This document shows, in pieces, positions 1 through 64,000 of a DNA stretch of 64,000 bases. Location of the stretch: NCBI RefSeq assembly GCF_030140925.1, contig NZ_JARBWD010000001.1, positions 1,426,001 through 1,490,000 of the forward strand, read 5' to 3'. Numbering within the stretch: the stretch's first letter is position 1; each line of letters starts with the position of its first letter. Below the pieces are notes generated by a model that saw only the letters and a list, made by a program, of their open reading frames with translations, did no database searches and was not told where the DNA came from. The position numbers and the translations under genes are program-made. Source of the stretch: Parerythrobacter aestuarii (GTDB lineage Bacteria > Pseudomonadota > Alphaproteobacteria > Sphingomonadales > Sphingomonadaceae).

Positions 1-2
1 AC

Positions 3-1082
3 CTTCTGCAATCGCATTTTGGCTGGGTGTGTGAGCAGGAAGGCGTCGACGCCGAAGCGGAAGCGCTTGCCCTGATTGCAGGTGCGGCCGAGGGATCGGT
101 TCGCGACGGGCTTTCGATCCTTGACCAGGCGATCGCCCATGCCGACCTCGATACGGAGAGCAAGGTTTCTGCTGCGCGCGTGCGCGACATGTTGGGGCTG
201 GCCGACCGCGGAGCGCAGCGCCGGTTGCTGGCTACTGTGCTCGAAGGCGATTCGACAGCCTTGTTGGCAGCGATTGCGGACCAGTATTCTCTCGGCGTGG
301 AACCATTGGCGCTCATGCGCTCTCAGATGGAGCTGGTGCATCGCGTTACGCTTGCCCAGGTTGGAGCAGATCTTCCAGGCATCGTGAGCGAGGAGGAGCA
401 GGCCGCGCTGGCTGATTGGTCCGGGCGCATGACGGCTGGGCAGTTGCACCGGCTCTGGCAATTGTTGCTGAAGGGCTATGACGAGGTGAAGGCAGCGCCC
501 GATCCGCTGGTTTCCGCACAAATGGCGTTGCTCAGATTGTTGCACGCCGCCGATCTGCCAGACCCCGGTAAGTTGGCAAAGAAGCTGGAAAGCCTGGCGC
601 AGAACCCGCCTGCACTGACACCAGCCGATGGCGCTCATGGTGCCGTGCAATCCGATGCCGCCCCCGTTAGCGCGCAGCCTTCCAATGAGACCGTCGATTT
701 CGCAAGCCTTGTGGCACAGGTTGAGAACGCGGGTCAGGTGCTTGTTGCCAGCATCATGCGATTGCAGCTGAGAGTGATCGAATGCGGTGCGGGTAAGCTC
801 GTCTATGCGCGAGCGCCAGGCTACAATGACGAAATCGCACCGCAACTGCGCGATGGCTTGCTGGCTGCAACCGGGCAGCGATGGCAGGTAGAGCAGCGCG
901 AAGTCGACAGCGACGCAGCGCCGACACTGGTCGAACAGGCGGAGGCGCGCGAGAAGGCGATCCGGTCACGTATAGAAGGTCATCCGATGGTTCAGGCCGC
1001 TAGAGCGGCGTTCCCGGATGCAGAAATCATCAATGAAGACGATGCGGACACCCCCCGTCCGCAATGGAGCAAGAGCGCATGA
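3..1082 (+). CDS. dnaX: DNA polymerase III subunit gamma/tau, C-terminal part (5' end outside window)
   Basis: Clamp-loader subunit that, with delta and delta', loads the beta clamp and holds the replicase together. The reading frame is open from the first complete codon at position 3, so the gene enters from the left and the apparent GTG start at 27 is internal. The first residues show the sensor-2/lid part of the AAA+ core: EGSVRDGLSILDQAIA, typical of DnaX. The clamp-loader collar follows (about residues 70-190), then a Pro/Ala-rich linker and a tau-like C-terminal domain. The ATP-binding site and any frameshift site that would make gamma lie outside the window. The stop overlaps the ATG of the next gene (ATGA at 1079-1082). 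The dnaX-ybaB pairing is conserved widely in bacteria. Confidence 0.93.
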   Translation, partial: LLQSHFGWVCEQEGVDAEAEALALIAGAAEGSVRDGLSILDQAIAHADLDTESKVSAARVRDMLGLADRGAQRRLLATVLEGDSTALLAAIADQYSLGVEPLALMRSQMELVHRVTLAQVGADLPGIVSEEEQAALADWSGRMTAGQLHRLWQLLLKGYDEVKAAPDPLVSAQMALLRLLHAADLPDPGKLAKKLESLAQNPPALTPADGAHGAVQSDAAPVSAQPSNETVDFASLVAQVENAGQVLVASIMRLQLRVIECGAGKLVYARAPGYNDEIAPQLRDGLLAATGQRWQVEQREVDSDAAPTLVEQAEAREKAIRSRIEGHPMVQAARAAFPDAEIINEDDADTPRPQWSKSA

Positions 1083-1420
1083 AATCGATGGAAGAAATGA
1101 TCCAGGCCGCGCAACAGGCGGCCGAGACGATTCAGACGCAGATGAACGATGCCCAGGTCAAGTTGGATTCGATCGAAGTCGAAGGGGTTGCAGGCGGTGG
1201 ACTGGTGAAGGTCCGCTGCACGGCCAAAGGGCGAATTCTCGGCGTTTCAATCGACGAGAGTTTGATGAAACCCGAGGAAAAACAGATGGTTGAAGATCTG
1301 GTGGCTGCTGCGTTCAACGATGCGCGTGGGAAGGCGGATCGGGCGTCGAACGAAGAGATGCAAAAGATTCAGAGTGGGATTGGCCTGCCACCCGGCTTCA
1401 ATCTTCCGGGGATGGGATAG
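1079..1420 (+). CDS. YbaB/EbfC family nucleoid-associated protein
   Basis: Small dimeric DNA-binding protein of about 113 residues, the usual size for YbaB/EbfC (E. coli YbaB is 109). Family hallmarks are the helical N-terminus rich in Gln/Glu, the central GGGLVKV strand, the MVEDLVAAAFNDA helix and the C-terminal LPPGF motif. I chose ATG 1079 because it overlaps the dnaX stop as ATGA, which suggests translational coupling. An in-frame ATG at 1064 would add five residues (MEQER). The precise role is unsettled in the family; it is usually linked to nucleoid organisation and, through its position, to recombination and replication. Confidence 0.92.
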   Translation: MKSMEEMIQAAQQAAETIQTQMNDAQVKLDSIEVEGVAGGGLVKVRCTAKGRILGVSIDESLMKPEEKQMVEDLVAAAFNDARGKADRASNEEMQKIQSGIGLPPGFNLPGMG

Positions 1421-1457
1421 GTTCCGGTACGGAGAAACCATCCGCAGGGGGCATGGT

Positions 1458-1685
1458 CTACCTGTTGAAACCCTCCACCCACTCGCCCGCCGCTTGCGCT
1501 TCTTCCTTCGCCAGTCGACCGGGATGGGCATGTCGATCAACGTCGTACGCAATCCAGCGAGTTTGCTCTCGCACCAACGACTTGTCACAACGCGCGCAAT
1601 TCGTTCGGTAACTCAACCCATCGTGCCAAACTCGGCGCCGGTTGATCTTGTGACCTGACAAAGTGCAAATAGGGCTAGCCAACAT
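1458..1685 (-). CDS. small Cys/His-rich protein, possible zinc-binding
   Basis: A 75-residue protein with start CAT at 1683-1685 preceded on its strand by GTGGAG at good spacing. It has a paired CxxC (NCARC) and an upstream Cys and His (CTLSGHK), an arrangement that could bind one zinc ion. The middle section HKINRRRVWHDGLSYRTN is the kind of composition conserved proteins have, whereas the in-frame extension upstream to 1832 does not look like protein. It sits alone between the ybaB and lon genes on the opposite strand. I do not recognise a named family, so the function is unknown. Confidence 0.6.
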   Translation of the reverse strand: MLASPICTLSGHKINRRRVWHDGLSYRTNCARCDKSLVREQTRWIAYDVDRHAHPGRLAKEEAQAAGEWVEGFNR

Positions 1686-1869
1686 GAATACGCTCCACTG
1701 TCCATAGGAGTGTTTGTGGCGACCGCGGGGTTTTACATATACCCGATTTGCAGTGGTTAATAGCATGGATGCGACAACTTTCACTTTGTCGGACCAAGCC
1801 GAATTTTGTGCAGTGCAGCATTCTTGCTCCACAGCAATGCGCTGTGCACAGCTATCGGATCAAGGCCCA

Positions 1870-1898
1870 TTGCGAGTGAGCGGAGGGCTTCCCATATT
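1870..1898 (+). promoter_or_regulatory. candidate heat-shock (RpoH-type) promoter of lon
   Basis: TTGCGA at 1870-1875 and CCCATATT at 1891-1898 are 15 bases apart, about 37 bases before the lon start. The CCCATAT box resembles the -10 element of sigma-32 promoters; the -35 match to CTTGAAA is only partial. lon is a heat-shock gene in many proteobacteria, which makes this reading reasonable but unproven. Confidence 0.3.
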
Positions 1899-1934
1899 CT
1901 GGTCGTAACGGTGATTGCCGACCATGGACCAGAT

Positions 1935-4331
1935 ATGACACAACTCTTCCCACTCCTCCCCCTGCGCGACATTGTCGTCTTCCCTGGCATGGTTGTGCCG
2001 CTGTTTGTCGGTCGCGACAAATCGGTAGCGGCCCTCGAGGCCGCGATGGAAAGCAGCAAGGACATCTACCTCCTGGCTCAGCTTGATCCAGCCTGCGACG
2101 ATCCCGAACGCGACGACCTGCACGATGTGGGCGTGATTGCCCAGGTGCTGCAGTTGCTGAAGCTGCCCGACGGGACAGTTCGCGTCCTCGTCGAAGGACA
2201 GCGCCGCGCTGCGGTCAAGGAGTTGCGGGCCGAAGGCGACCTGATGATTGCCGAGGTCGATGCGATCGTTCCGGAAGTGGTGTCTGGTAGTGAAATTACT
2301 GCGATGATGCGTTCGGTGGTCGAACAGTTCGGCGACTATGCCAAGCTCAACAAGCGACTTGGTGAGGGTGCCAGCGATGATCTGCAGGATATCGACGACG
2401 CCGGGCAACTGGCAGACGCAGTGGCGGCTGCAATCAGTGTCAAGGTCGCCGACAAGCAGGCCCTGCTGGCAGAGCCTGACCCGCGCAAGCGCCTTGAGAT
2501 GGTGCTGTCCTTTATGGAAGGCGAGCTGTCGGTGATGCAGGTCGAGCGCAAGATCCGCGGCCGCGTCAAGCGGCAGATGGAGAAGACCCAGCGCGAATAT
2601 TACCTCAACGAGCAGCTCAAGGCGATCCAGAGCGAACTTGGCGGGAGCGACGGCGATGACGGCGATGAACTCGCCGAGCTGACCGAGAAGATCGAGAAAA
2701 CCAAGCTGTCGAAGGAAGCCAAGGTCAAGGCCAACAGCGAGCTCAAGAAGCTGCGCAGCATGCAGCCGATGAGCGCCGAGGCGACCGTCATCCGCAACTA
2801 CCTCGATGTCCTGCTCGGCTTGCCGTGGGGCAAGAAGAGCCGCCTCAAGAAAGATCTCGGCAAGGCGCAGGATATCCTCGATGCGGATCACTTCGCGCTT
2901 GAAAAGGTCAAGGACCGGATCATCGAATATCTCGCCGTGCAGGCACGCACCAACAAGCTGAAGGGCCCGATCCTGTGCCTCGTCGGCCCTCCGGGCGTCG
3001 GCAAGACTTCGCTCGGCAAGTCGATTGCCCGCGCGACGGGGCGTGAATTCGTGCGCCAGTCACTGGGCGGCGTGCGAGACGAAGCCGAGATCCGCGGCCA
3101 CCGCCGTACCTATATCGGTTCGCTGCCGGGCAAGATTGTGACCAACCTCAAGAAGGCCGGGACCAGCAACCCGCTGTTCCTGCTCGACGAGATTGACAAG
3201 CTGGGGCAGGATTTCCGCGGCGATCCGGCGTCGGCGCTGCTCGAAGTGCTCGACCCCGAACAGAACGCCAAGTTCCAGGATCATTACCTCGAACTCGATG
3301 TCGACCTCAGCGAGATCATGTTCGTGTGCACCGCGAACTCGCTCAACCTGCCGCAGCCGCTGCTGGACCGGATGGAGATCATCCGACTCGAAGGCTACAC
3401 CGAGGACGAGAAGGTCGAGATCGCTACGCGGCACCTGCTGCCCAAGCAGGTCAAGGCGCATGGCCTGAAGCAAGGCGAGTTCGAGCTGACCGAAGCCGCG
3501 CTTCGCGACCTGATCCGTTATTACACGCGTGAAGCGGGCGTGCGTACGCTGGAGCGCGAAATCGCCAAACTGGCGCGCAAGTCGCTGCGCAAGATCCTTG
3601 AGAACGAAGTCTCGACCGTCACTGTCACGCCGGAAAACCTCGCCGATTTCTCCGGCGTACGGAAGTTCAAGCATGGCATGGGTGAGGAAGAGGCGCAGAT
3701 CGGAGCGGTCACCGGGCTTGCGTGGACTTCGGTCGGCGGTGAACTGCTGACCATTGAAAGCGTGACCACGCCGGGCAAGGGCGAGATCAAGACTACGGGC
3801 AAGCTGGGCGACGTTATGAATGAATCGGTCTCCGCCGCATTCAGCTTCGTCAAGGCGCGCAGCCCGGCCTATGGGATCAAGCCGTCGCTGTTCCAGCGCA
3901 AGAACATCCACATCCACCTGCCCGAAGGTGCCGTGCCCAAGGATGGTCCGAGTGCCGGGATCGGCATGGTCACTTCGATTGTTTCGACGCTCACCGGTAT
4001 TGCCGTACGGCCTGATGTCGCCATGACAGGTGAAGTGACCCTGCGCGGACGCGTGCTGGCAATCGGCGGGCTCAAGGAGAAGCTGCTGGCTGCATTGCGG
4101 GGCGGGATCAAGACGGTCCTGATCCCTGAGGAAAACGTCAAGGACCTGGCCGAGCTGCCTGCGAATGTGAAGGAAGGGCTTGAGATCGTTCCCGTTTCGC
4201 ATGTCGATCAGGTGTTGGAGTTGGCGCTGGTACAGGCTCCGGAGCCGATCGACTGGAGCGAGGCCGATGACCTGGCCAGCCAGCCGGCCGCAGAGGGCGC
4301 CGGCAATGCGCCGCCGCCGACCGCTCACTGA
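1935..4331 (+). CDS. lon: ATP-dependent endopeptidase La (Lon protease)
   Basis: Hexameric cytosolic protease that unfolds and degrades damaged proteins and short-lived regulators. It has 798 residues, the normal bacterial LonA length. The N-terminal substrate-binding domain begins with [16 protein letters not shown]. The AAA+ module has Walker A GPPGVGKT (351-358) and Walker B LFLLDEID (about 413-420). The C-terminal S16 protease domain has catalytic Ser in PKDGPSAG (S673) and Lys in GGLKEK (K716). I start at ATG 1935 because homologues begin just before the LFPLLPLRD segment; the reading frame stays open to 1806, but those residues do not look like protein. The C-terminal tail after about 770 is low-complexity, as in other alphaproteobacterial Lon proteins. 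HU lies downstream, as in E. coli. Confidence 0.97.
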
Positions 4332-4402
4332 CAGCGAAGGTCCGAAGACCTGCGCGCTTGCCAAGTTTGCGGCGAAGCGCGCGGGAATCCGCGAAAAATG
4401 CC

Positions 4403-4431
4403 TAGACACGTCTGGCAAAAAAGGGTGTGAT
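4403..4431 (+). promoter_or_regulatory. candidate sigma-70 promoter of the HU gene
   Basis: TAGACA (4403-4408) and TGTGAT (4426-4431) with a 17-base spacer lie 65 bases upstream of the HU start. Five of six bases match the -35 consensus and four of six the -10. The 160-base gap after lon makes a separate HU promoter likely. Confidence 0.35.
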
Positions 4432-4495
4432 AGCCGGCCTTGAACGAAGCGATTCACGCTCAAAAAAAGAATTCGAACGAGGGGGTTTTCCAACC

Positions 4496-4768
4496 ATGAA
4501 CAAGAATGATCTGATCAGCGCAGTCGCGGATGCGAGCGGCCTTTCCAAGAGCGATGCATCGAGCGCCGTTGAAGGCGTTTTCGATTCCATCACCAAGGCC
4601 CTCTCGAGCGGCGATGAAGTGCGCCTGGTCGGGTTCGGTACCTTTTCGGTTGCCAAGCGTAAGGCGTCAACCGGTCGCAATCCGCGGACCGGCGAGCCCA
4701 TGACGATCAAGGCTTCCAACCAACCCAAGTTCAAGGCCGGCAAAGGGTTGAAGGACTCGGTAAACTAA
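4496..4768 (+). CDS. hupB: HU family DNA-binding protein
   Basis: Histone-like dimeric protein of 90 residues that bends and compacts DNA. The sequence starts MNKNDLISAVAD and has the DNA-binding beta-arm region with GFGTFSV followed by GRNPRTGEPMTIKA, which includes the conserved Arg-Asn-Pro that intercalates into the minor groove. The length is exactly that of the family. A Gly-rich purine stretch (GAGGGGG) about 10 bases before ATG 4496 serves as ribosome-binding site. A clear rho-independent terminator follows, so the gene is probably monocistronic. Confidence 0.97.
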   Translation: MNKNDLISAVADASGLSKSDASSAVEGVFDSITKALSSGDEVRLVGFGTFSVAKRKASTGRNPRTGEPMTIKASNQPKFKAGKGLKDSVN

Positions 4769-4810
4769 GCCGCTGACCGACGGTCCCGCCATCCATGGCG
4801 GCCAGCAAAC

Positions 4811-4846
4811 AGCCCCGCTCTCCGAACAGGTGAGCGGGGCTTTTTC
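4811..4846 (+). terminator. rho-independent terminator after HU
   Basis: Perfect 10-bp stem AGCCCCGCTC / GAGCGGGGCT with a short loop, followed by TTTTT. It ends the HU transcript and lies just before the convergent lipoprotein gene. Confidence 0.9.
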
Positions 4847-4863
4847 CACTTGGACGATACAGA

Positions 4864-5745
4864 CTACTGTTGGAGTTGAATCAACGCAGTTGGCGAAGAA
4901 TCCGTCTGTTGATCGATGCGCCAGCTGAGCACGTAACCTGTCGGCGTCGCCACCGGACCTTCGTCGGTGTTGTTGGCAAGGATCGTGGCGTTGGTCACGA
5001 TCCGGAACTGCCCGTCTATCGGCGCGATCTTGGGCATCTTTGGACCCTCGGCATCTTTCGGCGCGGCCTGTGATGCCATCCCCATGAGTTGACCGAAGCT
5101 GCCCATGCCGCCGGCAGGTCCGCTTGCCCCACCACTGAAGCCAGGGGCTTCGACGCGGACCACATTGCCGTCACGACGATAGACCTGCACGAACGCTCCC
5201 GGCATCGGGAAACCTTCGATGACCGGGAACAGGAAATCATGCGTCAACTGGCCGTCGAGACGATAGCTCACCTCGAACAGGCCATCCTCGCGATAGGTGA
5301 CGGTATTCCACCCTTCCTGTCTCTCCAGTTTGCGGGCGAATTCGGCCACCTTTTCCGGGTCACTGAGATCAACCTCGCCTAGCATCAGCTTGACCATCTG
5401 CGCTTGTTGCGCACGCTCCATTTCGCGTGCCGGCGCGTTGGCTTCCCAATCGTCGCGTTGCTGGCTCAGTTCCGCCGCACTGCAATCCCGTTCGTCGCCA
5501 TCGCCATCATAGCAGGGCTCAGCTTCGAATTCGTCCTCGCCGGCAGCTGCGCCCATTTCGGCCAGTTGACCGACACCGAGGATGCTGATCTCGCCATCAT
5601 ACGAATAGGCGAACCGGCCATCGTCGTTGATCATCAGTTCGGATGTGAATGTCCCGGGCGTCAAGAAACAGCCAGACAGGAGCAGTGCCAGGCATGAGAC
5701 GGCACTGGTGCGGGCGAAGGTCCTGGCGGGGATGGGTGCGGTCAT
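4864..5745 (-). CDS. predicted lipoprotein of unknown function
   Basis: Exported lipoprotein of about 293 residues. The N-terminus has a basic region, a hydrophobic segment and lipobox LLSGC, so the mature protein is predicted to start with a lipid-modified Cys. The body is acidic, with an Asp/Glu-rich stretch after about residue 65 and a Gly/Ser/Ala-rich linker (GFSGGASGPAGGMGS) at about two thirds of its length. ATG 5745 has AGAGGA at good distance. A GTG at 5763 overlaps the rlmB stop as GTGA and would add six residues, so translational coupling to rlmB is possible. I do not recognise the family. The position behind rlmB suggests co-transcription, not shared function. Confidence 0.85.
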   Translation of the reverse strand: MTAPIPARTFARTSAVSCLALLLSGCFLTPGTFTSELMINDDGRFAYSYDGEISILGVGQLAEMGAAAGEDEFEAEPCYDGDGDERDCSAAELSQQRDDWEANAPAREMERAQQAQMVKLMLGEVDLSDPEKVAEFARKLERQEGWNTVTYREDGLFEVSYRLDGQLTHDFLFPVIEGFPMPGAFVQVYRRDGNVVRVEAPGFSGGASGPAGGMGSFGQLMGMASQAAPKDAEGPKMPKIAPIDGQFRIVTNATILANNTDEGPVATPTGYVLSWRIDQQTDSSPTALIQLQQ

Positions 5746-5759
5746 ACTGTCTGTTCCTC

Positions 5760-6548
5760 TCACTCGCTGCGTGTCGATACCGCGTATAGCGCAATTGCGG
5801 CGGCATTGGACACGTTGAGGCTTTCTATTGCGTTACTGATCGGGAGGCGGGCAAGCGCATCGCAATGCTGCTCGATATTGTGGCGCATGCCTTCGCCCTC
5901 TGCACCAAGGACAAGGGCAACCGGTCCTTCGGGCAAGGCCTCTGCGAGCGTCGTTTCCGTGTGCCCGGTCAGGCCGATACGCCAATACCCACGCTCTGCC
6001 AGCGTATCGAGCGCGCGGGCGAGGTTTACGACGCGGATCCATGGTACCCGTTCGAGTGCGCCCGAGGCCGATTTTGCCACCACACCGGATTCAGGTGGGG
6101 CGTGGCGGTCTTGCGTTACAATAGCGGCCGCATCGAAGGCTGCAGCAGAACGCAGGATTGCCCCGACATTGTGCGGATCGGTGACCTGGTCGAGCACGAC
6201 AACCGGCCTGCCGTCGTCCACCACGTCTTCGATATGCTGGTCGGGCAACGGTTCGCATTCCAGCACCAGGCCCTGATGCGGCGCATCCTTCGCCACTAAC
6301 CGGGCAAGGTCCGTGACATCGGCATATTCCACCGGGAAATCGGGCGGCAGTTCCCCGTCGAGCGAATCGATACCGTCGCGCGTCGCCCACAGTTTGCGGT
6401 GCTGGCGTGCCGGGTTGAGCAGGGCAGCTTCCACCGCATGGCGACCCCACAGTCGCACGTAGCCGGCTGTGCCGCGGCCGCTGCCCCGACCGCCCTGCAT
6501 GCGACCTGCGCGCCCGCGCATCGCTCTCTTGCGTTCACCCTTTGCCAT
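5760..6548 (-). CDS. rlmB: 23S rRNA (guanosine-2'-O)-methyltransferase RlmB-like (TrmH/SpoU family)
   Basis: SPOUT-fold enzyme expected to methylate the ribose of G2251 in 23S rRNA using S-adenosylmethionine. At 262 residues it has a short basic N-terminus (MAKGERKRAMRGRAGR), a substrate-binding domain starting YVRLWGRHAVEAAL, and the three SpoU motifs: NVGAILRSAAAF, LVLGAEGEGM and LPISNAIESLNVSNAAAIALY. ATG 6548 is the sensible start because the longer reading frame runs through the neighbouring tRNA-Tyr gene on the other strand. The methyltransferase family is certain; the exact target is assigned by resemblance to RlmB. Confidence 0.93.
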   Translation of the reverse strand: MAKGERKRAMRGRAGRMQGGRGSGRGTAGYVRLWGRHAVEAALLNPARQHRKLWATRDGIDSLDGELPPDFPVEYADVTDLARLVAKDAPHQGLVLECEPLPDQHIEDVVDDGRPVVVLDQVTDPHNVGAILRSAAAFDAAAIVTQDRHAPPESGVVAKSASGALERVPWIRVVNLARALDTLAERGYWRIGLTGHTETTLAEALPEGPVALVLGAEGEGMRHNIEQHCDALARLPISNAIESLNVSNAAAIALYAVSTRSE

Positions 6549-6702
6549 CGTTCGAAGTCCTGTCGCGTAATGTTTTATGTTGCCCTGCCAGTCGCCCCAT
6601 TGACAGGCAAGCGCCGCTTCGCCAAAGGGGCGCCTCTCGGCAAGCGGGGCCCTTGGTTGTGCCCCATTTTCCTCGCGGAATTGCTCTTGCAGCTGGCGAT
6701 GT

Positions 6703-6788
6703 GGACAGGTGGCCGAGTGGTTAAAGGCAGCAGACTGTAAATCTGCCCGCGCAAGCGTACGCTGGTTCGAATCCAGCCCTGTCCACCA
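6703..6788 (+). tRNA. tRNA-Tyr (anticodon GTA)
   Basis: Class II tRNA with long variable arm. The acceptor stem GGACAGG pairs with CCTGTCC, the discriminator is A, and CCA is encoded. The anticodon stem-loop CAGA-CTGTAAA-TCTG carries GTA, and the T-loop is GGTTCGAATCC. It lies between rlmB and the GH42 gene, both on the opposite strand. Confidence 0.97.
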
Positions 6789-6798
6789 CCGCCCTTTC

Positions 6799-8700
6799 TC
6801 AGGACCGAGCGACAAAGCGCCAGTTGGCGCGATGCAGCAGGGTGCCCTCTACTTCGGCAGTGTCCGGACCGTAGTTGAACCAGAAGCTGCCAGCCTCGGT
6901 CGTGACCCGACGCACCCCGGTGGGAAGGGCAGGCATATCCAGCCCGGCATCGGCGATCGCCCGGCTGAGAACCTCGCGGATCAGCGAACCTTCGGGCCAG
7001 CCGGCCAGGTAGCGAACAGCGCCATGCTTCCAGCTCGCGACGACGCCATCGTCGCAAACCAGCTCCGGTGCTGCGGCGCCTTCGCCATGGTCGAGCCAAC
7101 GGGTCACTTCCCAGCCGTTCCCAGCGTGCGTAAGCCCTGGTCGCAGGCTCTCGCTCCGCGAAACGGCCAGGCCTGCCAACTCGCTCAGCGGCCCGGGTGC
7201 CAGCCCTTCGGGGATGGTCAGTTCCGCTGTCTTGCTGCCCGATCGCGGCCCGATCAATACTTGCGCGGAACAAGCCATCAGGGATGCGACCAGCTCGTCC
7301 GGCGCAAACGGCAGGCAGGGGACAACCACCAGTGCATAGCCATCGAGCGGCGCGCCAGGCGGGACGAAGTCCACGTTCAGCCCGCGCTCGCGCAAGGCCG
7401 AGTAACAGGCGAAAGCTGCCCACAGCGCAGACAGATTCTCGCCTTGCGGCTGGATCTGCGTGATCCATTCGGCATCATAGGCAAAGACGATAGCCACCTG
7501 TTTGACCGGCTTCCCGGTGTCGCCCAGTCTCTCTAGCGCTTCGAAGGATGCCGTCGCTTCTGCTAAGGCAGGGGCGGGCTCGGCATCGGGCCTCAGCAGC
7601 CCTGCATGCATCTGCTCCTGCGCGAAAGGAGCCTGCCTCCACCGGAAGTAACAGAGCATTTCAGCCCCGTGCGCGGCGGCTTCCATGGTCCACAGATGAA
7701 CCATCCCGTCGAGCGGGGCCGGGTTGTTGCGCGCCCAATTGACCGGGCCGGGCTGCTGTTCGAGCACGCTCCAGCGGCGATCCTTTGCGCAACCGCGATA
7801 GAGGTCGTGGTGGAAGGCAGCTATGTCCGGGTGACCGGTGCGGGCGTAGGTTGTCTTGTCGGCATCGCTGAAACGGAACTGTTCGAGGAAGCCGAGCGGG
7901 TAGCTGTCCCAGCCGAGTACATCGATCTGCGCGCCAAGGGCAAAATGGTCGTAGCCGGTGTAGAAGCCCATCGCATTGTGTGTGATGTCGCGACCGGGCG
8001 AGAGGTCGCGCAGGATTTCAACTTGCGCCGCGTTGAACGCCATCACCTGGTCAGAAGAAAACCGACGAAAGGCAAGCCAGTGCGAAGGATTCGCCTCGGT
8101 CACCGTAAGGTTCGGCAATTCGATCTCGTCGAAGGAGCGATACTCCATGCTCCAGAACACATTGCCCCAGGCGGCGTTGAGGCTCCCGATGTCATCATAC
8201 CGTTCGGCTAGCCACTGTCTGAATGCATCACGCGCTGCCGGGGAAAAGCTCTGCACTGTATCGTGGCACCCGTACTCATTATCGGTCTGCCACGCGACGA
8301 TGGCGGGATTCCGGCCATAGCGGGTCGCGATCGCGCGGGTGATCCGCCGAGCTTCCTCTCGGTATCCCGCATGGCTGAAGCAGTAGTGCCGCCGCGAGCC
8401 GAAGTCACGCGGGCGGCCAAGCTGGTCCAGTGCGACCATATCCGGCATGCGATCGACGAGCCACTTCGGTGGTGTGGCGGTTGGGGTACCAAGAATGATC
8501 TCGAGCCCGGCATCGGCCAGGACCGCAATCGCGCGATCGAGCCAATCCCACTCGAAACGTCCCGGGGCGGCTTCTATGCGGCTCCACGCGAATTCGCCGA
8601 TGCGAACCCGGTCGAGGCCGACTTCGCGCATCGTCCGGGCATCAACCGGCCAGCGCTCTTCAGGCCAGTGTTCAGGATAATAGCAGACGCCTAGCTTCAT
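6799..8700 (-). CDS. beta-galactosidase, glycoside hydrolase family 42
   Basis: Retaining glycosidase expected to release terminal beta-galactose from oligosaccharides. At 633 residues it has the GH42 order: a TIM barrel starting MKLGVCYYPEHWPEERW, acid/base Glu in QTDNEYG (E142), nucleophile Glu in SVLEQQPG (E314), then a flavodoxin-like trimerisation domain and a small C-terminal beta domain. There is no signal peptide, so it is cytoplasmic and acts on imported sugars. It is divergent from a TonB-dependent receptor with a 9-bp dyad between them, which suggests joint control. The precise substrate cannot be read from the sequence; GH42 enzymes may prefer galacto-oligosaccharides, arabinogalactan fragments or other beta-galactosides. 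Confidence 0.94.
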   Translation of the reverse strand: MKLGVCYYPEHWPEERWPVDARTMREVGLDRVRIGEFAWSRIEAAPGRFEWDWLDRAIAVLADAGLEIILGTPTATPPKWLVDRMPDMVALDQLGRPRDFGSRRHYCFSHAGYREEARRITRAIATRYGRNPAIVAWQTDNEYGCHDTVQSFSPAARDAFRQWLAERYDDIGSLNAAWGNVFWSMEYRSFDEIELPNLTVTEANPSHWLAFRRFSSDQVMAFNAAQVEILRDLSPGRDITHNAMGFYTGYDHFALGAQIDVLGWDSYPLGFLEQFRFSDADKTTYARTGHPDIAAFHHDLYRGCAKDRRWSVLEQQPGPVNWARNNPAPLDGMVHLWTMEAAAHGAEMLCYFRWRQAPFAQEQMHAGLLRPDAEPAPALAEATASFEALERLGDTGKPVKQVAIVFAYDAEWITQIQPQGENLSALWAAFACYSALRERGLNVDFVPPGAPLDGYALVVVPCLPFAPDELVASLMACSAQVLIGPRSGSKTAELTIPEGLAPGPLSELAGLAVSRSESLRPGLTHAGNGWEVTRWLDHGEGAAAPELVCDDGVVASWKHGAVRYLAGWPEGSLIREVLSRAIADAGLDMPALPTGVRRVTTEAGSFWFNYGPDTAEVEGTLLHRANWRFVARS

Positions 8701-8999
8701 CGCGCATTACTCTTGCCAGGTCGGCGGGATCCAATGTTTCCCGCGAACACGACGCAGGGCATTGCGAATTTCGAACGCGTTAGCATAGCGCGAGTTCGAG
8801 TCTGGCGAAAATGTGCAACTAAACCACTCCCAATTGATGCATTTGCGCAACAATTGGGATTTCACATGGCGTAAAATCCGCAGATTCCCTTGAGTTGCGC
8901 GATTCTCGAGTGTCATAGCAAAAGCACAACAACACCGGATCAAATCCGGGGCCCCCGACGTTGACGCAATACAATGCGAAATTCAGAGAGAGGATTATC
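8701..8999. promoter_or_regulatory. shared control region of the GH42 and TonB-receptor genes
   Basis: The 299-base divergent intergenic stretch has markedly lower GC than its flanks. It holds a 9-bp inverted repeat, TCCCAATTG (8828-8836) and CAATTGGGA (8851-8859), with the palindrome TTGCGCAA (8843-8850) in the spacer. A smaller hairpin CCGGAT-CAA-ATCCGG lies at 8935-8949. The first dyad is about 130 bases from one start and 140 from the other, a position that would suit a shared operator. No regulator gene is adjacent. Confidence 0.45.
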
Positions 9000-11510
9000 A
9001 TGAAGTATTCGCTGTTCGCCAGCACGGCGCTTGCTGCCTGTGCATTCGTTTCCGCTCCGGCCATAGCGCAAGACGCAGATACGGCTGCGGAGCCGGAAGT
9101 CGATGACAACATCATCATCGTGACCGCAACCCGCCGCGCCGAAGACGTGCAGGATATCCCTCTGGCGGTGACTGCAGTCAGCCCGGCGCAGCTCGATCGC
9201 CAGGGTGTCGTCAACGTCCAGAACATAACCTCGGTCTCGCCGAGTTTCTCGACCTCGAACGCCCAGCTGGCTTCGGGCTCGGTCGTGCTGCGTATCCGTG
9301 GTGTTGGTACGACCTCCAACAACATCGGCTTCGAAAGCGCGGTCGGTATTTTCATCGACGGTGCCTACCAGTCGCGTCCGGGCGTTGCACTGAGCGAGTT
9401 TGTCGACGTCGAGCGCGTCGAAGTACTGCGCGGCCCGCAAGGCACGCTGTTCGGGCGCAACACCTCGGCCGGTGCACTCAACATCACCAACCGTCGTCCC
9501 GACCTGAGCGAGTTCGGCGGCTTTGCCAACGCTACCTACGGCAATCGCGACCTGCTGAGCATCCAGGGCGCAGTGAACCTGCCGGTGGTGCAGGATAGCG
9601 TGGCCGTTCGCCTGACCGGTGCCTATCGCGAGCGCGATGGCTACTACACCTTGCTGAATGGCGCAGGCCAGGAGATCGGCGAGTCCAATGGCGCAGACCA
9701 GTTCCTCGTCCGTGGTCAGGTCGGTTGGGAAACCGACAGCGGAATCAAGGGCCGTATCATCGCCGACTACGCCGAGAGCAACGCGCCCTTCGGTGCAGCG
9801 CTGGAAGTACTGCAATCGCCGGTCGAAACCTTCGGTCTGTTCGCTGCAGTCGGTCTGGGTGCACGCGGCGGCATGTCCGGCCCGGTCGTGGCAACCGATC
9901 CATTCGACACCACCACCGCACAGGCTGCTGCCGATAGCCGCATTGCAACTGTCAGCTTTGAACCGATCACCAAGGTTGAAAACTGGGGTATCACCGGCGA
10001 GCTGGAAATTCCGCTCGGTGCAGCGGCAGACCTTATCTACATCGGTTCCTATCGCAGCTTCAGCTCGTTCGAAGCCTATGACTCCGACTTCTCGGGCCTC
10101 GACGTGTTCAGCGTGACGGGCAACGTCACCGACATCGAAACCATGACCCACGAACTGCGCGTGCAGGGCGATGCATGGGGCGGCCGCCTGGAATGGCTGG
10201 TCGGAGCCTATTACTCCGATGAAGATATCACCCAGGCCGCTTCGTTTGAGCTTGGCGAGGACTATGGCGAGCTGATTGGTGCATTGTTCTTCGCGCCGAC
10301 CGGCGGTGCCCTGGGTGCCAACCCGCTGACCCTGCTATCGGGCGGTGTCGACCCGGCTGGCACGACCAACACCAACCTTTACAGCCAGAGCAGCAAGAGC
10401 TGGTCGCTGTTCACCCACAACACGCTCGAAATCACCGACGGCCTGGATTTCACCGTGGGCCTTCGCTACTCGGATGAGAGCAAGGATGGTGCGTTTGCGC
10501 AGGGCAACAACAGCAATACGATCTGTCCGGCGATTCTTGCGTCGATCGGCGCAGGTGCGGTTCCGGCTCCGCTGATCCCGAACGTTTTCGGTACCGGCTG
10601 CTTCGCCTTTACTGCTCCGGCTGATCTTCCGGCTGCAGCAGTGTTCCCGCTGCCACGCACCTTCGCTGGTGAGTTTAGCGACAGCGAACTGATCTACACC
10701 GTCAAACTCGCCTACGAGTTTGCCGCCCCGATCAACGTCTACGCCAGCTTCACTCACGGCTATAAGTCGGGCGGGTTCAACCTCGATTCCACTGCTGCTG
10801 CTGGCGGTGCCGATCCGCGCTTCGCATCGGAAGAAGTCGATGCCTATGAAATTGGCATGAAGGCACGCCTGCTGGATAATGCGGTCACGCTCAATGTCGC
10901 CGCATTCCGTGAGGAATTCAGCAACTTCCAGGTGCTCGAGTTCACCGGTGCGCAGTTCACCACGTTCAACGTTCCGAAGGCCAACACCCAGGGTGTTGAA
11001 ATCGAATCGACCATCCGGCCGAACGACAACTTCACCTTCAACCTCGGCCTGACCTACACCGACGCCGCCTATCCGGCAGATTGTGCGGGCACGCTGACGT
11101 CGCCGAACGTCCTCGCGCTTTGCGGCAACTCGCTGACCAACGCTCCGGAATTCGTGGGTATCGCCGGCGGCCTGTACGAGACGGAGATCGGCAACTCGCT
11201 GCGCGTCTTCATCAACGGCCAGGTACGCATGGAGAGCGATCGCCGGACGTCGACCCAGGCGGTCGATCCTTCGAACCTCGCTGCACGTATTCCGGTTCCG
11301 TTCGACCAGCAGGATGGCAATGTGAAGATCAACCTGCGGGCCGGTCTTGGCGATATCGACAAGGCGTGGACGATCGAGGCTTGGGCGACCAACATCACCA
11401 ACCAGATCACCCGCGGCGTGACCTTCAACACCGTGCTGCGTTCGGGCTCCCGGTCGGCGTTCATCCAGGAACCGCGCAGCTACGGCCTGACGGTACGCAC
11501 CCAGTTCTAA
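9000..11510 (+). CDS. TonB-dependent receptor
   Basis: Outer-membrane active transporter of 836 residues that imports a ligand using energy from TonB-ExbBD. It has a signal peptide (MKYSLFASTALAACAF, cleavage near PAIAQ), a TonB-box-like segment NIIIVTATRR, and a plug domain containing VEVLRGPQGTLFGRNTSAG. A 22-strand barrel follows and ends in aromatic QF. ATG 9000 is preceded by AGAGAGGA; the upstream in-frame start at 8961 would break the signal peptide. The receptor type is the broad one common in sphingomonads, where ligands range from siderophores to plant sugars and aromatics. Its divergent partner GH42 points to a galactoside-containing oligosaccharide, but that is inference. Confidence 0.95.
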   Translation: MKYSLFASTALAACAFVSAPAIAQDADTAAEPEVDDNIIIVTATRRAEDVQDIPLAVTAVSPAQLDRQGVVNVQNITSVSPSFSTSNAQLASGSVVLRIRGVGTTSNNIGFESAVGIFIDGAYQSRPGVALSEFVDVERVEVLRGPQGTLFGRNTSAGALNITNRRPDLSEFGGFANATYGNRDLLSIQGAVNLPVVQDSVAVRLTGAYRERDGYYTLLNGAGQEIGESNGADQFLVRGQVGWETDSGIKGRIIADYAESNAPFGAALEVLQSPVETFGLFAAVGLGARGGMSGPVVATDPFDTTTAQAAADSRIATVSFEPITKVENWGITGELEIPLGAAADLIYIGSYRSFSSFEAYDSDFSGLDVFSVTGNVTDIETMTHELRVQGDAWGGRLEWLVGAYYSDEDITQAASFELGEDYGELIGALFFAPTGGALGANPLTLLSGGVDPAGTTNTNLYSQSSKSWSLFTHNTLEITDGLDFTVGLRYSDESKDGAFAQGNNSNTICPAILASIGAGAVPAPLIPNVFGTGCFAFTAPADLPAAAVFPLPRTFAGEFSDSELIYTVKLAYEFAAPINVYASFTHGYKSGGFNLDSTAAAGGADPRFASEEVDAYEIGMKARLLDNAVTLNVAAFREEFSNFQVLEFTGAQFTTFNVPKANTQGVEIESTIRPNDNFTFNLGLTYTDAAYPADCAGTLTSPNVLALCGNSLTNAPEFVGIAGGLYETEIGNSLRVFINGQVRMESDRRTSTQAVDPSNLAARIPVPFDQQDGNVKINLRAGLGDIDKAWTIEAWATNITNQITRGVTFNTVLRSGSRSAFIQEPRSYGLTVRTQF

Positions 11511-11534
11511 GGCATCTCGCCTGAACAAATCGAG

Positions 11535-11566
11535 CGGCCGCTCGCACCTGCAGGTGCGGGCGGCCG
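11535..11566 (+). terminator. terminator-like hairpin after the TonB receptor
   Basis: Long GC-rich dyad CGGCCGC-(T)-CGCACCT / AGGTGCG-(G)-GCGGCCG with very little loop, followed by TTGCATTT. The stem is strong but the T tract is weak. It sits 25 bases after the receptor stop. Confidence 0.65.
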
Positions 11567-11626
11567 TTGCATTTGTGGCAAGCAAATGGCTTGTCGCGCC
11601 CGCTCGCTGCAACTAGGCAGGCGCGC

Positions 11627-12757
11627 ATGAAAACAACAGGTCGTCCCGTGATCTCCGCTACCGGGCTCTTCACGCCGGCGGAATCGATCACCAATGAAGA
11701 GCTTGTCGCTGCGTTCAACGCCTATGTCGACAAGCACAATGCCGAACACGCTGATGCCATCGCGGCAGGCGCGATAGTGCCGCTGGAACACAGTTCGGTG
11801 GAATTCATCGAGAAAGCGAGCGGGATCAAGGCGCGCTATGTGCTTAACAAGGCGCCAATTATCGATCCCGATGTGATGGAGCCCCGCCACCGCGAGCGGA
11901 GCAACGACGAGCTTTCGCTGATGGCGGAAATCGGGGTCGCAGCCTGCCAACAGGCTTTGGAGCGGGCAGGGCGCGATCCGGCAGACGTCGACGCCGTTCT
12001 GTGCGCAGCATCGAACATGCAGCGCCCCTATCCGGCGATGGCGATTGAGATCCAGCAGGCGCTCGGCATCGAGGGCTTCGGCTTCGATATGAATGTTGCG
12101 TGCTCTTCCGCCACATTCGGGATCCAGACGGCTGCAGACTATATCCGCGCAGGCAATGCCAGAAGCGTCTTGGTGGTGAGCCCGGAAATCACTTCCGGTC
12201 ACCTCAACTGGCGCGACCGCGACAGCCATTTCATCTTCGGTGACGTGGCGACTGCAGTTCTGGTCGAGGATGTGGCAATCGCTCCGGCCGAACATTGGGA
12301 TATTGTCGGCACCAAGCTTAAGACTGTTTTCTCCAACAACATTCGCAACAACTTCGGCTTCCTAAACCGTGCCCACCCCGAGAGTCACGGCAGCGATGAC
12401 AAACTTTTTGTCCAGGAAGGGCGGAAAGTCTTCAAGGAAGTCGTGCCCATGGTGGCGCAGATGATCGTCGATGAATCGGAGCGGCTGGGGATTGAGCCGA
12501 CCACACTGCGCCGGTTGTGGTTGCATCAGGCCAACACCGGAATGAACCGCCTGATTGCGCATCGGGTGCTGGGCCATGAAGCGAATGAGGATGAGAGCCC
12601 AACGGTGCTGGACACCTATGCCAATACCTCCAGCGCCGGGTCGATTATCGCGTTCCATCGCCATTCGCAGGACCTCGTGCCGGGCGATACCGGGCTGATC
12701 TGCAGCTTCGGTGCCGGCTATTCTGCTGGAACGGTGTTTGTCCGCAAGGCTGGTTGA
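11627..12757 (+). CDS. beta-ketoacyl-ACP synthase III (FabH-like, long-form)
   Basis: Decarboxylating condensing enzyme that joins an acyl-CoA to malonyl-ACP. The KAS III triad is clear: Cys in NVACSSATFG (C159), His in WLHQANTGMN (H300) and Asn in TYANTSSAG (N333). At 376 residues it is longer than housekeeping FabH (about 320) and resembles the subgroup represented by Pseudomonas PA3286, which accepts medium-chain acyl-CoA such as octanoyl-CoA. That assignment rests on length and motif style only. ATG 11627 follows AGGCAGG. The next genes make phosphatidylethanolamine, so a lipid role fits. An alternative is a specialised KAS III for a secondary lipid. Confidence 0.88.
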   Translation: MKTTGRPVISATGLFTPAESITNEELVAAFNAYVDKHNAEHADAIAAGAIVPLEHSSVEFIEKASGIKARYVLNKAPIIDPDVMEPRHRERSNDELSLMAEIGVAACQQALERAGRDPADVDAVLCAASNMQRPYPAMAIEIQQALGIEGFGFDMNVACSSATFGIQTAADYIRAGNARSVLVVSPEITSGHLNWRDRDSHFIFGDVATAVLVEDVAIAPAEHWDIVGTKLKTVFSNNIRNNFGFLNRAHPESHGSDDKLFVQEGRKVFKEVVPMVAQMIVDESERLGIEPTTLRRLWLHQANTGMNRLIAHRVLGHEANEDESPTVLDTYANTSSAGSIIAFHRHSQDLVPGDTGLICSFGAGYSAGTVFVRKAG

Positions 12758-12820
12758 CCGCAGCAATGCTTGCTGCGGTTTTGCTTGTCCGCATCTCTCA
12801 CACTTCCTAGGTATCCTCGC

Positions 12821-13570
12821 ATGGCAAATGATCTGCTCGATAATAAGGGACGCGGCGAGGCCGGCTGGAGCTGGCCCGCAATTCACCCCGAAGGGCGCAA
12901 ATACGGTATCGTGGTCGGCATTGTCTCGATCGTCACGGCATTGCTCGCATGGGAAACTATTGCGTGGCCGCTGGCTTTCCTGACGCTTGGCGTACTGGCG
13001 TTTTTCCGTGATCCCGAGCGCGTGGTCCCGCAGGACGAAAAGGCGATCGTGTCGCCTGCAGACGGCATGGTTTCTCTCATCAGCGTTGTGCCGCCTCCGC
13101 CGGAACTGGTCGGCGAGGATAGCGCCGGCAATCCGGGACTTGGTAGTGACCCGGTCACGCGAATTTCGATCTTCATGAGCGTGTTCGATGTACACATCAA
13201 TCGCGCGCCAGTCGCTGGCCAGGTCAGCCGCCTGGTGTATGTGCCGGGCAAATTCCTCAATGCCGATCTCGACAAGGCCAGCGAGGAGAATGAACGCCAG
13301 CACTTGCTGGTAACCCGGGGCGATGGTGTGCAGATTGGCTTCACACAGATCGCCGGATTGGTTGCGCGCCGCATCATCCCGTTCGTGAAGCAAGGCGATA
13401 TCGTTGGTGTCGGGCAGCGTATCGGACTGATCCGTTTCGGCAGCCGTGTCGATGTCTATTTGCCGGCCGGCACATCACCTGCGGTGATTCTGGGGCAGAA
13501 GATGATCGCCGGTGAAACCGTGCTGGCCTACCTTGGTGAAGACAAGCTGATCGAAGGTGCGGCGCAGTGA
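12821..13570 (+). CDS. psd: phosphatidylserine decarboxylase
   Basis: Pyruvoyl-dependent inner-membrane enzyme converting phosphatidylserine to phosphatidylethanolamine. At 249 residues it is the short form usual in alphaproteobacteria. There are N-terminal hydrophobic segments (about 29-62), the conserved FFRDPER motif, the active-site histidine region [10 protein letters not shown] (H125), and the self-cleavage site RFGSR (G207/S208), where Ser becomes the pyruvoyl group. The gene overlaps pssA by four bases (GTGA), so the two steps are made together. Start ATG 12821 was chosen by alignment to the usual N-terminus; no strong ribosome-binding site is visible. Confidence 0.95.
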
Positions 13571-14382
13571 GCAAGGAGGGAGCGCGGCTCGGGCCAAAGG
13601 CGGCCGAGGACGAGCTCCCTGAAACGGGGAGGGGCAAAGGATTGAGCCTGCGGGCCGTCCTGCCCAATGCTATCACCGTTGCCGCGCTATGCGCCGGACT
13701 GACCGGGATCCGTTTTGCGATTGCCGGGGACTGGAAGTCGGCTGTGCTGGCGATTGTGCTCGCCGGCATGCTTGACGGGATCGACGGTCGGATCGCGCGC
13801 CTGCTCAAAGCACAAACACGGTTTGGTGCCGAACTCGACAGCCTCGCTGATTCGCTGTCATTTGGGATGGCGCCAGCGATCGTGCTCTATTTGTGGTCTT
13901 TGCAGGAATTGCCGCGACTTGGGTGGTTTGCCGCGCTGGCTTTCGCTGTGGCTTGCGCGCTTCGACTGGCGCGTTTCAACGCTCAGATCGATGTCGACGA
14001 GCAACCCCACAAGTCTGCCGGTTTCCTGACCGGAGTGCCTGCACCTGCTGGTGCAGGCCTAGCCTTTACTCCGGTCTATCTCTGGATCGCGACGGAAAAC
14101 GAGCTATTCCGCGATCCCTTGATCGTGGGTCCGTGGATGGCAGTCATCGCCGTGCTCATGATTTCCAACATGGCGACCTTTAGCTGGAGTTCGATCCGCC
14201 CCCGGCGGTCAATCAGGCTTGAAGTCATCTTTTTTGCCGGCTTGTTGTTTACCGCCTTGCTGGTCGAGCCATGGTGGACCCTGGCAACAATCTGTCTCGG
14301 TTATCTCGCCCTCATGCCTTTGGCTCTGGTTCGATACGGCAAGGTCAAGCAGCAACGCAGAGACGCGGCGACGGGCGGCTGA
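13567..14382 (+). CDS. pssA: CDP-diacylglycerol--serine O-phosphatidyltransferase
   Basis: Integral membrane enzyme of 271 residues that makes phosphatidylserine from CDP-diacylglycerol and serine, supplying Psd. It has the CDP-alcohol phosphotransferase signature [14 protein letters not shown] followed by [10 protein letters not shown], i.e. DGxxxxRxAR...GxxxDxxxD, and about eight hydrophobic segments. The start is GTG 13567 inside the psd stop, with CGCAGTGAGCAAGGAGG around it. The 3' end overlaps a small convergent gene by about 38 bases. Confidence 0.95.
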
Positions 14383-14581
14383 TCGCGCGCTTCGGGGCGT
14401 GTTCGCGGGTCCAGACCGAAAATTCTACAGTCCTGACCGTTACAGGCCGGTCTGCAAGACGGACCAGCTGTGCTTGGAGATCACGGTAGGCGTTGCGTCC
14501 GCGCAGCCAGGAATCGCACAGCGAAACGGCAGCGAAAAGGCTGACAGCGCTAAAGAGGGTTACGAGGGAGAGGAGTAGCAT
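14345..14581 (-). CDS. small single-pass membrane protein, unknown function
   Basis: A 78-residue protein. The N-terminal hydrophobic helix MLLLSLVTLFSAVSLFAAVSL is followed by the positively charged DSWLRGRNAYRDLQAQL, so it should be anchored with the tail in the cytoplasm (positive-inside rule). The composition is protein-like up to about residue 55; the last 20 residues overlap the end of pssA on the other strand. No strong ribosome-binding site is seen (AAAGAAAGACGAAGAC before ATG). I do not recognise the family. Confidence 0.55.
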   Translation of the reverse strand: MLLLSLVTLFSAVSLFAAVSLCDSWLRGRNAYRDLQAQLVRLADRPVTVRTVEFSVWTREHAPKRAISRPSPRLCVAA

Positions 14582-14925
14582 GTCTTCGTCTTTCTTTCTG
14601 TCAGCAACCCTGTTGAGGGGTTGTGGATATGTTGGGGAAACTCCTCGGCATCCCAGTTGTTCCCGTTGCGTTCCTTGTTCCATCTATGTTCCGCTTGGTC
14701 AAGCCCGAAAATTCCTGCTTTGTTCTTGCCGCTTGATGAGCAGGCCAATTTAGGGCTGGATTTCTGCCCCTGTGCCCTCTAATGGCCCGCGCATTCGCGG
14801 TTCATCGCGGGCATTCCGCCCAACAGAGCCATGAAAATCCACATGGAGAGCACACATACCGGTGCCGCAGCGGGATATCCGCACGGTTCCAGCTTTCCAG
14901 AGGCATAACCGGAAAGGAAATACCT
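14582..14925 (+). promoter_or_regulatory. rpsB upstream and leader region
   Basis: These 344 bases hold no convincing gene. The left 170 bases are AT-richer than the surroundings and probably contain the rpsB promoter; I cannot name the -35/-10 with confidence. The right part (14780-14925) can fold, e.g. GCCCGCG-CATTCGCGGTTCAT-CGCGGGC at about 14785-14811. Such a leader would suit autogenous control by S2, which is known for rpsB in other bacteria but not shown here. Confidence 0.35.
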
Positions 14926-15663
14926 ATGGCGGCTCCTACCGTCACCATGCAGCAATTGATCGAGGCCGGCGCACACTTCGGCCACCAGACCCACCGCTGG
15001 AACCCGCGGATGAAGCCGTATATCTTCGGCGCCCGCAACGGTGTTCACATCATCGACCTGTCGCAGACCGTTCCGCTGATGGCGCGGGCGCTCGACTTCG
15101 TCGACGCTACCGCCAAGGCTGGCGGCAAGGTCCTGTTCGTCGGCACCAAGCGCCAGGCGCAGGAGCCGATCGCTGAAGCAGCTCGCGCTTCGGGCCAGCA
15201 TTTCGTCAACCACCGCTGGCTGGGCGGTATGCTCACCAACTGGAAGACGATTTCGCAGTCGATCAAGGAACTCAAGACCCTCGAGGAAAAGCTGTCGGGT
15301 GACACCCACGGCCTGACCAAGAAGGAAATCCTCCAGCTGACCCGCAAGCGCGACAAGCTCAACCTGTCGCTCGGCGGTATCCGTGACATGGGCGGCGTTC
15401 CCGACGTGATGATCGTGATCGACGCGAACAAGGAAGACCTTGCGATCAAGGAAGCCAACGTGCTGGGTATCCCCGTCGTCGGCATCCTCGACAGCAATGT
15501 CGACCCGAGCGGCATCGCGTTCCCGGTGCCGGGCAATGACGACGCTGCGCGTGCCGTGCGCCTCTACTGCGATGCGTTTGCCCAGGCCGCCTCGAAGAAT
15601 GGCGGCGCTGGTAGCGATGTAGGCGAGATGGAAAACCCGCCGGCGGAAACCGCTGACGCCTAA
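14926..15663 (+). CDS. rpsB: 30S ribosomal protein S2
   Basis: Ribosomal protein of 245 residues in the small-subunit platform/head junction. It starts [27 protein letters not shown] and has the conserved blocks [29 protein letters not shown] and [16 protein letters not shown]. The start is ATG 14926 preceded by GGAAAGGAAA; the longer open frame from 14782 is the leader. It is followed by tsf at 94 bases, the classic rpsB-tsf order. Confidence 0.98.
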
Positions 15664-15757
15664 GCGTCACCGAGCCGACACACTATCGCTCTAGCTGCCC
15701 GGGTCGAAACGCCGACCCGGGCGCAGACCCTCTTAAGTTTACCCAAGGAATTGAATC

Positions 15758-16684
15758 ATGGCTGGTTTCACTGCCGCTGATGTGAAGAAACTGCGCGAAA
15801 TGTCCGGCGCAGGCATGATGGACGCGAAGAAGGCGCTCGAAGAGACCGGCGGCGACCTCGAAGCCGCTGTCGACGCGCTGCGCGCTAAGGGCCTCGCTGC
15901 TGTCCAGAAGAAGTCGAGCCGTACGGCGGCTGAAGGCCTCGTCGGCGTTGCCGTCGAAGGCACGAAGGGCGTGGCTGTCGAAGTCAACTCGGAAACCGAC
16001 TTCGTTGCCAAGAACGAGCAGTTCCAGGACTTCGTCCGCAAGACCACTTCTGTCGCGCTTGGCGTGGATGGTGACGATATCGAAGCGCTCAAGGGTGCAG
16101 CGTACCCGGATGGCGGTACCGTCACTGACAAGCTGACCAATAACGTTGCTACCATCGGTGAGAACCAGCAGGTCCGCCGCATGAAGACCGTTTCGGTCGA
16201 GCAGGGCGCTATCGTGCCCTATATGCACAACGCTGCAGCGCCGAACCTCGGCAAGATCGGCGTGCTGGTTGCGCTCGAGTCGGACGCTTCGGCTGACGTG
16301 CTCGAGCCGCTCGGCAAGCAGCTGGCGATGCACATTGCTGCCGCGTTCCCGCAGGCGCTCGACGCCGATGGCCTCGATGCCGACCTGATCGCCCGCGAGC
16401 GCAAGATCGCTGCCGAAAAGGCTGCCGAAAGCGGCAAGCCGGCCGAAGTGCAGGAGAAGATGGTCGACGGCGCGATCAAGAAGTTCGCCAAGGAGAACGC
16501 ACTCCTCAGTCAGGTCTTCGTGATGGACAACAAAACCCCGATCGCAGACGTCGTCGCGGCGGCCGGCAAGGAAGCCGGCACCACGATCACGCTGAAGGAC
16601 TATGTCCGCTTCCAGCTCGGTGAAGGCATCGAGAAGGAAGAAAGCGATTTCGCTGCTGAAGTGGCTGCTGCCGTCAAGGGCTGA
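15758..16684 (+). CDS. tsf: translation elongation factor Ts
   Basis: Guanine-nucleotide exchange factor that recycles EF-Tu-GDP. At 308 residues it starts with the UBA-like domain [29 protein letters not shown]. It carries the EF-Tu contact TDFVAKN (in [13 protein letters not shown]) and ends with the dimerisation and C-terminal modules ([20 protein letters not shown]). CAAGGA precedes ATG 15758. It is probably co-transcribed with rpsB and ended by the hairpin at 16713. Confidence 0.98.
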
Positions 16685-16712
16685 GCGCACCTCACACCAC
16701 TGGAAATCGAGG

Positions 16713-16749
16713 CGGCCGCCGGACGAGAGTTCGGCGGCCGTTTGCGTTT
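16713..16749 (+). terminator. rho-independent terminator after tsf
   Basis: Nine-bp perfect stem CGGCCGCCG / CGGCGGCCG with a 10-base loop, followed by TTTGCGTTT. It lies between tsf and the convergent metallo-hydrolase gene. Confidence 0.8.
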
Positions 16750-16760
16750 GGCTCCGAAGG

Positions 16761-17828
16761 TTAGAGCCGCTCCTGAACCTCGATCCCATCTCCCTCCGGC
16801 TCCAGCGAAAACACCATCCCGCCTTCGCCTACGGTGATCTCGCCGTCGAAGTTGTCCTTCGCATCGCCGAGGAACGCCGGATAGATGAAGCTGGTCGGCA
16901 GTGGCGGGACCAGGTGAGAAAGCACCAGTCGCTTCACGCCTGCGGCCTGCGCGCTCTTCGCTGCGTCTTCGGGTGAAGCGTGATAGTCGAGGATGTCGCG
17001 GGTGATCTTGGCTGTGTTGGCTTGTCCACGCCGCTCCAGCGCAGCGGTCATCTTGCCGACCAGCCGGGGCTGCAGCGCGTCGTGGACGAGGATGTCGGCG
17101 CCCTTGGCCGCCTGCTCCAGAGTGGCTGACTTGGCCGCATCGCCGCTGATCACGATCGAACGCCCCTTGTAGTCGAAGCGATAGCCGACTGCCGGCTTCA
17201 CGGGGTCATGATCGACGCGGAAGGCCGTGATTTTCAGCCCATCGCTATCCAGCACCACCACAGGCGCATCGCCGGTGGCAAAGGGCATCGCCTGCGCGCC
17301 CCCGCCGGTAGGAGGGACGATTTCCTCGCCATGGTGCGCGATGCGATAGGTCTTGTCGGTGGCGTAGAAGGCGTTGAAGCCTTCGATGACCGTCTCGACC
17401 CCTTCGGGTCCATAGACGGGAAGCGGCGCGGTCGATGTGCCCTGGGTCCAGTAGAGCAGGGCGAGCGGCCCCATGCCATCGATATGGTCGGAATGAAAAT
17501 GCGTCAGCAGCACGCCGTCGAGGCCGGCAATGTCGAAGCCCATCAGCTGCAAATTGCGTGCGCCGCCTTCGCCGATATCGACGACAAAGGCCTGGTCACC
17601 TGCCACCACAACGTTGCACGGCCCGGCGCGATCGGGGTCGGGCAGGGGTGATCCGGTGCCGCACAGGAGCAGGTGCAGGCCGTCGTCCAGAACCATGGTA
17701 TTGCCGCCAACCCGCGCGTCGATGGCCCGGGCGAACAGCCATTCGCCGATGGGGCGCTGGAACACAGTCACCAAGCTCGCACCGACAACCAGCAGAGCCA
17801 ACGAGGCGAAAAGCAGTTTGCGTTTCAT
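16761..17828 (-). CDS. membrane-anchored or exported MBL-fold metallo-hydrolase
   Basis: Metallo-beta-lactamase-fold protein of 355 residues with the zinc motif THFHSDHIDG (H110, H112, D114, H115), later ligand Asp in VISGDAA and a C-terminal His in VLSHLVPP. This layout, with ALLYWTQG between, resembles arylsulfatase/RNase Z-like hydrolases. The N-terminus MKRKLLFASLALLVVGASL is a signal peptide or anchor without an obvious cleavage site, so it acts in or facing the periplasm. The substrate is unknown. It interrupts the usual tsf-pyrH neighbourhood on the opposite strand, so it is transcribed alone. Confidence 0.88.
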   Translation of the reverse strand: MKRKLLFASLALLVVGASLVTVFQRPIGEWLFARAIDARVGGNTMVLDDGLHLLLCGTGSPLPDPDRAGPCNVVVAGDQAFVVDIGEGGARNLQLMGFDIAGLDGVLLTHFHSDHIDGMGPLALLYWTQGTSTAPLPVYGPEGVETVIEGFNAFYATDKTYRIAHHGEEIVPPTGGGAQAMPFATGDAPVVVLDSDGLKITAFRVDHDPVKPAVGYRFDYKGRSIVISGDAAKSATLEQAAKGADILVHDALQPRLVGKMTAALERRGQANTAKITRDILDYHASPEDAAKSAQAAGVKRLVLSHLVPPLPTSFIYPAFLGDAKDNFDGEITVGEGGMVFSLEPEGDGIEVQERL

Positions 17829-17932
17829 GTCCTATCTCTCCCATCCACAGCGAGGCCTTTCCCTTTGCGCCACTGTAGCTTGCTCGCTAAGGGACTTGCC
17901 AGCCTGAACGCAACACGGATTCTGGAACACCC

Positions 17933-18649
17933 ATGCCCCTCAAATCTGCCAAGCGCATCCTCCTGAAACTTTCAGGCGAAGTGCTGATGGGCGACCAGCA
18001 GTTCGGGATTGATCCGTCCTTCGTGCTTGAACTGGCGAAGGAAGTGCAGGCGGCAAAGGATCAGGGCCTTCAGATCTGCCTCGTCATCGGTGGCGGCAAT
18101 ATCTTCCGCGGCATGGCAGGGGCGGCACAGGGGATGGACCGCGCACAGGCCGATTACATGGGCATGCTGGCGACGGTGATGAACGCGCTGGCGATGCAGA
18201 GCGCGCTGGAGCAGCTGGGCGTGCCGACCCGGGTACAGAGCGCGATCCAGATGGACCAGGTGTGCGAGCCGGTGATCCGTCGTCGGGCCGAACGGCACCT
18301 CGAGAAAGGCCGCGTGGTGATCTTCGCCGCCGGCGTCGGCGCACCCTATTTCACCACTGACAGCGGGGCGGCACTGCGGGCGGCCGAAATGCGTTGCGAC
18401 GCGCTGCTCAAGGGCACTAGCGTCGACGGGGTCTATGACAGCGATCCCAAGACCAATCCCGATGCAAAGCGCTACGATACGGTGGGTTACGGCAAAGTGC
18501 TGGCAGACAATTTGAAGGTCATGGATGCCTCCGCCGTGGCGCTGTGCCGCGACAATGATATTCCGATCGTCGTGTTCTCGATCCGCGAGAAGGGCAATCT
18601 TGCCCGCGTGCTTGCGGGCGAAGGCGTGCAGACGGTCGTGCAGAACTGA
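17933..18649 (+). CDS. pyrH: uridylate kinase (UMP kinase)
   Basis: Hexameric bacterial UMP kinase (238 residues, amino-acid-kinase fold) making UDP from UMP and ATP for pyrimidine nucleotide synthesis. The motifs are [13 protein letters not shown] at the N-terminus, [10 protein letters not shown] for the phosphate/nucleotide site, GTGxPYF-type [20 protein letters not shown], and [13 protein letters not shown]. The pyrH-frr-uppS-cdsA-dxr-rseP-bamA order that begins here is widely conserved. Confidence 0.98.
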
Positions 18650-18678
18650 CAAGACTTGAAGACCAGAGGAAATCTGAA

Positions 18679-19236
18679 ATGCCGAAATACGACAAGTCCG
18701 ATATCGAGCGCCGCATGGCCGGTGCCGTCGAGAGCCTCAAAGGCGATCTCTCGGGCCTGCGCACAGGCCGCGCCAACACCAGCCTGCTCGATCCGGTGGT
18801 GTGCGAAGTCTATGGCGCAATGATGCCGCTGAACCAGGTGGCTACGGTTTCGGCCCCAGAGCCGCGCATGCTGAGCGTACAGGTGTGGGACAAGTCCAAC
18901 CTGAGCGCGGTGGAGAAGGGCATCACCAAGGCCAACCTCGGTCTCAACCCGATGATAGACGGGCAGACCATCCGCCTGCCGATGCCGGACCTGACTGAAG
19001 AGCGGCGCAAGGAGCTCGCCAAGCTGGCCGGCCAATATGCGGAGAAAGCCAAGGTGGCGATCCGCAACGTCCGCCGCGATGGCATGGAAGCGCTGAAGGA
19101 AGACGAGAAGAAGAAGGAAATCTCCGAGGACGATCGCAAGCGCCTGGAAGACGAGGTCCAGAAACTGACCGACAAATACGTCGCCGAGACCGACAGCGCG
19201 GCCGAGGCGAAGGAAAAGGAAATCATGACGCAGTGA
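18679..19236 (+). CDS. frr: ribosome recycling factor
   Basis: With EF-G it splits post-termination ribosomes. At 185 residues it has the standard features: domain I helices around [17 protein letters not shown], then domain II, and the C-terminal helix ...[24 protein letters not shown] precedes ATG 18679. The gap to pyrH is 29 bases, so co-transcription is likely. Confidence 0.98.
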
Positions 19237-19261
19237 GCGTCGTGATACCGGGGGAGAGGCC

Positions 19262-19945
19262 ATGAGCGAGGCGGACAGCCGCGCCCGTCATGTCGCCATA
19301 ATAATGGATGGCAATGGCCGCTGGGCCAAGCGTCGGCACTTGCCGCGCGCCATGGGCCATCGTCAGGGTGTGGAGGCGGTGCGTCGACTGGTGCGCTCGC
19401 TGGAGGGCACCGGAATCGAGTGCCTCACCCTCTATGCCTTCAGCTCGGAAAACTGGAAGCGTTCGGAAGACGAGGTCGATGACTTGATGGACCTGATGCG
19501 CAAGTTCATCAAATCCGACCTGCCCGAATTCATCGCCAACGATGTGAAGCTGCATATCCTGGGCGATTGGCGCGCGCTGGCACCGGATATTGTTGCCATG
19601 CTTGAGGATGCGCTGGAGAAGACTTCCGGCGGATCGCGTACCATTGCGGTGGCGCTCAACTATGGCGGGCAGGCGGAGATCGTACACGCCGCACGTGCCG
19701 CTGCGGCGCAAGGTGAGATCACGCAGGAGAGTATCGAAGCCAACCTGTTTTCCGCCGGGCTGCCGCCGCTTGACCTGCTTATTCGCACAAGTGGCGAAGT
19801 GCGATTGTCGAACTTCCTGCTGTGGCAAGCAGCCTATGCCGAAATGCTGTTCGTCGATACGCTGTGGCCTGACTTTACACCTGAGCACCTGCAGCAGGCG
19901 CTCGATGACTTTACCAACCGGGAGAGACGCTTTGGCGGACGGTGA
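19262..19945 (+). CDS. uppS: undecaprenyl diphosphate synthase (isoprenyl transferase)
   Basis: Cis-prenyltransferase of 227 residues that extends farnesyl diphosphate with isopentenyl diphosphate to C55-PP, the lipid carrier for peptidoglycan and exopolysaccharide. Conserved parts are the catalytic-Asp motif IMDGNGRWAKRR, GHRQGVEAVRR, LYAFSSENWKR, and the C-terminal IRTSGEVRLSNFLLWQAAYAE. GGGGGAGAGGCC precedes ATG 19262. Its stop may lie inside the cdsA start region. Confidence 0.97.
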   Translation: MSEADSRARHVAIIMDGNGRWAKRRHLPRAMGHRQGVEAVRRLVRSLEGTGIECLTLYAFSSENWKRSEDEVDDLMDLMRKFIKSDLPEFIANDVKLHILGDWRALAPDIVAMLEDALEKTSGGSRTIAVALNYGGQAEIVHAARAAAAQGEITQESIEANLFSAGLPPLDLLIRTSGEVRLSNFLLWQAAYAEMLFVDTLWPDFTPEHLQQALDDFTNRERRFGGR

Positions 19946-19955
19946 GACAGTCGCG

Positions 19956-20651
19956 ATGGAAAAGCCGAAATCGGATCTGCCGGTGCGCCTGGCTTCAGCG
20001 CTCGTCATGCTGGCGATCCTCGGCGTGGCGCTGTGGTTCAACAACCCGTACAAGATGTGGCTGATTGTCATCGTCGCATCGATCTGTTTTGTCGAGTTCG
20101 TGCTGCTGGTTACCAAGGCGACCCAGAATGTCCCGTTCCGGCTGGCCGGAATCCTGGCAGGGGCGGTCTATATCGGTCTTGCCGGGGTGACGATGGTAAG
20201 CCTGCCGTTGCAGGCTTTTGGTGCGGCGATCGGTGTGGTCGTGTTCACGGATGTCTTTGCCTATTTCGCAGGGCGGGCCATTGGCGGCCCCAAGATCGCT
20301 CCGAAGATCAGCCCGTCGAAGACCTGGGCCGGGCTGATTGGCGGGATGATCGGAGCAGCGATTTTCGTCACCGGGCTCGCCATGGTGCACTTTTCCATTG
20401 GCGGATACACCGTCGGCGACATGATGGCCGAACTGCAGGCCGAATTCGCAGCCATCATCGGGCTCGGCGCAGGGCTGGCGGTGCTGGCGCAATGCGGCGA
20501 CTTTTTCGAGAGCTGGCTCAAGCGCAAGGCGGGTGTGAAAGACTCTTCGAAGATCATTCCCGGCCATGGGGGCGTGTTCGACCGGATTGATGGCCTCCTG
20601 CCGGTGAGCATCGTCATTGGCGCGCTTGCCAATGCGGCGGGCATGGTCTGA
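19956..20651 (+). CDS. cdsA: phosphatidate cytidylyltransferase
   Basis: Makes CDP-diacylglycerol, the precursor for PssA and PgsA. About 231 residues, with seven or more membrane helices and the signature GDFFESWLKRKAGVKDSS then IIPGHGGVFDRIDG, plus ISPSKTWAGLIGG. The start is uncertain. ATG 19956 is used here, but TTG 19932, eight residues upstream and inside uppS, has a better ribosome-binding site (GGGAGAG). It overlaps neither dxr nor its start: only four bases separate the two genes. Confidence 0.95.
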   Translation: MEKPKSDLPVRLASALVMLAILGVALWFNNPYKMWLIVIVASICFVEFVLLVTKATQNVPFRLAGILAGAVYIGLAGVTMVSLPLQAFGAAIGVVVFTDVFAYFAGRAIGGPKIAPKISPSKTWAGLIGGMIGAAIFVTGLAMVHFSIGGYTVGDMMAELQAEFAAIIGLGAGLAVLAQCGDFFESWLKRKAGVKDSSKIIPGHGGVFDRIDGLLPVSIVIGALANAAGMV

Positions 20652-20655
20652 GCCG

Positions 20656-21810
20656 ATGCGATCGATTTCCCTCCTCGGTGCAACGGGTTCTGTCGGGACC
20701 TCGACGCTCGAGCTGATCCGGCAGAGCCGCGCCGCATGGCGGGTCGAGGCGCTGACCGCCAACTGCAACGTCGCCGAGCTGGCGGCGCTGGCGCGGGAGT
20801 TCGAGGCCAAGGTGGCGGTTGTGGCGGACGAGAGCTGCCTCGACGATTTGCGCGAGGCGCTGGCAGGGAGCGGGATCGAGGCAGCCGGGGGCCGGGCGGC
20901 ACTGTGCGAAGCGGCATCGCGCCCGGTCGACATCACCGTGGCGGCGATCGTCGGTTGCGCCGGGCTTGGCCCGGTGATGGCGGCAATCGACCAGGGTGGC
21001 ACCATCGCGCTCGCCAACAAGGAAGCGCTGGTTTCCGCCGGCGATGTCATGACAGCGGCCGTGGCAAAACACGGCGCGACGTTGCTGCCGGTCGACAGCG
21101 AGCACAATGCGATCTTCCAGTGCCTGGCTGGCAATGCCATCGAAGATGTCCGCTGGATCACTCTGACCGCTAGCGGTGGCCCCCTGCGCACAATGTCTAT
21201 GGAGGAACTGCACGCGGTTACCCCGGCGCAGGCGGTGGCGCATCCCAACTGGTCGATGGGTGCCAAGATCAGCGTCGACAGCGCCACGATGATGAACAAG
21301 GGCCTCGAGTTCATCGAAGCGCATCACCTGTTCCCGGTCGGGCTCGACAGGATCAGGATCGTTGTCCACCCGCAGAGCGTTATCCATTCGATGGTTGAAT
21401 ATCGCGACGGATCGACACTGGCTCAGCTGGGCCCTTCGGACATGAGGGTACCGATCGCTTCGTGCCTGGCGTGGCCTCGCCGGATGGAGACTCCGTGCGC
21501 ACCGCTCGACCTCGTGGCGCAGGGCGAACTGACCTTTTTCGCGCCTGACGAGGAGCGTTTCCCCGCCACCCGGCTGGCGCGCGAGGCGGTGCAGGCGGGC
21601 GGGGCGGCTCCGGCGACACTCAACGCCGCCAACGAGGTCGCCGTCGCGTCATTCCTCGCCGGTCACATCCCGTTCACCCGGATTGCGCTATCGGTGGAGG
21701 AAGTCCTCAACCAATCCGCTGTAACTTGTGCGCCGACTTCGCTCGACGAGGTCCTTGCGGTAGACAGCGAAGCGCGGGAGCGCACGAGCGCCCTGCTGGA
21801 GAGTGCCTGA
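20656..21810 (+). CDS. dxr: 1-deoxy-D-xylulose-5-phosphate reductoisomerase
   Basis: Second enzyme of the MEP isoprenoid pathway, making 2-C-methyl-D-erythritol 4-phosphate with NADPH. At 384 residues it has the nucleotide-binding start SISLLGATGSVGTSTL, substrate/metal residues in LLPVDSEHNAIFQ, the loop TASGGPLRT, and HPNWSMGAKISVDSATMMNKGLE. It supplies UppS upstream. ATG 20656 was chosen because SISLLGATGS is the usual N-terminus; the frame is open further upstream within cdsA. Confidence 0.98.
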   Translation: MRSISLLGATGSVGTSTLELIRQSRAAWRVEALTANCNVAELAALAREFEAKVAVVADESCLDDLREALAGSGIEAAGGRAALCEAASRPVDITVAAIVGCAGLGPVMAAIDQGGTIALANKEALVSAGDVMTAAVAKHGATLLPVDSEHNAIFQCLAGNAIEDVRWITLTASGGPLRTMSMEELHAVTPAQAVAHPNWSMGAKISVDSATMMNKGLEFIEAHHLFPVGLDRIRIVVHPQSVIHSMVEYRDGSTLAQLGPSDMRVPIASCLAWPRRMETPCAPLDLVAQGELTFFAPDEERFPATRLAREAVQAGGAAPATLNAANEVAVASFLAGHIPFTRIALSVEEVLNQSAVTCAPTSLDEVLAVDSEARERTSALLESA

Positions 21811-22947
21811 ATGATCGAATCGCCGCCTTTCTGGATGTATATCCTCGGCTTCCTGCTGGTGCTGGGGCCGCTCATCACCTTGCATGAGCTGGGCCACTAC
21901 CTCGTCGGCCGCTGGCTGGGCGTGAAGGCAGAGGCGTTTTCCATCGGCTTCGGCAAGGAGCTGGTCGGGCGCACCGACAGGCACGGCACCCGCTGGAAGA
22001 TCGCCGCGTTGCCGCTGGGCGGCTATGTCCAGTTCAAGGGCGATATGAATCCCGCTAGCATCCCCGATGGCGATGCAATTGCATCCGCCACCGATGAAGA
22101 ACGATTGGGTAGCTTCCACCACGCCTTGCTATGGCGCCGTGCTCTGATCGTGCTGGCTGGACCGGTGGCCAACATCCTTGTCACGCTGGCCATCTTCGCC
22201 GGGTTTTTCATGGCGGTCGGCTATCCGCAAGCGAAGGATGCCGAGCAGCAGCTTACGATCGCGGGCTTTATGGACGATTCTCCCGCTCAGAAGGCCGGCA
22301 TCGAGATCGGCGACCGGGTCGTCGCTGTCGAAGGCGAGCCCGTCGAAAAGCTGCAGGATGTGCAGCAGGCGGTGATGCTGTATCCCGATCAACTGCTTCA
22401 GATTACCATCCAACGGGGCGGGGCAGAGATGACCTATCCCGTACGTACCATCAGCATGGAAATCGAAGACCGCTTCGGCAACCCCTCCCGGATCGGCCTC
22501 ATCGGGATTCAGGCTGCGGCCTCGGAAACCGAGTTCGTCCCGCAGGGAATCGGCACATCGTTGGGCCTGGCGGTCGGGGAATCGGTGAAGATGGTCGACA
22601 TGATGGTCACCGGCATCAAGCAGATCGTGACCGGCCAGCGCTCCGTGCAAGAGCTTGGCGGGCCGATCAAGATCGCCAAATTTTCTGGCGAACAGCTGAG
22701 CCTTGGCTGGCTCGCCTTCATCAATTTCGTCGCCCTCATTTCGCTTAACTTGGCGTTCATTAACCTGCTGCCAATCCCGGGGCTCGACGGCGGGCACCTG
22801 GCTTTCTACGCGGCAGAGGCTGTCCGCAGGAAACCGGTCGGTCCCCGTGGAATGGAAATGGCGTATCGCACCGGTATGGCGCTCGTAATCGTGCTGATGC
22901 TGTTCGTCACTTTCAACGACCTGGTTTCGCTGTCGCCCTTTGGGTGA
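21811..22947 (+). CDS. rseP: site-2 intramembrane metalloprotease RseP
   Basis: Zinc protease (378 residues) that cuts anti-sigma factors and signal-peptide remnants within the inner membrane. It has HExxH in LITLHELGHYLVGR (H25, H29) in the first helix and a PDZ domain at about 125-200 (AGIEIGDRVVAVEGEPV). The second metal motif is NLLPIPGLDGGHL in a late helix, and the C-terminal helix contains LVIVLMLFV. It starts directly after the dxr stop (TGA-ATG). In this position it presumably serves the envelope-stress sigma pathway next to bamA. Confidence 0.97.
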   Translation: MIESPPFWMYILGFLLVLGPLITLHELGHYLVGRWLGVKAEAFSIGFGKELVGRTDRHGTRWKIAALPLGGYVQFKGDMNPASIPDGDAIASATDEERLGSFHHALLWRRALIVLAGPVANILVTLAIFAGFFMAVGYPQAKDAEQQLTIAGFMDDSPAQKAGIEIGDRVVAVEGEPVEKLQDVQQAVMLYPDQLLQITIQRGGAEMTYPVRTISMEIEDRFGNPSRIGLIGIQAAASETEFVPQGIGTSLGLAVGESVKMVDMMVTGIKQIVTGQRSVQELGGPIKIAKFSGEQLSLGWLAFINFVALISLNLAFINLLPIPGLDGGHLAFYAAEAVRRKPVGPRGMEMAYRTGMALVIVLMLFVTFNDLVSLSPFG

Positions 22948-23110
22948 CAGTCGGGGACAGGGAGGCATCAGAGGGCCAAATCGGCACTCTCCTGCTTGAT
23001 TGGGGGCGACGCATCGGGCAAGGGGCGCGGGATCGATCGATCCGGCAACCGATGCGCCTAGCAGGCGAGTATCCGGGCCGGGACAGAAACTGGACGGGAA
23101 CATTTCCGCA

Positions 23111-25831
23111 ATGATGGGAACCGATATGGGTTCAACACCTGTTTCGCGCAGCACGATTAGCACCGCCGCGCGTGCCAAGGGACAATGGGCTGCAGCCTTG
23201 CTGTCGGGCACTATCCTTGCCGGGCTGCCGGCAGGCGCGCTGGCGCAGGATGCAACGACCCCGGCGCAGCCAACTGCAGGTCAAGCGCAAGCGGAACCGG
23301 CCCCGCAGCCGCAGCGCGACATTATCCGCAGCATTGCCGTGGCCGGCGCTCAGCGGCTCGAGCCGGATACCATCCTGACTTATATCCAGCTCCGCCCGGG
23401 GCAGGAATATACCCAGGTCGCCGCCGACCAGGCGCTCAAAGATCTCTACGCGACCGAGCTGTTTGCCACCGCCAGTGTGCGTAATGAGAGTGGCAATGTG
23501 GTCATTGATGTGGTCGAAAACCCGGTCATCAACCGCATTATCCTGGAGGGCAACAAACGCCTCAAGGAAGACAAGATCGCACCGGAAATCCGGCTTGCCC
23601 CGCGCCAGATCTTTACCCGTTCCAAGGTTCGCGCCGACGTTGCTCGCATTATCGAGCTGTACAAGCGCCAGGGTCGCTTTGCCGCCACGGTCGAGCCCAA
23701 GACCGTGCAGCTGAGCCAGAACCGCGTCGACCTGGTGTTCGAGATCAACGAAGGCCCCAAGTCCAAGGTTCGCCAGATCAACATCATCGGCAACGATGTG
23801 TATTCGGATGGCAAGCTCAAGGGCGAGATGGTGACCAAGGAGTCGCGTCTGAAGAACTTCTTCAGCGGCAACACCAGCTACGACCCGGACCGCCTTGCTT
23901 TCGACCAGCAGAAACTGCGCGAATTCTACCTGACCGAAGGCTACGTCGATTTCCGCGTTGTGTCCGCCGTGGCCGAGCTGACGCCGGACAAGAAAGACTT
24001 CATCATCACCTACGTGGTCGAGGAAGGCGAACGCTACAAATTCGGCGATGTGAAGGTGCAGTCCAACCTGCGCGACTTTGACAGCGATACCATGACCAGC
24101 CAGCTCAATATCGAGCAGGACGCGTGGTATAACGCCAAGACCATCGAAGACATTACCGAGCAGCTGACCGAACTGGCCGGGACCTTCGGCTACGCCTTTG
24201 CCGATGTCCGCCCGCAATTCGTCCGCAACAAGGACGATCGGAAGATGAATGTTACGCTGGTCATCAGCGAAGCACCACGCGTCTATGTCGAGCGGATCGA
24301 CGTCAACGGCAATACGCTGACGCAGGACAAGGTCGTGCGCCGCGAGTTCCGCCTCGCTGAAGGTGATGCGTTCAACTCGCTGGGGGTCAAGCGTTCGGCC
24401 AACCGCATCAATTCACTGGGCTTCTTCCAGGAGCAGTTCGAGATCGAGCAGAAGGAAACTGCCGATCCCGACCGCATTATCCTCGAAGCCAACGTGGAAG
24501 AGCAGCCGACTGGCGAGTTGCAGCTTTCCGCGGGGTTCTCTTCGATCGAGAGCTTCCTGCTTTCGGCTTCCATCCGCCAGCGCAACTTCCGCGGTCGCGG
24601 GCAGACCGTTGGTGCCAGCGTGCAGTGGTCGCGCTATTCGCGCTCGGTCAATTTGAGCTTCACAGAGCCCTATGTCTTCGACCGCAACATTTCCGCTGGT
24701 GTCGACATCTACCGGCGCGACTTCAACAGCTTCAATTTCGTCGGTCGCGACCGGAACACGACCTACAAGAACACCACGACCGGCGGCTCGATCCGGATGG
24801 GCGTACCGCTCAGCGAATATCTTTCGCTGGTGGGCAGCTACACGCTCAACTTCGAAGATATCACTCTCGACGAGAACACCTTCTTCGCCGACTTCGATGG
24901 TGACGGTGTCCGCACCTGTGAACCGCTGTTGGCAGGACGCTTCCTGTGCGATGTGATCGGCAAGCGTACCGCTTCGATCCTGGGTGCCAACCTGATCTAC
25001 GACACGCTCAACAGCCGCTACCGCCCGAGCCGTGGCCAGCAAATGACACTGAGTGTCGAATTTGCAGGTGCAGGCGGCGATGTAAAATACATCAAGACCC
25101 GCGCCAGCGCGAAGAAGTTCTGGAGCGTCCTGGACGGGTTCATCTTCTCGCTATCGGCAGAAGGCGGTTACATCAAGGGGCTGGAAAACCGCAGCAACCA
25201 GCCGGGCATCGACGATGTCCGCCTGACTGATCGCTTCTTCCTGGGTGAACCGCAAATCCGCGGGTTCGACATTCGCGGCGTTGGTCCCCGCGTCCTGCGC
25301 CAACCGATTATCGACGATGGCACCGGCAATCCGCTGATCATCACCGATCGCCAGCGCATTGCGGACGATGCCATTGGCGGCAACGCCTATTACCTCGGCC
25401 GGGCCGAGCTGGAGATTCCGTTGGGCAGCGGTGCTGCCGACCTCGGCCTGCGGCCTTCGGTGTTCGTCGATATCGGCGCGTTGTTCAATGTCACTACACC
25501 GACCCTGCAGCAGAGCCCGTTCCCCGGCGGTCTGGAGTTCCAGATCCGCGATGCCGATGGAAACCCTCTGTTCGTCGATGCGGCCGGGATCCCGACGCTC
25601 GACGCAGTCGACCCGACCACCGGCGACCCCAATTCGCCGCTTAACCAGACAATCGATCCCTTCCAGGAAATTTTCCTCGGCGATACGCCGAGCCCGCGCA
25701 TCTCGGCCGGGATCGGGGTCAACTGGAATTCGCCCTTCGGTCCGTTCCGGATCGACTTCGCCTATGCCCTCAAGAAGGTGGAAGGCGACGACACCAAACT
25801 CTTCAGCTTCAACGTAGGAACACAGTTCTAA
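23111..25831 (+). CDS. bamA: outer membrane protein assembly factor BamA
   Basis: Core of the BAM complex that inserts beta-barrel proteins into the outer membrane. It has an N-terminal signal peptide with cleavage near GALAQ, a Gln/Pro-rich linker, five POTRA domains (roughly residues 70-400, starting IIRSIAVAGAQRLEPDTI) and a 16-strand Omp85 barrel. The barrel carries the loop-6 motif VRGF-like QIRGFDIRGVGP and a C-terminal Phe (NVGTQF). About 906 residues is long because of extended loops (e.g. a Pro/Asp-rich loop near 820-860). The start is ambiguous among ATG 23111, 23114 and 23126; the last has GGGAA at ideal distance. The stop overlaps the next ATG (TAATG). Confidence 0.96.
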   Translation: MMGTDMGSTPVSRSTISTAARAKGQWAAALLSGTILAGLPAGALAQDATTPAQPTAGQAQAEPAPQPQRDIIRSIAVAGAQRLEPDTILTYIQLRPGQEYTQVAADQALKDLYATELFATASVRNESGNVVIDVVENPVINRIILEGNKRLKEDKIAPEIRLAPRQIFTRSKVRADVARIIELYKRQGRFAATVEPKTVQLSQNRVDLVFEINEGPKSKVRQINIIGNDVYSDGKLKGEMVTKESRLKNFFSGNTSYDPDRLAFDQQKLREFYLTEGYVDFRVVSAVAELTPDKKDFIITYVVEEGERYKFGDVKVQSNLRDFDSDTMTSQLNIEQDAWYNAKTIEDITEQLTELAGTFGYAFADVRPQFVRNKDDRKMNVTLVISEAPRVYVERIDVNGNTLTQDKVVRREFRLAEGDAFNSLGVKRSANRINSLGFFQEQFEIEQKETADPDRIILEANVEEQPTGELQLSAGFSSIESFLLSASIRQRNFRGRGQTVGASVQWSRYSRSVNLSFTEPYVFDRNISAGVDIYRRDFNSFNFVGRDRNTTYKNTTTGGSIRMGVPLSEYLSLVGSYTLNFEDITLDENTFFADFDGDGVRTCEPLLAGRFLCDVIGKRTASILGANLIYDTLNSRYRPSRGQQMTLSVEFAGAGGDVKYIKTRASAKKFWSVLDGFIFSLSAEGGYIKGLENRSNQPGIDDVRLTDRFFLGEPQIRGFDIRGVGPRVLRQPIIDDGTGNPLIITDRQRIADDAIGGNAYYLGRAELEIPLGSGAADLGLRPSVFVDIGALFNVTTPTLQQSPFPGGLEFQIRDADGNPLFVDAAGIPTLDAVDPTTGDPNSPLNQTIDPFQEIFLGDTPSPRISAGIGVNWNSPFGPFRIDFAYALKKVEGDDTKLFSFNVGTQF

Positions 25832-26520
25832 TGAAACTTTTCACCAAGACTTCGCTCGCCACAGCTCTCGCGCTGGGTGCGACTGCAGCTATTGCCGTTC
25901 CGGCGCACGCGCAGGTTGCCGGCATCGCCACCTCCAGCCCGGAAGCGACGATCCTCCAATCGCAGGCGCGCATCAATGCCTACCAGCAGATCAGCACGAC
26001 CTATGCTGCGCAGATCCAGCAGATCACCACAATGCGCAACGAGATCAACACGCTGCAGCAGGGCCTCGACACCAATGGTGACCGCACTGTCACTCAGGCC
26101 GAGATCGACGCCCAGCCTGCGGTCTGGTCGCAGATCGAAGCCAAGGAACAGCAGGTCGAGCAGGTATCCATGCCGATCCTGATGGCGCAATACTATGTGC
26201 TTGAGCAGCTGCTGGAGCGCTATGGCGCGGCGCAGAACCAGGTCATCCAGCAGAAGAACATCCAGATCATGCTGACGCCGGAAGCGTTCCAGTACGCTGC
26301 CGAAGGTGCCAATGTGACGCCCGATATCCTCGCCGCGCTCAACACCATGGTTCCGACGGTTACGACCACTCCGCCGAGCCAGTACCAGCCGCGCCGCGAT
26401 GTCGTGCAGCTGCACCAGACCATCCAGCAGCTGATCATTGCTGCGGCTCGCCAGCAGGCGGCGACGCAGCAGGCGCAGGGTGCACAGCAGCCGGCTCCGC
26501 AGCAGCCGTCCGGCCGCTAA
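25831..26520 (+). CDS. OmpH/Skp-family periplasmic protein
   Basis: Probable periplasmic chaperone that carries unfolded outer-membrane proteins to BamA. The signal peptide MKLFTKTSLATALALGATAA cleaves near PAHAQ. The body is largely helical and Gln-rich and should form the coiled-coil arms of Skp. The C-terminus is a Gln/Ala/Pro-rich tail. At 229 residues it is longer than E. coli Skp (161) because of that tail and a loop containing DTNGDRTVTQAEID, which looks like an EF-hand-type Asp-rich motif. Its start shares an A with the bamA stop, so the two are coupled. In enterics lpxD would follow; here fabZ does. Confidence 0.85.
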   Translation: MKLFTKTSLATALALGATAAIAVPAHAQVAGIATSSPEATILQSQARINAYQQISTTYAAQIQQITTMRNEINTLQQGLDTNGDRTVTQAEIDAQPAVWSQIEAKEQQVEQVSMPILMAQYYVLEQLLERYGAAQNQVIQQKNIQIMLTPEAFQYAAEGANVTPDILAALNTMVPTVTTTPPSQYQPRRDVVQLHQTIQQLIIAAARQQAATQQAQGAQQPAPQQPSGR

Positions 26521-26544
26521 GCGACAGACAAGGGGGCAGCGGTC

Positions 26545-27000
26545 ATGAGCGAACAGGGTTCTTACGACATCCAGCAGGTGCTGAAGGCCCTGCCGCATCG
26601 CTATCCGTTGCTCCTTGTCGACCGGGTCAAGTCGATGACCCTGGGCGAACGTATCCACGCCGTGAAGGGCGTGACGATGAACGAAGAGTTCTTCCAGGGC
26701 CATTTCCCCGGTGCGCCGATCATGCCGGGCGTGTTGCAGATCGAAGCCATGGCGCAAGCCGCTGCAATCCTGGGCATAGAAACCCTCGAGCTTGCTGGCA
26801 CCGGCAAGCTGGTGTTCTTCATGGGCATCGAGAGCGCCAAGTTCCGCAAGCCGGTAACGCCGGGCTGCCTGCTCGATCTCGAAGTCGAGTTCACGCAGAA
26901 GCGTAGCCGGGTCTACAAGTTCGCCGGCAAGGCCAGCGTCGAAGGCGCGGTCACTAGCGAAGCCGAATTCACCGCCATGATCGCGGATCCGCCTGCATAG
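26545..27000 (+). CDS. fabZ: 3-hydroxyacyl-ACP dehydratase FabZ
   Basis: Hot-dog-fold dehydratase (151 residues) of fatty-acid elongation, forming trans-2-enoyl-ACP. Catalytic His in [11 protein letters not shown] (H53) and Glu in QIEAMAQ (E67) are present. It follows ompH by 24 bases with GGGGGCA before ATG. No lpxA or lpxB follows, unlike the enteric lpxD-fabZ-lpxA-lpxB order. Confidence 0.97.
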
Positions 27001-27001
27001 T

Positions 27002-27258
27002 TTGTTTTTCGCACGCCCATCCGGGCGCGCGTCCTCGGTGCTGTTCCTCCTTTCAGTCGGGCACCTGCGGGGCGCGCGGTCGCGCTTGCCGGGCCTCCAC
27101 CGGCCCGGTGTTCCACAGCAAATTCTCAACGTTTTGGCTTGGTCGCGGAGCACGGTCGGCGACCAGCCGACCGCAAGGCCGACCGGCCGCCCGCAGCGAT
27201 TGGGCCGCAAGGCCCCTTGAGCGAGGACACCGCACGACGGAGGTCGTGCGAAAAACAA
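27002..27258. repeat. inverted-repeat-bounded intergenic element between fabZ and rpmE
   Basis: The 363 bases between fabZ and rpmE hold no gene. Their first 257 bases are bounded by a perfect 14-bp inverted repeat, TTGTTTTTCGCACG (27002-27015) and CGTGCGAAAAACAA (27245-27258). Next to each end lies its own hairpin: an imperfect one, CGCACGCCC-ATCC-GGGCGCGCG, on the left and a perfect one, CGCACGAC-GGAG-GTCGTGCG, on the right. The interior has further GC stems, e.g. CCGGGCC-TCCACC-GGCCCGG. There is no coding potential that I trust. It could be a small non-autonomous repeat element or a structured RNA. The last 105 bases before rpmE are a probable leader. Confidence 0.6.
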
Positions 27259-27363
27259 GAACTCAAAAGGTTGCGCCGAAGCGTCAACATCGCTATCGGC
27301 CCCCATCCAATTTTGACAGCGCGTCCGGTCGGAACCGGGCACAAGCTACGAAGGACGAAGACC

Positions 27364-27588
27364 ATGAAGGCCGAAGGGCACCCCGATTATCACATGATCA
27401 CGGTCAAGATGACCGATGGTACCGAATTCCAGACCCGCTCGACCTGGGGCAGCGAAGGCGAAACGCTCGCGCTCGAGATCGACCCGACCAGCCACCCGGC
27501 CTGGACCGGGGGCAAGCAGCAGCTGCAGGAAGGTGGCCGCGTAGCAGCCTTCAACAAGCGCTTCGGTGGGCTCAGCCTCAAGAAGTAG
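27364..27588 (+). CDS. rpmE: 50S ribosomal protein L31
   Basis: Ribosomal protein of 74 residues, starting [20 protein letters not shown] and ending [12 protein letters not shown]. It lacks the CxxC zinc pairs of the zinc-containing L31 form, so it is of the Cys-free type. ACGAAGGACGAAGACC precedes ATG 27364. A longer reading frame upstream through the repeat element is not protein-like. Confidence 0.95.
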
Positions 27589-27683
27589 GCTGGCAAACAG
27601 TTTGCAGCTTTGGCTGCGAGGGAAGGGCGGTCCGACGGGGCGGCCTTTTTCGTATCGGCTGCCCTGGCTTCAGCCGCCCTGTC

Positions 27684-27998
27684 TTAGGCGCAATTGATGC
27701 AGCGGGTGGCGATCGGGCGAGCCTTTAGCCGCTCGGCAGGGATTGGCTCACCGCATTTGGCGCAGCTCCCGTAGGTCCCGTTTTCAATGCGTGCGAGAGC
27801 GTAACGCACTTGCTGGATTTCCTCGCGCAGCACGTCATCAACGCCTTCCAGCGCTTCGTCATCCGCGAGATCCTGGGCCTGTTCGCTGAAATCCGCATCG
27901 AGCGGGCCGCGCAGGTCGTCTTCGATAACCTCAGCGCGTTGCAGCAGGTCTGCAAGGCGTGCTTCGAGCTGGGTCTTGAACTCGGCAAAATCAGTCAT
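27684..27998 (-). CDS. TraR/DksA family zinc-finger protein
   Basis: A 104-residue relative of DksA, which acts through the RNA polymerase secondary channel. The N-terminal two thirds form a helical hairpin (FAEFKTQLEARLADLLQRAEVIEDD ...). The C-terminus has a four-Cys zinc finger CAKC...CINC inside GTYGSCAKCGEPIPAERL. It is shorter than E. coli DksA (151), and the acidic DxxDxA tip motif is not obvious, so it may not act like DksA proper. GGGGATGG precedes ATG 27998, which overlaps the stop of the upstream hydroxylase gene (TGATG), so the two are co-translated. Confidence 0.9.
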   Translation of the reverse strand: MTDFAEFKTQLEARLADLLQRAEVIEDDLRGPLDADFSEQAQDLADDEALEGVDDVLREEIQQVRYALARIENGTYGSCAKCGEPIPAERLKARPIATRCINCA

Positions 27999-28645
27999 CA
28001 CCATCCCCATGGCCGTTCGCGATACCACTTGGTTATCACATATTTCAGGCCTCTGCGCACTTTCATGCCGTGATGCATTGTATTGACATTGCCGACTTTG
28101 CTCCCGGTCAAATCCGGCTTGCGGTTGTCCCAGCACAGCAGCTTGCCGGTTTCTGGCTTGAAACTCTTCCTGACCATCTTGAAGCGAGTAGCGCCGCCGG
28201 CTTCGACATCGTTCAGGTAAATCATGAAGGTCCATGTGCGCTGGCCGGCGACCGAGCAATATTTCTCCCAATCCTGACCCTGCGGATTGAACCAGTCGAC
28301 ATGGGCCTTGAATTCCTGCCCGATGTCGTAGCGTTGCCCCTGTACCGGCTCGCCATACGTCGGGTCGATCCCGCTCAGTTCCTCCAGCATGGCTTCGAGG
28401 CGTTCGACACTTGGGTCACCGGCATCAAGATCGCAGGTTTCGCTGGTGCGAAAGTAATCATCGCCATTGTGGTCGGCCAAAGTAGATGGCCGGCGGCCCG
28501 CTTCGATCAGGTCAATCAGTTTTGCACATAGTTCGGGTGGCAAGAAGGCCTTGCGCTGGAACAGGTCGAGCTTTTCATATGGCAGGCGTTGGACACCTCC
28601 ATACTGCGCCAGTCGCTCGTTCGAGGATTCGCCTGGATGAACCAT
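27998..28645 (-). CDS. 2-oxoglutarate/Fe(II)-dependent prolyl 4-hydroxylase-like protein
   Basis: Cytoplasmic dioxygenase (215 residues) of the P4H alpha-subunit type. The iron ligands are HVD (H115, D117) in EFKAHVDWFNP and a distal His in TMHHGMKV (H191), and the 2-oxoglutarate Lys lies in RGLKYVITKWYR. The cupin core includes RTWTFMIYLND and GGATRFKM. No signal peptide is seen. ATG 28645 is used; a TTG at 28681 would add 12 residues, and neither has a strong ribosome-binding site. It overlaps the DksA-like gene by one base. Substrates of bacterial P4Hs are mostly unknown, with EF-Tu proline known in one case. Confidence 0.9.
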   Translation of the reverse strand: MVHPGESSNERLAQYGGVQRLPYEKLDLFQRKAFLPPELCAKLIDLIEAGRRPSTLADHNGDDYFRTSETCDLDAGDPSVERLEAMLEELSGIDPTYGEPVQGQRYDIGQEFKAHVDWFNPQGQDWEKYCSVAGQRTWTFMIYLNDVEAGGATRFKMVRKSFKPETGKLLCWDNRKPDLTGSKVGNVNTMHHGMKVRRGLKYVITKWYRERPWGW

Positions 28646-28837
28646 GGAAACGGTGTCTAGCCGTCCACCGCTGCTTCGCAAGCTGCGACATAATGTTGCG
28701 CCCGAAGCCCCGGATGCAAGTTTTCACTTCACAACCGGGGCGCTCTGTGCAACAGGCTCGCGCCCGCTTTCGCTGGCCCTTGACGGGGCGGCGCATGGGC
28801 GTATCAGCCCCGCCTGCACGGCTTGTCTGGGGCTTGT

Positions 28838-28915
28838 GGCGATCGTAGCTCAGTTGGTTAGAGCGCCGGTTTGTGGTACCGGAGGTCGCGGGTTCGAACC
28901 CCGTCGATCGCCCCA
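28838..28915 (+). tRNA. tRNA-His (anticodon GTG)
   Basis: Cloverleaf with acceptor GCGATCG/CGATCGC and an extra 5' G (-1) opposite C73, the identity element for histidine. The anticodon loop is TTGTGGT with GTG, the T arm is GCGGGTTCGAACCCCGT, and CCA is encoded at 28913-28915. It stands alone between the P4H and dehydrogenase genes. Confidence 0.97.
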
Positions 28916-28966
28916 TCTTCCCCAGCATCCCTGCGATGATTTTCCCGCAAGCAAGGGCAGGGGACG

Positions 28967-30040
28967 ATGAACGCGATGACGGCATTCTGGACCGAGGCGG
29001 ACTATGACGACCATGAGCTGGTGCAGCTCGTGCGCGACGCGAAATCGGGCCTGACCGCGATTATCGCGATCCATTCGACCCATCTCGGCCCGGGTGCAGG
29101 CGGCACACGCTTCTGGCACTATTCCGAGCCGAAGGCCGCGATGCGCGATGCGCTGCGCCTCAGCCGCGGGATGAGTTACAAGAACGCTATGGCGGGGCTG
29201 CCGATGGGTGGTGGCAAGGCTGTGATCCTGGCCGATGAAGCCCGCACGAAGACGCCCGAGCTGCTTGCAGCTTTTGGCGACGCGGTCGAAGGCCTGGGCG
29301 GCAAGTATGTCACTGCAGAGGACGTCGGCATTACCGAGGCAGACATGGTCGCCGTTTCGGAACGCACCCGGTTTGTTTCCGGTCTGCCGGTCGAAGGCGA
29401 AGGCTCAGCGGGAGGTGACCCGGGGCCATTTACAGCGATGGGCATCTATCTCGGCATCAAGGCTGCCGTGAAACACAAGCTGGGCAAAGACAGCGTCGAA
29501 GGCGTTCATATCGCAGTGCAAGGCACCGGCAGCGTCGGTGGCGGAGTTGCCCGCTTGCTGGCCAAGGATGGCGCGCAGTTGACTCTCTCCGACATCAATG
29601 AAGAGCGGGCCCAGGCCATGGCCCGCGATCTGGGCGGCGAATTTGTTGCACCCGACGCGATAATGAGCACCGCTTGTGACGTTTTCAGCCCCAACGCGCT
29701 GGGCGCGATCCTCGACGATGAAGGTATCGCCTGCCTGGACTGTGCCATCGTCGCAGGCGGCGCGAACAACCAGTTTGCCCGGGCGAAGCACGGCGCGATG
29801 TTGTCCGAGCGTGGCATCCTTTACGCGCCCGACTATGTCATCAATGCCGGTGGTATCATCAGTGTGGCGCAGGAATATCTCGATCGGCAGCAGGGTGAAA
29901 AGGGCGGCATTAACGAAGTGCGCAAGCGCATCGCTCAGATCCCTGCGCGACTGACGCAAATCTGGCAGGAAAGCGAAGCCACCGGCGTCTCTTCGGATGT
30001 CGTAGCCGACCGCATGGCGCAAAAGCTGATCGGTCGCTGA
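28967..30040 (+). CDS. Glu/Leu/Phe/Val dehydrogenase, leucine-dehydrogenase type
   Basis: NAD-dependent oxidative deaminase of amino acids, 357 residues. The catalytic domain has GPGAGGTRFW, the active-site Lys in PMGGGKAVI (K84) and Asp in TAEDVGIT (D119). The Rossmann domain has VQGTGSVGGGVARLL. The overall size and GGGK motif match leucine/phenylalanine dehydrogenases, which use branched-chain or aromatic amino acids, more than glutamate dehydrogenases. AAGGG nine bases before ATG 28967 supports this start; ATG 28976 is an alternative. The ccm operon begins 61 bases downstream, but a functional link is unlikely. Confidence 0.92.
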   Translation: MNAMTAFWTEADYDDHELVQLVRDAKSGLTAIIAIHSTHLGPGAGGTRFWHYSEPKAAMRDALRLSRGMSYKNAMAGLPMGGGKAVILADEARTKTPELLAAFGDAVEGLGGKYVTAEDVGITEADMVAVSERTRFVSGLPVEGEGSAGGDPGPFTAMGIYLGIKAAVKHKLGKDSVEGVHIAVQGTGSVGGGVARLLAKDGAQLTLSDINEERAQAMARDLGGEFVAPDAIMSTACDVFSPNALGAILDDEGIACLDCAIVAGGANNQFARAKHGAMLSERGILYAPDYVINAGGIISVAQEYLDRQQGEKGGINEVRKRIAQIPARLTQIWQESEATGVSSDVVADRMAQKLIGR

Positions 30041-30101
30041 TACGGACTTGCGGACGTGCTTGCAGGGCAGTGCGGGGCTAGGTAAGGCAACCGCCCAAGC
30101 C

Positions 30102-30824
30102 ATGCATGCTTTTGCCAATCCCAAACGATTCCTGTCGCTTGCCAACTGGTTGACCCCGCTTTTGCTGGTGGCCGGGCTAGTGACGACAGCCGGAGCGTTG
30201 TGGTGGGGGCTGACGCAGGTCCCGCCTGACCGACTGATGGGCGAAACCGTACGGATCCTCTTTATCCATGTTCCCAGCGCGTGGCTGGGTATGGGCGGGT
30301 GGACCGCGATAGCAATCTCGAGCCTCGTCTACCTTGTCTGGCGCCACCCGCTCGCTGCCATTGCTGCACGTGCTTCAGCACTGCCGGGCATGGTCTTCAC
30401 CGCTATCTGTCTTGCCACCGGATCGATCTGGGGCCGCCCGACCTGGGGCACCTGGTGGGTATGGGACGGGCGGCTGACCAGCATGCTGGTGCTGCTGTTC
30501 CTCTATGCCGGTTACATGGCGCTGGCCCAGGCGAGCGAGCGCGAAGGTGCCTCCTCGCGCATCCCGGCCATCTTCGGGCTGGTTGGTGCCATCAATATCC
30601 CGATTATCAATCGCAGCGTGGTGTGGTGGAATTCACTCCACCAGCCACCTTCGATCACCATGGGCAAAAGCGCCATAGCGCCTGAATTCCTTTGGCCGCT
30701 GCTGATTGCGACGCTGGGCTTCTCCCTGATTTTCGGAGGCGTTGTGCTCGCGCGGATGCGTGCGATCCTCGCGGATGTGCAGACCGAGGCGCGCCTCCGC
30801 CGCAGGGCGATGGAGGCGGTCTGA
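30102..30824 (+). CDS. ccmC: heme exporter/handling protein CcmC
   Basis: Inner-membrane protein of system I cytochrome c maturation (240 residues, six helices). Its tryptophan-rich WWD motif GTWWVWDGRLTSML binds heme and presents it to CcmE. Flanking His residues occur in FIHVPSAW and NSLHQPPS. ATG 30102 is chosen by family alignment; no good ribosome-binding site is visible. The stop overlaps the ccmD start (TGATG). ccmA and ccmB are not next to it and must be elsewhere. Confidence 0.96.
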   Translation: MHAFANPKRFLSLANWLTPLLLVAGLVTTAGALWWGLTQVPPDRLMGETVRILFIHVPSAWLGMGGWTAIAISSLVYLVWRHPLAAIAARASALPGMVFTAICLATGSIWGRPTWGTWWVWDGRLTSMLVLLFLYAGYMALAQASEREGASSRIPAIFGLVGAINIPIINRSVVWWNSLHQPPSITMGKSAIAPEFLWPLLIATLGFSLIFGGVVLARMRAILADVQTEARLRRRAMEAV

Positions 30825-30964
30825 TGCGCGAAGCATTGGATCAATGGGACTTTGTGGTGGCAGCGTACACGCTGGGAATCACGGGAACGCTCGCCACTGT
30901 GGTGTGGAGCTGGCTGGCCATGAGGCGGGCGGAAGCTCGCCGCGAGGAGGCGCGCAGGAAATGA
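30824..30964 (+). CDS. ccmD: heme exporter protein CcmD
   Basis: Tiny 46-residue single-pass membrane protein that helps release holo-CcmE from CcmABC. One helix (about residues 10-32, FVVAAYTLGITGTLATVVWSW) is followed by a highly basic/acidic cytoplasmic tail RRAEARREEARRK. It overlaps ccmC by one base and ccmE by four (ATGA). Confidence 0.9.
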   Translation: MREALDQWDFVVAAYTLGITGTLATVVWSWLAMRRAEARREEARRK

Positions 30965-31425
30965 CCGGTGCTCTCAAACCCAAGCACCAGCGATTGGTGT
31001 TGGTCATCATTGCCCTGGTCGCTCTGTTGGGGGCAGGATTGCTCGCGGCCTGGGCCCTGCGCAATCAAGCCAGCTATTTTTACGTGCCAAGCGAGATCCT
31101 GGCCGAGAAGCCGGGACCGGACCGGGCGGTAAGGTTGGGCGGCATGGTGCAGGCAGGATCGCTCGAAACCCTTGCAGATGGCGTGACAGTGGCATTCGTG
31201 GTGGGCGATGGTGAAGCCACTGTGCCGGTGCGCTATGCCGGGATCCTGCCCGACCTGTTCGTGGAAGGCTCCGGCGTAGTAGCAGAAGGTCGTTACCAGC
31301 CCGACGGCACATTCGAGGCTGACAATCTCCTCGCCAAGCATGATGAAAATTACGTCCCGCGTGAATTGCAGGACATGGAAGAGCATCAGGCACCGCCTTC
31401 GCTGGAGGAGAGTGCGCCCTCGTGA
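30961..31425 (+). CDS. ccmE: periplasmic heme chaperone CcmE
   Basis: Carries heme covalently bound to His from CcmC to CcmF. At 154 residues it has an N-terminal membrane anchor (RLVLVIIALVALLGAGLLAAW), an OB-fold domain and the heme-binding motif LAKHDENYVP (H127). ATG 30961 overlaps the ccmD stop. The acidic/Pro tail after residue 135 is the usual flexible C-terminus. Confidence 0.96.
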   Translation: MTGALKPKHQRLVLVIIALVALLGAGLLAAWALRNQASYFYVPSEILAEKPGPDRAVRLGGMVQAGSLETLADGVTVAFVVGDGEATVPVRYAGILPDLFVEGSGVVAEGRYQPDGTFEADNLLAKHDENYVPRELQDMEEHQAPPSLEESAPS

Positions 31426-33371
31426 TGGCCGAACTGGGCCTTGCCGCGCTCTGGCTCGCCGCCGCGCTAAGTTTCGCGCAGCTCGCGTGCGGCGCGCTGG
31501 CGTTGCGTGATCAGGGTGCGGATGTCGGAGCGCTCACGCGCCCACTTGCAATGCTGCAGGGCCTGCTGCTGGGGGTCGCTTTCCTCTGCCTACTTCATGT
31601 TTTCGCGATCACGGATCTCTCGGTGAAGCTGGTAGCGACCAATTCACACGTCGACAAACCGCTGATCTTCAAGCTCAGTGGGGCGTGGGGAAACCATGAA
31701 GGCTCGATGTTGCTGTGGGTCACGGTGATGGCACTGGCAGGTGCGTTGATCGCCTGGCTGGAAAGGCGTTTGCCCGAACGCACCATGCAGGCGACATTGG
31801 CCGCGCAAGGTTTCGTGGCGATGGGCTTTTACGCCTTCCTGCTGTTCGCTTCCAACCCGTTCGAACGCCTGCCGACGCCGGCGCCGACTGGGGCCGGGCT
31901 CAACCCCCTGTTGCAAGACATCGGCTTGGCCTTCCACCCGCCCACCTTGTATATCGGTTATGTCGGGCTGTCGGTGGCCTTCAGCTTCGTTGTTGGCGCG
32001 CTACTGACGCGGCAGGTTACGCCCGATTTCGCCCGCGCCATGCGGGTGTGGGTGCTGGGGGCCTGGGTCTTTCTTACCATCGGCATCACCGCCGGCTCCT
32101 ATTGGGCCTATTACGAGCTTGGCTGGGGCGGCTATTGGTTCTGGGACCCGGTAGAGAACGCTTCTTTGATGCCGTGGCTGGCAGCAACCGCCCTGCTGCA
32201 TTCGGTCAGCGTGCTGGCGGCGCGCGACGCGCTGCGGACGTGGACGGTGCTGCTCGGCGTAGTGGCGTTTTCCATGAGCATGCTTGGCACATTCATGGTT
32301 CGGTCGGGCGTTCTTACCAGCGTGCACGCTTTTGCCGTCGATCCTGAGCGCGGGGCGTTCATCCTCGCGCTTCTGGCGATCTACGTTGGGGGGGCGCTCG
32401 TACTTTTTGCTATGCGCGCCGGCGTCATTGCCGAGGGTGAGCGCTTCGCCCTGGCGAGCCGTGAAAGCGCGCTGGTGTTCAATAATGTGATGCTGAGTGC
32501 GATCCTTGGGGTGGTGCTGCTTGGCACCTTCTACCCGTTGCTGACGGAAGCAATGGGGACACGCGTGTCGGTTGGTCCGCCCTATTTCAACCCGGTCGCG
32601 GCCATTTTCACAGTGCCCATGCTGCTGGTGCTGTGCGTAGGTCCGCTGCTGCGCTGGCGACGCGACAGGTTGCAGCGGATCGGTCGGCCGATGGCGATTT
32701 GTGCCGCAGTGCTCGTCGCCGTGCTCGTCCTGGCCGGTCTGCTGGGAGATATGGGCATCCTGCCGCTCATCGGGATGGCACTGGCGATTGCGCTCGCTGT
32801 GGCAAGCATCCAGCCGCTGATGGGGCGCAAGCTGCTGCGCTATCCACTCGCCAGCTGGGGCATGGTGCTGGCGCATCTGGGCGTGGCTGTCGCTCTGTTC
32901 GGCATGGCCAGCGAAGCGGCGTTCACCAAGGAGAAGCTCGCAGCGCTGAGTCCTGGTGAAAAGGTGGTTGTGGGCGAGTGGGTGATCGAATTGCAGGGCG
33001 TCTCGCCGACCGCCGGGCCCAACTGGACAGCGCTCGAAGCACGCTTGCTCGCCAGCTACGACGGCGGAGAGCCGCAACTGCTGCGCCCGCAAGCGCGCAC
33101 TTTCACAGATCCGGTGCAGGAAACAACCGAAAGCGCGCTCGATACGCGCTGGAATGGACAGCTTTACGCCGTTTTGGGTGATGCTACACAAGATGGTCGC
33201 TGGCAGGTCAGGCTCTGGTGGAAGCCCTTTGTGACGCTGATCTGGTATGGCGGGCTGCTGATCGCGCTGGGCGGCGTCTTCGCCATCCTCGGGCATATGA
33301 TCGCTTATCTGCGCAAATCGGAAATCCTGCGCCAGATCGCGATCCGCAAGGGGCGGGAGGGCAAGGCATGA
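31425..33371 (+). CDS. ccmF: cytochrome c heme lyase subunit CcmF
   Basis: Large polytopic protein (648 residues) that receives heme from CcmE and attaches it to apocytochrome c with CcmH/CcmI. It has the conserved WGNHEGSMLLWV and the WWD domain GWGGYWFWDPVENASLMPW, with many transmembrane helices and a periplasmic loop near 500-610. ATG 31425 overlaps the ccmE stop (TGATG); GTG 31422 one codon earlier is possible. It overlaps ccmG by four bases. Confidence 0.97.
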   Translation: MAELGLAALWLAAALSFAQLACGALALRDQGADVGALTRPLAMLQGLLLGVAFLCLLHVFAITDLSVKLVATNSHVDKPLIFKLSGAWGNHEGSMLLWVTVMALAGALIAWLERRLPERTMQATLAAQGFVAMGFYAFLLFASNPFERLPTPAPTGAGLNPLLQDIGLAFHPPTLYIGYVGLSVAFSFVVGALLTRQVTPDFARAMRVWVLGAWVFLTIGITAGSYWAYYELGWGGYWFWDPVENASLMPWLAATALLHSVSVLAARDALRTWTVLLGVVAFSMSMLGTFMVRSGVLTSVHAFAVDPERGAFILALLAIYVGGALVLFAMRAGVIAEGERFALASRESALVFNNVMLSAILGVVLLGTFYPLLTEAMGTRVSVGPPYFNPVAAIFTVPMLLVLCVGPLLRWRRDRLQRIGRPMAICAAVLVAVLVLAGLLGDMGILPLIGMALAIALAVASIQPLMGRKLLRYPLASWGMVLAHLGVAVALFGMASEAAFTKEKLAALSPGEKVVVGEWVIELQGVSPTAGPNWTALEARLLASYDGGEPQLLRPQARTFTDPVQETTESALDTRWNGQLYAVLGDATQDGRWQVRLWWKPFVTLIWYGGLLIALGGVFAILGHMIAYLRKSEILRQIAIRKGREGKA

Positions 33372-33895
33372 ACCGCTGGCTGATCTGGATTCCCGCAGCG
33401 CTGTTCGCCTTCTTTGTCGGCATTGCCGGCTACCAGCTGACCCAGCCGCGCGACGAAACCGTGCGCAGCGCCATGGTTGGCAAGTCGCTCCCGCGCTTCG
33501 ACCTGCCCGGGCAAACCGATGATGCGCCGCGCGTGACCGATGCGATCTTTCGCGATGGCCAGCCCAAGCTGCTAAACGTCTGGGCCAGCTGGTGTGCCCC
33601 GTGCATTGCCGAAGCGCCTTATCTCGATGCCCTAAAGGCGCAAGGCGCAACCATTGTCGGGGTGGCGATCCGCGACAAGCCTGAAGATATTGCGGGCTTT
33701 CTCGCGCGCTATGGAGACCCCTATGCCGTGGTCGCGCGGGACGATATTTCCGAAGTCCAGCTCGGCATCGGGTCGAGCGGGGTCCCGGAAACCTTCGTGA
33801 TCGATGGCAAGGGCAATATCACCCACCAGCACATCGGCGACGTGAGGGCTGGCGATGTCGCCATGTTGCTGCAGAAGCTGGAGGAAGCACGGTGA
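33368..33895 (+). CDS. ccmG: thiol:disulfide interchange protein CcmG/DsbE
   Basis: Membrane-anchored thioredoxin-like protein (175 residues) that reduces the apocytochrome CxxCH cysteines in the periplasm. It has an N-terminal anchor (WLIWIPAALFAFFVGIAGY), active site WASWCAPC (C76, C79) and the cis-Pro segment SSGVPETFVID. The GVPETF and acidic-groove features are typical of CcmG. ATGA overlaps occur on both sides of the operon junctions. Confidence 0.96.
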   Translation: MNRWLIWIPAALFAFFVGIAGYQLTQPRDETVRSAMVGKSLPRFDLPGQTDDAPRVTDAIFRDGQPKLLNVWASWCAPCIAEAPYLDALKAQGATIVGVAIRDKPEDIAGFLARYGDPYAVVARDDISEVQLGIGSSGVPETFVIDGKGNITHQHIGDVRAGDVAMLLQKLEEAR

Positions 33896-34293
33896 TCCGT
33901 TTGTTTTCACTCGTTTTTGCGCTGCTGGCGGCACCGGCCCTTGCACAATCGGATATGCCCGATGCTCCCTACGCCAATGTGCAGTTGGAAGACCCATCGC
34001 AGGAAGCCGAAGCGCTCGAATTGATGGCAACCCTGCGCTGCCTGACTTGCCAGTCGCAATCGATTCATGACAGCGATGCGCCGATTGCAGGCGATATGCG
34101 CCATCAGGTCCGTTCCCGTATCCTTGCCGGGGAAGAGCCGGAGAATATCCGCGCGTGGATGATAGAGCGCTATGGTGACTACATCAGCTACGAACCAACA
34201 GTGAATGCGAGCACCTGGCCCCTGTTTGTGGTGCCGGTGCTGTTGCTGCTTGCCGCCATGGGCTTGTTCTGGCGCAGGATGCGGCGGGCATGA
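33892..34293 (+). CDS. ccmH: cytochrome c-type biogenesis protein CcmH (CcmL type)
   Basis: Thiol-oxidoreductase of 133 residues that helps keep apocytochrome c reduced. It has a signal peptide ending ALAQ, the redox motif LRCLTCQSQS (C50, C53), the IxAGxxPENIRAWMIERYGDY block, and one C-terminal membrane helix. GTG 33892 overlaps the ccmG stop (GTGA). The TPR part found fused in E. coli CcmH is a separate gene here. Confidence 0.95.
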   Translation: MIRLFSLVFALLAAPALAQSDMPDAPYANVQLEDPSQEAEALELMATLRCLTCQSQSIHDSDAPIAGDMRHQVRSRILAGEEPENIRAWMIERYGDYISYEPTVNASTWPLFVVPVLLLLAAMGLFWRRMRRA

Positions 34294-34994
34294 CGGGCTG
34301 GCTGGCGATCATCGGGCTGGCGATTGTTGCCTTTCTGGCTGGGTTGCTCCTGCTCAAAGGGCATCGCCAGTTGTGGACACTGCTGGCGGCTGTACTGGTG
34401 TTCGGGCTGGCTGGCTATGCCTGGCAAGGCTCGCCCAGCTACCCGGCCGCTCCTGCAGAGGCGATGGAGAACGGTCCGCAGGGGAATCCTGCCCTGGTCG
34501 ATGCCCGCCGTGAATTCTTTAGTGAAGCGGACGTGCCGGCGCACTTCATCACAGTTGCCGATGGTTTTGCCCGCAAAGGCGATTTCGAACGTGCGGCGCA
34601 GATCCTGCAGCAAGTAGTGGCCGAAGATCCTGACAACGGCGAGGCTTGGCTGGCGCTGAGCATTGCCTTGACCGAACATGCCCGGGGTCGATTAACGAAG
34701 CCTGCCGTGTTCGCGCTCCAGCGATCGTATGAAACGCTGAAGGACAGTCCGGCCCCGGCCTTCTTTGATGGGGTCAATGCCTTGCGGACCGGCGACGCCC
34801 CGACAGCGCGCGACATCTGGGCCGATGCTCTGGCCGCGAGCGACGAGGATACGCCTGGGCACGCTTTTCTTGCCGAGCGTGTTGCCGGGATCGACCAGCT
34901 GATCGATGCGGTGATGGCGCAGCAACAAGGCGTGACGTTGCCTCCAGTCGCGCCGCCTGCCGCCCCGGCAGCGGCAGGGCCGCAGCCGGAGTGA
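34290..34994 (+). CDS. ccmI: cytochrome c maturation TPR protein CcmI-like
   Basis: Apocytochrome c chaperone of the CcmFHI ligase. At 234 residues it has two N-terminal membrane helices (about 3-22 and 27-45) and a periplasmic TPR region with FARKGDFERAAQILQQVVAEDPDNGEAWLALSIAL. The C-terminal tail is Pro/Ala-rich. It overlaps ccmH by four bases and is the last gene of the run. It is shorter than the long CcmI of some alphaproteobacteria. Confidence 0.88.
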   Translation: MTGWLAIIGLAIVAFLAGLLLLKGHRQLWTLLAAVLVFGLAGYAWQGSPSYPAAPAEAMENGPQGNPALVDARREFFSEADVPAHFITVADGFARKGDFERAAQILQQVVAEDPDNGEAWLALSIALTEHARGRLTKPAVFALQRSYETLKDSPAPAFFDGVNALRTGDAPTARDIWADALAASDEDTPGHAFLAERVAGIDQLIDAVMAQQQGVTLPPVAPPAAPAAAGPQPE

Positions 34995-35111
34995 CATATT
35001 GCATGCCCCGGGCAGGGCTGCTAGGCGCGCGCGTCGCTGCGGGCTTGGGAGAAGTCGGTTGCAGGCATCGCAATTTGCGCCATCAGCCATAGGGTCGGAA
35101 CCACCGGTATT

Positions 35112-37037
35112 ATGAGCGAAGCTTCTCCAACAACTGACCGCGCTCCCGAGGGAGCTGGCGGTCATCACATGGACTCGACCACCAAGCTGGCGATCGGTGC
35201 CATCGGTATTGTCTTCGGCGATATCGGTACGAGCCCACTCTACGCATTCCGCGAGACTTTCGTCGGGCCTAACCCGCTGCCGATCGACTATAACCACGTT
35301 CTGGGTGTCGTCAGCCTGATCTTCTGGTCGATGACGCTGATCGTGGCGATCCAGTATGTCAGCATCCTGATGCGCGCCGATAACAAGGGGCAGGGCGGTA
35401 GCCTCGCCCTCGTCGCGTTGATCAGCCGCAGTATCGGCAAGACCAACTATGGCTGGCTGGTGGTGCTGCTGGGCGTGTTCGCGACCTCGCTTTTCTATGG
35501 CGACAGCATGATTACCCCGGCGATTTCCGTCCTCTCGGCGGTCGAGGGGCTGACAGTGGTCGACCACCGGCTCGACCCGCTGGTGATCCCCATCGCACTA
35601 GTGCTGCTGATCTTCCTGTTCATCCTGCAAAAGCGCGGCACGGCCAAGGTCGGGGCGCTGTTCGCCCCGGTAATGATTGTTTACTTCACTGTCATCGCGA
35701 CGCTGGGGATTATCTCCATCGTCCAGCACCCGGAAATCCTCTACGCGCTCAACCCCTGGTACGCAGTCCAGTTCTTCATCAACGACGGCATGCTGGCCTT
35801 CCTCGCGCTCGGTTCGGTCGTGCTGGCGGTGACGGGTTCGGAAGCGCTCTATTCGGACATGGGCCACTTCGGGCGCGGCCCGATGCGGCTGAGCTGGTTT
35901 GGCTTTGTGATGCCATGCCTGTTGCTCAACTATTTCGGGCAGGGTGCGATGATCGTTTCGCTGGGTGCGGCAGAGGCCAATGAAGCGATCAAGGCACCGT
36001 TCTTCCTGCTGGCACCGGAAATGCTGCGTTTGCCGCTGGTGATTCTTGCGACCTTCGCGACATTCATTGCCAGCCAGGCTGTGATCTCGGGCGCGTTCTC
36101 GATCACTCACCAGGCGATCCAGCTCGGCTTCGTGCCGCGCCTTTCTGTTACTCACACCAGCGACGCGCATTCGGGCCAGATCTATATCCCGATCATCAAC
36201 TGGGCGCTGATGGTTGCCGTGATCATCCTGGTGCTGACGTTCCAGAACTCCTCCAACCTCGCTTCGGCCTATGGGATCGCAGTGACAGGCGCAGTCACCA
36301 TCGACACCTTGCTGATGGCGGTCCTGCTGGTCGGGGTGTGGAAATGGAAATGGTATTATGCTGCGCCAGTGGTGCTGCTGTTCCTCATCATCGACGGTGC
36401 CTATTTCGCAGCCAATCTGACCAAGGTGCCCGATGGCGGCTGGTTCCCGCTGGTGGTGGGCCTGATCGTCTTTACCCTGCTCACCACATGGGCGCGCGGG
36501 CGCAAGCTGATGCGCGACCGCATGAGCGAAGTAGCGCTACCTATCGAGATCTTCGCCAAGAGCGCACACAACAGCGCGGTGCGGGTGCCGGGAACGGCGA
36601 TCTTCATGGCGTCGAGCACTGCTGGCGTACCCTCGGCGCTGCTGCACAATATCAAGCACAACAAGGTGCTGCACGAGCGGGTCATCATCCTGACGGTGGA
36701 AATTTCGGACATCCCCTATGTCGACCCGGCCAAGCGCTGCGAGTACTCGCAGATCGGCGAAGGCTTCTACCGTGCTGTGCTGCATTACGGCTTCATGGAA
36801 CCAACCGACGTGCCCGAGGGGCTCAAGGCAATGGAACAATGCGGCGGCAAGTTCGACATGATGCAGACCAGCTTCTTCCTCAGCCGCCAGACCCTGCTGC
36901 CGAGCGACAAGCCCGGCATGCCGATCTGGCGCGAGAAAATCTTCGCCTGGATGCTGCGCAATGCGGCGACGGCGATGGACTTCTTCAAGCTCCCGACCAA
37001 CCGCGTGGTCGAACTGGGGAGTCAGGTGCGGATCTGA
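35112..37037 (+). CDS. kup: low-affinity potassium transporter Kup
   Basis: K+ uptake permease of the KUP/HAK/KT family (641 residues). The N-terminal motif is [23 protein letters not shown], with about 12 membrane helices up to residue 480, then a cytoplasmic C-terminal domain. The conserved [18 protein letters not shown] and [14 protein letters not shown] segments are present. It is flanked by intergenic gaps on both sides, so probably transcribed alone. Confidence 0.97.
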
Positions 37038-37070
37038 CCTGCCGGTGGGAGTGCAACAGGAGACAGGCCT

Positions 37071-37817
37071 TTGAGTTCGCTAGGGATTCCAGCGATTTTG
37101 CAGAGTGTAGCGCTGTCTTGTTCGCCGCCAGCCGAGCCTGAACTGCCGCTGCCGTCTCTCGTCGAAGCGAGCGCTCCGGCGTTACAGGAAGGCGAAACGG
37201 CCGAATCGCATGATGCGCGGGTGGCTGCCTGGCAGCGCGGGCTAGCCATTGCCGAACGTACATGGGACATCACTTTCGGGCGGCGCCCTGGCGAGACAAC
37301 CGAACGACACCAGCGTCGGCTTGCGAACCTCATAGCGAACCACGCACCAATTATGCGGGTCGGCGAGAGCGACGTCGCTTATGAAGACCGGGTGAAACAC
37401 GCCGGCTGGGCTCTCCAGGACCGGCTCGCCCAGGATGAGTATGATCGCAGCGTTGCTGAACGCGCTGCGGAAAAGGCCCGGCAAGAGTCGTTGTGGGATG
37501 ATGCCGAGATCGTGATGGTCCTACAGGTGATCGACCGCGAAGAGCTGGGCCCTGCAACGACCGGATATCTGATGAGCAACACCGTCGAGGTTCTGGGCGT
37601 GCTCAAGGGTCAGGTGCCGGTTCGCAGATATCGTTTTGCGCACAGTGGAGAAGATGACTGCGGTCCAACCGGGCATCGCTTCGCTGACCTTGAATTGGGA
37701 ACTGTGCTCGCGGTCTATATTAGGGGCGGGGCACTTTGGGCCAATTCCATCATCGCTGAAATCGAACGGAACGACTTTCGCGATCCGCGCCTTTCACCGC
37801 CGGATAGCCGGTGGTGA
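37071..37817 (+). CDS. hypothetical protein, possible NTR/OB-like C-terminal domain
   Basis: A 248-residue protein that I do not recognise. It starts with TTG at 37071, but ACAGGAGA at the right spacing makes that start convincing. The N-terminus (LGIPAILQSVALSCSPP) is weakly hydrophobic, with a Cys near position 17; it is not a clear signal peptide. The middle is charged and helical (Arg/Glu-rich). The C-terminal half, MVLQVIDREELG...VEVLGVLKG...GEDDCG...LGTVLAVYIRGG, has the strand pattern of secreted netrin-like domains that read out as VxVLxxLKG; this is a resemblance, not a family call. It is convergent with yciB, with a 10-base gap. Confidence 0.65.
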   Translation: MSSLGIPAILQSVALSCSPPAEPELPLPSLVEASAPALQEGETAESHDARVAAWQRGLAIAERTWDITFGRRPGETTERHQRRLANLIANHAPIMRVGESDVAYEDRVKHAGWALQDRLAQDEYDRSVAERAAEKARQESLWDDAEIVMVLQVIDREELGPATTGYLMSNTVEVLGVLKGQVPVRRYRFAHSGEDDCGPTGHRFADLELGTVLAVYIRGGALWANSIIAEIERNDFRDPRLSPPDSRW

Positions 37818-37827
37818 AACAGTCTCG

Positions 37828-38472
37828 CTAGCTGCCTGTGGGCGGTTCGTCCTTTAGCACCGCGTCGCGGTCCTCGATCGCCAACCCGTGGCGGAGCAGC
37901 ATCGGGATCTGCGTGAAGGTGAAGAGGAAGCTCAGCGGCAGGAAGACCCACAGCTTGGCCCACAGCCAGCCCTCGAAGGTCATTGTGCGCACGAGGATTT
38001 CGTTGAGTGCGGCCAATGCGAAGAAAAAGAAGCCCCAGTTGCGGCTGAGCTTGAGCCAGCCTTCCTCGTTGACGCCTTCGAACGCCGCCTCCAGCAGGAC
38101 CTGAAGCAACGCTTTGCCGCGCAACCAGCCTCCAACTAGGAAGAACCCGAACAAGAGGTAGATCGCAGTCGGCTTGAACTGAATGAAGCTTTCGTCCTGC
38201 AGCCAGATCGTCAGACCTCCGAAGCCGACGATCAGTGCGGTCGAGAGGATCAGCATCGGCGAGACGTGGCCGAATTTGAATTTGCTGAAGACCAGCGCGA
38301 CGACTGCGGCGATCATGAAGGCTATGGTGCCATAGATCACCGCTGCGATCTGGCCGAAAGTCGACTCTGCCGGCGGCTGGTAGAACTTGTAGACACCGAG
38401 GAAGACCAGCAGCGGGCCGTAATCGACCAGGATGTTGAGCCAGCCGGATTTGGGTTTGGGTTTATCTCCCAA
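37828..38472 (-). CDS. yciB: septation protein A / YciB family
   Basis: Inner-membrane protein of about 214 residues with five to six helices, historically called intracellular septation protein A (IspZ) and linked to envelope synthesis and division. Conserved parts are ILVDYGPLLVFLGVYKFYQP, FKPTAIYLLFGFFLVGGWLRGKALL and the C-terminal WLWAKLWVFLPLSFLFTFTQIPML. TTG 38472 gives the usual N-terminus (GDKPKPKSGWLNIL). The frame remains open to TTG 38517, but those 15 codons lie within a repeat, and the ATG at 38524 is out of frame. The ribosome-binding site AGGGCG appears to come from the repeat. Confidence 0.9.
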   Translation of the reverse strand: MGDKPKPKSGWLNILVDYGPLLVFLGVYKFYQPPAESTFGQIAAVIYGTIAFMIAAVVALVFSKFKFGHVSPMLILSTALIVGFGGLTIWLQDESFIQFKPTAIYLLFGFFLVGGWLRGKALLQVLLEAAFEGVNEEGWLKLSRNWGFFFFALAALNEILVRTMTFEGWLWAKLWVFLPLSFLFTFTQIPMLLRHGLAIEDRDAVLKDEPPTGS

Positions 38473-38474
38473 CT

Positions 38475-38567
38475 CCGTTCGCCCTGAGCTTGTCAAAGGG
38501 CTGTCCTTTTCTTGCAAAACGCATCTCCAGAAGAAAAACAGGGCTTCGACAGGCTCAGCCCGAACGG
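38475..38567. repeat. inverted pair of CTGAGC(T/C)TGTC(G/A)AAG repeats (REP-like)
   Basis: The left arm is at 38475-38498 and the right arm at 38544-38567. The reverse complement of the right arm matches the left arm at 20 of 24 positions; the shared core is CCGTTCG..CTGAGC.TGTC.AAG. Such arms are scattered in large numbers in many proteobacterial genomes, especially sphingomonads. Here the pair sits between ftsY and yciB and touches the yciB start. Confidence 0.85.
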
Positions 38568-38582
38568 TTGTAAGGGAGTGCC

Positions 38583-39497
38583 TTACGCAATCCCCGCGAT
38601 CACTTTGGCCACCAGGTCTGGGTCGAACGGACGCAGATCGTCGATCTTCTCGCCCACACCGATAGCGTGGATCGGCAGGCCGTATTGCTCGGCCGCTGCT
38701 ACCAGCACGCCGCCGCGCGCGGTGCCGTCGAGCTTGGTCATGATGAGGCCGGTGACTCCGGCGACTTCCTTGAATACGTCGATCTGGCTGAGCGCATTTT
38801 GGCCATTGGTGGCATCGAGCACGAGTATCACGTCGTGCGGTGCCTCAGGGTTGAGCCGACCGAGGACTTTACGGATCTTGGCCAGCTCATCCATCAGCTC
38901 GCGCTTGTTCTGCAATCGCCCGGCGGTGTCGACGATCAGCGCGTCGGTCCCGCGCTCGGTCCCCGCTTTGACCCCGTCGAACACGATGCTGGCCGGGTCG
39001 CCGCCTTGCGGCCCCTTGATGATGGGCACGCCGACGCGGTCAGCCCAGGTCGCCAATTGCTCGATGGCGGCAGCGCGGAAGGTATCTCCTGCCGCCAGCA
39101 TGACCTCGTAATCCTCCTCGACCAGCCAGTGCGCCAGCTTGGCAATGGTGGTGGTTTTGCCGCTGCCGTTGACGCCGATGACGAGAATCACCTGTGGACG
39201 CGGGAAGGCGGTGATTTCCAACGGGACGGCAACCGGTCGCAGGATCGCGGCGATCTCTTCCGCCACCGCCTCCTTGAGCTCGCGCTCGCTGATCTGCAGC
39301 CCGAAGCGCTTCTCGCGCAGCTTCTCGCGGATGCGCGATGCGGCAGACGGGCCGAGGTCCGACATGATCAGCGCGTCTTCGACCTCGTCCAGCGTGGCAT
39401 CGTCGAGCGTGGCAGTGCTGACCGCGGCGGTGAGATTCTCGCTCAGCCGTTCGGAGGTTTTCCTGAAGCCGCCAAAAAGACGTTCGGTCCAGCTCAT
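38583..39497 (-). CDS. ftsY: signal recognition particle receptor FtsY
   Basis: SRP GTPase at the inner membrane that docks ribosome-SRP complexes at SecYEG. At 304 residues it lacks the long acidic A domain of E. coli FtsY and goes straight into the helical N domain (MSWTERLFGGFRKTSERL). The G domain has P-loop VIGVNGSGKTTT, DTFRAAAIEQL, DTAGRLQNK, TKLDGTARGG and GVGEKIDDLRPF. It overlaps mtaB by four bases (ATGA) in the dapF-mtaB-ftsY run. Confidence 0.97.
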   Translation of the reverse strand: MSWTERLFGGFRKTSERLSENLTAAVSTATLDDATLDEVEDALIMSDLGPSAASRIREKLREKRFGLQISERELKEAVAEEIAAILRPVAVPLEITAFPRPQVILVIGVNGSGKTTTIAKLAHWLVEEDYEVMLAAGDTFRAAAIEQLATWADRVGVPIIKGPQGGDPASIVFDGVKAGTERGTDALIVDTAGRLQNKRELMDELAKIRKVLGRLNPEAPHDVILVLDATNGQNALSQIDVFKEVAGVTGLIMTKLDGTARGGVLVAAAEQYGLPIHAIGVGEKIDDLRPFDPDLVAKVIAGIA

Positions 39498-40672
39498 GCA
39501 AGCAGGCCCTGTTCGAGTGTAGTGGGAGTAATGGTCACGATTGCCCCGGCAGGTGTGTCTTCGGGCAGTTTAACCCGTGCGTAGCCAGGCGTGTAGCCGC
39601 AACCATCGCGTTCGGCGAGCACGCTGTGAGGTTTGTCGAGTTGGGCGCGCAGCCAAGGTTCGCGCACCTGGGCAACAGCATTGCGCAGCTCGGTGGCGCG
39701 CTGCCGGATGACAGCCTTGTTTAACTGCGGCATCCGCGCGGCGGGGGTGCCGGGGCGGGGCGAGTAAGGGAAGATGTGTCCGTGGATGATGGCAAGTTCT
39801 TCGATGATCGAAAGATTCCCTGCGTGATGTTCCTCGCTCTCGGTCGGGAAGCCGGCGATCAGGTCGGCACCGATGGCAATTTCCGGCCGCGTTGCCTTGA
39901 GCCTTGAGACAAGCTCCACGACATCGGTGCGGCTGTGGCGACGCTTCATCCGCTTGAGGATCAGGTCGTGCCCGTGCTGCAGCGACAAATGAATATGCGG
40001 CATAACGCGCGGTTCATTTGCGAACAGCTCAAACAGTTGGTCATCGACCTCGATCCCGTCGATGGAGGACATACGCAGCCGCCTGAGTTGCGGAAAGCCA
40101 TCGAGGACCGCTCGCACGAGCGCACCAAGCACCGGCTTCCCAGGCAAGTCGTGTCCCCAGCTGGTGACATCGACGCCTGTTAGCACGACCTCTGCTGCGC
40201 CCTCGTCGAGATGGCGTTCCACTTCGCGTAAAACCTGTTCGACCGATAGCGACCGGCTTTCACCGCGGCCCTGGGGAATGACGCAGAATGTGCAGGCATG
40301 GTCGCAACCGTTCTGCACAGCGATGAAGGCACGGGTGTGCCGGTCTCGCTTGATAGGCGCATCGAGCGTGGGGACATTCCAGGCCCGCGCATCGAGCTTG
40401 GCGGTGTTGGCAATGAGACCGTCCACTTCGGGCATGGCGGAGAGTTGCTCACGCTCGATATCCGCGGCACAACCCGTCACCAGCAATCGCGCGTCCGGCC
40501 GGGACTTGCGCGCCCGCCGGATGGCCTGCCGGGTCTGGCGCACGGCTTCGCTGGTTACTGCACAGCTGTTGACGACGACGACATTATCTTCGCGCGCGAG
40601 CATGGCCCGGATTTGCTCGCTTTCGGAAATATTGAGGCGGCAACCGAGCGAAATGACTTCCGCTCCGCTCAC
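39494..40672 (-). CDS. mtaB: tRNA t6A37 methylthiotransferase MtaB
   Basis: Radical-SAM enzyme that adds a methylthio group to t6A37 of tRNAs reading ANN codons. At 392 residues the N-terminal MTTase domain has Cys residues in LGCRLN, NSCAV and VTGCAAD for one 4Fe-4S cluster. The radical-SAM motif is NGCDHACTFCVIPQGRGESRS for the other, and the C-terminus looks TRAM-like. GTG 40672 overlaps the dapF stop (GTGA). MtaB rather than MiaB or RimO is preferred from the short N-terminus starting EVISLGCRLN. Confidence 0.93.
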   Translation of the reverse strand: MSGAEVISLGCRLNISESEQIRAMLAREDNVVVVNSCAVTSEAVRQTRQAIRRARKSRPDARLLVTGCAADIEREQLSAMPEVDGLIANTAKLDARAWNVPTLDAPIKRDRHTRAFIAVQNGCDHACTFCVIPQGRGESRSLSVEQVLREVERHLDEGAAEVVLTGVDVTSWGHDLPGKPVLGALVRAVLDGFPQLRRLRMSSIDGIEVDDQLFELFANEPRVMPHIHLSLQHGHDLILKRMKRRHSRTDVVELVSRLKATRPEIAIGADLIAGFPTESEEHHAGNLSIIEELAIIHGHIFPYSPRPGTPAARMPQLNKAVIRQRATELRNAVAQVREPWLRAQLDKPHSVLAERDGCGYTPGYARVKLPEDTPAGAIVTITPTTLEQGLLA

Positions 40673-41478
40673 GCGTAGTCCCCCCAGTCAAAGCTGCCGC
40701 GAAAGCTCTCGGTCGCGGGGCCGGTCATGATGATCCGGCCGTGCGCGTTCCATTCGATGGTTAGCACTCCGCCGGGCAGGGTAACGTCGACCGTGCGGCC
40801 GGTTAGTCCGCGTCGCATCGCTGCAATAGCGGTGGCACAGGCTCCTGTCCCGCAAGCCCGGGTCAAGCCTACGCCGCGCTCCCACACATGCAGTTTGATT
40901 GCATCCTTGCCCGTGACCGATGCAACATTGACATTGATGCGCTGGGGAAAGAGTTCGTCGGTTTCGATCCCGGCACCCATCAGGTCGAGGCGCACCGCAT
41001 CTGCGTCTTCTACGAAAAATACCACATGTGGGTTGCCGACATTGACCGCAACCGGCGCTTCCAGTTCACCCCAGCCCACCGGCATGGAAAGCGTGTCCAT
41101 GGCATAGGCGAGCGGGATGGCTTCCCACTCGAACCGCGGCACGCCCATGTCGACCCGCGCGCCGCCTTTGGTAGGGGCGACTTCGATCATACCGCCGTTC
41201 GTCTCTACTGTGGCTGCCTTGCCATGCAGCAGCGCCACAGCGCGACTGGCATTGCCGCAGGCTTCAACCTCGCCGCCATCGGCATTGAAAATGCGCATAC
41301 GGAAATCGGCTGCTTCGGAGGGTTCGAGCAGGATCAGTTGGTCGCAGCCGATCCCTGTGGTTCGGTTCGCCAAGGCGCGCGCAATCGCTGCCGTCATCGG
41401 CGGCAGTCTGTGCTCGCGGGCATCGAGCATCACGAAGTCATTGCCGAGCCCGTGCATCTTGGTGAAGGAGATACGCAT
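40669..41478 (-). CDS. dapF: diaminopimelate epimerase
   Basis: Cofactor-free racemase converting LL- to meso-diaminopimelate for lysine and peptidoglycan. At 269 residues the two catalytic cysteines are in EACGNASRAV (C74) and ACGTGACATA (C209), and the conserved start is FTKMHGLGNDFVMLD. It is the first gene of the tightly overlapped dapF-mtaB-ftsY operon. Confidence 0.97.
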   Translation of the reverse strand: MRISFTKMHGLGNDFVMLDAREHRLPPMTAAIARALANRTTGIGCDQLILLEPSEAADFRMRIFNADGGEVEACGNASRAVALLHGKAATVETNGGMIEVAPTKGGARVDMGVPRFEWEAIPLAYAMDTLSMPVGWGELEAPVAVNVGNPHVVFFVEDADAVRLDLMGAGIETDELFPQRINVNVASVTGKDAIKLHVWERGVGLTRACGTGACATAIAAMRRGLTGRTVDVTLPGGVLTIEWNAHGRIIMTGPATESFRGSFDWGDYA

Positions 41479-41532
41479 CGCAGCGCATCTATGGTGGGAG
41501 TGCTTCGGCGTAAAGGGGCACGAACTCCCAGA

Positions 41533-43191
41533 TCAGGCCGATTTGCGGGCGGCGTCTTCGCTTGTTTCGCCCGGGGCATCGGCGGGTGCAGCATCCCGAA
41601 CAACCAGCAGGCCTTGCTTCTCCAGCCGCTTGCACACATCGTCGGCGCTTTCAGGGCGTCCGTAGAGATAGCCCTGGCCTTTCATCTCGCCCATGGTCTT
41701 GAGCGTCTCAAGGATCGTGCTGTCTTCGATGCCCTCCGCTGTAATCGGCATATCCAGCCCTGCGCCGAGCGAGATAATGGCTGCAACAATCTGCGAATTG
41801 GCGTCGGCTTCCTTGAGTTCGCTGACGAAGCTGCGGTCGATCTTGATCCGGTCGAACGGCAGCGACCGCAACTGGGCCAGCGAGGAGTAACCGGTCCCGA
41901 AATCGTCGAGACTGATCTTCACGCCCTGGTTCTTGAGACTGGTGATCATCGACCGCACGACACCGACGTTTTCATGCAGGCAGCTTTCAGTCACTTCGAT
42001 ATCGAGCCGCTGCGGCGGGAAATTGCATTCCAGCAGCAGCTTGAGAATTTTCTGCGAGAACCACGGGTCGCGCAGCTGTACCGGTGAGATGTTGACGGAA
42101 ATCGTAAGCGAGGGATCCCAGTCCTGCGCGTCGCGGAACGCCTGTCGCATCAGGCCTTCCGAAAGCTCGGCGATCAGGCCGATCTCTTCGGCGATGGGAA
42201 TGAATATTTCCGGGCTAATCATGCCCAGTTTGGACGAATTCCAGCGCGCCAGCATCTCGAACCCGACCAGCCGGCCCGTCTTGATATCGACCTGTTGTTC
42301 GTAATGCGGGACGAACTCGCCTTTCTCGACACCCAGGCGGATGCCGGTTTCCAGTTGGTTGCGGAAACGCAGCTCGTTCTCCATCGTCGCTTCGAACCAG
42401 TAGTACCGGTTCTTACCCTGCCGCTTGGCATGGTACATCGCGATATCGGCCTGGTGCATCAGCACCTGGGCATCGACTTCGCAACCTTCGCCATGACGCC
42501 CCGACAGGCCGGAAGCGATCCCGATCGACATGGTCACTTCAATTTGCTGCGAACCAATAGCCATGGGCGCGGCGATGCTGTTGATCAGTCGCGATACGAA
42601 CTGTTCGACAACATCGGGCGAATTCTTGTCATAGGGGTAGACGACGGCAAACTCATCGCCGCCGAGGCGAGCCAGCACTGACTCGCGCGGCAACAGCGCG
42701 GTCATGCGTTCGGCGGTTCGTACCAGCACGTCGTCGCCAGCCTGGTGACCGTTCAGGTCATTGACCTGCTTGAAGTTGTCGAGGTCGACCATGATGAAGG
42801 CGATGGCCTTGCCATCACGCTCGGCCTTGGCGATCGAGCGATCGGTTTCGATCGTCGCACTCCGACGGTTGTGGCAGCCGGTAAGAGGGTCGATCTCCGC
42901 CAACTCGCGTGCGCGAGCCTCGGCCTCGCGGCGGGTGTCGATTTCCAGCCGGAGCTCGCGGTAGCGGCGCCAGCCGAAGATGATCAGTGCAATGTTGAGC
43001 AGCAGCGCATTGGTGAGCATGAGATCGGGCCCTGCACCGGCACCCGATGTCCATTGACGGACGATTTGCGGGACGACCTTGCTGCCCGTACCCACGAACA
43101 TGATGATCGCCGCAGCAGCGATCCCCAGCGCGACAATATCGCGCCGGGCGCTGGCGAGCCCGTCCTGTCTCTTGCCCGGAAACTTTGCCAT
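41533..43191 (-). CDS. membrane GGDEF/EAL protein (putative c-di-GMP cyclase/phosphodiesterase)
   Basis: Bifunctional c-di-GMP signalling protein of 552 residues. Two N-terminal membrane helices (about 19-37 and 56-74) anchor it with no large periplasmic sensor. The diguanylate cyclase domain has DPLTGCHNRR and intact RLGGDEF (177-181), and no RxxD inhibitory site is seen before it. The EAL domain has EML in place of EAL (312-314) but keeps NISPVQL, EVTES, DDFGTGYSSL, IKIDRSFV and AEGIED, so hydrolysis may persist. ATG 43191 is preceded by GGGGGA. It lies upstream of nothing on its strand until dapF, so it is probably monocistronic. Confidence 0.93.
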   Translation of the reverse strand: MAKFPGKRQDGLASARRDIVALGIAAAAIIMFVGTGSKVVPQIVRQWTSGAGAGPDLMLTNALLLNIALIIFGWRRYRELRLEIDTRREAEARARELAEIDPLTGCHNRRSATIETDRSIAKAERDGKAIAFIMVDLDNFKQVNDLNGHQAGDDVLVRTAERMTALLPRESVLARLGGDEFAVVYPYDKNSPDVVEQFVSRLINSIAAPMAIGSQQIEVTMSIGIASGLSGRHGEGCEVDAQVLMHQADIAMYHAKRQGKNRYYWFEATMENELRFRNQLETGIRLGVEKGEFVPHYEQQVDIKTGRLVGFEMLARWNSSKLGMISPEIFIPIAEEIGLIAELSEGLMRQAFRDAQDWDPSLTISVNISPVQLRDPWFSQKILKLLLECNFPPQRLDIEVTESCLHENVGVVRSMITSLKNQGVKISLDDFGTGYSSLAQLRSLPFDRIKIDRSFVSELKEADANSQIVAAIISLGAGLDMPITAEGIEDSTILETLKTMGEMKGQGYLYGRPESADDVCKRLEKQGLLVVRDAAPADAPGETSEDAARKSA

Positions 43192-43358
43192 GATCCCCCA
43201 GTAGGCGGCTTCCCCTTCTTGAGGGGTTGGTAAGCTGCCGTTTATGACCACTGCGGTTGAAAATTGGGTAAATTGCTTGTTTACCCATCCCTTACCCTAC
43301 CAGCCCTGCAGTCGGCAGGCTGGAGCGATCCATCGAATGAACAAGGAGATAGCCCGGC

Positions 43359-43769
43359 ATGGCGCGGTATTGGCTGATGAAATCGGAACCCTTCAAGTAC
43401 AGCTGGGACGATCTCGTTGCCGAGAAGGAAGGCACCTGGGACGGGGTCCGCAATTACCGCGCGCGTAACAACCTTGCGGCGATGAAGGTTGGGGACGAAG
43501 CCTTCTTCTACCACTCGCGTGAAGGGCTGGAGATAGTCGGCATCTGCGAAGTCAGCGTCGATGGGATCATGGATCCGACCGATCCCGAGCAGAAGTGGAA
43601 CGCTGTGAAGGTCAAGCCCAAGACCAAGCTCCCTCAGCCGGTAACGCTCAAGCAGATCAAGGCAGAACCCAAGCTGGCCGATTGCGAGCTGGTGCGCCTG
43701 TCGCGCCTTTCCGTGGCTGAGATTACCCCCGCCGAATGGAAGGTCATCTGCAAGATGGGTGGGCTCTAG
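43359..43769 (+). CDS. EVE domain protein
   Basis: PUA-like fold protein of 136 residues. EVE domains bind modified bases in DNA or RNA. Recognisable parts are YWLMKSEPFKYSWDDL, WDGVRNYRARNNL, GDEAFFYHS and the late WKVICKMGGL. AAGGAGA eight bases before ATG 43359 gives a strong start. Its end overlaps the convergent thiamine-diphosphate gene by four bases. Confidence 0.94.
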   Translation: MARYWLMKSEPFKYSWDDLVAEKEGTWDGVRNYRARNNLAAMKVGDEAFFYHSREGLEIVGICEVSVDGIMDPTDPEQKWNAVKVKPKTKLPQPVTLKQIKAEPKLADCELVRLSRLSVAEITPAEWKVICKMGGL

Positions 43770-45427
43770 CGCGAACGCAAACCACTGACGGTCGCTCCGC
43801 TGGCGGCCAGCTGTTCGACATCTATGACGCAATGGATCAGGCGCAGGCCCTTGCGGCCCTGTGCCTCGAGCAAGGCGGATTTGAACTGATCGGTAGTCTC
43901 GGCCCGGGCTGCCCAACCCCCAAAGGAGATGGCAAGCGCCGCAAAGTCGGGGTTCTTCAATTCAGTCGCAGAGATTCGCGCGGGGAACTCGCGTTCCTGG
44001 TGCATGCGGATCGTGCCGTAAGCGCCGTTGTCGACAACCACCACCAGCAGGTCGACACCGTATTGCACAGCTGTTGCCAGCTCTTGCCCGTTCATCAGGA
44101 AATCGCCGTCGCCTGACACGGCTACGACAGTACGATCGGGGAAGCGGCGTGCGGCAGCGACCGCTGCGGGGACGCCATAGCCCATCGCTCCGCAAGTGGG
44201 CGCGAGCTGGGTGGGGTGCCCGTCGTATCGCCAGTAGCGGTGCCACCAGCCGCCGAAATTGCCCGCACCGTTGCAGATCATCGTGTCCGCAGGCAGCGTC
44301 TCGCGCATAAACCCGACACATGACGCGAGATCTAGAGGCCAGTCCGAGGGAGCCGGTGTAGACCATTCCTCCCATTCGGCATGGGCCTGCGGCCCGGCAT
44401 CGAAGGGAATGATGCTGCCGTCGTCCCACAACGCAGCGGCTTCGGCGAATTCGGGCATGTCGGCACATAGCGCCAGGTCGGTACGGTAGACCCGGCCGAG
44501 CTCGCCCGGATCGGGATGGACATGGATCAGTTGCTGGTCCGGGTGATCCGGGGTGACGATGGTGTAGCCATCGGTGGTCGCTTCGCCCAGCCGCGCCCCG
44601 ACCGCGAGGATCAGGTCCGCCGCCTTGATCCGCTCGACCAGTTTCGGATTGGGGCCATAGCCGAGGTTGCCGGCATAGACCGGCGAGCGCGGCGAGATCG
44701 CATCCTGCCGGCGGAAGGCCGTCGCCACCGGCAGGCCGATCCGTTCGGCAAAGGCCTGGAAGTGCTCGCGCGCCTTGGCGTTCCAGCCGGCCCCGCCGAT
44801 GATGGCGACGGGGGAGGCAGCATCGCCGATCATGGCCATCATCGCCTGCATCGCGTCGGGGCAGGGTGGCTGCGCCGGACGGATGGCTTCGGGGCGCGGT
44901 TTGGCCTCGGTGGCGTCGGACAGCATGTCTTCCGGCAGGGCCAGTACCACCGGTCCGGGCCTGCCCGACATGGCGACGGACCAGGCACGAGCGACATATT
45001 CGGGGATGCGGTCGGCACTGTCGATGCGCGCCGCCCACTTGGCGATAGGGCCAAAGAAGGCCGCGAAGTCGACTTCCTGGAATCCCTCGCGGTCGCGCAT
45101 CTCGCGTGCGACATCGCCTACGAACAAGACCATCGGCTGCGAATCCTGATACGCGACATGTACGCCGATGCTGGCGTTGGTTGCCCCCGGTCCGCGGGTT
45201 ACGAAAGCGACGCCTGGGCGACCGGTCATGGCCCCGTCGGCGCAGGCCATGAAGCTAACACCGCCTTCTTGCCGACAGGTAATGACGTCGATGTCGGTCT
45301 GGCCGTGAAGCCCATCGAGGACCTGCAGGAAACTCTCGCCCGGAACTGTGAAGATGCGGTCGCAGTGCTGCTCGACGAGGCATTGGACCAGCAGGCGGGC
45401 AGCATCGGGCGTGGTATGTTCGTTCAT
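43766..45427 (-). CDS. thiamine-diphosphate-dependent enzyme, acetolactate-synthase-like
   Basis: Large-subunit-type ThDP enzyme (553 residues). The Pyr domain has the activating Glu in CRQEGGVSFMA (E54) and FVTRGPGATNA; a central FAD/CoA-type domain follows, then the PP domain with SGDGDFLMNGQELATA and DNGAYGTIRMHQ binding Mg-ThDP. It resembles acetolactate synthases, benzoylformate decarboxylase-like and related enzymes of unknown substrate. No ilvN regulatory subunit is adjacent, which argues against the biosynthetic synthase. ATG 45427 is used rather than the longer open frame. The substrate cannot be decided from sequence. Confidence 0.88.
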   Translation of the reverse strand: MNEHTTPDAARLLVQCLVEQHCDRIFTVPGESFLQVLDGLHGQTDIDVITCRQEGGVSFMACADGAMTGRPGVAFVTRGPGATNASIGVHVAYQDSQPMVLFVGDVAREMRDREGFQEVDFAAFFGPIAKWAARIDSADRIPEYVARAWSVAMSGRPGPVVLALPEDMLSDATEAKPRPEAIRPAQPPCPDAMQAMMAMIGDAASPVAIIGGAGWNAKAREHFQAFAERIGLPVATAFRRQDAISPRSPVYAGNLGYGPNPKLVERIKAADLILAVGARLGEATTDGYTIVTPDHPDQQLIHVHPDPGELGRVYRTDLALCADMPEFAEAAALWDDGSIIPFDAGPQAHAEWEEWSTPAPSDWPLDLASCVGFMRETLPADTMICNGAGNFGGWWHRYWRYDGHPTQLAPTCGAMGYGVPAAVAAARRFPDRTVVAVSGDGDFLMNGQELATAVQYGVDLLVVVVDNGAYGTIRMHQEREFPARISATELKNPDFAALAISFGGWAARAETTDQFKSALLEAQGRKGLRLIHCVIDVEQLAASGATVSGLRSR

Positions 45428-45566
45428 CCAGCGGCCTCTAGCGCCACAGCGATTTTCCCACAACGCGGATGGCGCACACGGTGAACAGGAAAACTTAATG
45501 TCCCATCGCGCGACAACGCCGATTCATGCCGCGCGCAATGGTTAGCAAAGTGTAAACGCTTGTCTC

Positions 45567-45773
45567 ATGACAACGAGAAAACAACGCCGGTCGCTGGTGC
45601 TCACCGATGAGGGTGCGCGCCATTCCTTCCTCGCTTCGCTGCCACCACATGTGCGCGGTGACACTATTGCGAGGGCACCGCGCTCTGCCTGGACTGTCAG
45701 CCGCGATGACGTGCGAGGTTTTGCCAGCGCCTATTTTGCTTGCCTTGCGGCAGCGCTGGTCTTCCTGGTCTGA
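45567..45773 (+). CDS. small basic protein with C-terminal membrane helix
   Basis: A 68-residue reading frame. A basic N-terminus (MTTRKQRRSLVL) is followed by a polar middle and a final hydrophobic helix (FASAYFACLAAALVFLV). The composition is protein-like, but no ribosome-binding site is visible before ATG 45567. It ends eight bases before the convergent transporter gene. The family is unknown. Confidence 0.45.
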   Translation: MTTRKQRRSLVLTDEGARHSFLASLPPHVRGDTIARAPRSAWTVSRDDVRGFASAYFACLAAALVFLV

Positions 45774-45781
45774 TCAAGGGC

Positions 45782-47131
45782 CTAGGCCGCTTCCGGTTGG
45801 TCGGCTAATTCGGCCTGGTGTAGCCGCTTGCCCAACCAGGCCGAAACGAGGCACATCGCGGCGCTCAGGAGGACCTGCTCGGCAATCGGCACACCTGCAG
45901 CGGTTAGAACCATTGCCATGAGCGACCCGGCCACCATTGCTCCGGAATTGACGATATTGTTGGCGGCGATCGTGCGTGACGCCTGGTCGGTCGAAACCCG
46001 TGTCGTGAGGAATGCGTAGAGCGGCACCACGAACATGCCGCCAGCCACAGATATGCCGAGCAGGCACAGCAGCAAGACCGATGCCATCGGCCAGGCGATG
46101 AACTCGGAAACATCGAGCAGTTCTGTCGGCTGGTCCATCTGCCACAGCTTGCAGACCAGATAGAATGCAAAGACAAAGCCTGCCATTGCCAGTACGGAGA
46201 AGGGTGCATATCGCGCCGAGACATCGCCCTTGAGCAAGTGGTTGATGGTTACGGAACCAAGCGCCACCCCGACCGAAAACACTACCAGGAACACGCTGGC
46301 GACTTCCTTGCTTGCCATGATCACGTTTTTCGCAAGCGGTGGGAACTGGATGAACAGCACTGCGCCGATGGTCCAGAAGAAGCTGATGGCAAGTATGGCG
46401 TAGAACACCTGCTTGTCATGCATGGTGTTGCGCACCAGCGCGATCGATGCGCGGATGATATGGAGGTCGATCTTCTCGACCTTGCCCAGCGGCGGTGCAG
46501 TGGGAACCTGACGTGCCGAAATATAGCCCAGGATTGACACGCCGATGATGCTGGCGGCGGCATACTGGACCGGGATCCAGCCGGCCAGGATCGTCCCGGC
46601 GAGGATGGCGACATAGGTTCCAGCCTCGACCAGTCCGGTACCCGCCAGCACCTCGTCCTTGTGCAGGTGCTGCGGCAGGATGGCGTATTTGATCGGGCCG
46701 AGGAAGGTCGACTGCACGCCAGTGAGGAACAGCGCGAACAACAACAGGATGATCGGGAAGGTCGTGTCTAGAGTGGTAAAGCCTAGCGGGATCGCCACCG
46801 GCATTTCGAACCCCTTCCACGACAGGTAAAGACCGGTCGCGCCGATCAGCATCAGTCCGATCTCGCAGAATTTGACGATGCGGATGATGCGCGCCTTGTC
46901 GCGCATGTCGGCGAGCTGCCCGGCGAGCGCCGACAGCACGAAGAACGGCAGGATGAACAGGCCCGAGGCGACCGCGCTGAACAACCCTTCCGCTTCTTCC
47001 GAATTGTAGACGAAATAGACCACGAACAGGACCATCGCGGTCTTGTAGAGATTGTCGTTGAAAGCGTTCAGCAGCTGCGTCGTGAACAGCGGCAGGAAGC
47101 GGCGGCGGCGCAGCAATTTGAGCGTCGTCAT
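45782..47131 (-). CDS. MFS transporter, LplT-like (lysophospholipid transport)
   Basis: Twelve-helix major facilitator of 449 residues. It begins LLRRRRFLPLFTTQLLNAFNDNLYKTAMV, which with the FLGPIKYAILPQ segment is characteristic of the LplT family that flips lysophospholipids across the inner membrane. The Aas acyltransferase that often accompanies LplT is not next to it. Its start is 121 bases from the divergent pgsA, another phospholipid gene. Confidence 0.88.
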   Translation of the reverse strand: MTTLKLLRRRRFLPLFTTQLLNAFNDNLYKTAMVLFVVYFVYNSEEAEGLFSAVASGLFILPFFVLSALAGQLADMRDKARIIRIVKFCEIGLMLIGATGLYLSWKGFEMPVAIPLGFTTLDTTFPIILLLFALFLTGVQSTFLGPIKYAILPQHLHKDEVLAGTGLVEAGTYVAILAGTILAGWIPVQYAAASIIGVSILGYISARQVPTAPPLGKVEKIDLHIIRASIALVRNTMHDKQVFYAILAISFFWTIGAVLFIQFPPLAKNVIMASKEVASVFLVVFSVGVALGSVTINHLLKGDVSARYAPFSVLAMAGFVFAFYLVCKLWQMDQPTELLDVSEFIAWPMASVLLLCLLGISVAGGMFVVPLYAFLTTRVSTDQASRTIAANNIVNSGAMVAGSLMAMVLTAAGVPIAEQVLLSAAMCLVSAWLGKRLHQAELADQPEAA

Positions 47132-47252
47132 GGATTCCCCTCACGCGCGGATGCGCGCCTCGCGGCCGACACTAGAGGCACATCGCAGCTAGGGATAGGG
47201 GGTATGCAAGTGCTTTTGCCCGGCAGCAGAACGCGCTAAGCGCTAGGTTGAC

Positions 47253-47846
47253 ATGCTGACCTTGCCCAACCTCCTGACCCTGTCGCGCATCTTTGCGGTG
47301 CCGCTGCTGGCTTTCTTCTTGTGGTGGCCGGGATGGGAGCTGGGCTATGCCATCGGCTTCGTGCTGTATTCGATCATCGGCATCACAGACTATCTGGACG
47401 GGTACCTGGCCCGCGCGCAAGGTACGGTGTCGAAACTCGGCCAGTTCCTCGATCCGATTGCCGACAAGATCATGGTTGCCTCGATCATCCTTGTATTGAC
47501 GGCGCAAGGCTTCCTGCGTGGGCCTGTGATGGGTGATTTTCACGTCATTGCCGGGCTGATCATCCTCGTGCGCGAGATCACTGTCTCGGGCTTGCGCGAA
47601 TTCCTCGCCGGGCTGCAGGTGTCGGTGCCGGTGACCAAGCTCGCCAAATGGAAGACGACTTTCCAGCTGCTGTCGCTTGGGGCCCTGATCTTTTCGGGGG
47701 CTACACCGCAATGGCTGGCAACCGTGGGTGAGACGACCTTCAACGTCTCGCATACGATCGGCATCTGGAGCCTGTGGGGAGCAGCGATCCTGACGCTCGT
47801 GACCGGTTGGGATTACCTGCGAGTCGGCCTCAAGCACATGGATTGA
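47253..47846 (+). CDS. pgsA: CDP-diacylglycerol--glycerol-3-phosphate 3-phosphatidyltransferase
   Basis: Integral membrane enzyme (197 residues) of phosphatidylglycerol synthesis. It carries the CDP-alcohol phosphotransferase signature DYLDGYLARAQGTVSKLGQFLDPIAD. The start MLTLPNLLTLSRIFAVPLLAFF is typical, and there are about five helices. It uses CDP-diacylglycerol from CdsA (at 20 kb). Confidence 0.96.
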   Translation: MLTLPNLLTLSRIFAVPLLAFFLWWPGWELGYAIGFVLYSIIGITDYLDGYLARAQGTVSKLGQFLDPIADKIMVASIILVLTAQGFLRGPVMGDFHVIAGLIILVREITVSGLREFLAGLQVSVPVTKLAKWKTTFQLLSLGALIFSGATPQWLATVGETTFNVSHTIGIWSLWGAAILTLVTGWDYLRVGLKHMD

Positions 47847-47856
47847 GTCGATCGGC

Positions 47857-48810
47857 TCAACGATAGGCGGCGAGTGCTTCGCTGAAGGCAGCAACCGAAC
47901 GGTTGAGCCTACGCGCTTTCGGCGGCTGGGCAAGCCGGGGCGCTGCCTCTTCGCTGAAACTGAGAGCGAGGTCTGCCATCATTCGATCAATCTCTCGCGC
48001 GGTGTGTGCTTCCATCTGAGACATGCCAGGCAAGTGTTTCAGGTCGAGATGCGTAAGCCCGAACGGAAACAGTTCACGGAAAGCGACCCGCTCGCTCAGG
48101 CCCTGGCCGATGCGGAAGTCGAGCTCACGTGAAAGCGCCTGCAAGGCTTCCGCGATCCGCTCGCCCTGGCGCTTTTCGGCATGGCGGACGCGGTTCTTGA
48201 ACACGATCCAGTCGGTCGGAGCGAATCCGGCCTCGATGCGCTCTGCCCGCAGTTCCGTGACGAGTGAGGCAAAGCAGCCGGTCTGGCTGATCTCGCGGGT
48301 GACGGGATTGTGCCGACCCAGCAGTTCGAGATCGAGGAATGAGGAATTGACGGGAGTTACCAGCGTATCGGCGAGCGCCACGGCGCGGCGGAAGATCGGC
48401 GAGTCCGCCCCGGCGGCGTCGATAACGATGAAATCGGCAGCTGCATCGAGCCGCAGCACTTCCTGCCACAATTGCGCGGCGCTGGGCCGATCGAGCACTG
48501 CCCCAACGGGCATCGGCAGGTGCACGCCCACACTTGATGCTGTGCCGTGTCGGTATTGCAAGCCCCGGTGAAGTGTCCTCTGACGACGATCGAGGTCGAT
48601 CGCGACCACGCGCTGGCCGAGACTCGCAAGTGCTACAGCCGTGTGAAAGGCGAGGGTGGATTTTCCGACGCCGCCTTTCTCATTGGCAAAGGTAATGACA
48701 TGGCCGGGCAGGCGAAATCGGGCGGCGATGTCTGCGACGACGACCCGGGGATGCTCATCAGTAGCTATCCCGTCGCGAGATTGGGGCGGCTGGTCATTGT
48801 CATTGAGCAT
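47857..48810 (-). CDS. mipZ: division plane positioning ATPase MipZ
   Basis: ParA-like ATPase (317 residues) that forms a gradient from the poles and blocks FtsZ rings there, a system known from Caulobacter. It has the deviant Walker A FANEKGGVGKSTLAFH (45-52 core), IDLDRRQRTLHR as in MipZ (with the switch Asp and Arg), and later FIVIDAAGADSPIFRR. A disordered N-terminus of 35 residues precedes the fold. The D-RRQ-T block separates it from plasmid ParA. It is convergent with pgsA. Confidence 0.94.
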   Translation of the reverse strand: MLNDNDQPPQSRDGIATDEHPRVVVADIAARFRLPGHVITFANEKGGVGKSTLAFHTAVALASLGQRVVAIDLDRRQRTLHRGLQYRHGTASSVGVHLPMPVGAVLDRPSAAQLWQEVLRLDAAADFIVIDAAGADSPIFRRAVALADTLVTPVNSSFLDLELLGRHNPVTREISQTGCFASLVTELRAERIEAGFAPTDWIVFKNRVRHAEKRQGERIAEALQALSRELDFRIGQGLSERVAFRELFPFGLTHLDLKHLPGMSQMEAHTAREIDRMMADLALSFSEEAAPRLAQPPKARRLNRSVAAFSEALAAYR

Positions 48811-48912
48811 GCGCGGCGCTCCCCCTGTCTGCCGATGCTGGCAGACTTATCCACAAGGTGCTAACAGTTGGTGCACAGAGATGTCCCGGGCAAAAGGGGC
48901 TGTGGAGCGACG

Positions 48913-49248
48913 TCAGCCAAACAGAGGCAGTCCGAAGCGGTCGCGCGGATCCTCGGCATCGAACTTTTCGCTGGTTGCGGCGTAGCCGAGCATTTGCACG
49001 ATCTTGTGATGCACCGGCGTGCCGAATTTGATCCCGGCATGCTGGTCGATGCGCCAGACAATGGCGCCTTGCGCTGTCACCATGTCACGCAGGTTGACTT
49101 CGACCTCTGCGCCTTCGCGGGCAGCCGAATTGCGGATCTCGATCATGCACCCGCCCGGGGACAGGTTATAGAGCGTCGCGACGTCGCGTTCGCCATTGAT
49201 GATGACGTTGATTTCCTCGTCGGTTGCGAACCGGTTGTATGACCGCAT
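48913..49248 (-). CDS. PilZ domain protein
   Basis: A 111-residue stand-alone PilZ domain. The c-di-GMP motif (D/N)xSxxG is present as LSPGGCMIEI, with Asn before it (NLSPGG). The usual N-terminal RxxxR is reduced to RSYNRF, so binding may be weak. It may act downstream of the GGDEF/EAL protein at 41.5-43.2 kb; that link is inference. Confidence 0.85.
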   Translation of the reverse strand: MRSYNRFATDEEINVIINGERDVATLYNLSPGGCMIEIRNSAAREGAEVEVNLRDMVTAQGAIVWRIDQHAGIKFGTPVHHKIVQMLGYAATSEKFDAEDPRDRFGLPLFG

Positions 49249-49388
49249 GATGGCAGCCTTCCTGCATTATTGGACCCTTGAGTAGAGCACATTGTTACAA
49301 ATAGGCAAAAATTTCGTGAACGCCGCGTTTAGGGCAATTTAGTGATTGAACACTGGCGTAATCCACCGGGTTAACGATACCGCTTTTG

Positions 49389-50285
49389 TCAGCCGGCACG
49401 CAATTCTTCGGCGAACAGCCTGAATTCATCACCCCGCGGCGAATTCTTGCGCCATATCAAAGCGATTTCGCGCTTGGCCGCAGCAGACTTGAGCGGTCTT
49501 GCCACGACATTGGTACCCGCAAGGATGTTCGCCTCCAGCGCCATTTCCGGCAGCATTGTCAGGCCAAGCCCGTTGTCGACCATCTGCACCAACGTGTGCA
49601 GCGAAGTGCCGATCATGGTGGCGCTGCCGCGCAATTCGGGCCGGTTGCAGGCAGCGAGGGCGTGCTCCTTCAGGCAATGCCCGTCTTCGAGCAGCAGCAG
49701 GCGGCCTTCGTCGATCATGCTGGGCTTCACGATCTCTGGCGGATCGCGCGGATCGTCCTTCGGGAAAGCGACATAGAGCCGGTCATCGGCAATATGCTCC
49801 ATCTCGATATCGCCGGTGGCAAAGGGCAGGGCCAGCAGCACGCAATCGACCCGCCCGTGATGCAGCGATTCCACTGCATCGTGACTGGTCTCCTCGCGCA
49901 GGAACAGTTTAAGCTCGGGCCGTTCCTTGCGCAGCCGCGGGAGGATACGCGGCAGCAGGAACGGCGCGATAGTGGGGATGACGCTCATGCGGAGAGTGCC
50001 CGACAGCGGCTTGCCCGCCGCCTGCACCAGATCGGAAAGCTCTTCCGCCTCGCGCAGCAACCGGTGGGCCTTCTCCACCACCTGGTTGCCCAGCGGCGTA
50101 AACCGCACCACCCGGCGGCTGCGCTCGACCAGCGTCACACCGAGCAGCGATTCCAACTCGCGAATGCCGGCTGACAGGGTGGACTGCGAAACAAACGAAG
50201 CCTCCGCTGCACGCCCGAAATGCCCATGCTCATGTAGCGCGACGAGGTACTGCAGCTGCTTGATGGTGGGGAGGTAGGTGGACAT
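49389..50285 (-). CDS. oxyR: OxyR-family LysR transcriptional regulator
   Basis: Peroxide sensor (298 residues) with an N-terminal winged helix-turn-helix (TIKQLQYLVALHEHGHFGRAAEASFVSQSTLSAGIREL). The regulatory domain holds the redox pair in LEDGHCLKEHALAAC (C204 and C213), nine residues apart as in E. coli C199/C208. It should activate catalase and peroxidase genes. It lies 9 bases downstream of rnd on the same strand, so the two are co-transcribed. Confidence 0.95.
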   Translation of the reverse strand: MSTYLPTIKQLQYLVALHEHGHFGRAAEASFVSQSTLSAGIRELESLLGVTLVERSRRVVRFTPLGNQVVEKAHRLLREAEELSDLVQAAGKPLSGTLRMSVIPTIAPFLLPRILPRLRKERPELKLFLREETSHDAVESLHHGRVDCVLLALPFATGDIEMEHIADDRLYVAFPKDDPRDPPEIVKPSMIDEGRLLLLEDGHCLKEHALAACNRPELRGSATMIGTSLHTLVQMVDNGLGLTMLPEMALEANILAGTNVVARPLKSAAAKREIALIWRKNSPRGDEFRLFAEELRAG

Positions 50286-50294
50286 GGGCGAACC

Positions 50295-51497
50295 CTACTC
50301 CGCCGCCTGCCGCTCCGCCAGTTCTTCGGCCATGTCGTCGACATGGGTCATGGTAAGCTTGCCGTTCTTCACTGCGAAGGCGAGCTTGCCTTCGACCAGT
50401 TCGAGCGCGTCCTTGCCGAAGACTTCATAGCGCCAGCCTTCGAGGATCGGCAAGTCGCGCACACCGGCGGCGAGGGCTTCCATTTCATCGGCGCGGGTCA
50501 GCAGGCGGGCGGCGATGTCGATTTCACGGGCGCGGATCTTGAGCAGCAGCTTGAGGAGGTCGGCCACGAGCGCGCCTTCCTTGCCCAGCGGGGCCCCGCG
50601 CTTGGCCTTTTCCGGCATTTCTTCCTTAGGCAGCGGCTCGGCCTTTTCCAGGACCTTGAGCAGCCGCTTGCCAATCTCGTTGTCGCGCCAGGCCTGGCTG
50701 AGGCCGCGGACCTTGGCGAGATCGGACTGCTTTTTGGGCGGATGGCTGGCGATATCGGCCAGCGTCTCGTCGCGGACGATGCGGCCGCGCGGGATGTTCT
50801 TGTGCTGCGCTTCGCTCTCGCGCCACGCGGCCAGCGCCTTGAGCCGACCCAGCACGGTCGGGTTGCGCCCCGGCGAGCGAATCCTCCGCCAGGCAAGGTC
50901 GCCATCGTTCTCGTAATTGGCTGGGTCAGCGAGCTTGTCCATCTCGGCATTAAGCCACGCCCCGCGCCCGGTCTTGATCAGCTTGTTCAGGATCTTGGGG
51001 AAGATGGTCGCGAGGTATGTCACGTCGCCGATGGCATATTCGATCTGGCGATCGGTTAGCGGGCGGCGGCTCCAGTCGGTGAAGCGCGCGCCCTTGTCGA
51101 TGGTCTTGTTAAGCCAGCTTTCAACAAGGTTGGCATAGCCGATCTGTTCGCTCTGGCTGATTGCCATCATGGCGATCTGGGTATCGAAGATCGGGTGCGG
51201 TGTCTTGCCAGTGAAGTTGAAGACGATTTCCACGTCTTGCCCGCCGGCGTGGAAGACCTTCAGCACGTCCTCATTGTCGCACATCAGCTCCCATAGTGGG
51301 GCGAGGTCGATGCCGTCCGCCAGCGGGTCGACCGCGGCGGCCTCTTCCTCGTTGCCGATCTGGATCAGGCAGAGTTCGGGCCAGTAGGTGTTTTCGCGCA
51401 TGAACTCCGTGTCCACGCAAACGAATTCGGATTTTGCGAGGCGTTCGCACAGTTCGCGAAGCGGCTCGGTGGTCGTGATCAGCTCGTGTATCTTCAT
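50295..51497 (-). CDS. rnd: ribonuclease D
   Basis: 3'-5' exoribonuclease of 400 residues that trims tRNA 3' ends. The DEDDy exonuclease motifs are visible: FVCVDTEFMRENTYWP, then DVEIVFNFTGKTPHPIFDTQIA and the YAIGDVTYL block with Tyr/Asp. Two HRDC domains follow (around 210-380). ATG 51497 lies 201 bases from the divergent aspS. Confidence 0.96.
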   Translation of the reverse strand: MKIHELITTTEPLRELCERLAKSEFVCVDTEFMRENTYWPELCLIQIGNEEEAAAVDPLADGIDLAPLWELMCDNEDVLKVFHAGGQDVEIVFNFTGKTPHPIFDTQIAMMAISQSEQIGYANLVESWLNKTIDKGARFTDWSRRPLTDRQIEYAIGDVTYLATIFPKILNKLIKTGRGAWLNAEMDKLADPANYENDGDLAWRRIRSPGRNPTVLGRLKALAAWRESEAQHKNIPRGRIVRDETLADIASHPPKKQSDLAKVRGLSQAWRDNEIGKRLLKVLEKAEPLPKEEMPEKAKRGAPLGKEGALVADLLKLLLKIRAREIDIAARLLTRADEMEALAAGVRDLPILEGWRYEVFGKDALELVEGKLAFAVKNGKLTMTHVDDMAEELAERQAAE

Positions 51498-51698
51498 CGG
51501 TCTTTCTTCGGTTGGGCGGAGTACCGCCCTCGGGAGTGATCCCAGTGACGCTCATGCGACTTGACAAAGTGCGGAGCATCCCCTGTTAGCGCGCGCGAAA
51601 TCCGGCTAGGGGGCCAGCTCTAAAGCGAGTCAGGCCAAACCGTGCACGCGAACGCGCGCGCCCTTAGCCTCATAGCTCCGAAAATGGAAAGATTTTAG

Positions 51699-53486
51699 AT
51701 GCACGCCTATCGTACCCACAACTGCGCAGCGCTGAGCAAGGAAAATGTCGGCGAAACCGTCCGCCTGTCGGGCTGGGTGCATAACAAGCGCGATCATGGG
51801 GGCGTGCTGTTCGTCGACCTGCGCGACCATTATGGCATCACGCAGGTGGTGGCCGACAGCGACAGCCCGGCGCTGCCGGTGCTGGAGAAACTCAAGCTGG
51901 AATCGGTCGTCACTATCGACGGTGACGTAAAGGCGCGTGCGGCAGAGGCGGTGAACCCCAACCTGCCGACCGGCGAGATCGAAGTCTTCGCTCGCAGCGT
52001 GACGGTGCAAAGCCGCGCCGAGGAGCTGCCGCTGATCGTCAACTCGGCGGAAGACTATCCGGAAGACATCCGCCTCAAGTACCGCTTTGTCGATCTGCGG
52101 CGCGAGCGCGTGCACAAGAACATTATGCTGCGTTCGCAGGTCATCACTTCGATCCGCAACCGCATGACGGCGCAGGGCTTTACCGAGTTCCAGACCCCGA
52201 TCCTCGCTGCCTCGAGCCCCGAAGGCGCGCGTGACTACATCGTGCCGAGCCGCCTGCACCCGGGCAGCTTCTACGCGCTGCCGCAGGCACCGCAGATGTT
52301 CAAGCAGCTGCTGATGGTCGCCGGTTTCGACCGCTATTTCCAGATCGCGCCGTGCTTCCGCGATGAAGACCTGCGCGCCGACCGTTCGCCGGAATTTTAC
52401 CAGCTCGACTTCGAAATGAGCTTCGTCACGCAGGAAGACGTGTTCCAGGCGATCGAGCCGGTGCTGGCCGGCGTGTTCGAGGAATTCGCGAACGGCAAGA
52501 GCGTGACTCCGGCCGGCAGCTTCCCACGCATCCCCTATGCGGATGCGATGCTGAAATACGGCACCGACAAGCCGGACCTGCGCAACCCGCTGGTCATCAG
52601 CGACGTGACCGATCACTTCCAGTCGAGCGGATTCGGTCTGTTCGAGAAGATCGTCGGCACCGGTGGCCGTGTCCGCGTGGTTCCGGCGCCGAATACGCAT
52701 GAGAAGAGCCGCAAGTTCTTCGACGACATGAACGACTGGGCGCGCAAGGAAGGCTTCGCCGGCCTCGGCTACGTCACCCGCAAGGGCGGCGAATTCGGCG
52801 GGCCGATCGCCAAGAACCACGGCACCGAGGGCATGGAGAAGCTCTATGCCGAACTGAGGCTGGGCGAGAACGACGGCCTGTTCTTCGCTGCGGGCAAGGA
52901 AAAGGACGCCGCCAAGCTCGCCGGTGCCGCACGCACCCGCGTGGGCGAGGAGCTGGGCCTGATCGGGCAGGGCTGCTTCAAGTTCTGCTGGATCGTCGAC
53001 TTCCCGATGTTCGAATACGACGAAGAGGCGAAGAAGGTTGATTTCAGCCACAACCCGTTCTCTATGCCGCAAGGCGAGATGGAAGCGCTGGAATCGAAGG
53101 ACCCGCTCGAAATCCTCGCCTGGCAGTACGATATCGTCTGTAATGGCTATGAGCTCAGCTCGGGCGCGATCCGGAACCACAAGCCTGAGATCATGTATAA
53201 GGCCTTCGAGATCGCCGGTTACAGCCAGGAAGATGTCGATCGTGACTTTGCCGGGATGATCGAAGCATTCAAGCTCGGCGCACCGCCGCACGGCGGTTCT
53301 GCTCCGGGCATCGACCGCATCGTGATGCTGCTGGCCGATGAGCCCAACATCCGCGAAGTAATCGCCTTCCCGCTCAACCAGCGGGCGCAGGACCTGATGA
53401 TGGGGGCCCCTAGCGCCGTGCCTCCGCGGGCGCTACGCGACGTCCATATCCGCACCGTCGAACCGCCGAAGAAGGAAGGCGCATAA
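51699..53486 (+). CDS. aspS: aspartyl-tRNA synthetase
   Basis: Class IIb synthetase of 595 residues. It has an N-terminal OB-fold anticodon domain (starts [34 protein letters not shown]), then catalytic motif 1 and motif 2 ([14 protein letters not shown]). A bacterial GAD insertion domain follows (about 290-420), and motif 3 is [14 protein letters not shown]. Whether it is Asp-specific or charges both Asp and Asn cannot be read directly; non-discriminating types are common in alphaproteobacteria. Confidence 0.97.
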
Positions 53487-53563
53487 GGCTTCCGCGACGG
53501 GTTGACCCCTCGCCAGCGTTTGGCCAAGCCTTCGGGCAAAGTTTGGAAGCGGAGTGGTTGATA

Positions 53564-54481
53564 ATGCGTGGTTTCTTGCAGCTTGCTCTGGTTGCGGCGT
53601 TTGCGATTTTTCCGGCGGGCACCATGGCCGAAACGCTGATGGTCACCGGAATCTATCCAGCCGGGAACGATCGTGCCGCCGCGCTGGACTCGATTGCTGT
53701 CGAGCAATTCGGGGGTGTCGATGGCGGCACGCTTTCGATCAAGATCGAGGACCGCTTGCGTGGCGCAATTGTCGATGGCGATCCGTGGTTCACGATTTAC
53801 GCGGCCAGCCTTTCCAGTGATGCCGAAGCGGCGCTGCGTGGGGCGGTGACGACTCGAGTCGATGTGGAGGATTCCTACGACAAGACAGTCGAGGACTGCA
53901 TCAAGCGTGATGCCAAGAAGAAGTGTGTCGAGAAGCGCAAGCGCAAGATCCGCTGCCACAAGCTCGTGGTGCGGGTGGATCCCACCCTGCGACTGGTCGG
54001 CCGCAATGGAGACCTGATCGATACCGATGAAAGCTCCGCCACGCGCGAGCAGCGTTTCTGCATGGATGAGCGCCGCCCCGATTCCGAGCCGCTGGTTGAA
54101 GCTGCCCTCGACGAGGTCGCCGACCGGCTGAGATATGCGCTGGCTCCTGTCCAGCGCAGTGAAGGGATTCGCGTGCTGGAATCGCGCAAGGGCATGCCTA
54201 AAGCAGCTGGCGGCGAATTTCGCGATGCCATTCGCCAAACAAAGAGTGATGAATTGGGCGCATGTGCGTCATTCGCCGCACTGGAACCGGCAATTGGCGA
54301 GCACGAATCGCTGCTGTTCAACATCGGCTTGTGCGCTGAAGCGGCTGGGGATTTTGACGCTGCCGAAGGCTATTATCGCCGCGCTATCGCTGTCGACGGT
54401 AGCAGCGCCTATGCCAGCCTGGGTTTGGCGCGTATTGACGAGCGTCTAAGGGCGTTCGACCAAATGGATTCGCGCAACTGA
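53564..54481 (+). CDS. predicted secreted protein with TPR-like C-terminus
   Basis: A 305-residue protein with a signal peptide (MRGFLQLALVAAFAIF..., cleavage near TMAE). The first 200 residues form an unknown domain with clustered cysteines (DCIKRDAKKKCVEKRKRKIRCHK and RFCMDER), probably disulfide-bonded. The last 60 residues look like one or two TPR helices (LFNIGLCAEAAGDFDAAEGYYRRAIAVDGSSAYASLGLARI). ATG 53564 has GGAG 11 bases upstream. I do not recognise the family. The gene stands between aspS and acpP without an obvious partner. Confidence 0.85.
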   Translation: MRGFLQLALVAAFAIFPAGTMAETLMVTGIYPAGNDRAAALDSIAVEQFGGVDGGTLSIKIEDRLRGAIVDGDPWFTIYAASLSSDAEAALRGAVTTRVDVEDSYDKTVEDCIKRDAKKKCVEKRKRKIRCHKLVVRVDPTLRLVGRNGDLIDTDESSATREQRFCMDERRPDSEPLVEAALDEVADRLRYALAPVQRSEGIRVLESRKGMPKAAGGEFRDAIRQTKSDELGACASFAALEPAIGEHESLLFNIGLCAEAAGDFDAAEGYYRRAIAVDGSSAYASLGLARIDERLRAFDQMDSRN

Positions 54482-54597
54482 GCCGATACGCGATGCCGCA
54501 GGGGAAAGGGGGATTTTCCATCCCTCTTGCCTATATCCCTTGCGTTCATTAGGGCGAAAGCCAACATTGTAACCCCACCAAACAGAGGGACACCTAA

Positions 54598-54834
54598 ATG
54601 AGCGATACCGCTGACCGCGTGCAGAAGATTGTCGTCGAGCATCTCGGCGTCGAGGCCGACAAGGTCACCCAGGAAGCCAGCTTCATCGACGATCTGGGCG
54701 CAGACAGCCTCGACATCGTCGAACTCGTGATGGCGTTCGAAGAAGAATTCGGCGTCGAAATCCCCGACGATGCGGCGGAAAAGATCGCCACTGTCGGCGA
54801 TGCGACCAAGTACATCGAAGAGCACAAGGGTTAA
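54598..54834 (+). CDS. acpP: acyl carrier protein
   Basis: Carries acyl chains on a phosphopantetheine arm. It has 78 residues and a typical acidic four-helix bundle, with the attachment Ser in [12 protein letters not shown] (S37). AGAGGGA precedes ATG 54598. It is followed by a hairpin before fabF, as for many highly expressed acpP genes. Confidence 0.98.
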
Positions 54835-54878
54835 GCCTTTCGTGCTGCTCGCCCCGCCGGCCCGGCTGGCGGGGACTG

Positions 54879-54912
54879 ACAGGCCCGACCCCCTATCGCG
54901 GGCCGGGCCTGT
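54879..54912 (+). terminator. hairpin between acpP and fabF (terminator or processing site)
   Basis: Nine-bp perfect stem ACAGGCCCG / CGGGCCTGT with a 16-base loop, followed by TCCATTTTG. The T tract is weak, so some transcripts may read into fabF. This would give more acpP than fabF transcript. Confidence 0.55.
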
Positions 54913-54933
54913 TCCATTTTGACGGAGAATTGC

Positions 54934-56193
54934 ATGCGCCGCGTAGTTGTCACCGGGCTTGGTCTTGTCACTCCCCTCGGTGGGGACGTCGAGACGACGT
55001 GGAAGAACCTGATCGCCGGGGAAAGCGGCGCCGGGCAGATCACCCGTTTCGATACCTCCGACCAGAAGTGCACCATCGCGTGCGAGGTCAAGGGCAAGGA
55101 TCATCCGTGGGGATTCGATCCTGACAAGCGCGTCGATCCCAAGATCCAACGTCAGGTCGATCCCTTCATCGTTTACGGCATCGATGCTGCCGGGCAGGCA
55201 CTCGAAGACGCTGGCCTCACTGAGATGTCGGATGAGGAAAAGCGCCGCACCGGCTGCTCGATCGGCTCGGGCATCGGCGGCCTGCCAGGGATCGAAAAGG
55301 AATCGATCGTCTTGCACGAACGCGGCCCGGGCAGGGTCTCACCGCACTTTGTCCATGGCCGTCTGATCAACCTCATCACCGGCCAGGTGCAGATCAAATA
55401 CGGCTTCATGGGCCCGAACCATGCCGTCGTAACCGCTTGTTCGACCGGCGCACACTCGATCGGCGATGCCGCGCGGATGATCGCGATGGACGATGCCGAT
55501 GTGATGCTGGCGGGTGGGGCGGAAAGCACCATCAACCCGCTGGGCATTGCCGGTTTCGCGCAGGCACGCGCGCTCAACATGAGCATGAACGATCGCCCGA
55601 CCGAGGCCAGCCGCCCCTATGACCAGGGCCGCGATGGCTTTGTCATGGGTGAGGGCGCGGGTGTGATCGTGCTGGAGGAATACGAACGCGCCAAGGCGCG
55701 CGGGGCCACCATTTACGGTGAAGTCACCGGCTATGGCCTCTCCGGCGACGCATACCACGTCACTGCGCCGCACCCCGATGGGCTTGGCGCGCAGCTGGCG
55801 ATGGAAATGGCGCTGCGCAAGGCTGACCTCAGCGCCGGCGACATCGACTACGTCAATGCCCACGGAACCTCGACCATGGCCGACACCATCGAGCTCGCGG
55901 CAGTCCGCCGCGTGCTCGGCAGTGACCTTGGCGGGGCATCGATGAGTTCGACCAAGTCCGCCATCGGTCACCTGCTGGGCGGTGCGGGGGCAGTGGAAGC
56001 GATCTTCTGCTTGCTCGCCATGCGCGACCAAATCGTGCCGCCGACGCTCAACCTGCACAATCCGGACGAAGGGACCGAAGGCGTCGACCTTGTGCCGCTC
56101 AAGGCCAAGAGCCGAGAAGTGCGTGCGGTGCTCAACAACAGCTTCGGCTTCGGCGGCACCAATGCGTCGCTGGTGATGCAGAAGGTCGACTGA
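54934..56193 (+). CDS. fabF: beta-ketoacyl-ACP synthase II
   Basis: Elongating condensing enzyme of fatty-acid synthesis (419 residues). The Cys-His-His triad is in TACSTGAHSI (C169), NAHGTSTMADTIE (H310) and IGHLLGGAGAVEA (H346). The start is MRRVVVTGLGLVTPLGG with GGAGAA before ATG 54934. It overlaps mltG by one base (TGATG). Confidence 0.98.
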   Translation: MRRVVVTGLGLVTPLGGDVETTWKNLIAGESGAGQITRFDTSDQKCTIACEVKGKDHPWGFDPDKRVDPKIQRQVDPFIVYGIDAAGQALEDAGLTEMSDEEKRRTGCSIGSGIGGLPGIEKESIVLHERGPGRVSPHFVHGRLINLITGQVQIKYGFMGPNHAVVTACSTGAHSIGDAARMIAMDDADVMLAGGAESTINPLGIAGFAQARALNMSMNDRPTEASRPYDQGRDGFVMGEGAGVIVLEEYERAKARGATIYGEVTGYGLSGDAYHVTAPHPDGLGAQLAMEMALRKADLSAGDIDYVNAHGTSTMADTIELAAVRRVLGSDLGGASMSSTKSAIGHLLGGAGAVEAIFCLLAMRDQIVPPTLNLHNPDEGTEGVDLVPLKAKSREVRAVLNNSFGFGGTNASLVMQKVD

Positions 56194-57161
56194 TGCGGAA
56201 ACTCGGCTGCCTCCTTGCAGCCGTCGTCCTGCTGGTGCTGGGGGCGGGCGCGTGGTTCGCCTCGGGCTGGTATGGTGCCAGTGCGCTGCAGGAAGATGCC
56301 AATTTCGTGGTTCCTTCCGGCTCCACGCTGACAGCTGTTGCGGAGAAGCTCGAGGAAGAAGGTGTGATCGGTTCGGCCGATGCCTTCCTGCTGCGGGCCA
56401 AGCTGCTGGGCGGTGGCGACCCGATCCAGGCCGGTGAGTTCGAGCTCGAGGCCGGTATCAGCCCGTCGGGAATCTTTGACAAGCTCCAGCGTGGCGAGAC
56501 GATCAATCGCTTTGTCACCATCCCGGAAGGCATGCCTTCGATCATGGTCTGGGAACGGCTGATGGCGGAAGACCTGCTGACAGGCGAAATCCCGGTGCCC
56601 GAAGAAGGCTCGGTCCTGCCTGATACCTATTCCTTCGAGCGCGGCGAGGAGCGCACCGCAGTGCTCGCGCGAATGCAAGCCGCAATGCGCAATTATCTTG
56701 CTGAGGCCTGGCCAAAGCGTGGACCGGATACCGCTGTCGACAACATGAAGGACGCGGTTATCCTTGCTTCGATTGTCGAGAAGGAAACCGGCAAGGCTTC
56801 CGAGCGCGAGATGGTCGCCGGGCTATATTCCAACCGCGTGAAGACCGGGATGCTGCTGCAGGCCGACCCGACGATTATCTACCCCATCACCAAGGGTAAG
56901 CCGCTTGGTCGTCGTATCCGCCAATCGGAGATCGCGGCGATCAACGGGTACAACACCTATACGCGGCTTGGGTTGCCTGAAGGCCCGATCACCAATCCTG
57001 GGCGCGAGGCGATTGCTGCTGTGCTCAACCCGGCGAAAACCAGCGCGATTTACATGGTCGCTGACGGCACTGGCGGACACAAGTTCGCCGATACGCTGGA
57101 TGAGCACAACGCCAATGTCGAAGAGTGGTACAAGCTGCGGGAAGAACGGGGCGAAATGTGA
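56193..57161 (+). CDS. mltG: endolytic murein transglycosylase MltG
   Basis: Inner-membrane lytic transglycosylase (322 residues) that cuts nascent glycan strands and sets their length. It has one N-terminal helix (CLLAAVVLLVLGAGAWF), a LysM-like periplasmic region and the catalytic YceG domain with Glu in ILASIVEKETG (E196) and ADPTIIYPIT. The fabF-mltG order is conserved in many proteobacteria. Confidence 0.96.
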   Translation: MRKLGCLLAAVVLLVLGAGAWFASGWYGASALQEDANFVVPSGSTLTAVAEKLEEEGVIGSADAFLLRAKLLGGGDPIQAGEFELEAGISPSGIFDKLQRGETINRFVTIPEGMPSIMVWERLMAEDLLTGEIPVPEEGSVLPDTYSFERGEERTAVLARMQAAMRNYLAEAWPKRGPDTAVDNMKDAVILASIVEKETGKASEREMVAGLYSNRVKTGMLLQADPTIIYPITKGKPLGRRIRQSEIAAINGYNTYTRLGLPEGPITNPGREAIAAVLNPAKTSAIYMVADGTGGHKFADTLDEHNANVEEWYKLREERGEM

Positions 57162-57188
57162 CCCCCGATCGGGGTCCGGGGTGACATC

Positions 57189-57707
57189 GTGAGCCATCCA
57201 CTGATCCTGACCGCATTGCTGCCCAAGGACCTGCATGGCTGGGCCACGGCCCTGCGAACTGCGCATTTCCCGCCCGAGCGGAACTATCTCGAAGCGCATG
57301 TCACGCTGTTTCATGCGATCCCCGCGCAATGCGAACGCGAGCTGGGCGAGCTGTGCAAGCGGCTGGCCGCGGAGTTCGCCCCGGTCGACGCGCGCCTGCT
57401 GGGCCTGATGTCGCTGGGGCGGGGCACGGCGCTCAGGCTTGAAAGCGAGGGCATCCTGCGCCTGCGCGATGGCATCGCCGGGCACTTTCGCGGCATGTTG
57501 ACGACGCAGGACATGCATCGCCCACGGCTGCATGTGACGATCCAGAACAAGGTCTCTCCGAAGGAAGCCGAGCGGCTTCAGGCCCTGCTCGATGGCACTA
57601 TCGAGCCTCGCGCGTTCGCCTTTCGCGGGTTGGGCCTGCACCGTTATATCGGCGGCCCGTGGGAGCATATTCGCGACTTCGTGTTCAGGGGCCAAGAAAA
57701 GGCCTGA
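57189..57707 (+). CDS. 2H phosphoesterase family protein (2'-5' RNA ligase-like)
   Basis: A 172-residue member of the 2H superfamily, whose fold hydrolyses or ligates 2'-5' and cyclic phosphodiester RNA ends. The two catalytic HxT motifs are AHVTLFH (H37) and LHVTIQNK (H115), symmetrically spaced. GTG 57189 is taken as start; it is preceded by GGGGTCCGGGGTG. It lies 27 bases behind mltG. The substrate is unknown. Confidence 0.88.
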   Translation: MSHPLILTALLPKDLHGWATALRTAHFPPERNYLEAHVTLFHAIPAQCERELGELCKRLAAEFAPVDARLLGLMSLGRGTALRLESEGILRLRDGIAGHFRGMLTTQDMHRPRLHVTIQNKVSPKEAERLQALLDGTIEPRAFAFRGLGLHRYIGGPWEHIRDFVFRGQEKA

Positions 57708-57802
57708 AACGAGGTTGACCGGGGCGCACACCCGCCCTAAATGCGCGCCCTGCTTGCGGCCAATCGCCCTGGCAGAGATGCCTCCAAAGGCGACTTTGGT
57801 AT

Positions 57803-57879
57803 GGCGGAGTAGCTCAGGTGGTTAGAGCAGCGGAATCATAATCCGCGTGTCGGGGGTTCGAGTCCCTCCTCCGCTACCA
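57803..57879 (+). tRNA. tRNA-Met (anticodon CAT), elongator type
   Basis: Acceptor GGCGGAG / CTCCGCT with a G1-U72 wobble, discriminator A, encoded CCA. The anticodon stem-loop GCGGA-ATCATAA-TCCGC carries CAT, and the T arm is GGGGGTTCGAGTCCCTC. It lacks the initiator features (mismatched 1-72 with three G-C pairs at the base of the anticodon stem). tRNA-Ile2 (CAT) cannot be excluded by sequence alone, but elongator Met fits best. Confidence 0.9.
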
Positions 57880-57899
57880 ATTCCTTGAATTGCAGTCGG

Positions 57900-59678
57900 T
57901 TACGGTCGTTTTTTCCTGAACGAGCCTTTGGGGGGCTTGGCGGCCTTGCCATCCTGCTTGTTCTTGGCCCTGTCGAACTTCTTTTTGGTGGGCTTGGCCT
58001 TTACCCGCGGTTCGCCGGCATTTCCGCGTGCATGGTGTCGCTTGCGATTGCCCTTGGCTGCGTCACGAGGCCCGGTTTCCGACCTTTCGATAAGAACGGG
58101 ATCTTCGTCACCGTCCGTACGCGCCGATCGTACAGTGGCCTCCGCGAATTTGTCGGCAATCTGGCGCGGGATCTGGAAGTAGGTTTCATCGGGTCCGATG
58201 CGGATCGCGCCGACTTCGTTGCGGGTGATATGGCCGCGGCGGCATAGTAGCGGCAGGATCCAGCGCGGGTCGGCATTCTGGCGGCGGCCCAGGTCAAGCC
58301 GGAACCAGACAGTGTCCTCGAAGCCGGGCCGGTGTCGCTCCTTCTGCGCTTCCCGCCGTGCCTCCGGCGTGTTGGCGATCAGGTCTTCGGGTTCGGGCAT
58401 GGACGCACGGTGGGCCTGCACAAGCATGGCAGCGATTTCCGTGGGCGTCCGCTCGGCGAGCAAACGTTTGGCCAGTTCCCGGTCACCGTCGTCGACTTCG
58501 ACAGGGGCGAGCAGCTTCTCCAGCAAACGCTCCTGGTCCCTTGTCTTGATTGCATCGCGATCCGGAGCTTCGGTCCACTGCGCGTTGATCTTCGCGTGGC
58601 GCATCATCGATTCGACACGTTTGCGACGTGAGAAGGGCACGATCAGCACGGCAGTGCCTTTCTTCCCGGCGCGCCCGGTGCGACCGGATCGGTGCTGCAA
58701 AGTTTCCGCGTCTCGCGGAATCTCGACATGGATGACCAGGCTGAGCGTCGGCAGGTCGATCCCGCGCGCGGCAACGTCGGTTGCGACGCAAACCCGAGCG
58801 CGACGGTCCCGCAACGCCTGCAGCGCCTGGTTGCGCTCGGATTGGGAATGCTCGCCCGACAGCGCCACGACGGCAAAGCCGCGTTCCTGCAGTGTGGCAT
58901 GCAGATGACGCACCTTTTCCCGTGTCGCGCAGAACAGGATCGCGGTTTCAGCTTCGTGATACCGCAGCAGGTTAACGACGGCGTTCTCGATCTCGGGCGG
59001 AGATACGGTCACCGCCTGATAGGAGATGTCGCCATGGCCGCGTCCTTCGCTGATGGTGGCGATCCGCAAGGCATCGCGTTGGTACCGGCGGGCGAGTGCT
59101 TCGATCGGTCGTGGCATGGTGGCGGAGAACAGCAACGTCCGTCGCGTTTCCGGTGTAGCGTCGAGGATTTCCTCAAGCTCTTCGCGAAAGCCCATGTCGA
59201 GCATTTCGTCCGCTTCATCGAGCACCACTGCCTTGAGTGCCGAAAGGTCCAGCGCGCCCCGTTCGAGATGGTCCCGGAGCCGCCCAGGCGTTCCGACAAC
59301 GATTGTTGCCCCCGAACGCAGCGTCTTGCGCTCCTGTTGCGGGTTCATGCCGCCGACGCAGGTGGCGATCCGGGCGCCGGCTTTGCCATACAACCAGGCG
59401 AGTTCGCGGCTGACCTGCAGGGCAAGTTCGCGCGTTGGCGCAATGATCAGCGCGAGCGGCCTCTCTGCGAATGGAATGGTGTCGCTGTGGCCCAGCAATT
59501 GTTCGGCCATGGCAAGGCCGAACGCAATCGTCTTGCCCGATCCGGTTTGGGCAGAGACGACCAGATCGCGTCCGGCCGCTTGGGGCTGCATGACTTCGGC
59601 CTGCACGGGAGTCGCAGCGGCATATCCGCGTTCGACAAGGGCAGCCTGAAGGCTGGAGGGAAGGGGAGGGAAGTTCAT
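57900..59678 (-). CDS. DEAD-box RNA helicase, DbpA-like
   Basis: ATP-dependent RNA helicase (592 residues). The core has the Q motif region, Walker A SAQTGSGKT (43-50), PTREL, GTPGR, DEAD (154-157), SAT, and in the second RecA domain ARGIDLP and HRSGRTGRAG. After the core comes a region with PTEIAAMLVQAH, then a DbpA-type RNA-binding domain (TVWFRLDLGRRQNADPRWIL ... IPRQIADKFAEA). The tail is very Lys/Arg-rich. DbpA-domain helicases act in 50S assembly at helix 92 of 23S rRNA. It borders the 59.9-64 kb accessory-looking region. Confidence 0.94.
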   Translation of the reverse strand: MNFPPLPSSLQAALVERGYAAATPVQAEVMQPQAAGRDLVVSAQTGSGKTIAFGLAMAEQLLGHSDTIPFAERPLALIIAPTRELALQVSRELAWLYGKAGARIATCVGGMNPQQERKTLRSGATIVVGTPGRLRDHLERGALDLSALKAVVLDEADEMLDMGFREELEEILDATPETRRTLLFSATMPRPIEALARRYQRDALRIATISEGRGHGDISYQAVTVSPPEIENAVVNLLRYHEAETAILFCATREKVRHLHATLQERGFAVVALSGEHSQSERNQALQALRDRRARVCVATDVAARGIDLPTLSLVIHVEIPRDAETLQHRSGRTGRAGKKGTAVLIVPFSRRKRVESMMRHAKINAQWTEAPDRDAIKTRDQERLLEKLLAPVEVDDGDRELAKRLLAERTPTEIAAMLVQAHRASMPEPEDLIANTPEARREAQKERHRPGFEDTVWFRLDLGRRQNADPRWILPLLCRRGHITRNEVGAIRIGPDETYFQIPRQIADKFAEATVRSARTDGDEDPVLIERSETGPRDAAKGNRKRHHARGNAGEPRVKAKPTKKKFDRAKNKQDGKAAKPPKGSFRKKRP

Positions 59679-59921
59679 GGCGTGGGCCTGCAATCAGAGG
59701 GGTATGAGCATTCGCTGCGAATGGCGAATTCGCTCTTCGCATGGTGAGTGCTTGGGCAATCGGGCTTGCGTGCTCGCCGTCCCCATAGGCTGGTAATTCG
59801 ATCTTGGCTTGCGAAAAATGGAATTCGCCCGCCGGCCCTTCGTTTCATTGGCAGGAATGAGCCCCGTTCACAGGGGCCGATCTTGCAACCGGCGAGAGGA
59901 AAGAAGCGGCGCGACCAGACA
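59679..59921. other. gap before the accessory-looking right-end region
   Basis: These 243 bases between the helicase start and the end of the DUF371-RsmI gene hold no convincing gene. They presumably contain the helicase promoter on the minus strand. Confidence 0.4.
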
Positions 59922-61196
59922 CTAAGTACCAGCGCTACCGTCAGAATCCTCCAGGGCATGCTTGATAGCGAGGACCGCTTGGAACATGTCACGGGGCTTG
60001 GCGCCACTGGCAGCGGAAAGTGCATTGGCGATGGTCTTGGTCGATACGCCGTCAGCGAGAAGGCTGGTCGCCATTCTTGCCAGATCATCGGGCAGGTCGA
60101 TCTCTTGGACCGGCTCGCCAGGAGCGATGACAATCGTGTACTCTCCGCTGACCGTTGGCCAGGTCGCAACTTCATCCAGCATTTCTTGCGCAGTACCGCG
60201 AAGGACGCTCTCACCCGGCTTGGTCAAGTTCCGGCAGACAGCCAACCTGCGGTTTGCCAGCAGCTGTGCGATATGGTGCAGCGTTTCTTTGAGCCGGTGC
60301 GGCGCTTCGAAGACAACCGTCGTATGCTCGGCTTCTCGCAGTTTCTTGAGCGTTCGTTCGCGCGCACCTGCCTTGGTAGGCAAGAAGCCCATGAAGCGGA
60401 AGTCATTGGTCGGCAGTCCCGCTATCGAAAGTGCTGTACCAATCGAGCTTGGGCCGGGTACAGGCGCGATCGCGATATCCGCGTCGATAGCGGCGCACAA
60501 AAGGGGATAGCCCGGGTCCGACAGCATCGGCATTCCGGCTTCCGAAATCAACGCGACCCGGCGTCCATCCTCGAGTGCGGCCATCGCCATGTCCGTTCTC
60601 TGCGCTTCGTTATGCGCGTGAAAAGAGACGATATTTGCTCGGACACTGCCGAGGACGTTCTTGGCCGAACGCGTGTCCTCCGCCAGGATCAGGTCGGCAC
60701 TTTCAAGGGTGGCGATCGCGCGAGGCGACATATCCGAAACGTTGCCGATCGGCATGCCGACGACGAAGAGCGCTCCGCACCGGTCTCCTCCAGTCTCATT
60801 CACCAATATTTCCAGCTCCGCTCCCGGCAACCGAAGGGCAGCGACAAGGTCGCGATCGAGGGCTGCTGCACCCTTGTCTGCATCGACAAAAAGGCTGCGA
60901 TGCTGGAATTGTGAGTTGGTGCGAATGATCAGGGGATCGGATGTGATGTAGAAAGGATTGACCCGGGCGTGGACTATGTCGCGGAAGTCGCCGCACACGA
61001 GTTCGATCCGGACCTCGCCGCGCAGTTCGAGAAGTTCTTCCCTGTTGCCGGTGGCTGCAACCCCGATGATACAGGTCCCCGACGCGCTGAGGTCCGTTTC
61101 CGGGACAAACTCGAACGTTCGCGCATGCGTGGCCTTGATGTTGGGATGCCCGTGCGCATGCAGGCGGACGGACGAATTCTCAGTCTTCTTGGACAA
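59922..61196 (-). CDS. DUF371-like domain fused to an RsmI-type 16S rRNA 2'-O-methyltransferase
   Basis: A 424-residue, two-domain protein. Residues about 16-133 match the pattern I know from the archaeal DUF371 family: GHPNIKATH, TFEF, GTCIIGVAA, GEVRIELVCGD, PLIIRTNS, RSLFVDADKGAAALDRDL. Residues about 141-395 form a tetrapyrrole-methylase-fold RsmI domain: LFVVGMPIGNVSD, ILAEDTRSAKNVL, LISEAGMPMLSDPGYPLL, PVPGPSSIGTALS, FEAPHRLKETL. RsmI methylates C1402 of 16S rRNA. TTG 61196 is used: AAAGGG stands six bases before it, and homology begins just after. The domain pairing is unusual, and the RsmI half is divergent (GMPIGN instead of ATPIGN). It is divergent from the TrmH-like gene. Confidence 0.8.
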   Translation of the reverse strand: MSKKTENSSVRLHAHGHPNIKATHARTFEFVPETDLSASGTCIIGVAATGNREELLELRGEVRIELVCGDFRDIVHARVNPFYITSDPLIIRTNSQFQHRSLFVDADKGAAALDRDLVAALRLPGAELEILVNETGGDRCGALFVVGMPIGNVSDMSPRAIATLESADLILAEDTRSAKNVLGSVRANIVSFHAHNEAQRTDMAMAALEDGRRVALISEAGMPMLSDPGYPLLCAAIDADIAIAPVPGPSSIGTALSIAGLPTNDFRFMGFLPTKAGARERTLKKLREAEHTTVVFEAPHRLKETLHHIAQLLANRRLAVCRNLTKPGESVLRGTAQEMLDEVATWPTVSGEYTIVIAPGEPVQEIDLPDDLARMATSLLADGVSTKTIANALSAASGAKPRDMFQAVLAIKHALEDSDGSAGT

Positions 61197-61392
61197 TCTC
61201 GCCCTTTCTGATCGGTTCGTTTGGCGTTCTCGGCTAGATTGATCCGCTTCGCAACCAAAGGCGCACCTGCAAGAGTTCATGACGATCCCGGCCGAGCCTT
61301 GAAATGGCCGTTCATGGTCGCCAGACGGTATCAGGAAGGTGGCCTTCCGGGGCCGGCTCAAAACTATAGCCCTGCATGAAAGTCGAGAACAA
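61197..61392. promoter_or_regulatory. divergent promoter region of the two rRNA/tRNA methyltransferase genes
   Basis: These 196 bases separate the DUF371-RsmI and TrmH-like starts. I see no reliable promoter boxes or operator dyad. Opposite orientation of the two genes implies control from here. Confidence 0.4.
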
Positions 61393-61902
61393 ATGGAAAC
61401 GAGTGACTCAGCCAAGTTCCGGCAGATCCGCCACAAGCCGGTCCTTGAGGCGACGTCGGATGCCGACCTGATAGTCGCCTGCATGCAAATGCGAACCAAC
61501 GCGAATCTTTCGGCGATCCTGCGAACTGCGAGTTGCTGTGGCTTGCAGCGAGTCCTGGTGGAGGGAAGGGCATCGGTCGAGAAAAAGATCGCGCGCGATG
61601 GCGCTAACACCATCGAGATCGAGAAGCGCAACACGCTGGAGCCAGCGCTGTTGCAGCTGCGGAAAGAGGGATACCGCCTCATCGGGCTTGAGCAGACCAC
61701 GAACTCGAGCTGCTTGTACGACTTTGCCTACCCGCAGAAATCCGTGCTTGTGATCGGGAACGAGCGCTCGGGAATTAGCGAGGGCCTGCTCGATATTCTA
61801 GACGACGTGGTCGAGATCCCGATGTACGGGGTGCCGTACAGCTTCAACGCAGCCGTCGCGACGTCGCTGGCAATCTACGAGTTTCGCCGACAGCATAGGT
61901 AA
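61393..61902 (+). CDS. TrmH/SpoU-type RNA 2'-O-methyltransferase
   Basis: Compact SPOUT enzyme of 169 residues with the three family motifs: RTNANLSAILRTA (34-46), LVIGNERSGISE (119-130) and IPMYGVPYSFNAAVATSLAIYE (142-163). It has no substrate-binding N-terminal domain like RlmB, so tRNA or rRNA substrate is open. It may be tRNA Gm18-like by size. ATG 61393 is used; the reading frame extends to 61339. GTG/ATG start choices have only weak ribosome-binding sites. This is a second SpoU enzyme beside rlmB at 5.8 kb and stands next to a phosphopantetheinyl transferase. Confidence 0.88.
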   Translation: METSDSAKFRQIRHKPVLEATSDADLIVACMQMRTNANLSAILRTASCCGLQRVLVEGRASVEKKIARDGANTIEIEKRNTLEPALLQLRKEGYRLIGLEQTTNSSCLYDFAYPQKSVLVIGNERSGISEGLLDILDDVVEIPMYGVPYSFNAAVATSLAIYEFRRQHR

Positions 61903-61990
61903 TGTGGCGACTCTGGGTGTAGTTTTCTTGGCCGATGTGAGGTCTGATCGCACGCCATGCGTTAGTCTGGGGGTAAGCCAAGAGGTCGCT

Positions 61991-62716
61991 ATGCATTTGC
62001 CGGACGGGGAAGGGCACCTTTGGGTGGCGCCCATTGAAGATGAGGACAGCCAGGCGAGTGAGCGCTGGATAGAATGGCTCTCCGAGAACGAGCGCAAGCG
62101 CTATGAAGGGATCGTTCTGCCGGGGGCAAAGACCCAGTTTGCTGCCGGTCGGGCCTTGCTGAAGTCCCTCCTGTCGGAATATTGCCAAATCCATCCTCGG
62201 GAATGTGTCATTCGCCCAGATCATCTGGGTCGGCCATTTCTTGAATTCCCAACTGGCTTTGAAGCCTTTGATTTCAACCTTTCGCACACAGGTGGAATGG
62301 TTGTGTGCATGATTGCTAGGAATTGCAGATTGGGAGTCGATGTCGAGAATGTGCAAAGACGGCTAGAATACCCGACGCTCGCGCCGCTATTTCTTTCAGC
62401 GGAAGAACAGGCCCGAATTAGCCGATTGCAGCCTGCAGAGCGCGACCAATCGCTGATCGAAACCTGGGTTACCAAGGAAGCCTATGCCAAGGCCAGAGGT
62501 CTTGGATTACGACTTCCTTTGACAGGATTGATGTGCGACTTCACCAATAAGGTGCCAGAGGTGATTTTCTCAGAAGGATTCGAGCCAGATCCACCGTCTT
62601 GGTGTTTCTGGCGATTTGATCAATACGGCTTCAAAATCGCAGTCGCCGCGTCATCCAATCCGCCACTGTCACGGGTCATTGTAAAAGAACGATGCCTTTC
62701 ACAGGCTTCGATATGA
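61991..62716 (+). CDS. Sfp-type 4'-phosphopantetheinyl transferase
   Basis: Transfers phosphopantetheine from CoA to carrier proteins of NRPS/PKS or fatty-acid type (241 residues). The motifs are FNLSHTGG (95-102), GVDVE (115-119, Mg2+ ligands) and the WVTKEAYAKARGLG block (159-171). ATG 61991 has AGAGG six bases upstream and gives the typical start LPDGEGHLWVAPI; the longer GTG start at 61904 is unlikely. GC is lower than in the housekeeping parts (two sampled 60-base lines were 48% and 53%, one in lon 65%). In the Sfp class it suggests a specialised pathway. Housekeeping AcpS is a different, shorter type. Confidence 0.92.
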   Translation: MHLPDGEGHLWVAPIEDEDSQASERWIEWLSENERKRYEGIVLPGAKTQFAAGRALLKSLLSEYCQIHPRECVIRPDHLGRPFLEFPTGFEAFDFNLSHTGGMVVCMIARNCRLGVDVENVQRRLEYPTLAPLFLSAEEQARISRLQPAERDQSLIETWVTKEAYAKARGLGLRLPLTGLMCDFTNKVPEVIFSEGFEPDPPSWCFWRFDQYGFKIAVAASSNPPLSRVIVKERCLSQASI

Positions 62717-62750
62717 TCAAGACCAATCCAGATCGGGCCAATTGCAGGGA

Positions 62751-63746
62751 TCAGAAAGTCGACTCTGCATGCGATTGGGCTTTCTTCCATTCGCCGAGCA
62801 GACGATTGATTTCGGCGTTCGAATCATTGGGTGCACCTTGGTTCTCCGTCGCCAAGGCGATCATGGCTTTCGCCAGCCCTCCATGAAGGTCAATCCGAGG
62901 CTCGAACGGACCGATAAGGCTTTCCAGAAGGGTGAGATCGTAACGCTGATCCCAGCTCGACATTTCTGCAAGGAAGCAGTCAGGCCCCAATTTTTCTATC
63001 AACCAATCCGAGGGTATGCCGATTGGCTTGAAAATTCCCCCGACAGACTTGGCACACAGTTCATAATAATCGCGCCAAGATATGGTTTCCGGGTTAGCAA
63101 GCAGCACGGTGCGGCCGAATGCCTCGGGCCGCTCAATCAGTCTGGCGATCGCTGTTCCCGCATCGTTGGAGTGCAACACATTCCATAGTGCCGAACCATC
63201 GTCAGCCAGAACCGAGGGGCCCCCGGTCACCAACGGGGCTATCCAGTAGTCATCTTCAAACAATTGCCCGTCAAGATAACATCCCTCTCGGTAACATGCA
63301 CCAAGACGAAGGATCAACGATGAAACCCTTCCGCCGATGGTGGCATCGTTGAATACCTGCTCCATTTCGTATTTGGCTGACGCGTATTCGGTAAGAACTG
63401 AAACTTGCGAACTCTCTGTAATTGGCCGAGGAATTCCGCCGCCATTAACCAGAACAGTCGATGTCGTTACGATACGCTGGCCAATCGGCACTGCCTCGAT
63501 CAACTCCGCAGCTTCATCGGCGGTATAGCATGCAAGGTCGATAATGACCTCGAAGCGTTGCTGCTGCAGGAATTCCGAAAATGCGCCCTGCTTTCTATCG
63601 ATAAGAATAGTTGAAGCAGGCGTCTCGAGAAAGGCATGCGTTGATTGGCCACGGTGAAGAAGCGTGACTTCGTGGCCGGCCTGGATACATTGGTCGACGA
63701 CACCGACGCCTACCATTCCTGTGCCGCCAACTACCAAAACTCTCAT
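62751..63746 (-). CDS. NAD-dependent epimerase/dehydratase-like SDR protein
   Basis: Extended short-chain dehydrogenase fold, 331 residues. The Rossmann motif is VLVVGGTGMVGVGVV, followed by a DLACY motif, catalytic-type S in TTSTVLVNGG and YASAK (Tyr/Lys). This resembles NDP-sugar or isoflavone-reductase-like epimerases, with no clear substrate. ATG 63746 has AGGCGG four bases upstream. Convergent with the phosphopantetheinyl transferase gene, 34 bases apart. Confidence 0.85.
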   Translation of the reverse strand: MRVLVVGGTGMVGVGVVDQCIQAGHEVTLLHRGQSTHAFLETPASTILIDRKQGAFSEFLQQQRFEVIIDLACYTADEAAELIEAVPIGQRIVTTSTVLVNGGGIPRPITESSQVSVLTEYASAKYEMEQVFNDATIGGRVSSLILRLGACYREGCYLDGQLFEDDYWIAPLVTGGPSVLADDGSALWNVLHSNDAGTAIARLIERPEAFGRTVLLANPETISWRDYYELCAKSVGGIFKPIGIPSDWLIEKLGPDCFLAEMSSWDQRYDLTLLESLIGPFEPRIDLHGGLAKAMIALATENQGAPNDSNAEINRLLGEWKKAQSHAESTF

Positions 63747-63860
63747 TGTCCGCCTGGTCCTCGGGCTAGGTCGAGTCGTCGGCCATGTTTCCTGTTGCAG
63801 CGGCTCTGTCTGCCGCATGGAAGATGGATCGGTTGGAAATCCGGAAGCACGGGACGCATC

Positions 63861-64000
63861 CTAACTCTCCATGCTCATCGCGCGCGCCTTCGGCCGCGAA
63901 GACGAGGACATGCGGTCAAGAACGCGTTCAATGACGGTCTTGTGCACGGGAATGAGGGGAAGCTGCGAGGAGCCTGCGACCTTTCCGATGTCTTCGAGCA
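63861..64000 (-). CDS. C-terminal end of a gene cut by the window
   Basis: The last 45 residues of a minus-strand protein, ending LIPVHKTVIERVLDRMSSSSRPKARAMSMES, with TAG at 63861-63863. The rest lies to the right. The composition is protein-like, but I cannot assign a family from this fragment. It is transcribed in the same direction as the epimerase gene, 114 bases upstream of it. Confidence 0.55.
   Translation of the reverse strand, partial: LEDIGKVAGSSQLPLIPVHKTVIERVLDRMSSSSRPKARAMSMES

Follow-up and report, generated by a model that had tools for sequence, protein, structure and literature searches.

A dispersed doublet of hairpin-rich monomers between fabZ and rpmE, best read as a RAYT-less variant of REP/REPIN-like palindromic repeats in Erythrobacteraceae-like bacteria

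Introduction

Intergenic palindromic repeats are common, and what moves those without a RAYT remains open. The rhizobial RIME and the enterobacterial ERIC and BIME sequences are intergenic mosaics of palindromes, and group IIC introns prefer a T tract located behind a terminator hairpin. REPINs are doublets of REP sequences that form hairpins, and their recognition as folded single-stranded DNA has been proposed (PMC3116915). The CGTC REPs, which are palindromic, frequent in alphaproteobacteria and mostly arranged as inverted (HH) dimers, have no known dedicated transposase; they consist of an 8-9-bp stem whose first two pairs are A-T, a tag of the CGTC type (also TGTC or CCTC) and a tail of the CCA type (PMC3733652). 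For Erythrobacter cryptus 3,055 REPs have been listed (PMC12306157).

In this work we analysed a 257-bp element located in a 64,000-nucleotide stretch of DNA (the window) of Parerythrobacter aestuarii. A preliminary description had interpreted it either as a repeat unit (compound REP-like or MITE-like) or as a structured RNA. The results suggest that the element is quite probably a complete doublet copy of a dispersed, non-autonomous palindromic repeat of an Erythrobacteraceae-like family, and that the doublet is, or was, the mobile unit. The top FabZ matches bear names such as uncultured Altererythrobacter, Pontixanthobacter and Sphingomonadaceae MAGs, and the term Erythrobacteraceae-like is derived from these.

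Results

Anatomy of the element

The element (27002-27258 of the window) starts one base past the stop codon of the upstream gene (26998-27000), and 105 bases separate its end from the start of the downstream gene. We take these genes to be fabZ and rpmE, names that come from the preliminary description and from general knowledge of the two families. The 257 bp have no evident coding function. The perfect 14-bp terminal inverted repeats reported earlier are indeed present (TTGTTTTTCGCACG at 27002-27015 and its exact reverse complement at 27245-27258), and so are the hairpin next to each terminal repeat (27010-27031 on the left, 27231-27250 on the right) and the TCCTCG run on both sides (27032-27037 on the + strand, 27222-27227 on the - strand). 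The TTGTTTTTCGCACG pair is the sole perfect inverted repeat of at least 14 bp with arms 100-300 nt apart in the window, but taken alone it is weak evidence, because 4 of 40 first-order Markov shuffles of the window contained at least one comparable inverted repeat. The predicted fold of the + strand had a free energy of -140.4 kcal/mol (z -5.2) and that of the - strand a z of -5.1; none of 200 shuffles was as good for either strand.

The unit of the structure is a monomer of approximately 125 nt, and the element consists of two divergent monomers placed face to face. A monomer contains, in this order, the outer tag TTTGTTTT, hairpin 1, TCCTCG, hairpin 2, CTGCGGGC, hairpin 3, TTGCGG, hairpin 4 and the tail GTGCTCCGCGACCAAGCC. 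Hairpin 3 has four base pairs around the loop RGTC, and in many monomers the loop of hairpin 4 is TRGTC. The features of the locus are listed below; R1 is a covariance model built from alignment A1, which contains 24 monomers hand-picked from search matches.

26545-27000, + strand: fabZ, upstream gene (open reading frame), whose stop codon adjoins the element
27001-27009, + strand: outer tag of the left monomer, TTTGTTTTT, directly 3' of the fabZ stop codon; the tag occurs in most of 92 end sequences
26999-27127, + strand: left monomer, R1 match of 74.4 bits (G000:C1:1452999-1453127:+); the edges include about 3 nt of flank
27010-27031, + strand: left hairpin 1, loop ATCC; helix 1 covaries
27032-27037, + strand: left TCCTCG linker (sequence; alignment A1)
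27037-27065, + strand: left hairpin 2 (GGTGC ... GCACC), read from the sequence; the hairpin-2 module differs among monomer types
27070-27089, + strand: left hairpin 3, GGGC-GCGC-GGTC-GCGC-TTGC (sequence, pattern search)
27089-27108, + strand: left hairpin 4 (CCGGGCC ... GGCCCGG), read from the sequence; helix 4 of the alignments
27109-27136, no strand: variable centre between the monomers (sequence)
27134-27261, - strand: right monomer, R1 match of 144.1 bits (G000:C1:1453134-1453261:-); also in the seed alignment of the model
27137-27154, - strand: inner tail of the right monomer, GTGCTCCGCGACCAAGCC as read on the - strand (sequence, alignment A1)
27153-27173, - strand: right hairpin 4, loop TGGTC on the - strand (inverted-repeat scan, alignment A1)
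27173-27192, - strand: right hairpin 3, GGGC-GGCC-GGTC-GGCC-TTGC on the - strand (pattern search)
27202-27215, - strand: right hairpin 2 (GGGCC ... GGCCC), read from the sequence; helix 2
27222-27227, - strand: right TCCTCG linker (sequence)
27231-27250, - strand: right hairpin 1 (inverted-repeat scan)
27251-27258, - strand: outer tag of the right monomer, TTGTTTTT on the - strand (sequence)
27364-27588, + strand: rpmE, downstream gene, ATG at 27364 (read from the sequence)

Left hairpin 1 reads CGCACGCCC-ATCC-GGGCGCGCG and has one A.C mismatch, right hairpin 1 reads CGCACGAC-GGAG-GTCGTGCG. The first T of TTTGTTTTT (27001) immediately follows the fabZ stop codon. Reading of the sequence revealed a T tract ahead of hairpin 1 at both ends of the element, thus the element is unlike an intrinsic terminator: a G+C hairpin that has its T tract behind it in the direction of transcription was found at neither end.

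The perfect match between the two ends is explained by both being copies of one conserved monomer end. In 15 dimers of the own genome (G000) and of the congener G004 the likeness of the hairpin 1 region was 0.63 between dimer partners and 0.67 between non-partners, and hairpin 1 is usually not the same at the two ends of a copy, only the short tag and the pairing being conserved.

The element belongs to a dispersed family of inverted doublets

The interpretation as a repeat unit was supported, as there are many copies, the sites are filled or empty depending on the species, and the architecture is that of an inverted doublet. The BLASTN search of the own genome that had been proposed as a check returned multiple copies, as expected for a dispersed repeat rather than for a single-copy RNA gene. 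In this genome (3.02 Mb) there were 20 matches with E<=0.001 at 18 places on two contigs, the query included; one other match spans all but two bases, and most matches span no more than one half. TTGTTTTTCGCACG alone was found with at most 2 mismatches at 22 places as compared to 8 in the reversed control, thus this sequence by itself is a weak genome-wide signature. With the R1 model the own genome yielded 33 monomer matches with E<=1, of which 30 have E<=0.01 (two overlap at one place), and G004 yielded 38; stricter filters left 28 and 37, respectively.

Twenty-six of the 59 genomes searched, including the own genome, had a monomer match with E<=0.01. Twenty-one of them are in the same family and five elsewhere in the order, the latter with weak matches (E 2e-4 to 6e-3). 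The richest carriers within the family were G017 (47 matches), G019 (42) and G004 (37), and G000, G001, G002, G012, G018 and G021 are rich carriers as well. The hairpin 3 core with perfectly complementary stems occurs also in three other families of the order: by our reading of the match list these are 11 of 47 pattern matches in order-level genomes, in G031, G035, G037 and G057. No match with E<=1e-5 was found in plasmid and phage collections, from which near records of the own genome may have been left out.

Fifty-seven of 58 adjacent monomer pairs in nine genomes were convergent, with the TTTG tags pointing outward, and the centres of the doublets varied in sequence and length. This is the REPIN layout, in which two copies of a dispersed palindromic unit stand inverted on either side of a variable spacer. 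The count was made on regions taken from the matches listed, which were complete for G000 and G004; G007 stands outside it, and the overlapping + and - matches in locus L267 fall outside its gap limits. A gap of 22 nt between model matches was constant in 6 of 9 G004 doublets, and the idea that this constant gap is guide-like was dropped since the gap lengths differ in other genomes. In G007 two neighbour pairs with the same direction are part of a tandem array (G007:C15:61802-62360, L217:1347-1933), in which a unit with the hairpin 3-4 core is repeated about 3.8 times in one direction with a period of 155 bp.

Presence, absence and turnover in relatives

Two congeners that are element-free at this site, G002 and G003, have fabZ-rpmE spacers of 104 and 101 bp, respectively, as compared to 106 bp plus the 257 bp in the own genome. 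A short, element-free spacer (95-144 bp) was found in 9 of the 13 relatives measured. Spacers were measurable at 13 of 15 loci of relatives and at 15 of 17 named loci; among these 15, twelve spacers were 98-129 bp long and one (L093) holds an element. The spacers of L095 and L097 (277 and 249 bp) gave no match in the model search, which covered 40 of 80 loci. At the same site G001 has a single interrupted monomer and G004 a doublet of different composition. The spacer is longer in G012 and G017, and the model matches there are weak (22-23 bits). A good match, of 82 bits, was obtained in Sphingomonadales bacterium 12-68-11.

The comparison of sites covered 23 own loci, which account for 30 of the 33 matches in this genome, and 27 loci of G004; the three weakest own matches and the weakest one of G004 were left out. 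At 12 of the 23 own loci the site is occupied in G004 as well, which makes the family at least in part an old one that may have ceased to move. The orthologous G004 stretches of L271, L273, L276 and L280 are element-free and gave no model match. Of the other loci without a partner in G004, which number 11 together with these four, L262, L270 and L277 have no counterpart in the G004 stretches taken, the counterpart of L309 is of quite different length, those of L268, L269 and L310 gave no model match and either have junctions that are hard to read or contain another palindrome. For L266 no alignment to L304 was obtained over the element. A target-site duplication was not readable at the empty sites compared, where the flanks of the species are too diverged for the recognition of short duplications.

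Sites shared by G000 and G004 often contain different modules, and in two cases part of the element is inverted with the flanking genes remaining collinear. This indicates that sites were re-used or modules exchanged. In orthologous copies whole stems differ as blocks and the loops are unchanged. This pattern suggests a second force, either recombination or the correction of hairpin arms. A paired change distinguishes hairpin 1 of the left monomer in L261 from that in the orthologous L285.

Other palindromes were seen at some of these sites. One stop codon is followed in G000 by a weak element match (L310) and in G004 by a different palindrome (L317:2900-3090). L261 and L285 contain a second short palindrome directly beside the TTTG end of the element, which reads GGTCATACCCGGCTGAAAGCCGGGGATGACC in L261 and is almost the same in G004. 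It resembles a CGTC-type REP.

Position relative to genes

Gene neighbourhood could be classified for 48 of 50 loci in two species (two loci had no gene call) with a home-made codon model, in which codons with N counted 0. The flanking genes are convergent at 16 loci, codirectional at 26 and divergent at 6. The element is within 10 nt of the stop codon at 22 of the 42 loci that have a stop side, and within 10 nt of the start at 5 of the 32 loci that have a start side. At codirectional loci 13 of 26 elements were within 10 nt of the stop codon versus 6.5 expected when 50 nt on the start side were protected (simulation p 0.00015, an optimistic value because the gene calls are home-made and 12 sites were counted in both species). 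Monomers were found in both orientations behind genes.

There is also a modest adjacency to terminator-like hairpins. Such a hairpin directly precedes the element at 10 of 92 ends, as compared to 29 of 651 upstream-shifted controls and to 1.7% in shuffles. These counts and those of the end sequences used 92 of 106 monomer rows, short or identical rows being left out. In G000, G004 and G019 the element is directly 3' of a CC2171-like sRNA, which scores below the Rfam cut-off (L264:1829-1995, L296:1821-1989 and L361:601-769 on the - strand; 45-51 bits, cut-off 75). This sRNA carries AAAGGAGGTGATCC, as read in L296 and L361, and has a terminator-like end. In L269 the element begins about 30 nt behind a tRNA-Ala gene, and in L271 a tRNA-Arg gene is directed away from the element.

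The preference for gene 3' ends would also be understandable if the repeats had become immobile and were kept as an RNA fold at operon ends, where they would block 3' exonucleases or read-through. Such domestication would agree with the occupancy of 12 of 23 own loci in G004, with the pairing kept in old copies, e.g. in hairpin 1 of L261 versus L285, and with the elements that directly follow the sRNA in three genomes. However, the congeners G002 and G003 lack the element between fabZ and rpmE, both monomer orientations occur behind genes, the T tract stands ahead of the outer hairpin, unlike in an intrinsic terminator, and G.T pairs have no consistent strand bias. We consider domestication unlikely, yet a serious contender.

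Stems covary, loops and linkers are conserved

The loops NTCC, RGTC and TRGTC as well as the linkers are conserved while the stems vary. In A1 92.4% of the cells are paired, and at 14 of the 25 pairs both partners vary. In the larger alignments A2 (106 monomers) and A3 (126 monomers) 91.8% and 90.9% of the cells were paired, with covariation scores of 0.442 and 0.417, respectively, as compared to 0.112 and 0.107 in shuffles; none of 500 shuffles attained the observed covariation in either alignment. When the partners were slid by 1-3 columns, pairing fell from about 91% to 28-45%. A2 and A3 share some monomers and were fitted to the model that they test, which the slid and shuffled controls answer only partly. 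Hairpin 2 is the least regular (73-81% paired).

The covariation, which the preliminary description would have counted in favour of an RNA, is strong, but here it is a property of a dispersed repeat and gives preference to neither a DNA nor an RNA structure. In stems 1, 3 and 4 the ratio of G.T to A.C cells was 89:109, or 81:56 without one odd pair; these cells single out neither strand, thus DNA and RNA are not told apart as the folded form.

Pairing could alternatively be kept by a mutational process, such as template switching or hairpin-arm correction at replication, and not by selection or by an enzyme reading the stems. Stem changes do occur in blocks, whole stems differ between orthologues with constant loops, and hairpin 3 alternates between G-C and C-G states with almost no intermediates, as such a process would predict; it leaves the conserved loops, the conserved linkers and the convergent doublets unexplained, and as a sufficient explanation we hold it to be rather unlikely.

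Search for a mobilizing function

The Y1 transposase (RAYT) family PF01797 was found in none of 13 carrier genomes, with 5 of 14 control genomes positive, and the Y1 transposase was rejected as mobilizer on this ground. The reverse transcriptase family RVT_1 had a match in 3 of the 13 carriers and was absent from 10, and reverse transcriptase was likewise rejected. In the own genome one RVT_1 domain is located on the second contig (G000:C2:257408-258025, L329).

Among the coordinates of the matches listed, no longer relative was noticed in which two convergent monomers enclose a gene. This speaks against a classical MITE, i.e. a deletion derivative of a DDE insertion sequence with terminal repeats TTTGTTTTTCGCACG, as does the conservation of only a short tag and of pairing at ends that usually differ in hairpin 1; target duplications were not seen either, a comparison of low power. 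Terminal inverted repeats, small size, dispersal and the lack of evident coding are what the element has in common with MITEs, and we find this origin very improbable.

The suggestion that the element is a dedicated structured RNA made between fabZ and rpmE was not supported: it is not single copy, 9 of 13 relatives have a short spacer without it, and there was no Rfam match with E<=1 in 26000-28500 of the window. No Rfam match overlapped elements at E<=0.1 (14 loci) or E<=0.01 (9 loci). That each copy is a gene of a trans-acting structured RNA family, for which the strong covariation and the conserved loops and linkers could be quoted, is hardly credible in view of the lack of Rfam matches over the element or the copies given, the two orientations, the copies often abutting stop codons, the lack of a consistent G.U excess on either strand and the modules swapped at orthologous sites.

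Discussion

The best reading of these observations is that the family is a RAYT-less variant of the REP/REPIN-like mobile palindromic repeats in Erythrobacteraceae-like bacteria. The doublets, the conservation of the loops and the presence or absence of copies would fit a non-autonomous element that is recognized as folded single-stranded DNA. The doublet would be the unit that moves or has moved. Its hairpins with fixed loops could be bound in single-stranded DNA, for example in the lagging strand, by an enzyme encoded elsewhere in the genome, and we infer that it is the loops that this enzyme may read. The enzyme would insert the unit into T-rich sequence 3' of stop codons or terminators. 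Single monomers would represent decayed or recombined remnants, and the modules at a site could be exchanged by recombination or by hairpin-arm correction, with the stems staying paired. In its most specific form, namely that an enzyme which is neither RAYT nor reverse transcriptase reads the hairpin loops (NTCC, RGTC, TRGTC) whatever the stem and inserts doublets at the 3' ends of transcription units, the proposal is offered as a speculation that we ourselves find doubtful.

An inserted element would be transcribed together with the gene in front of it, here fabZ, as its 3' untranslated region, and may protect the mRNA end in the way proposed for REPs. Protection of the 3' end of the fabZ mRNA is a plausible predicted effect.

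The family offers a workable system: its richest carriers have tens of copies per genome, congeners provide both empty and filled sites, the stems covary very strongly around fixed loops, and gene 3' ends are markedly preferred. Caution is advisable too, as strong covariation in intergenic DNA need not imply an RNA gene. In the literature searched we recognized no published name for this dispersed hairpin repeat, which is no proof of absence. An overlap with the REPs listed for E. cryptus (PMC12306157) is possible.

Among the known systems, group IIC introns have a T-tract preference that resembles a minority of the element sites; unlike these introns, the element has no reverse transcriptase, 10 of 13 carriers lack RVT_1, and there is no Rfam match. 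RIME and ERIC/BIME, as generally described, are like the element in being intergenic palindrome mosaics, and they occur in different taxa. With the CGTC REPs the element shares the palindromic character, the alphaproteobacterial host, the inverted dimers and the lack of a known dedicated transposase. In contrast to these REPs, the hairpins lack A-T pairs at the start of the stem, and the unit has several times their length (PMC3733652). In a comparison of alignment A1 with the description in that paper, the CGTC-type tag, the A-T stem start and the CCA-like tail were not found. The CCTC inside the TCCTCG linker may be a chance likeness to the tag.

The likeness to REPINs is closer. Both are non-coding, dispersed and extragenic, both have two inverted units around a variable spacer, and both display compensatory changes, singlets beside doublets and, in places, tandem clusters (PMC3116915). 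The differences are that the monomer is about 125 nt long with four hairpins as opposed to a short REP, that no RAYT (Y1) match was found in 13 carriers, that there are tens of copies, and that the outer tag is TTTGTTTT. A GTAG tag beside a short palindrome was not found, the monomer having the outer tag TTTGTTTT and the linkers TCCTCG and CTGCGGGC; GGTAGC or a variant of it occurs in the inner tail of some G004 doublets and is not general. With neither a RAYT nor the short GTAG-tagged palindrome, the element is not filed as a REPIN here, but it works like one.
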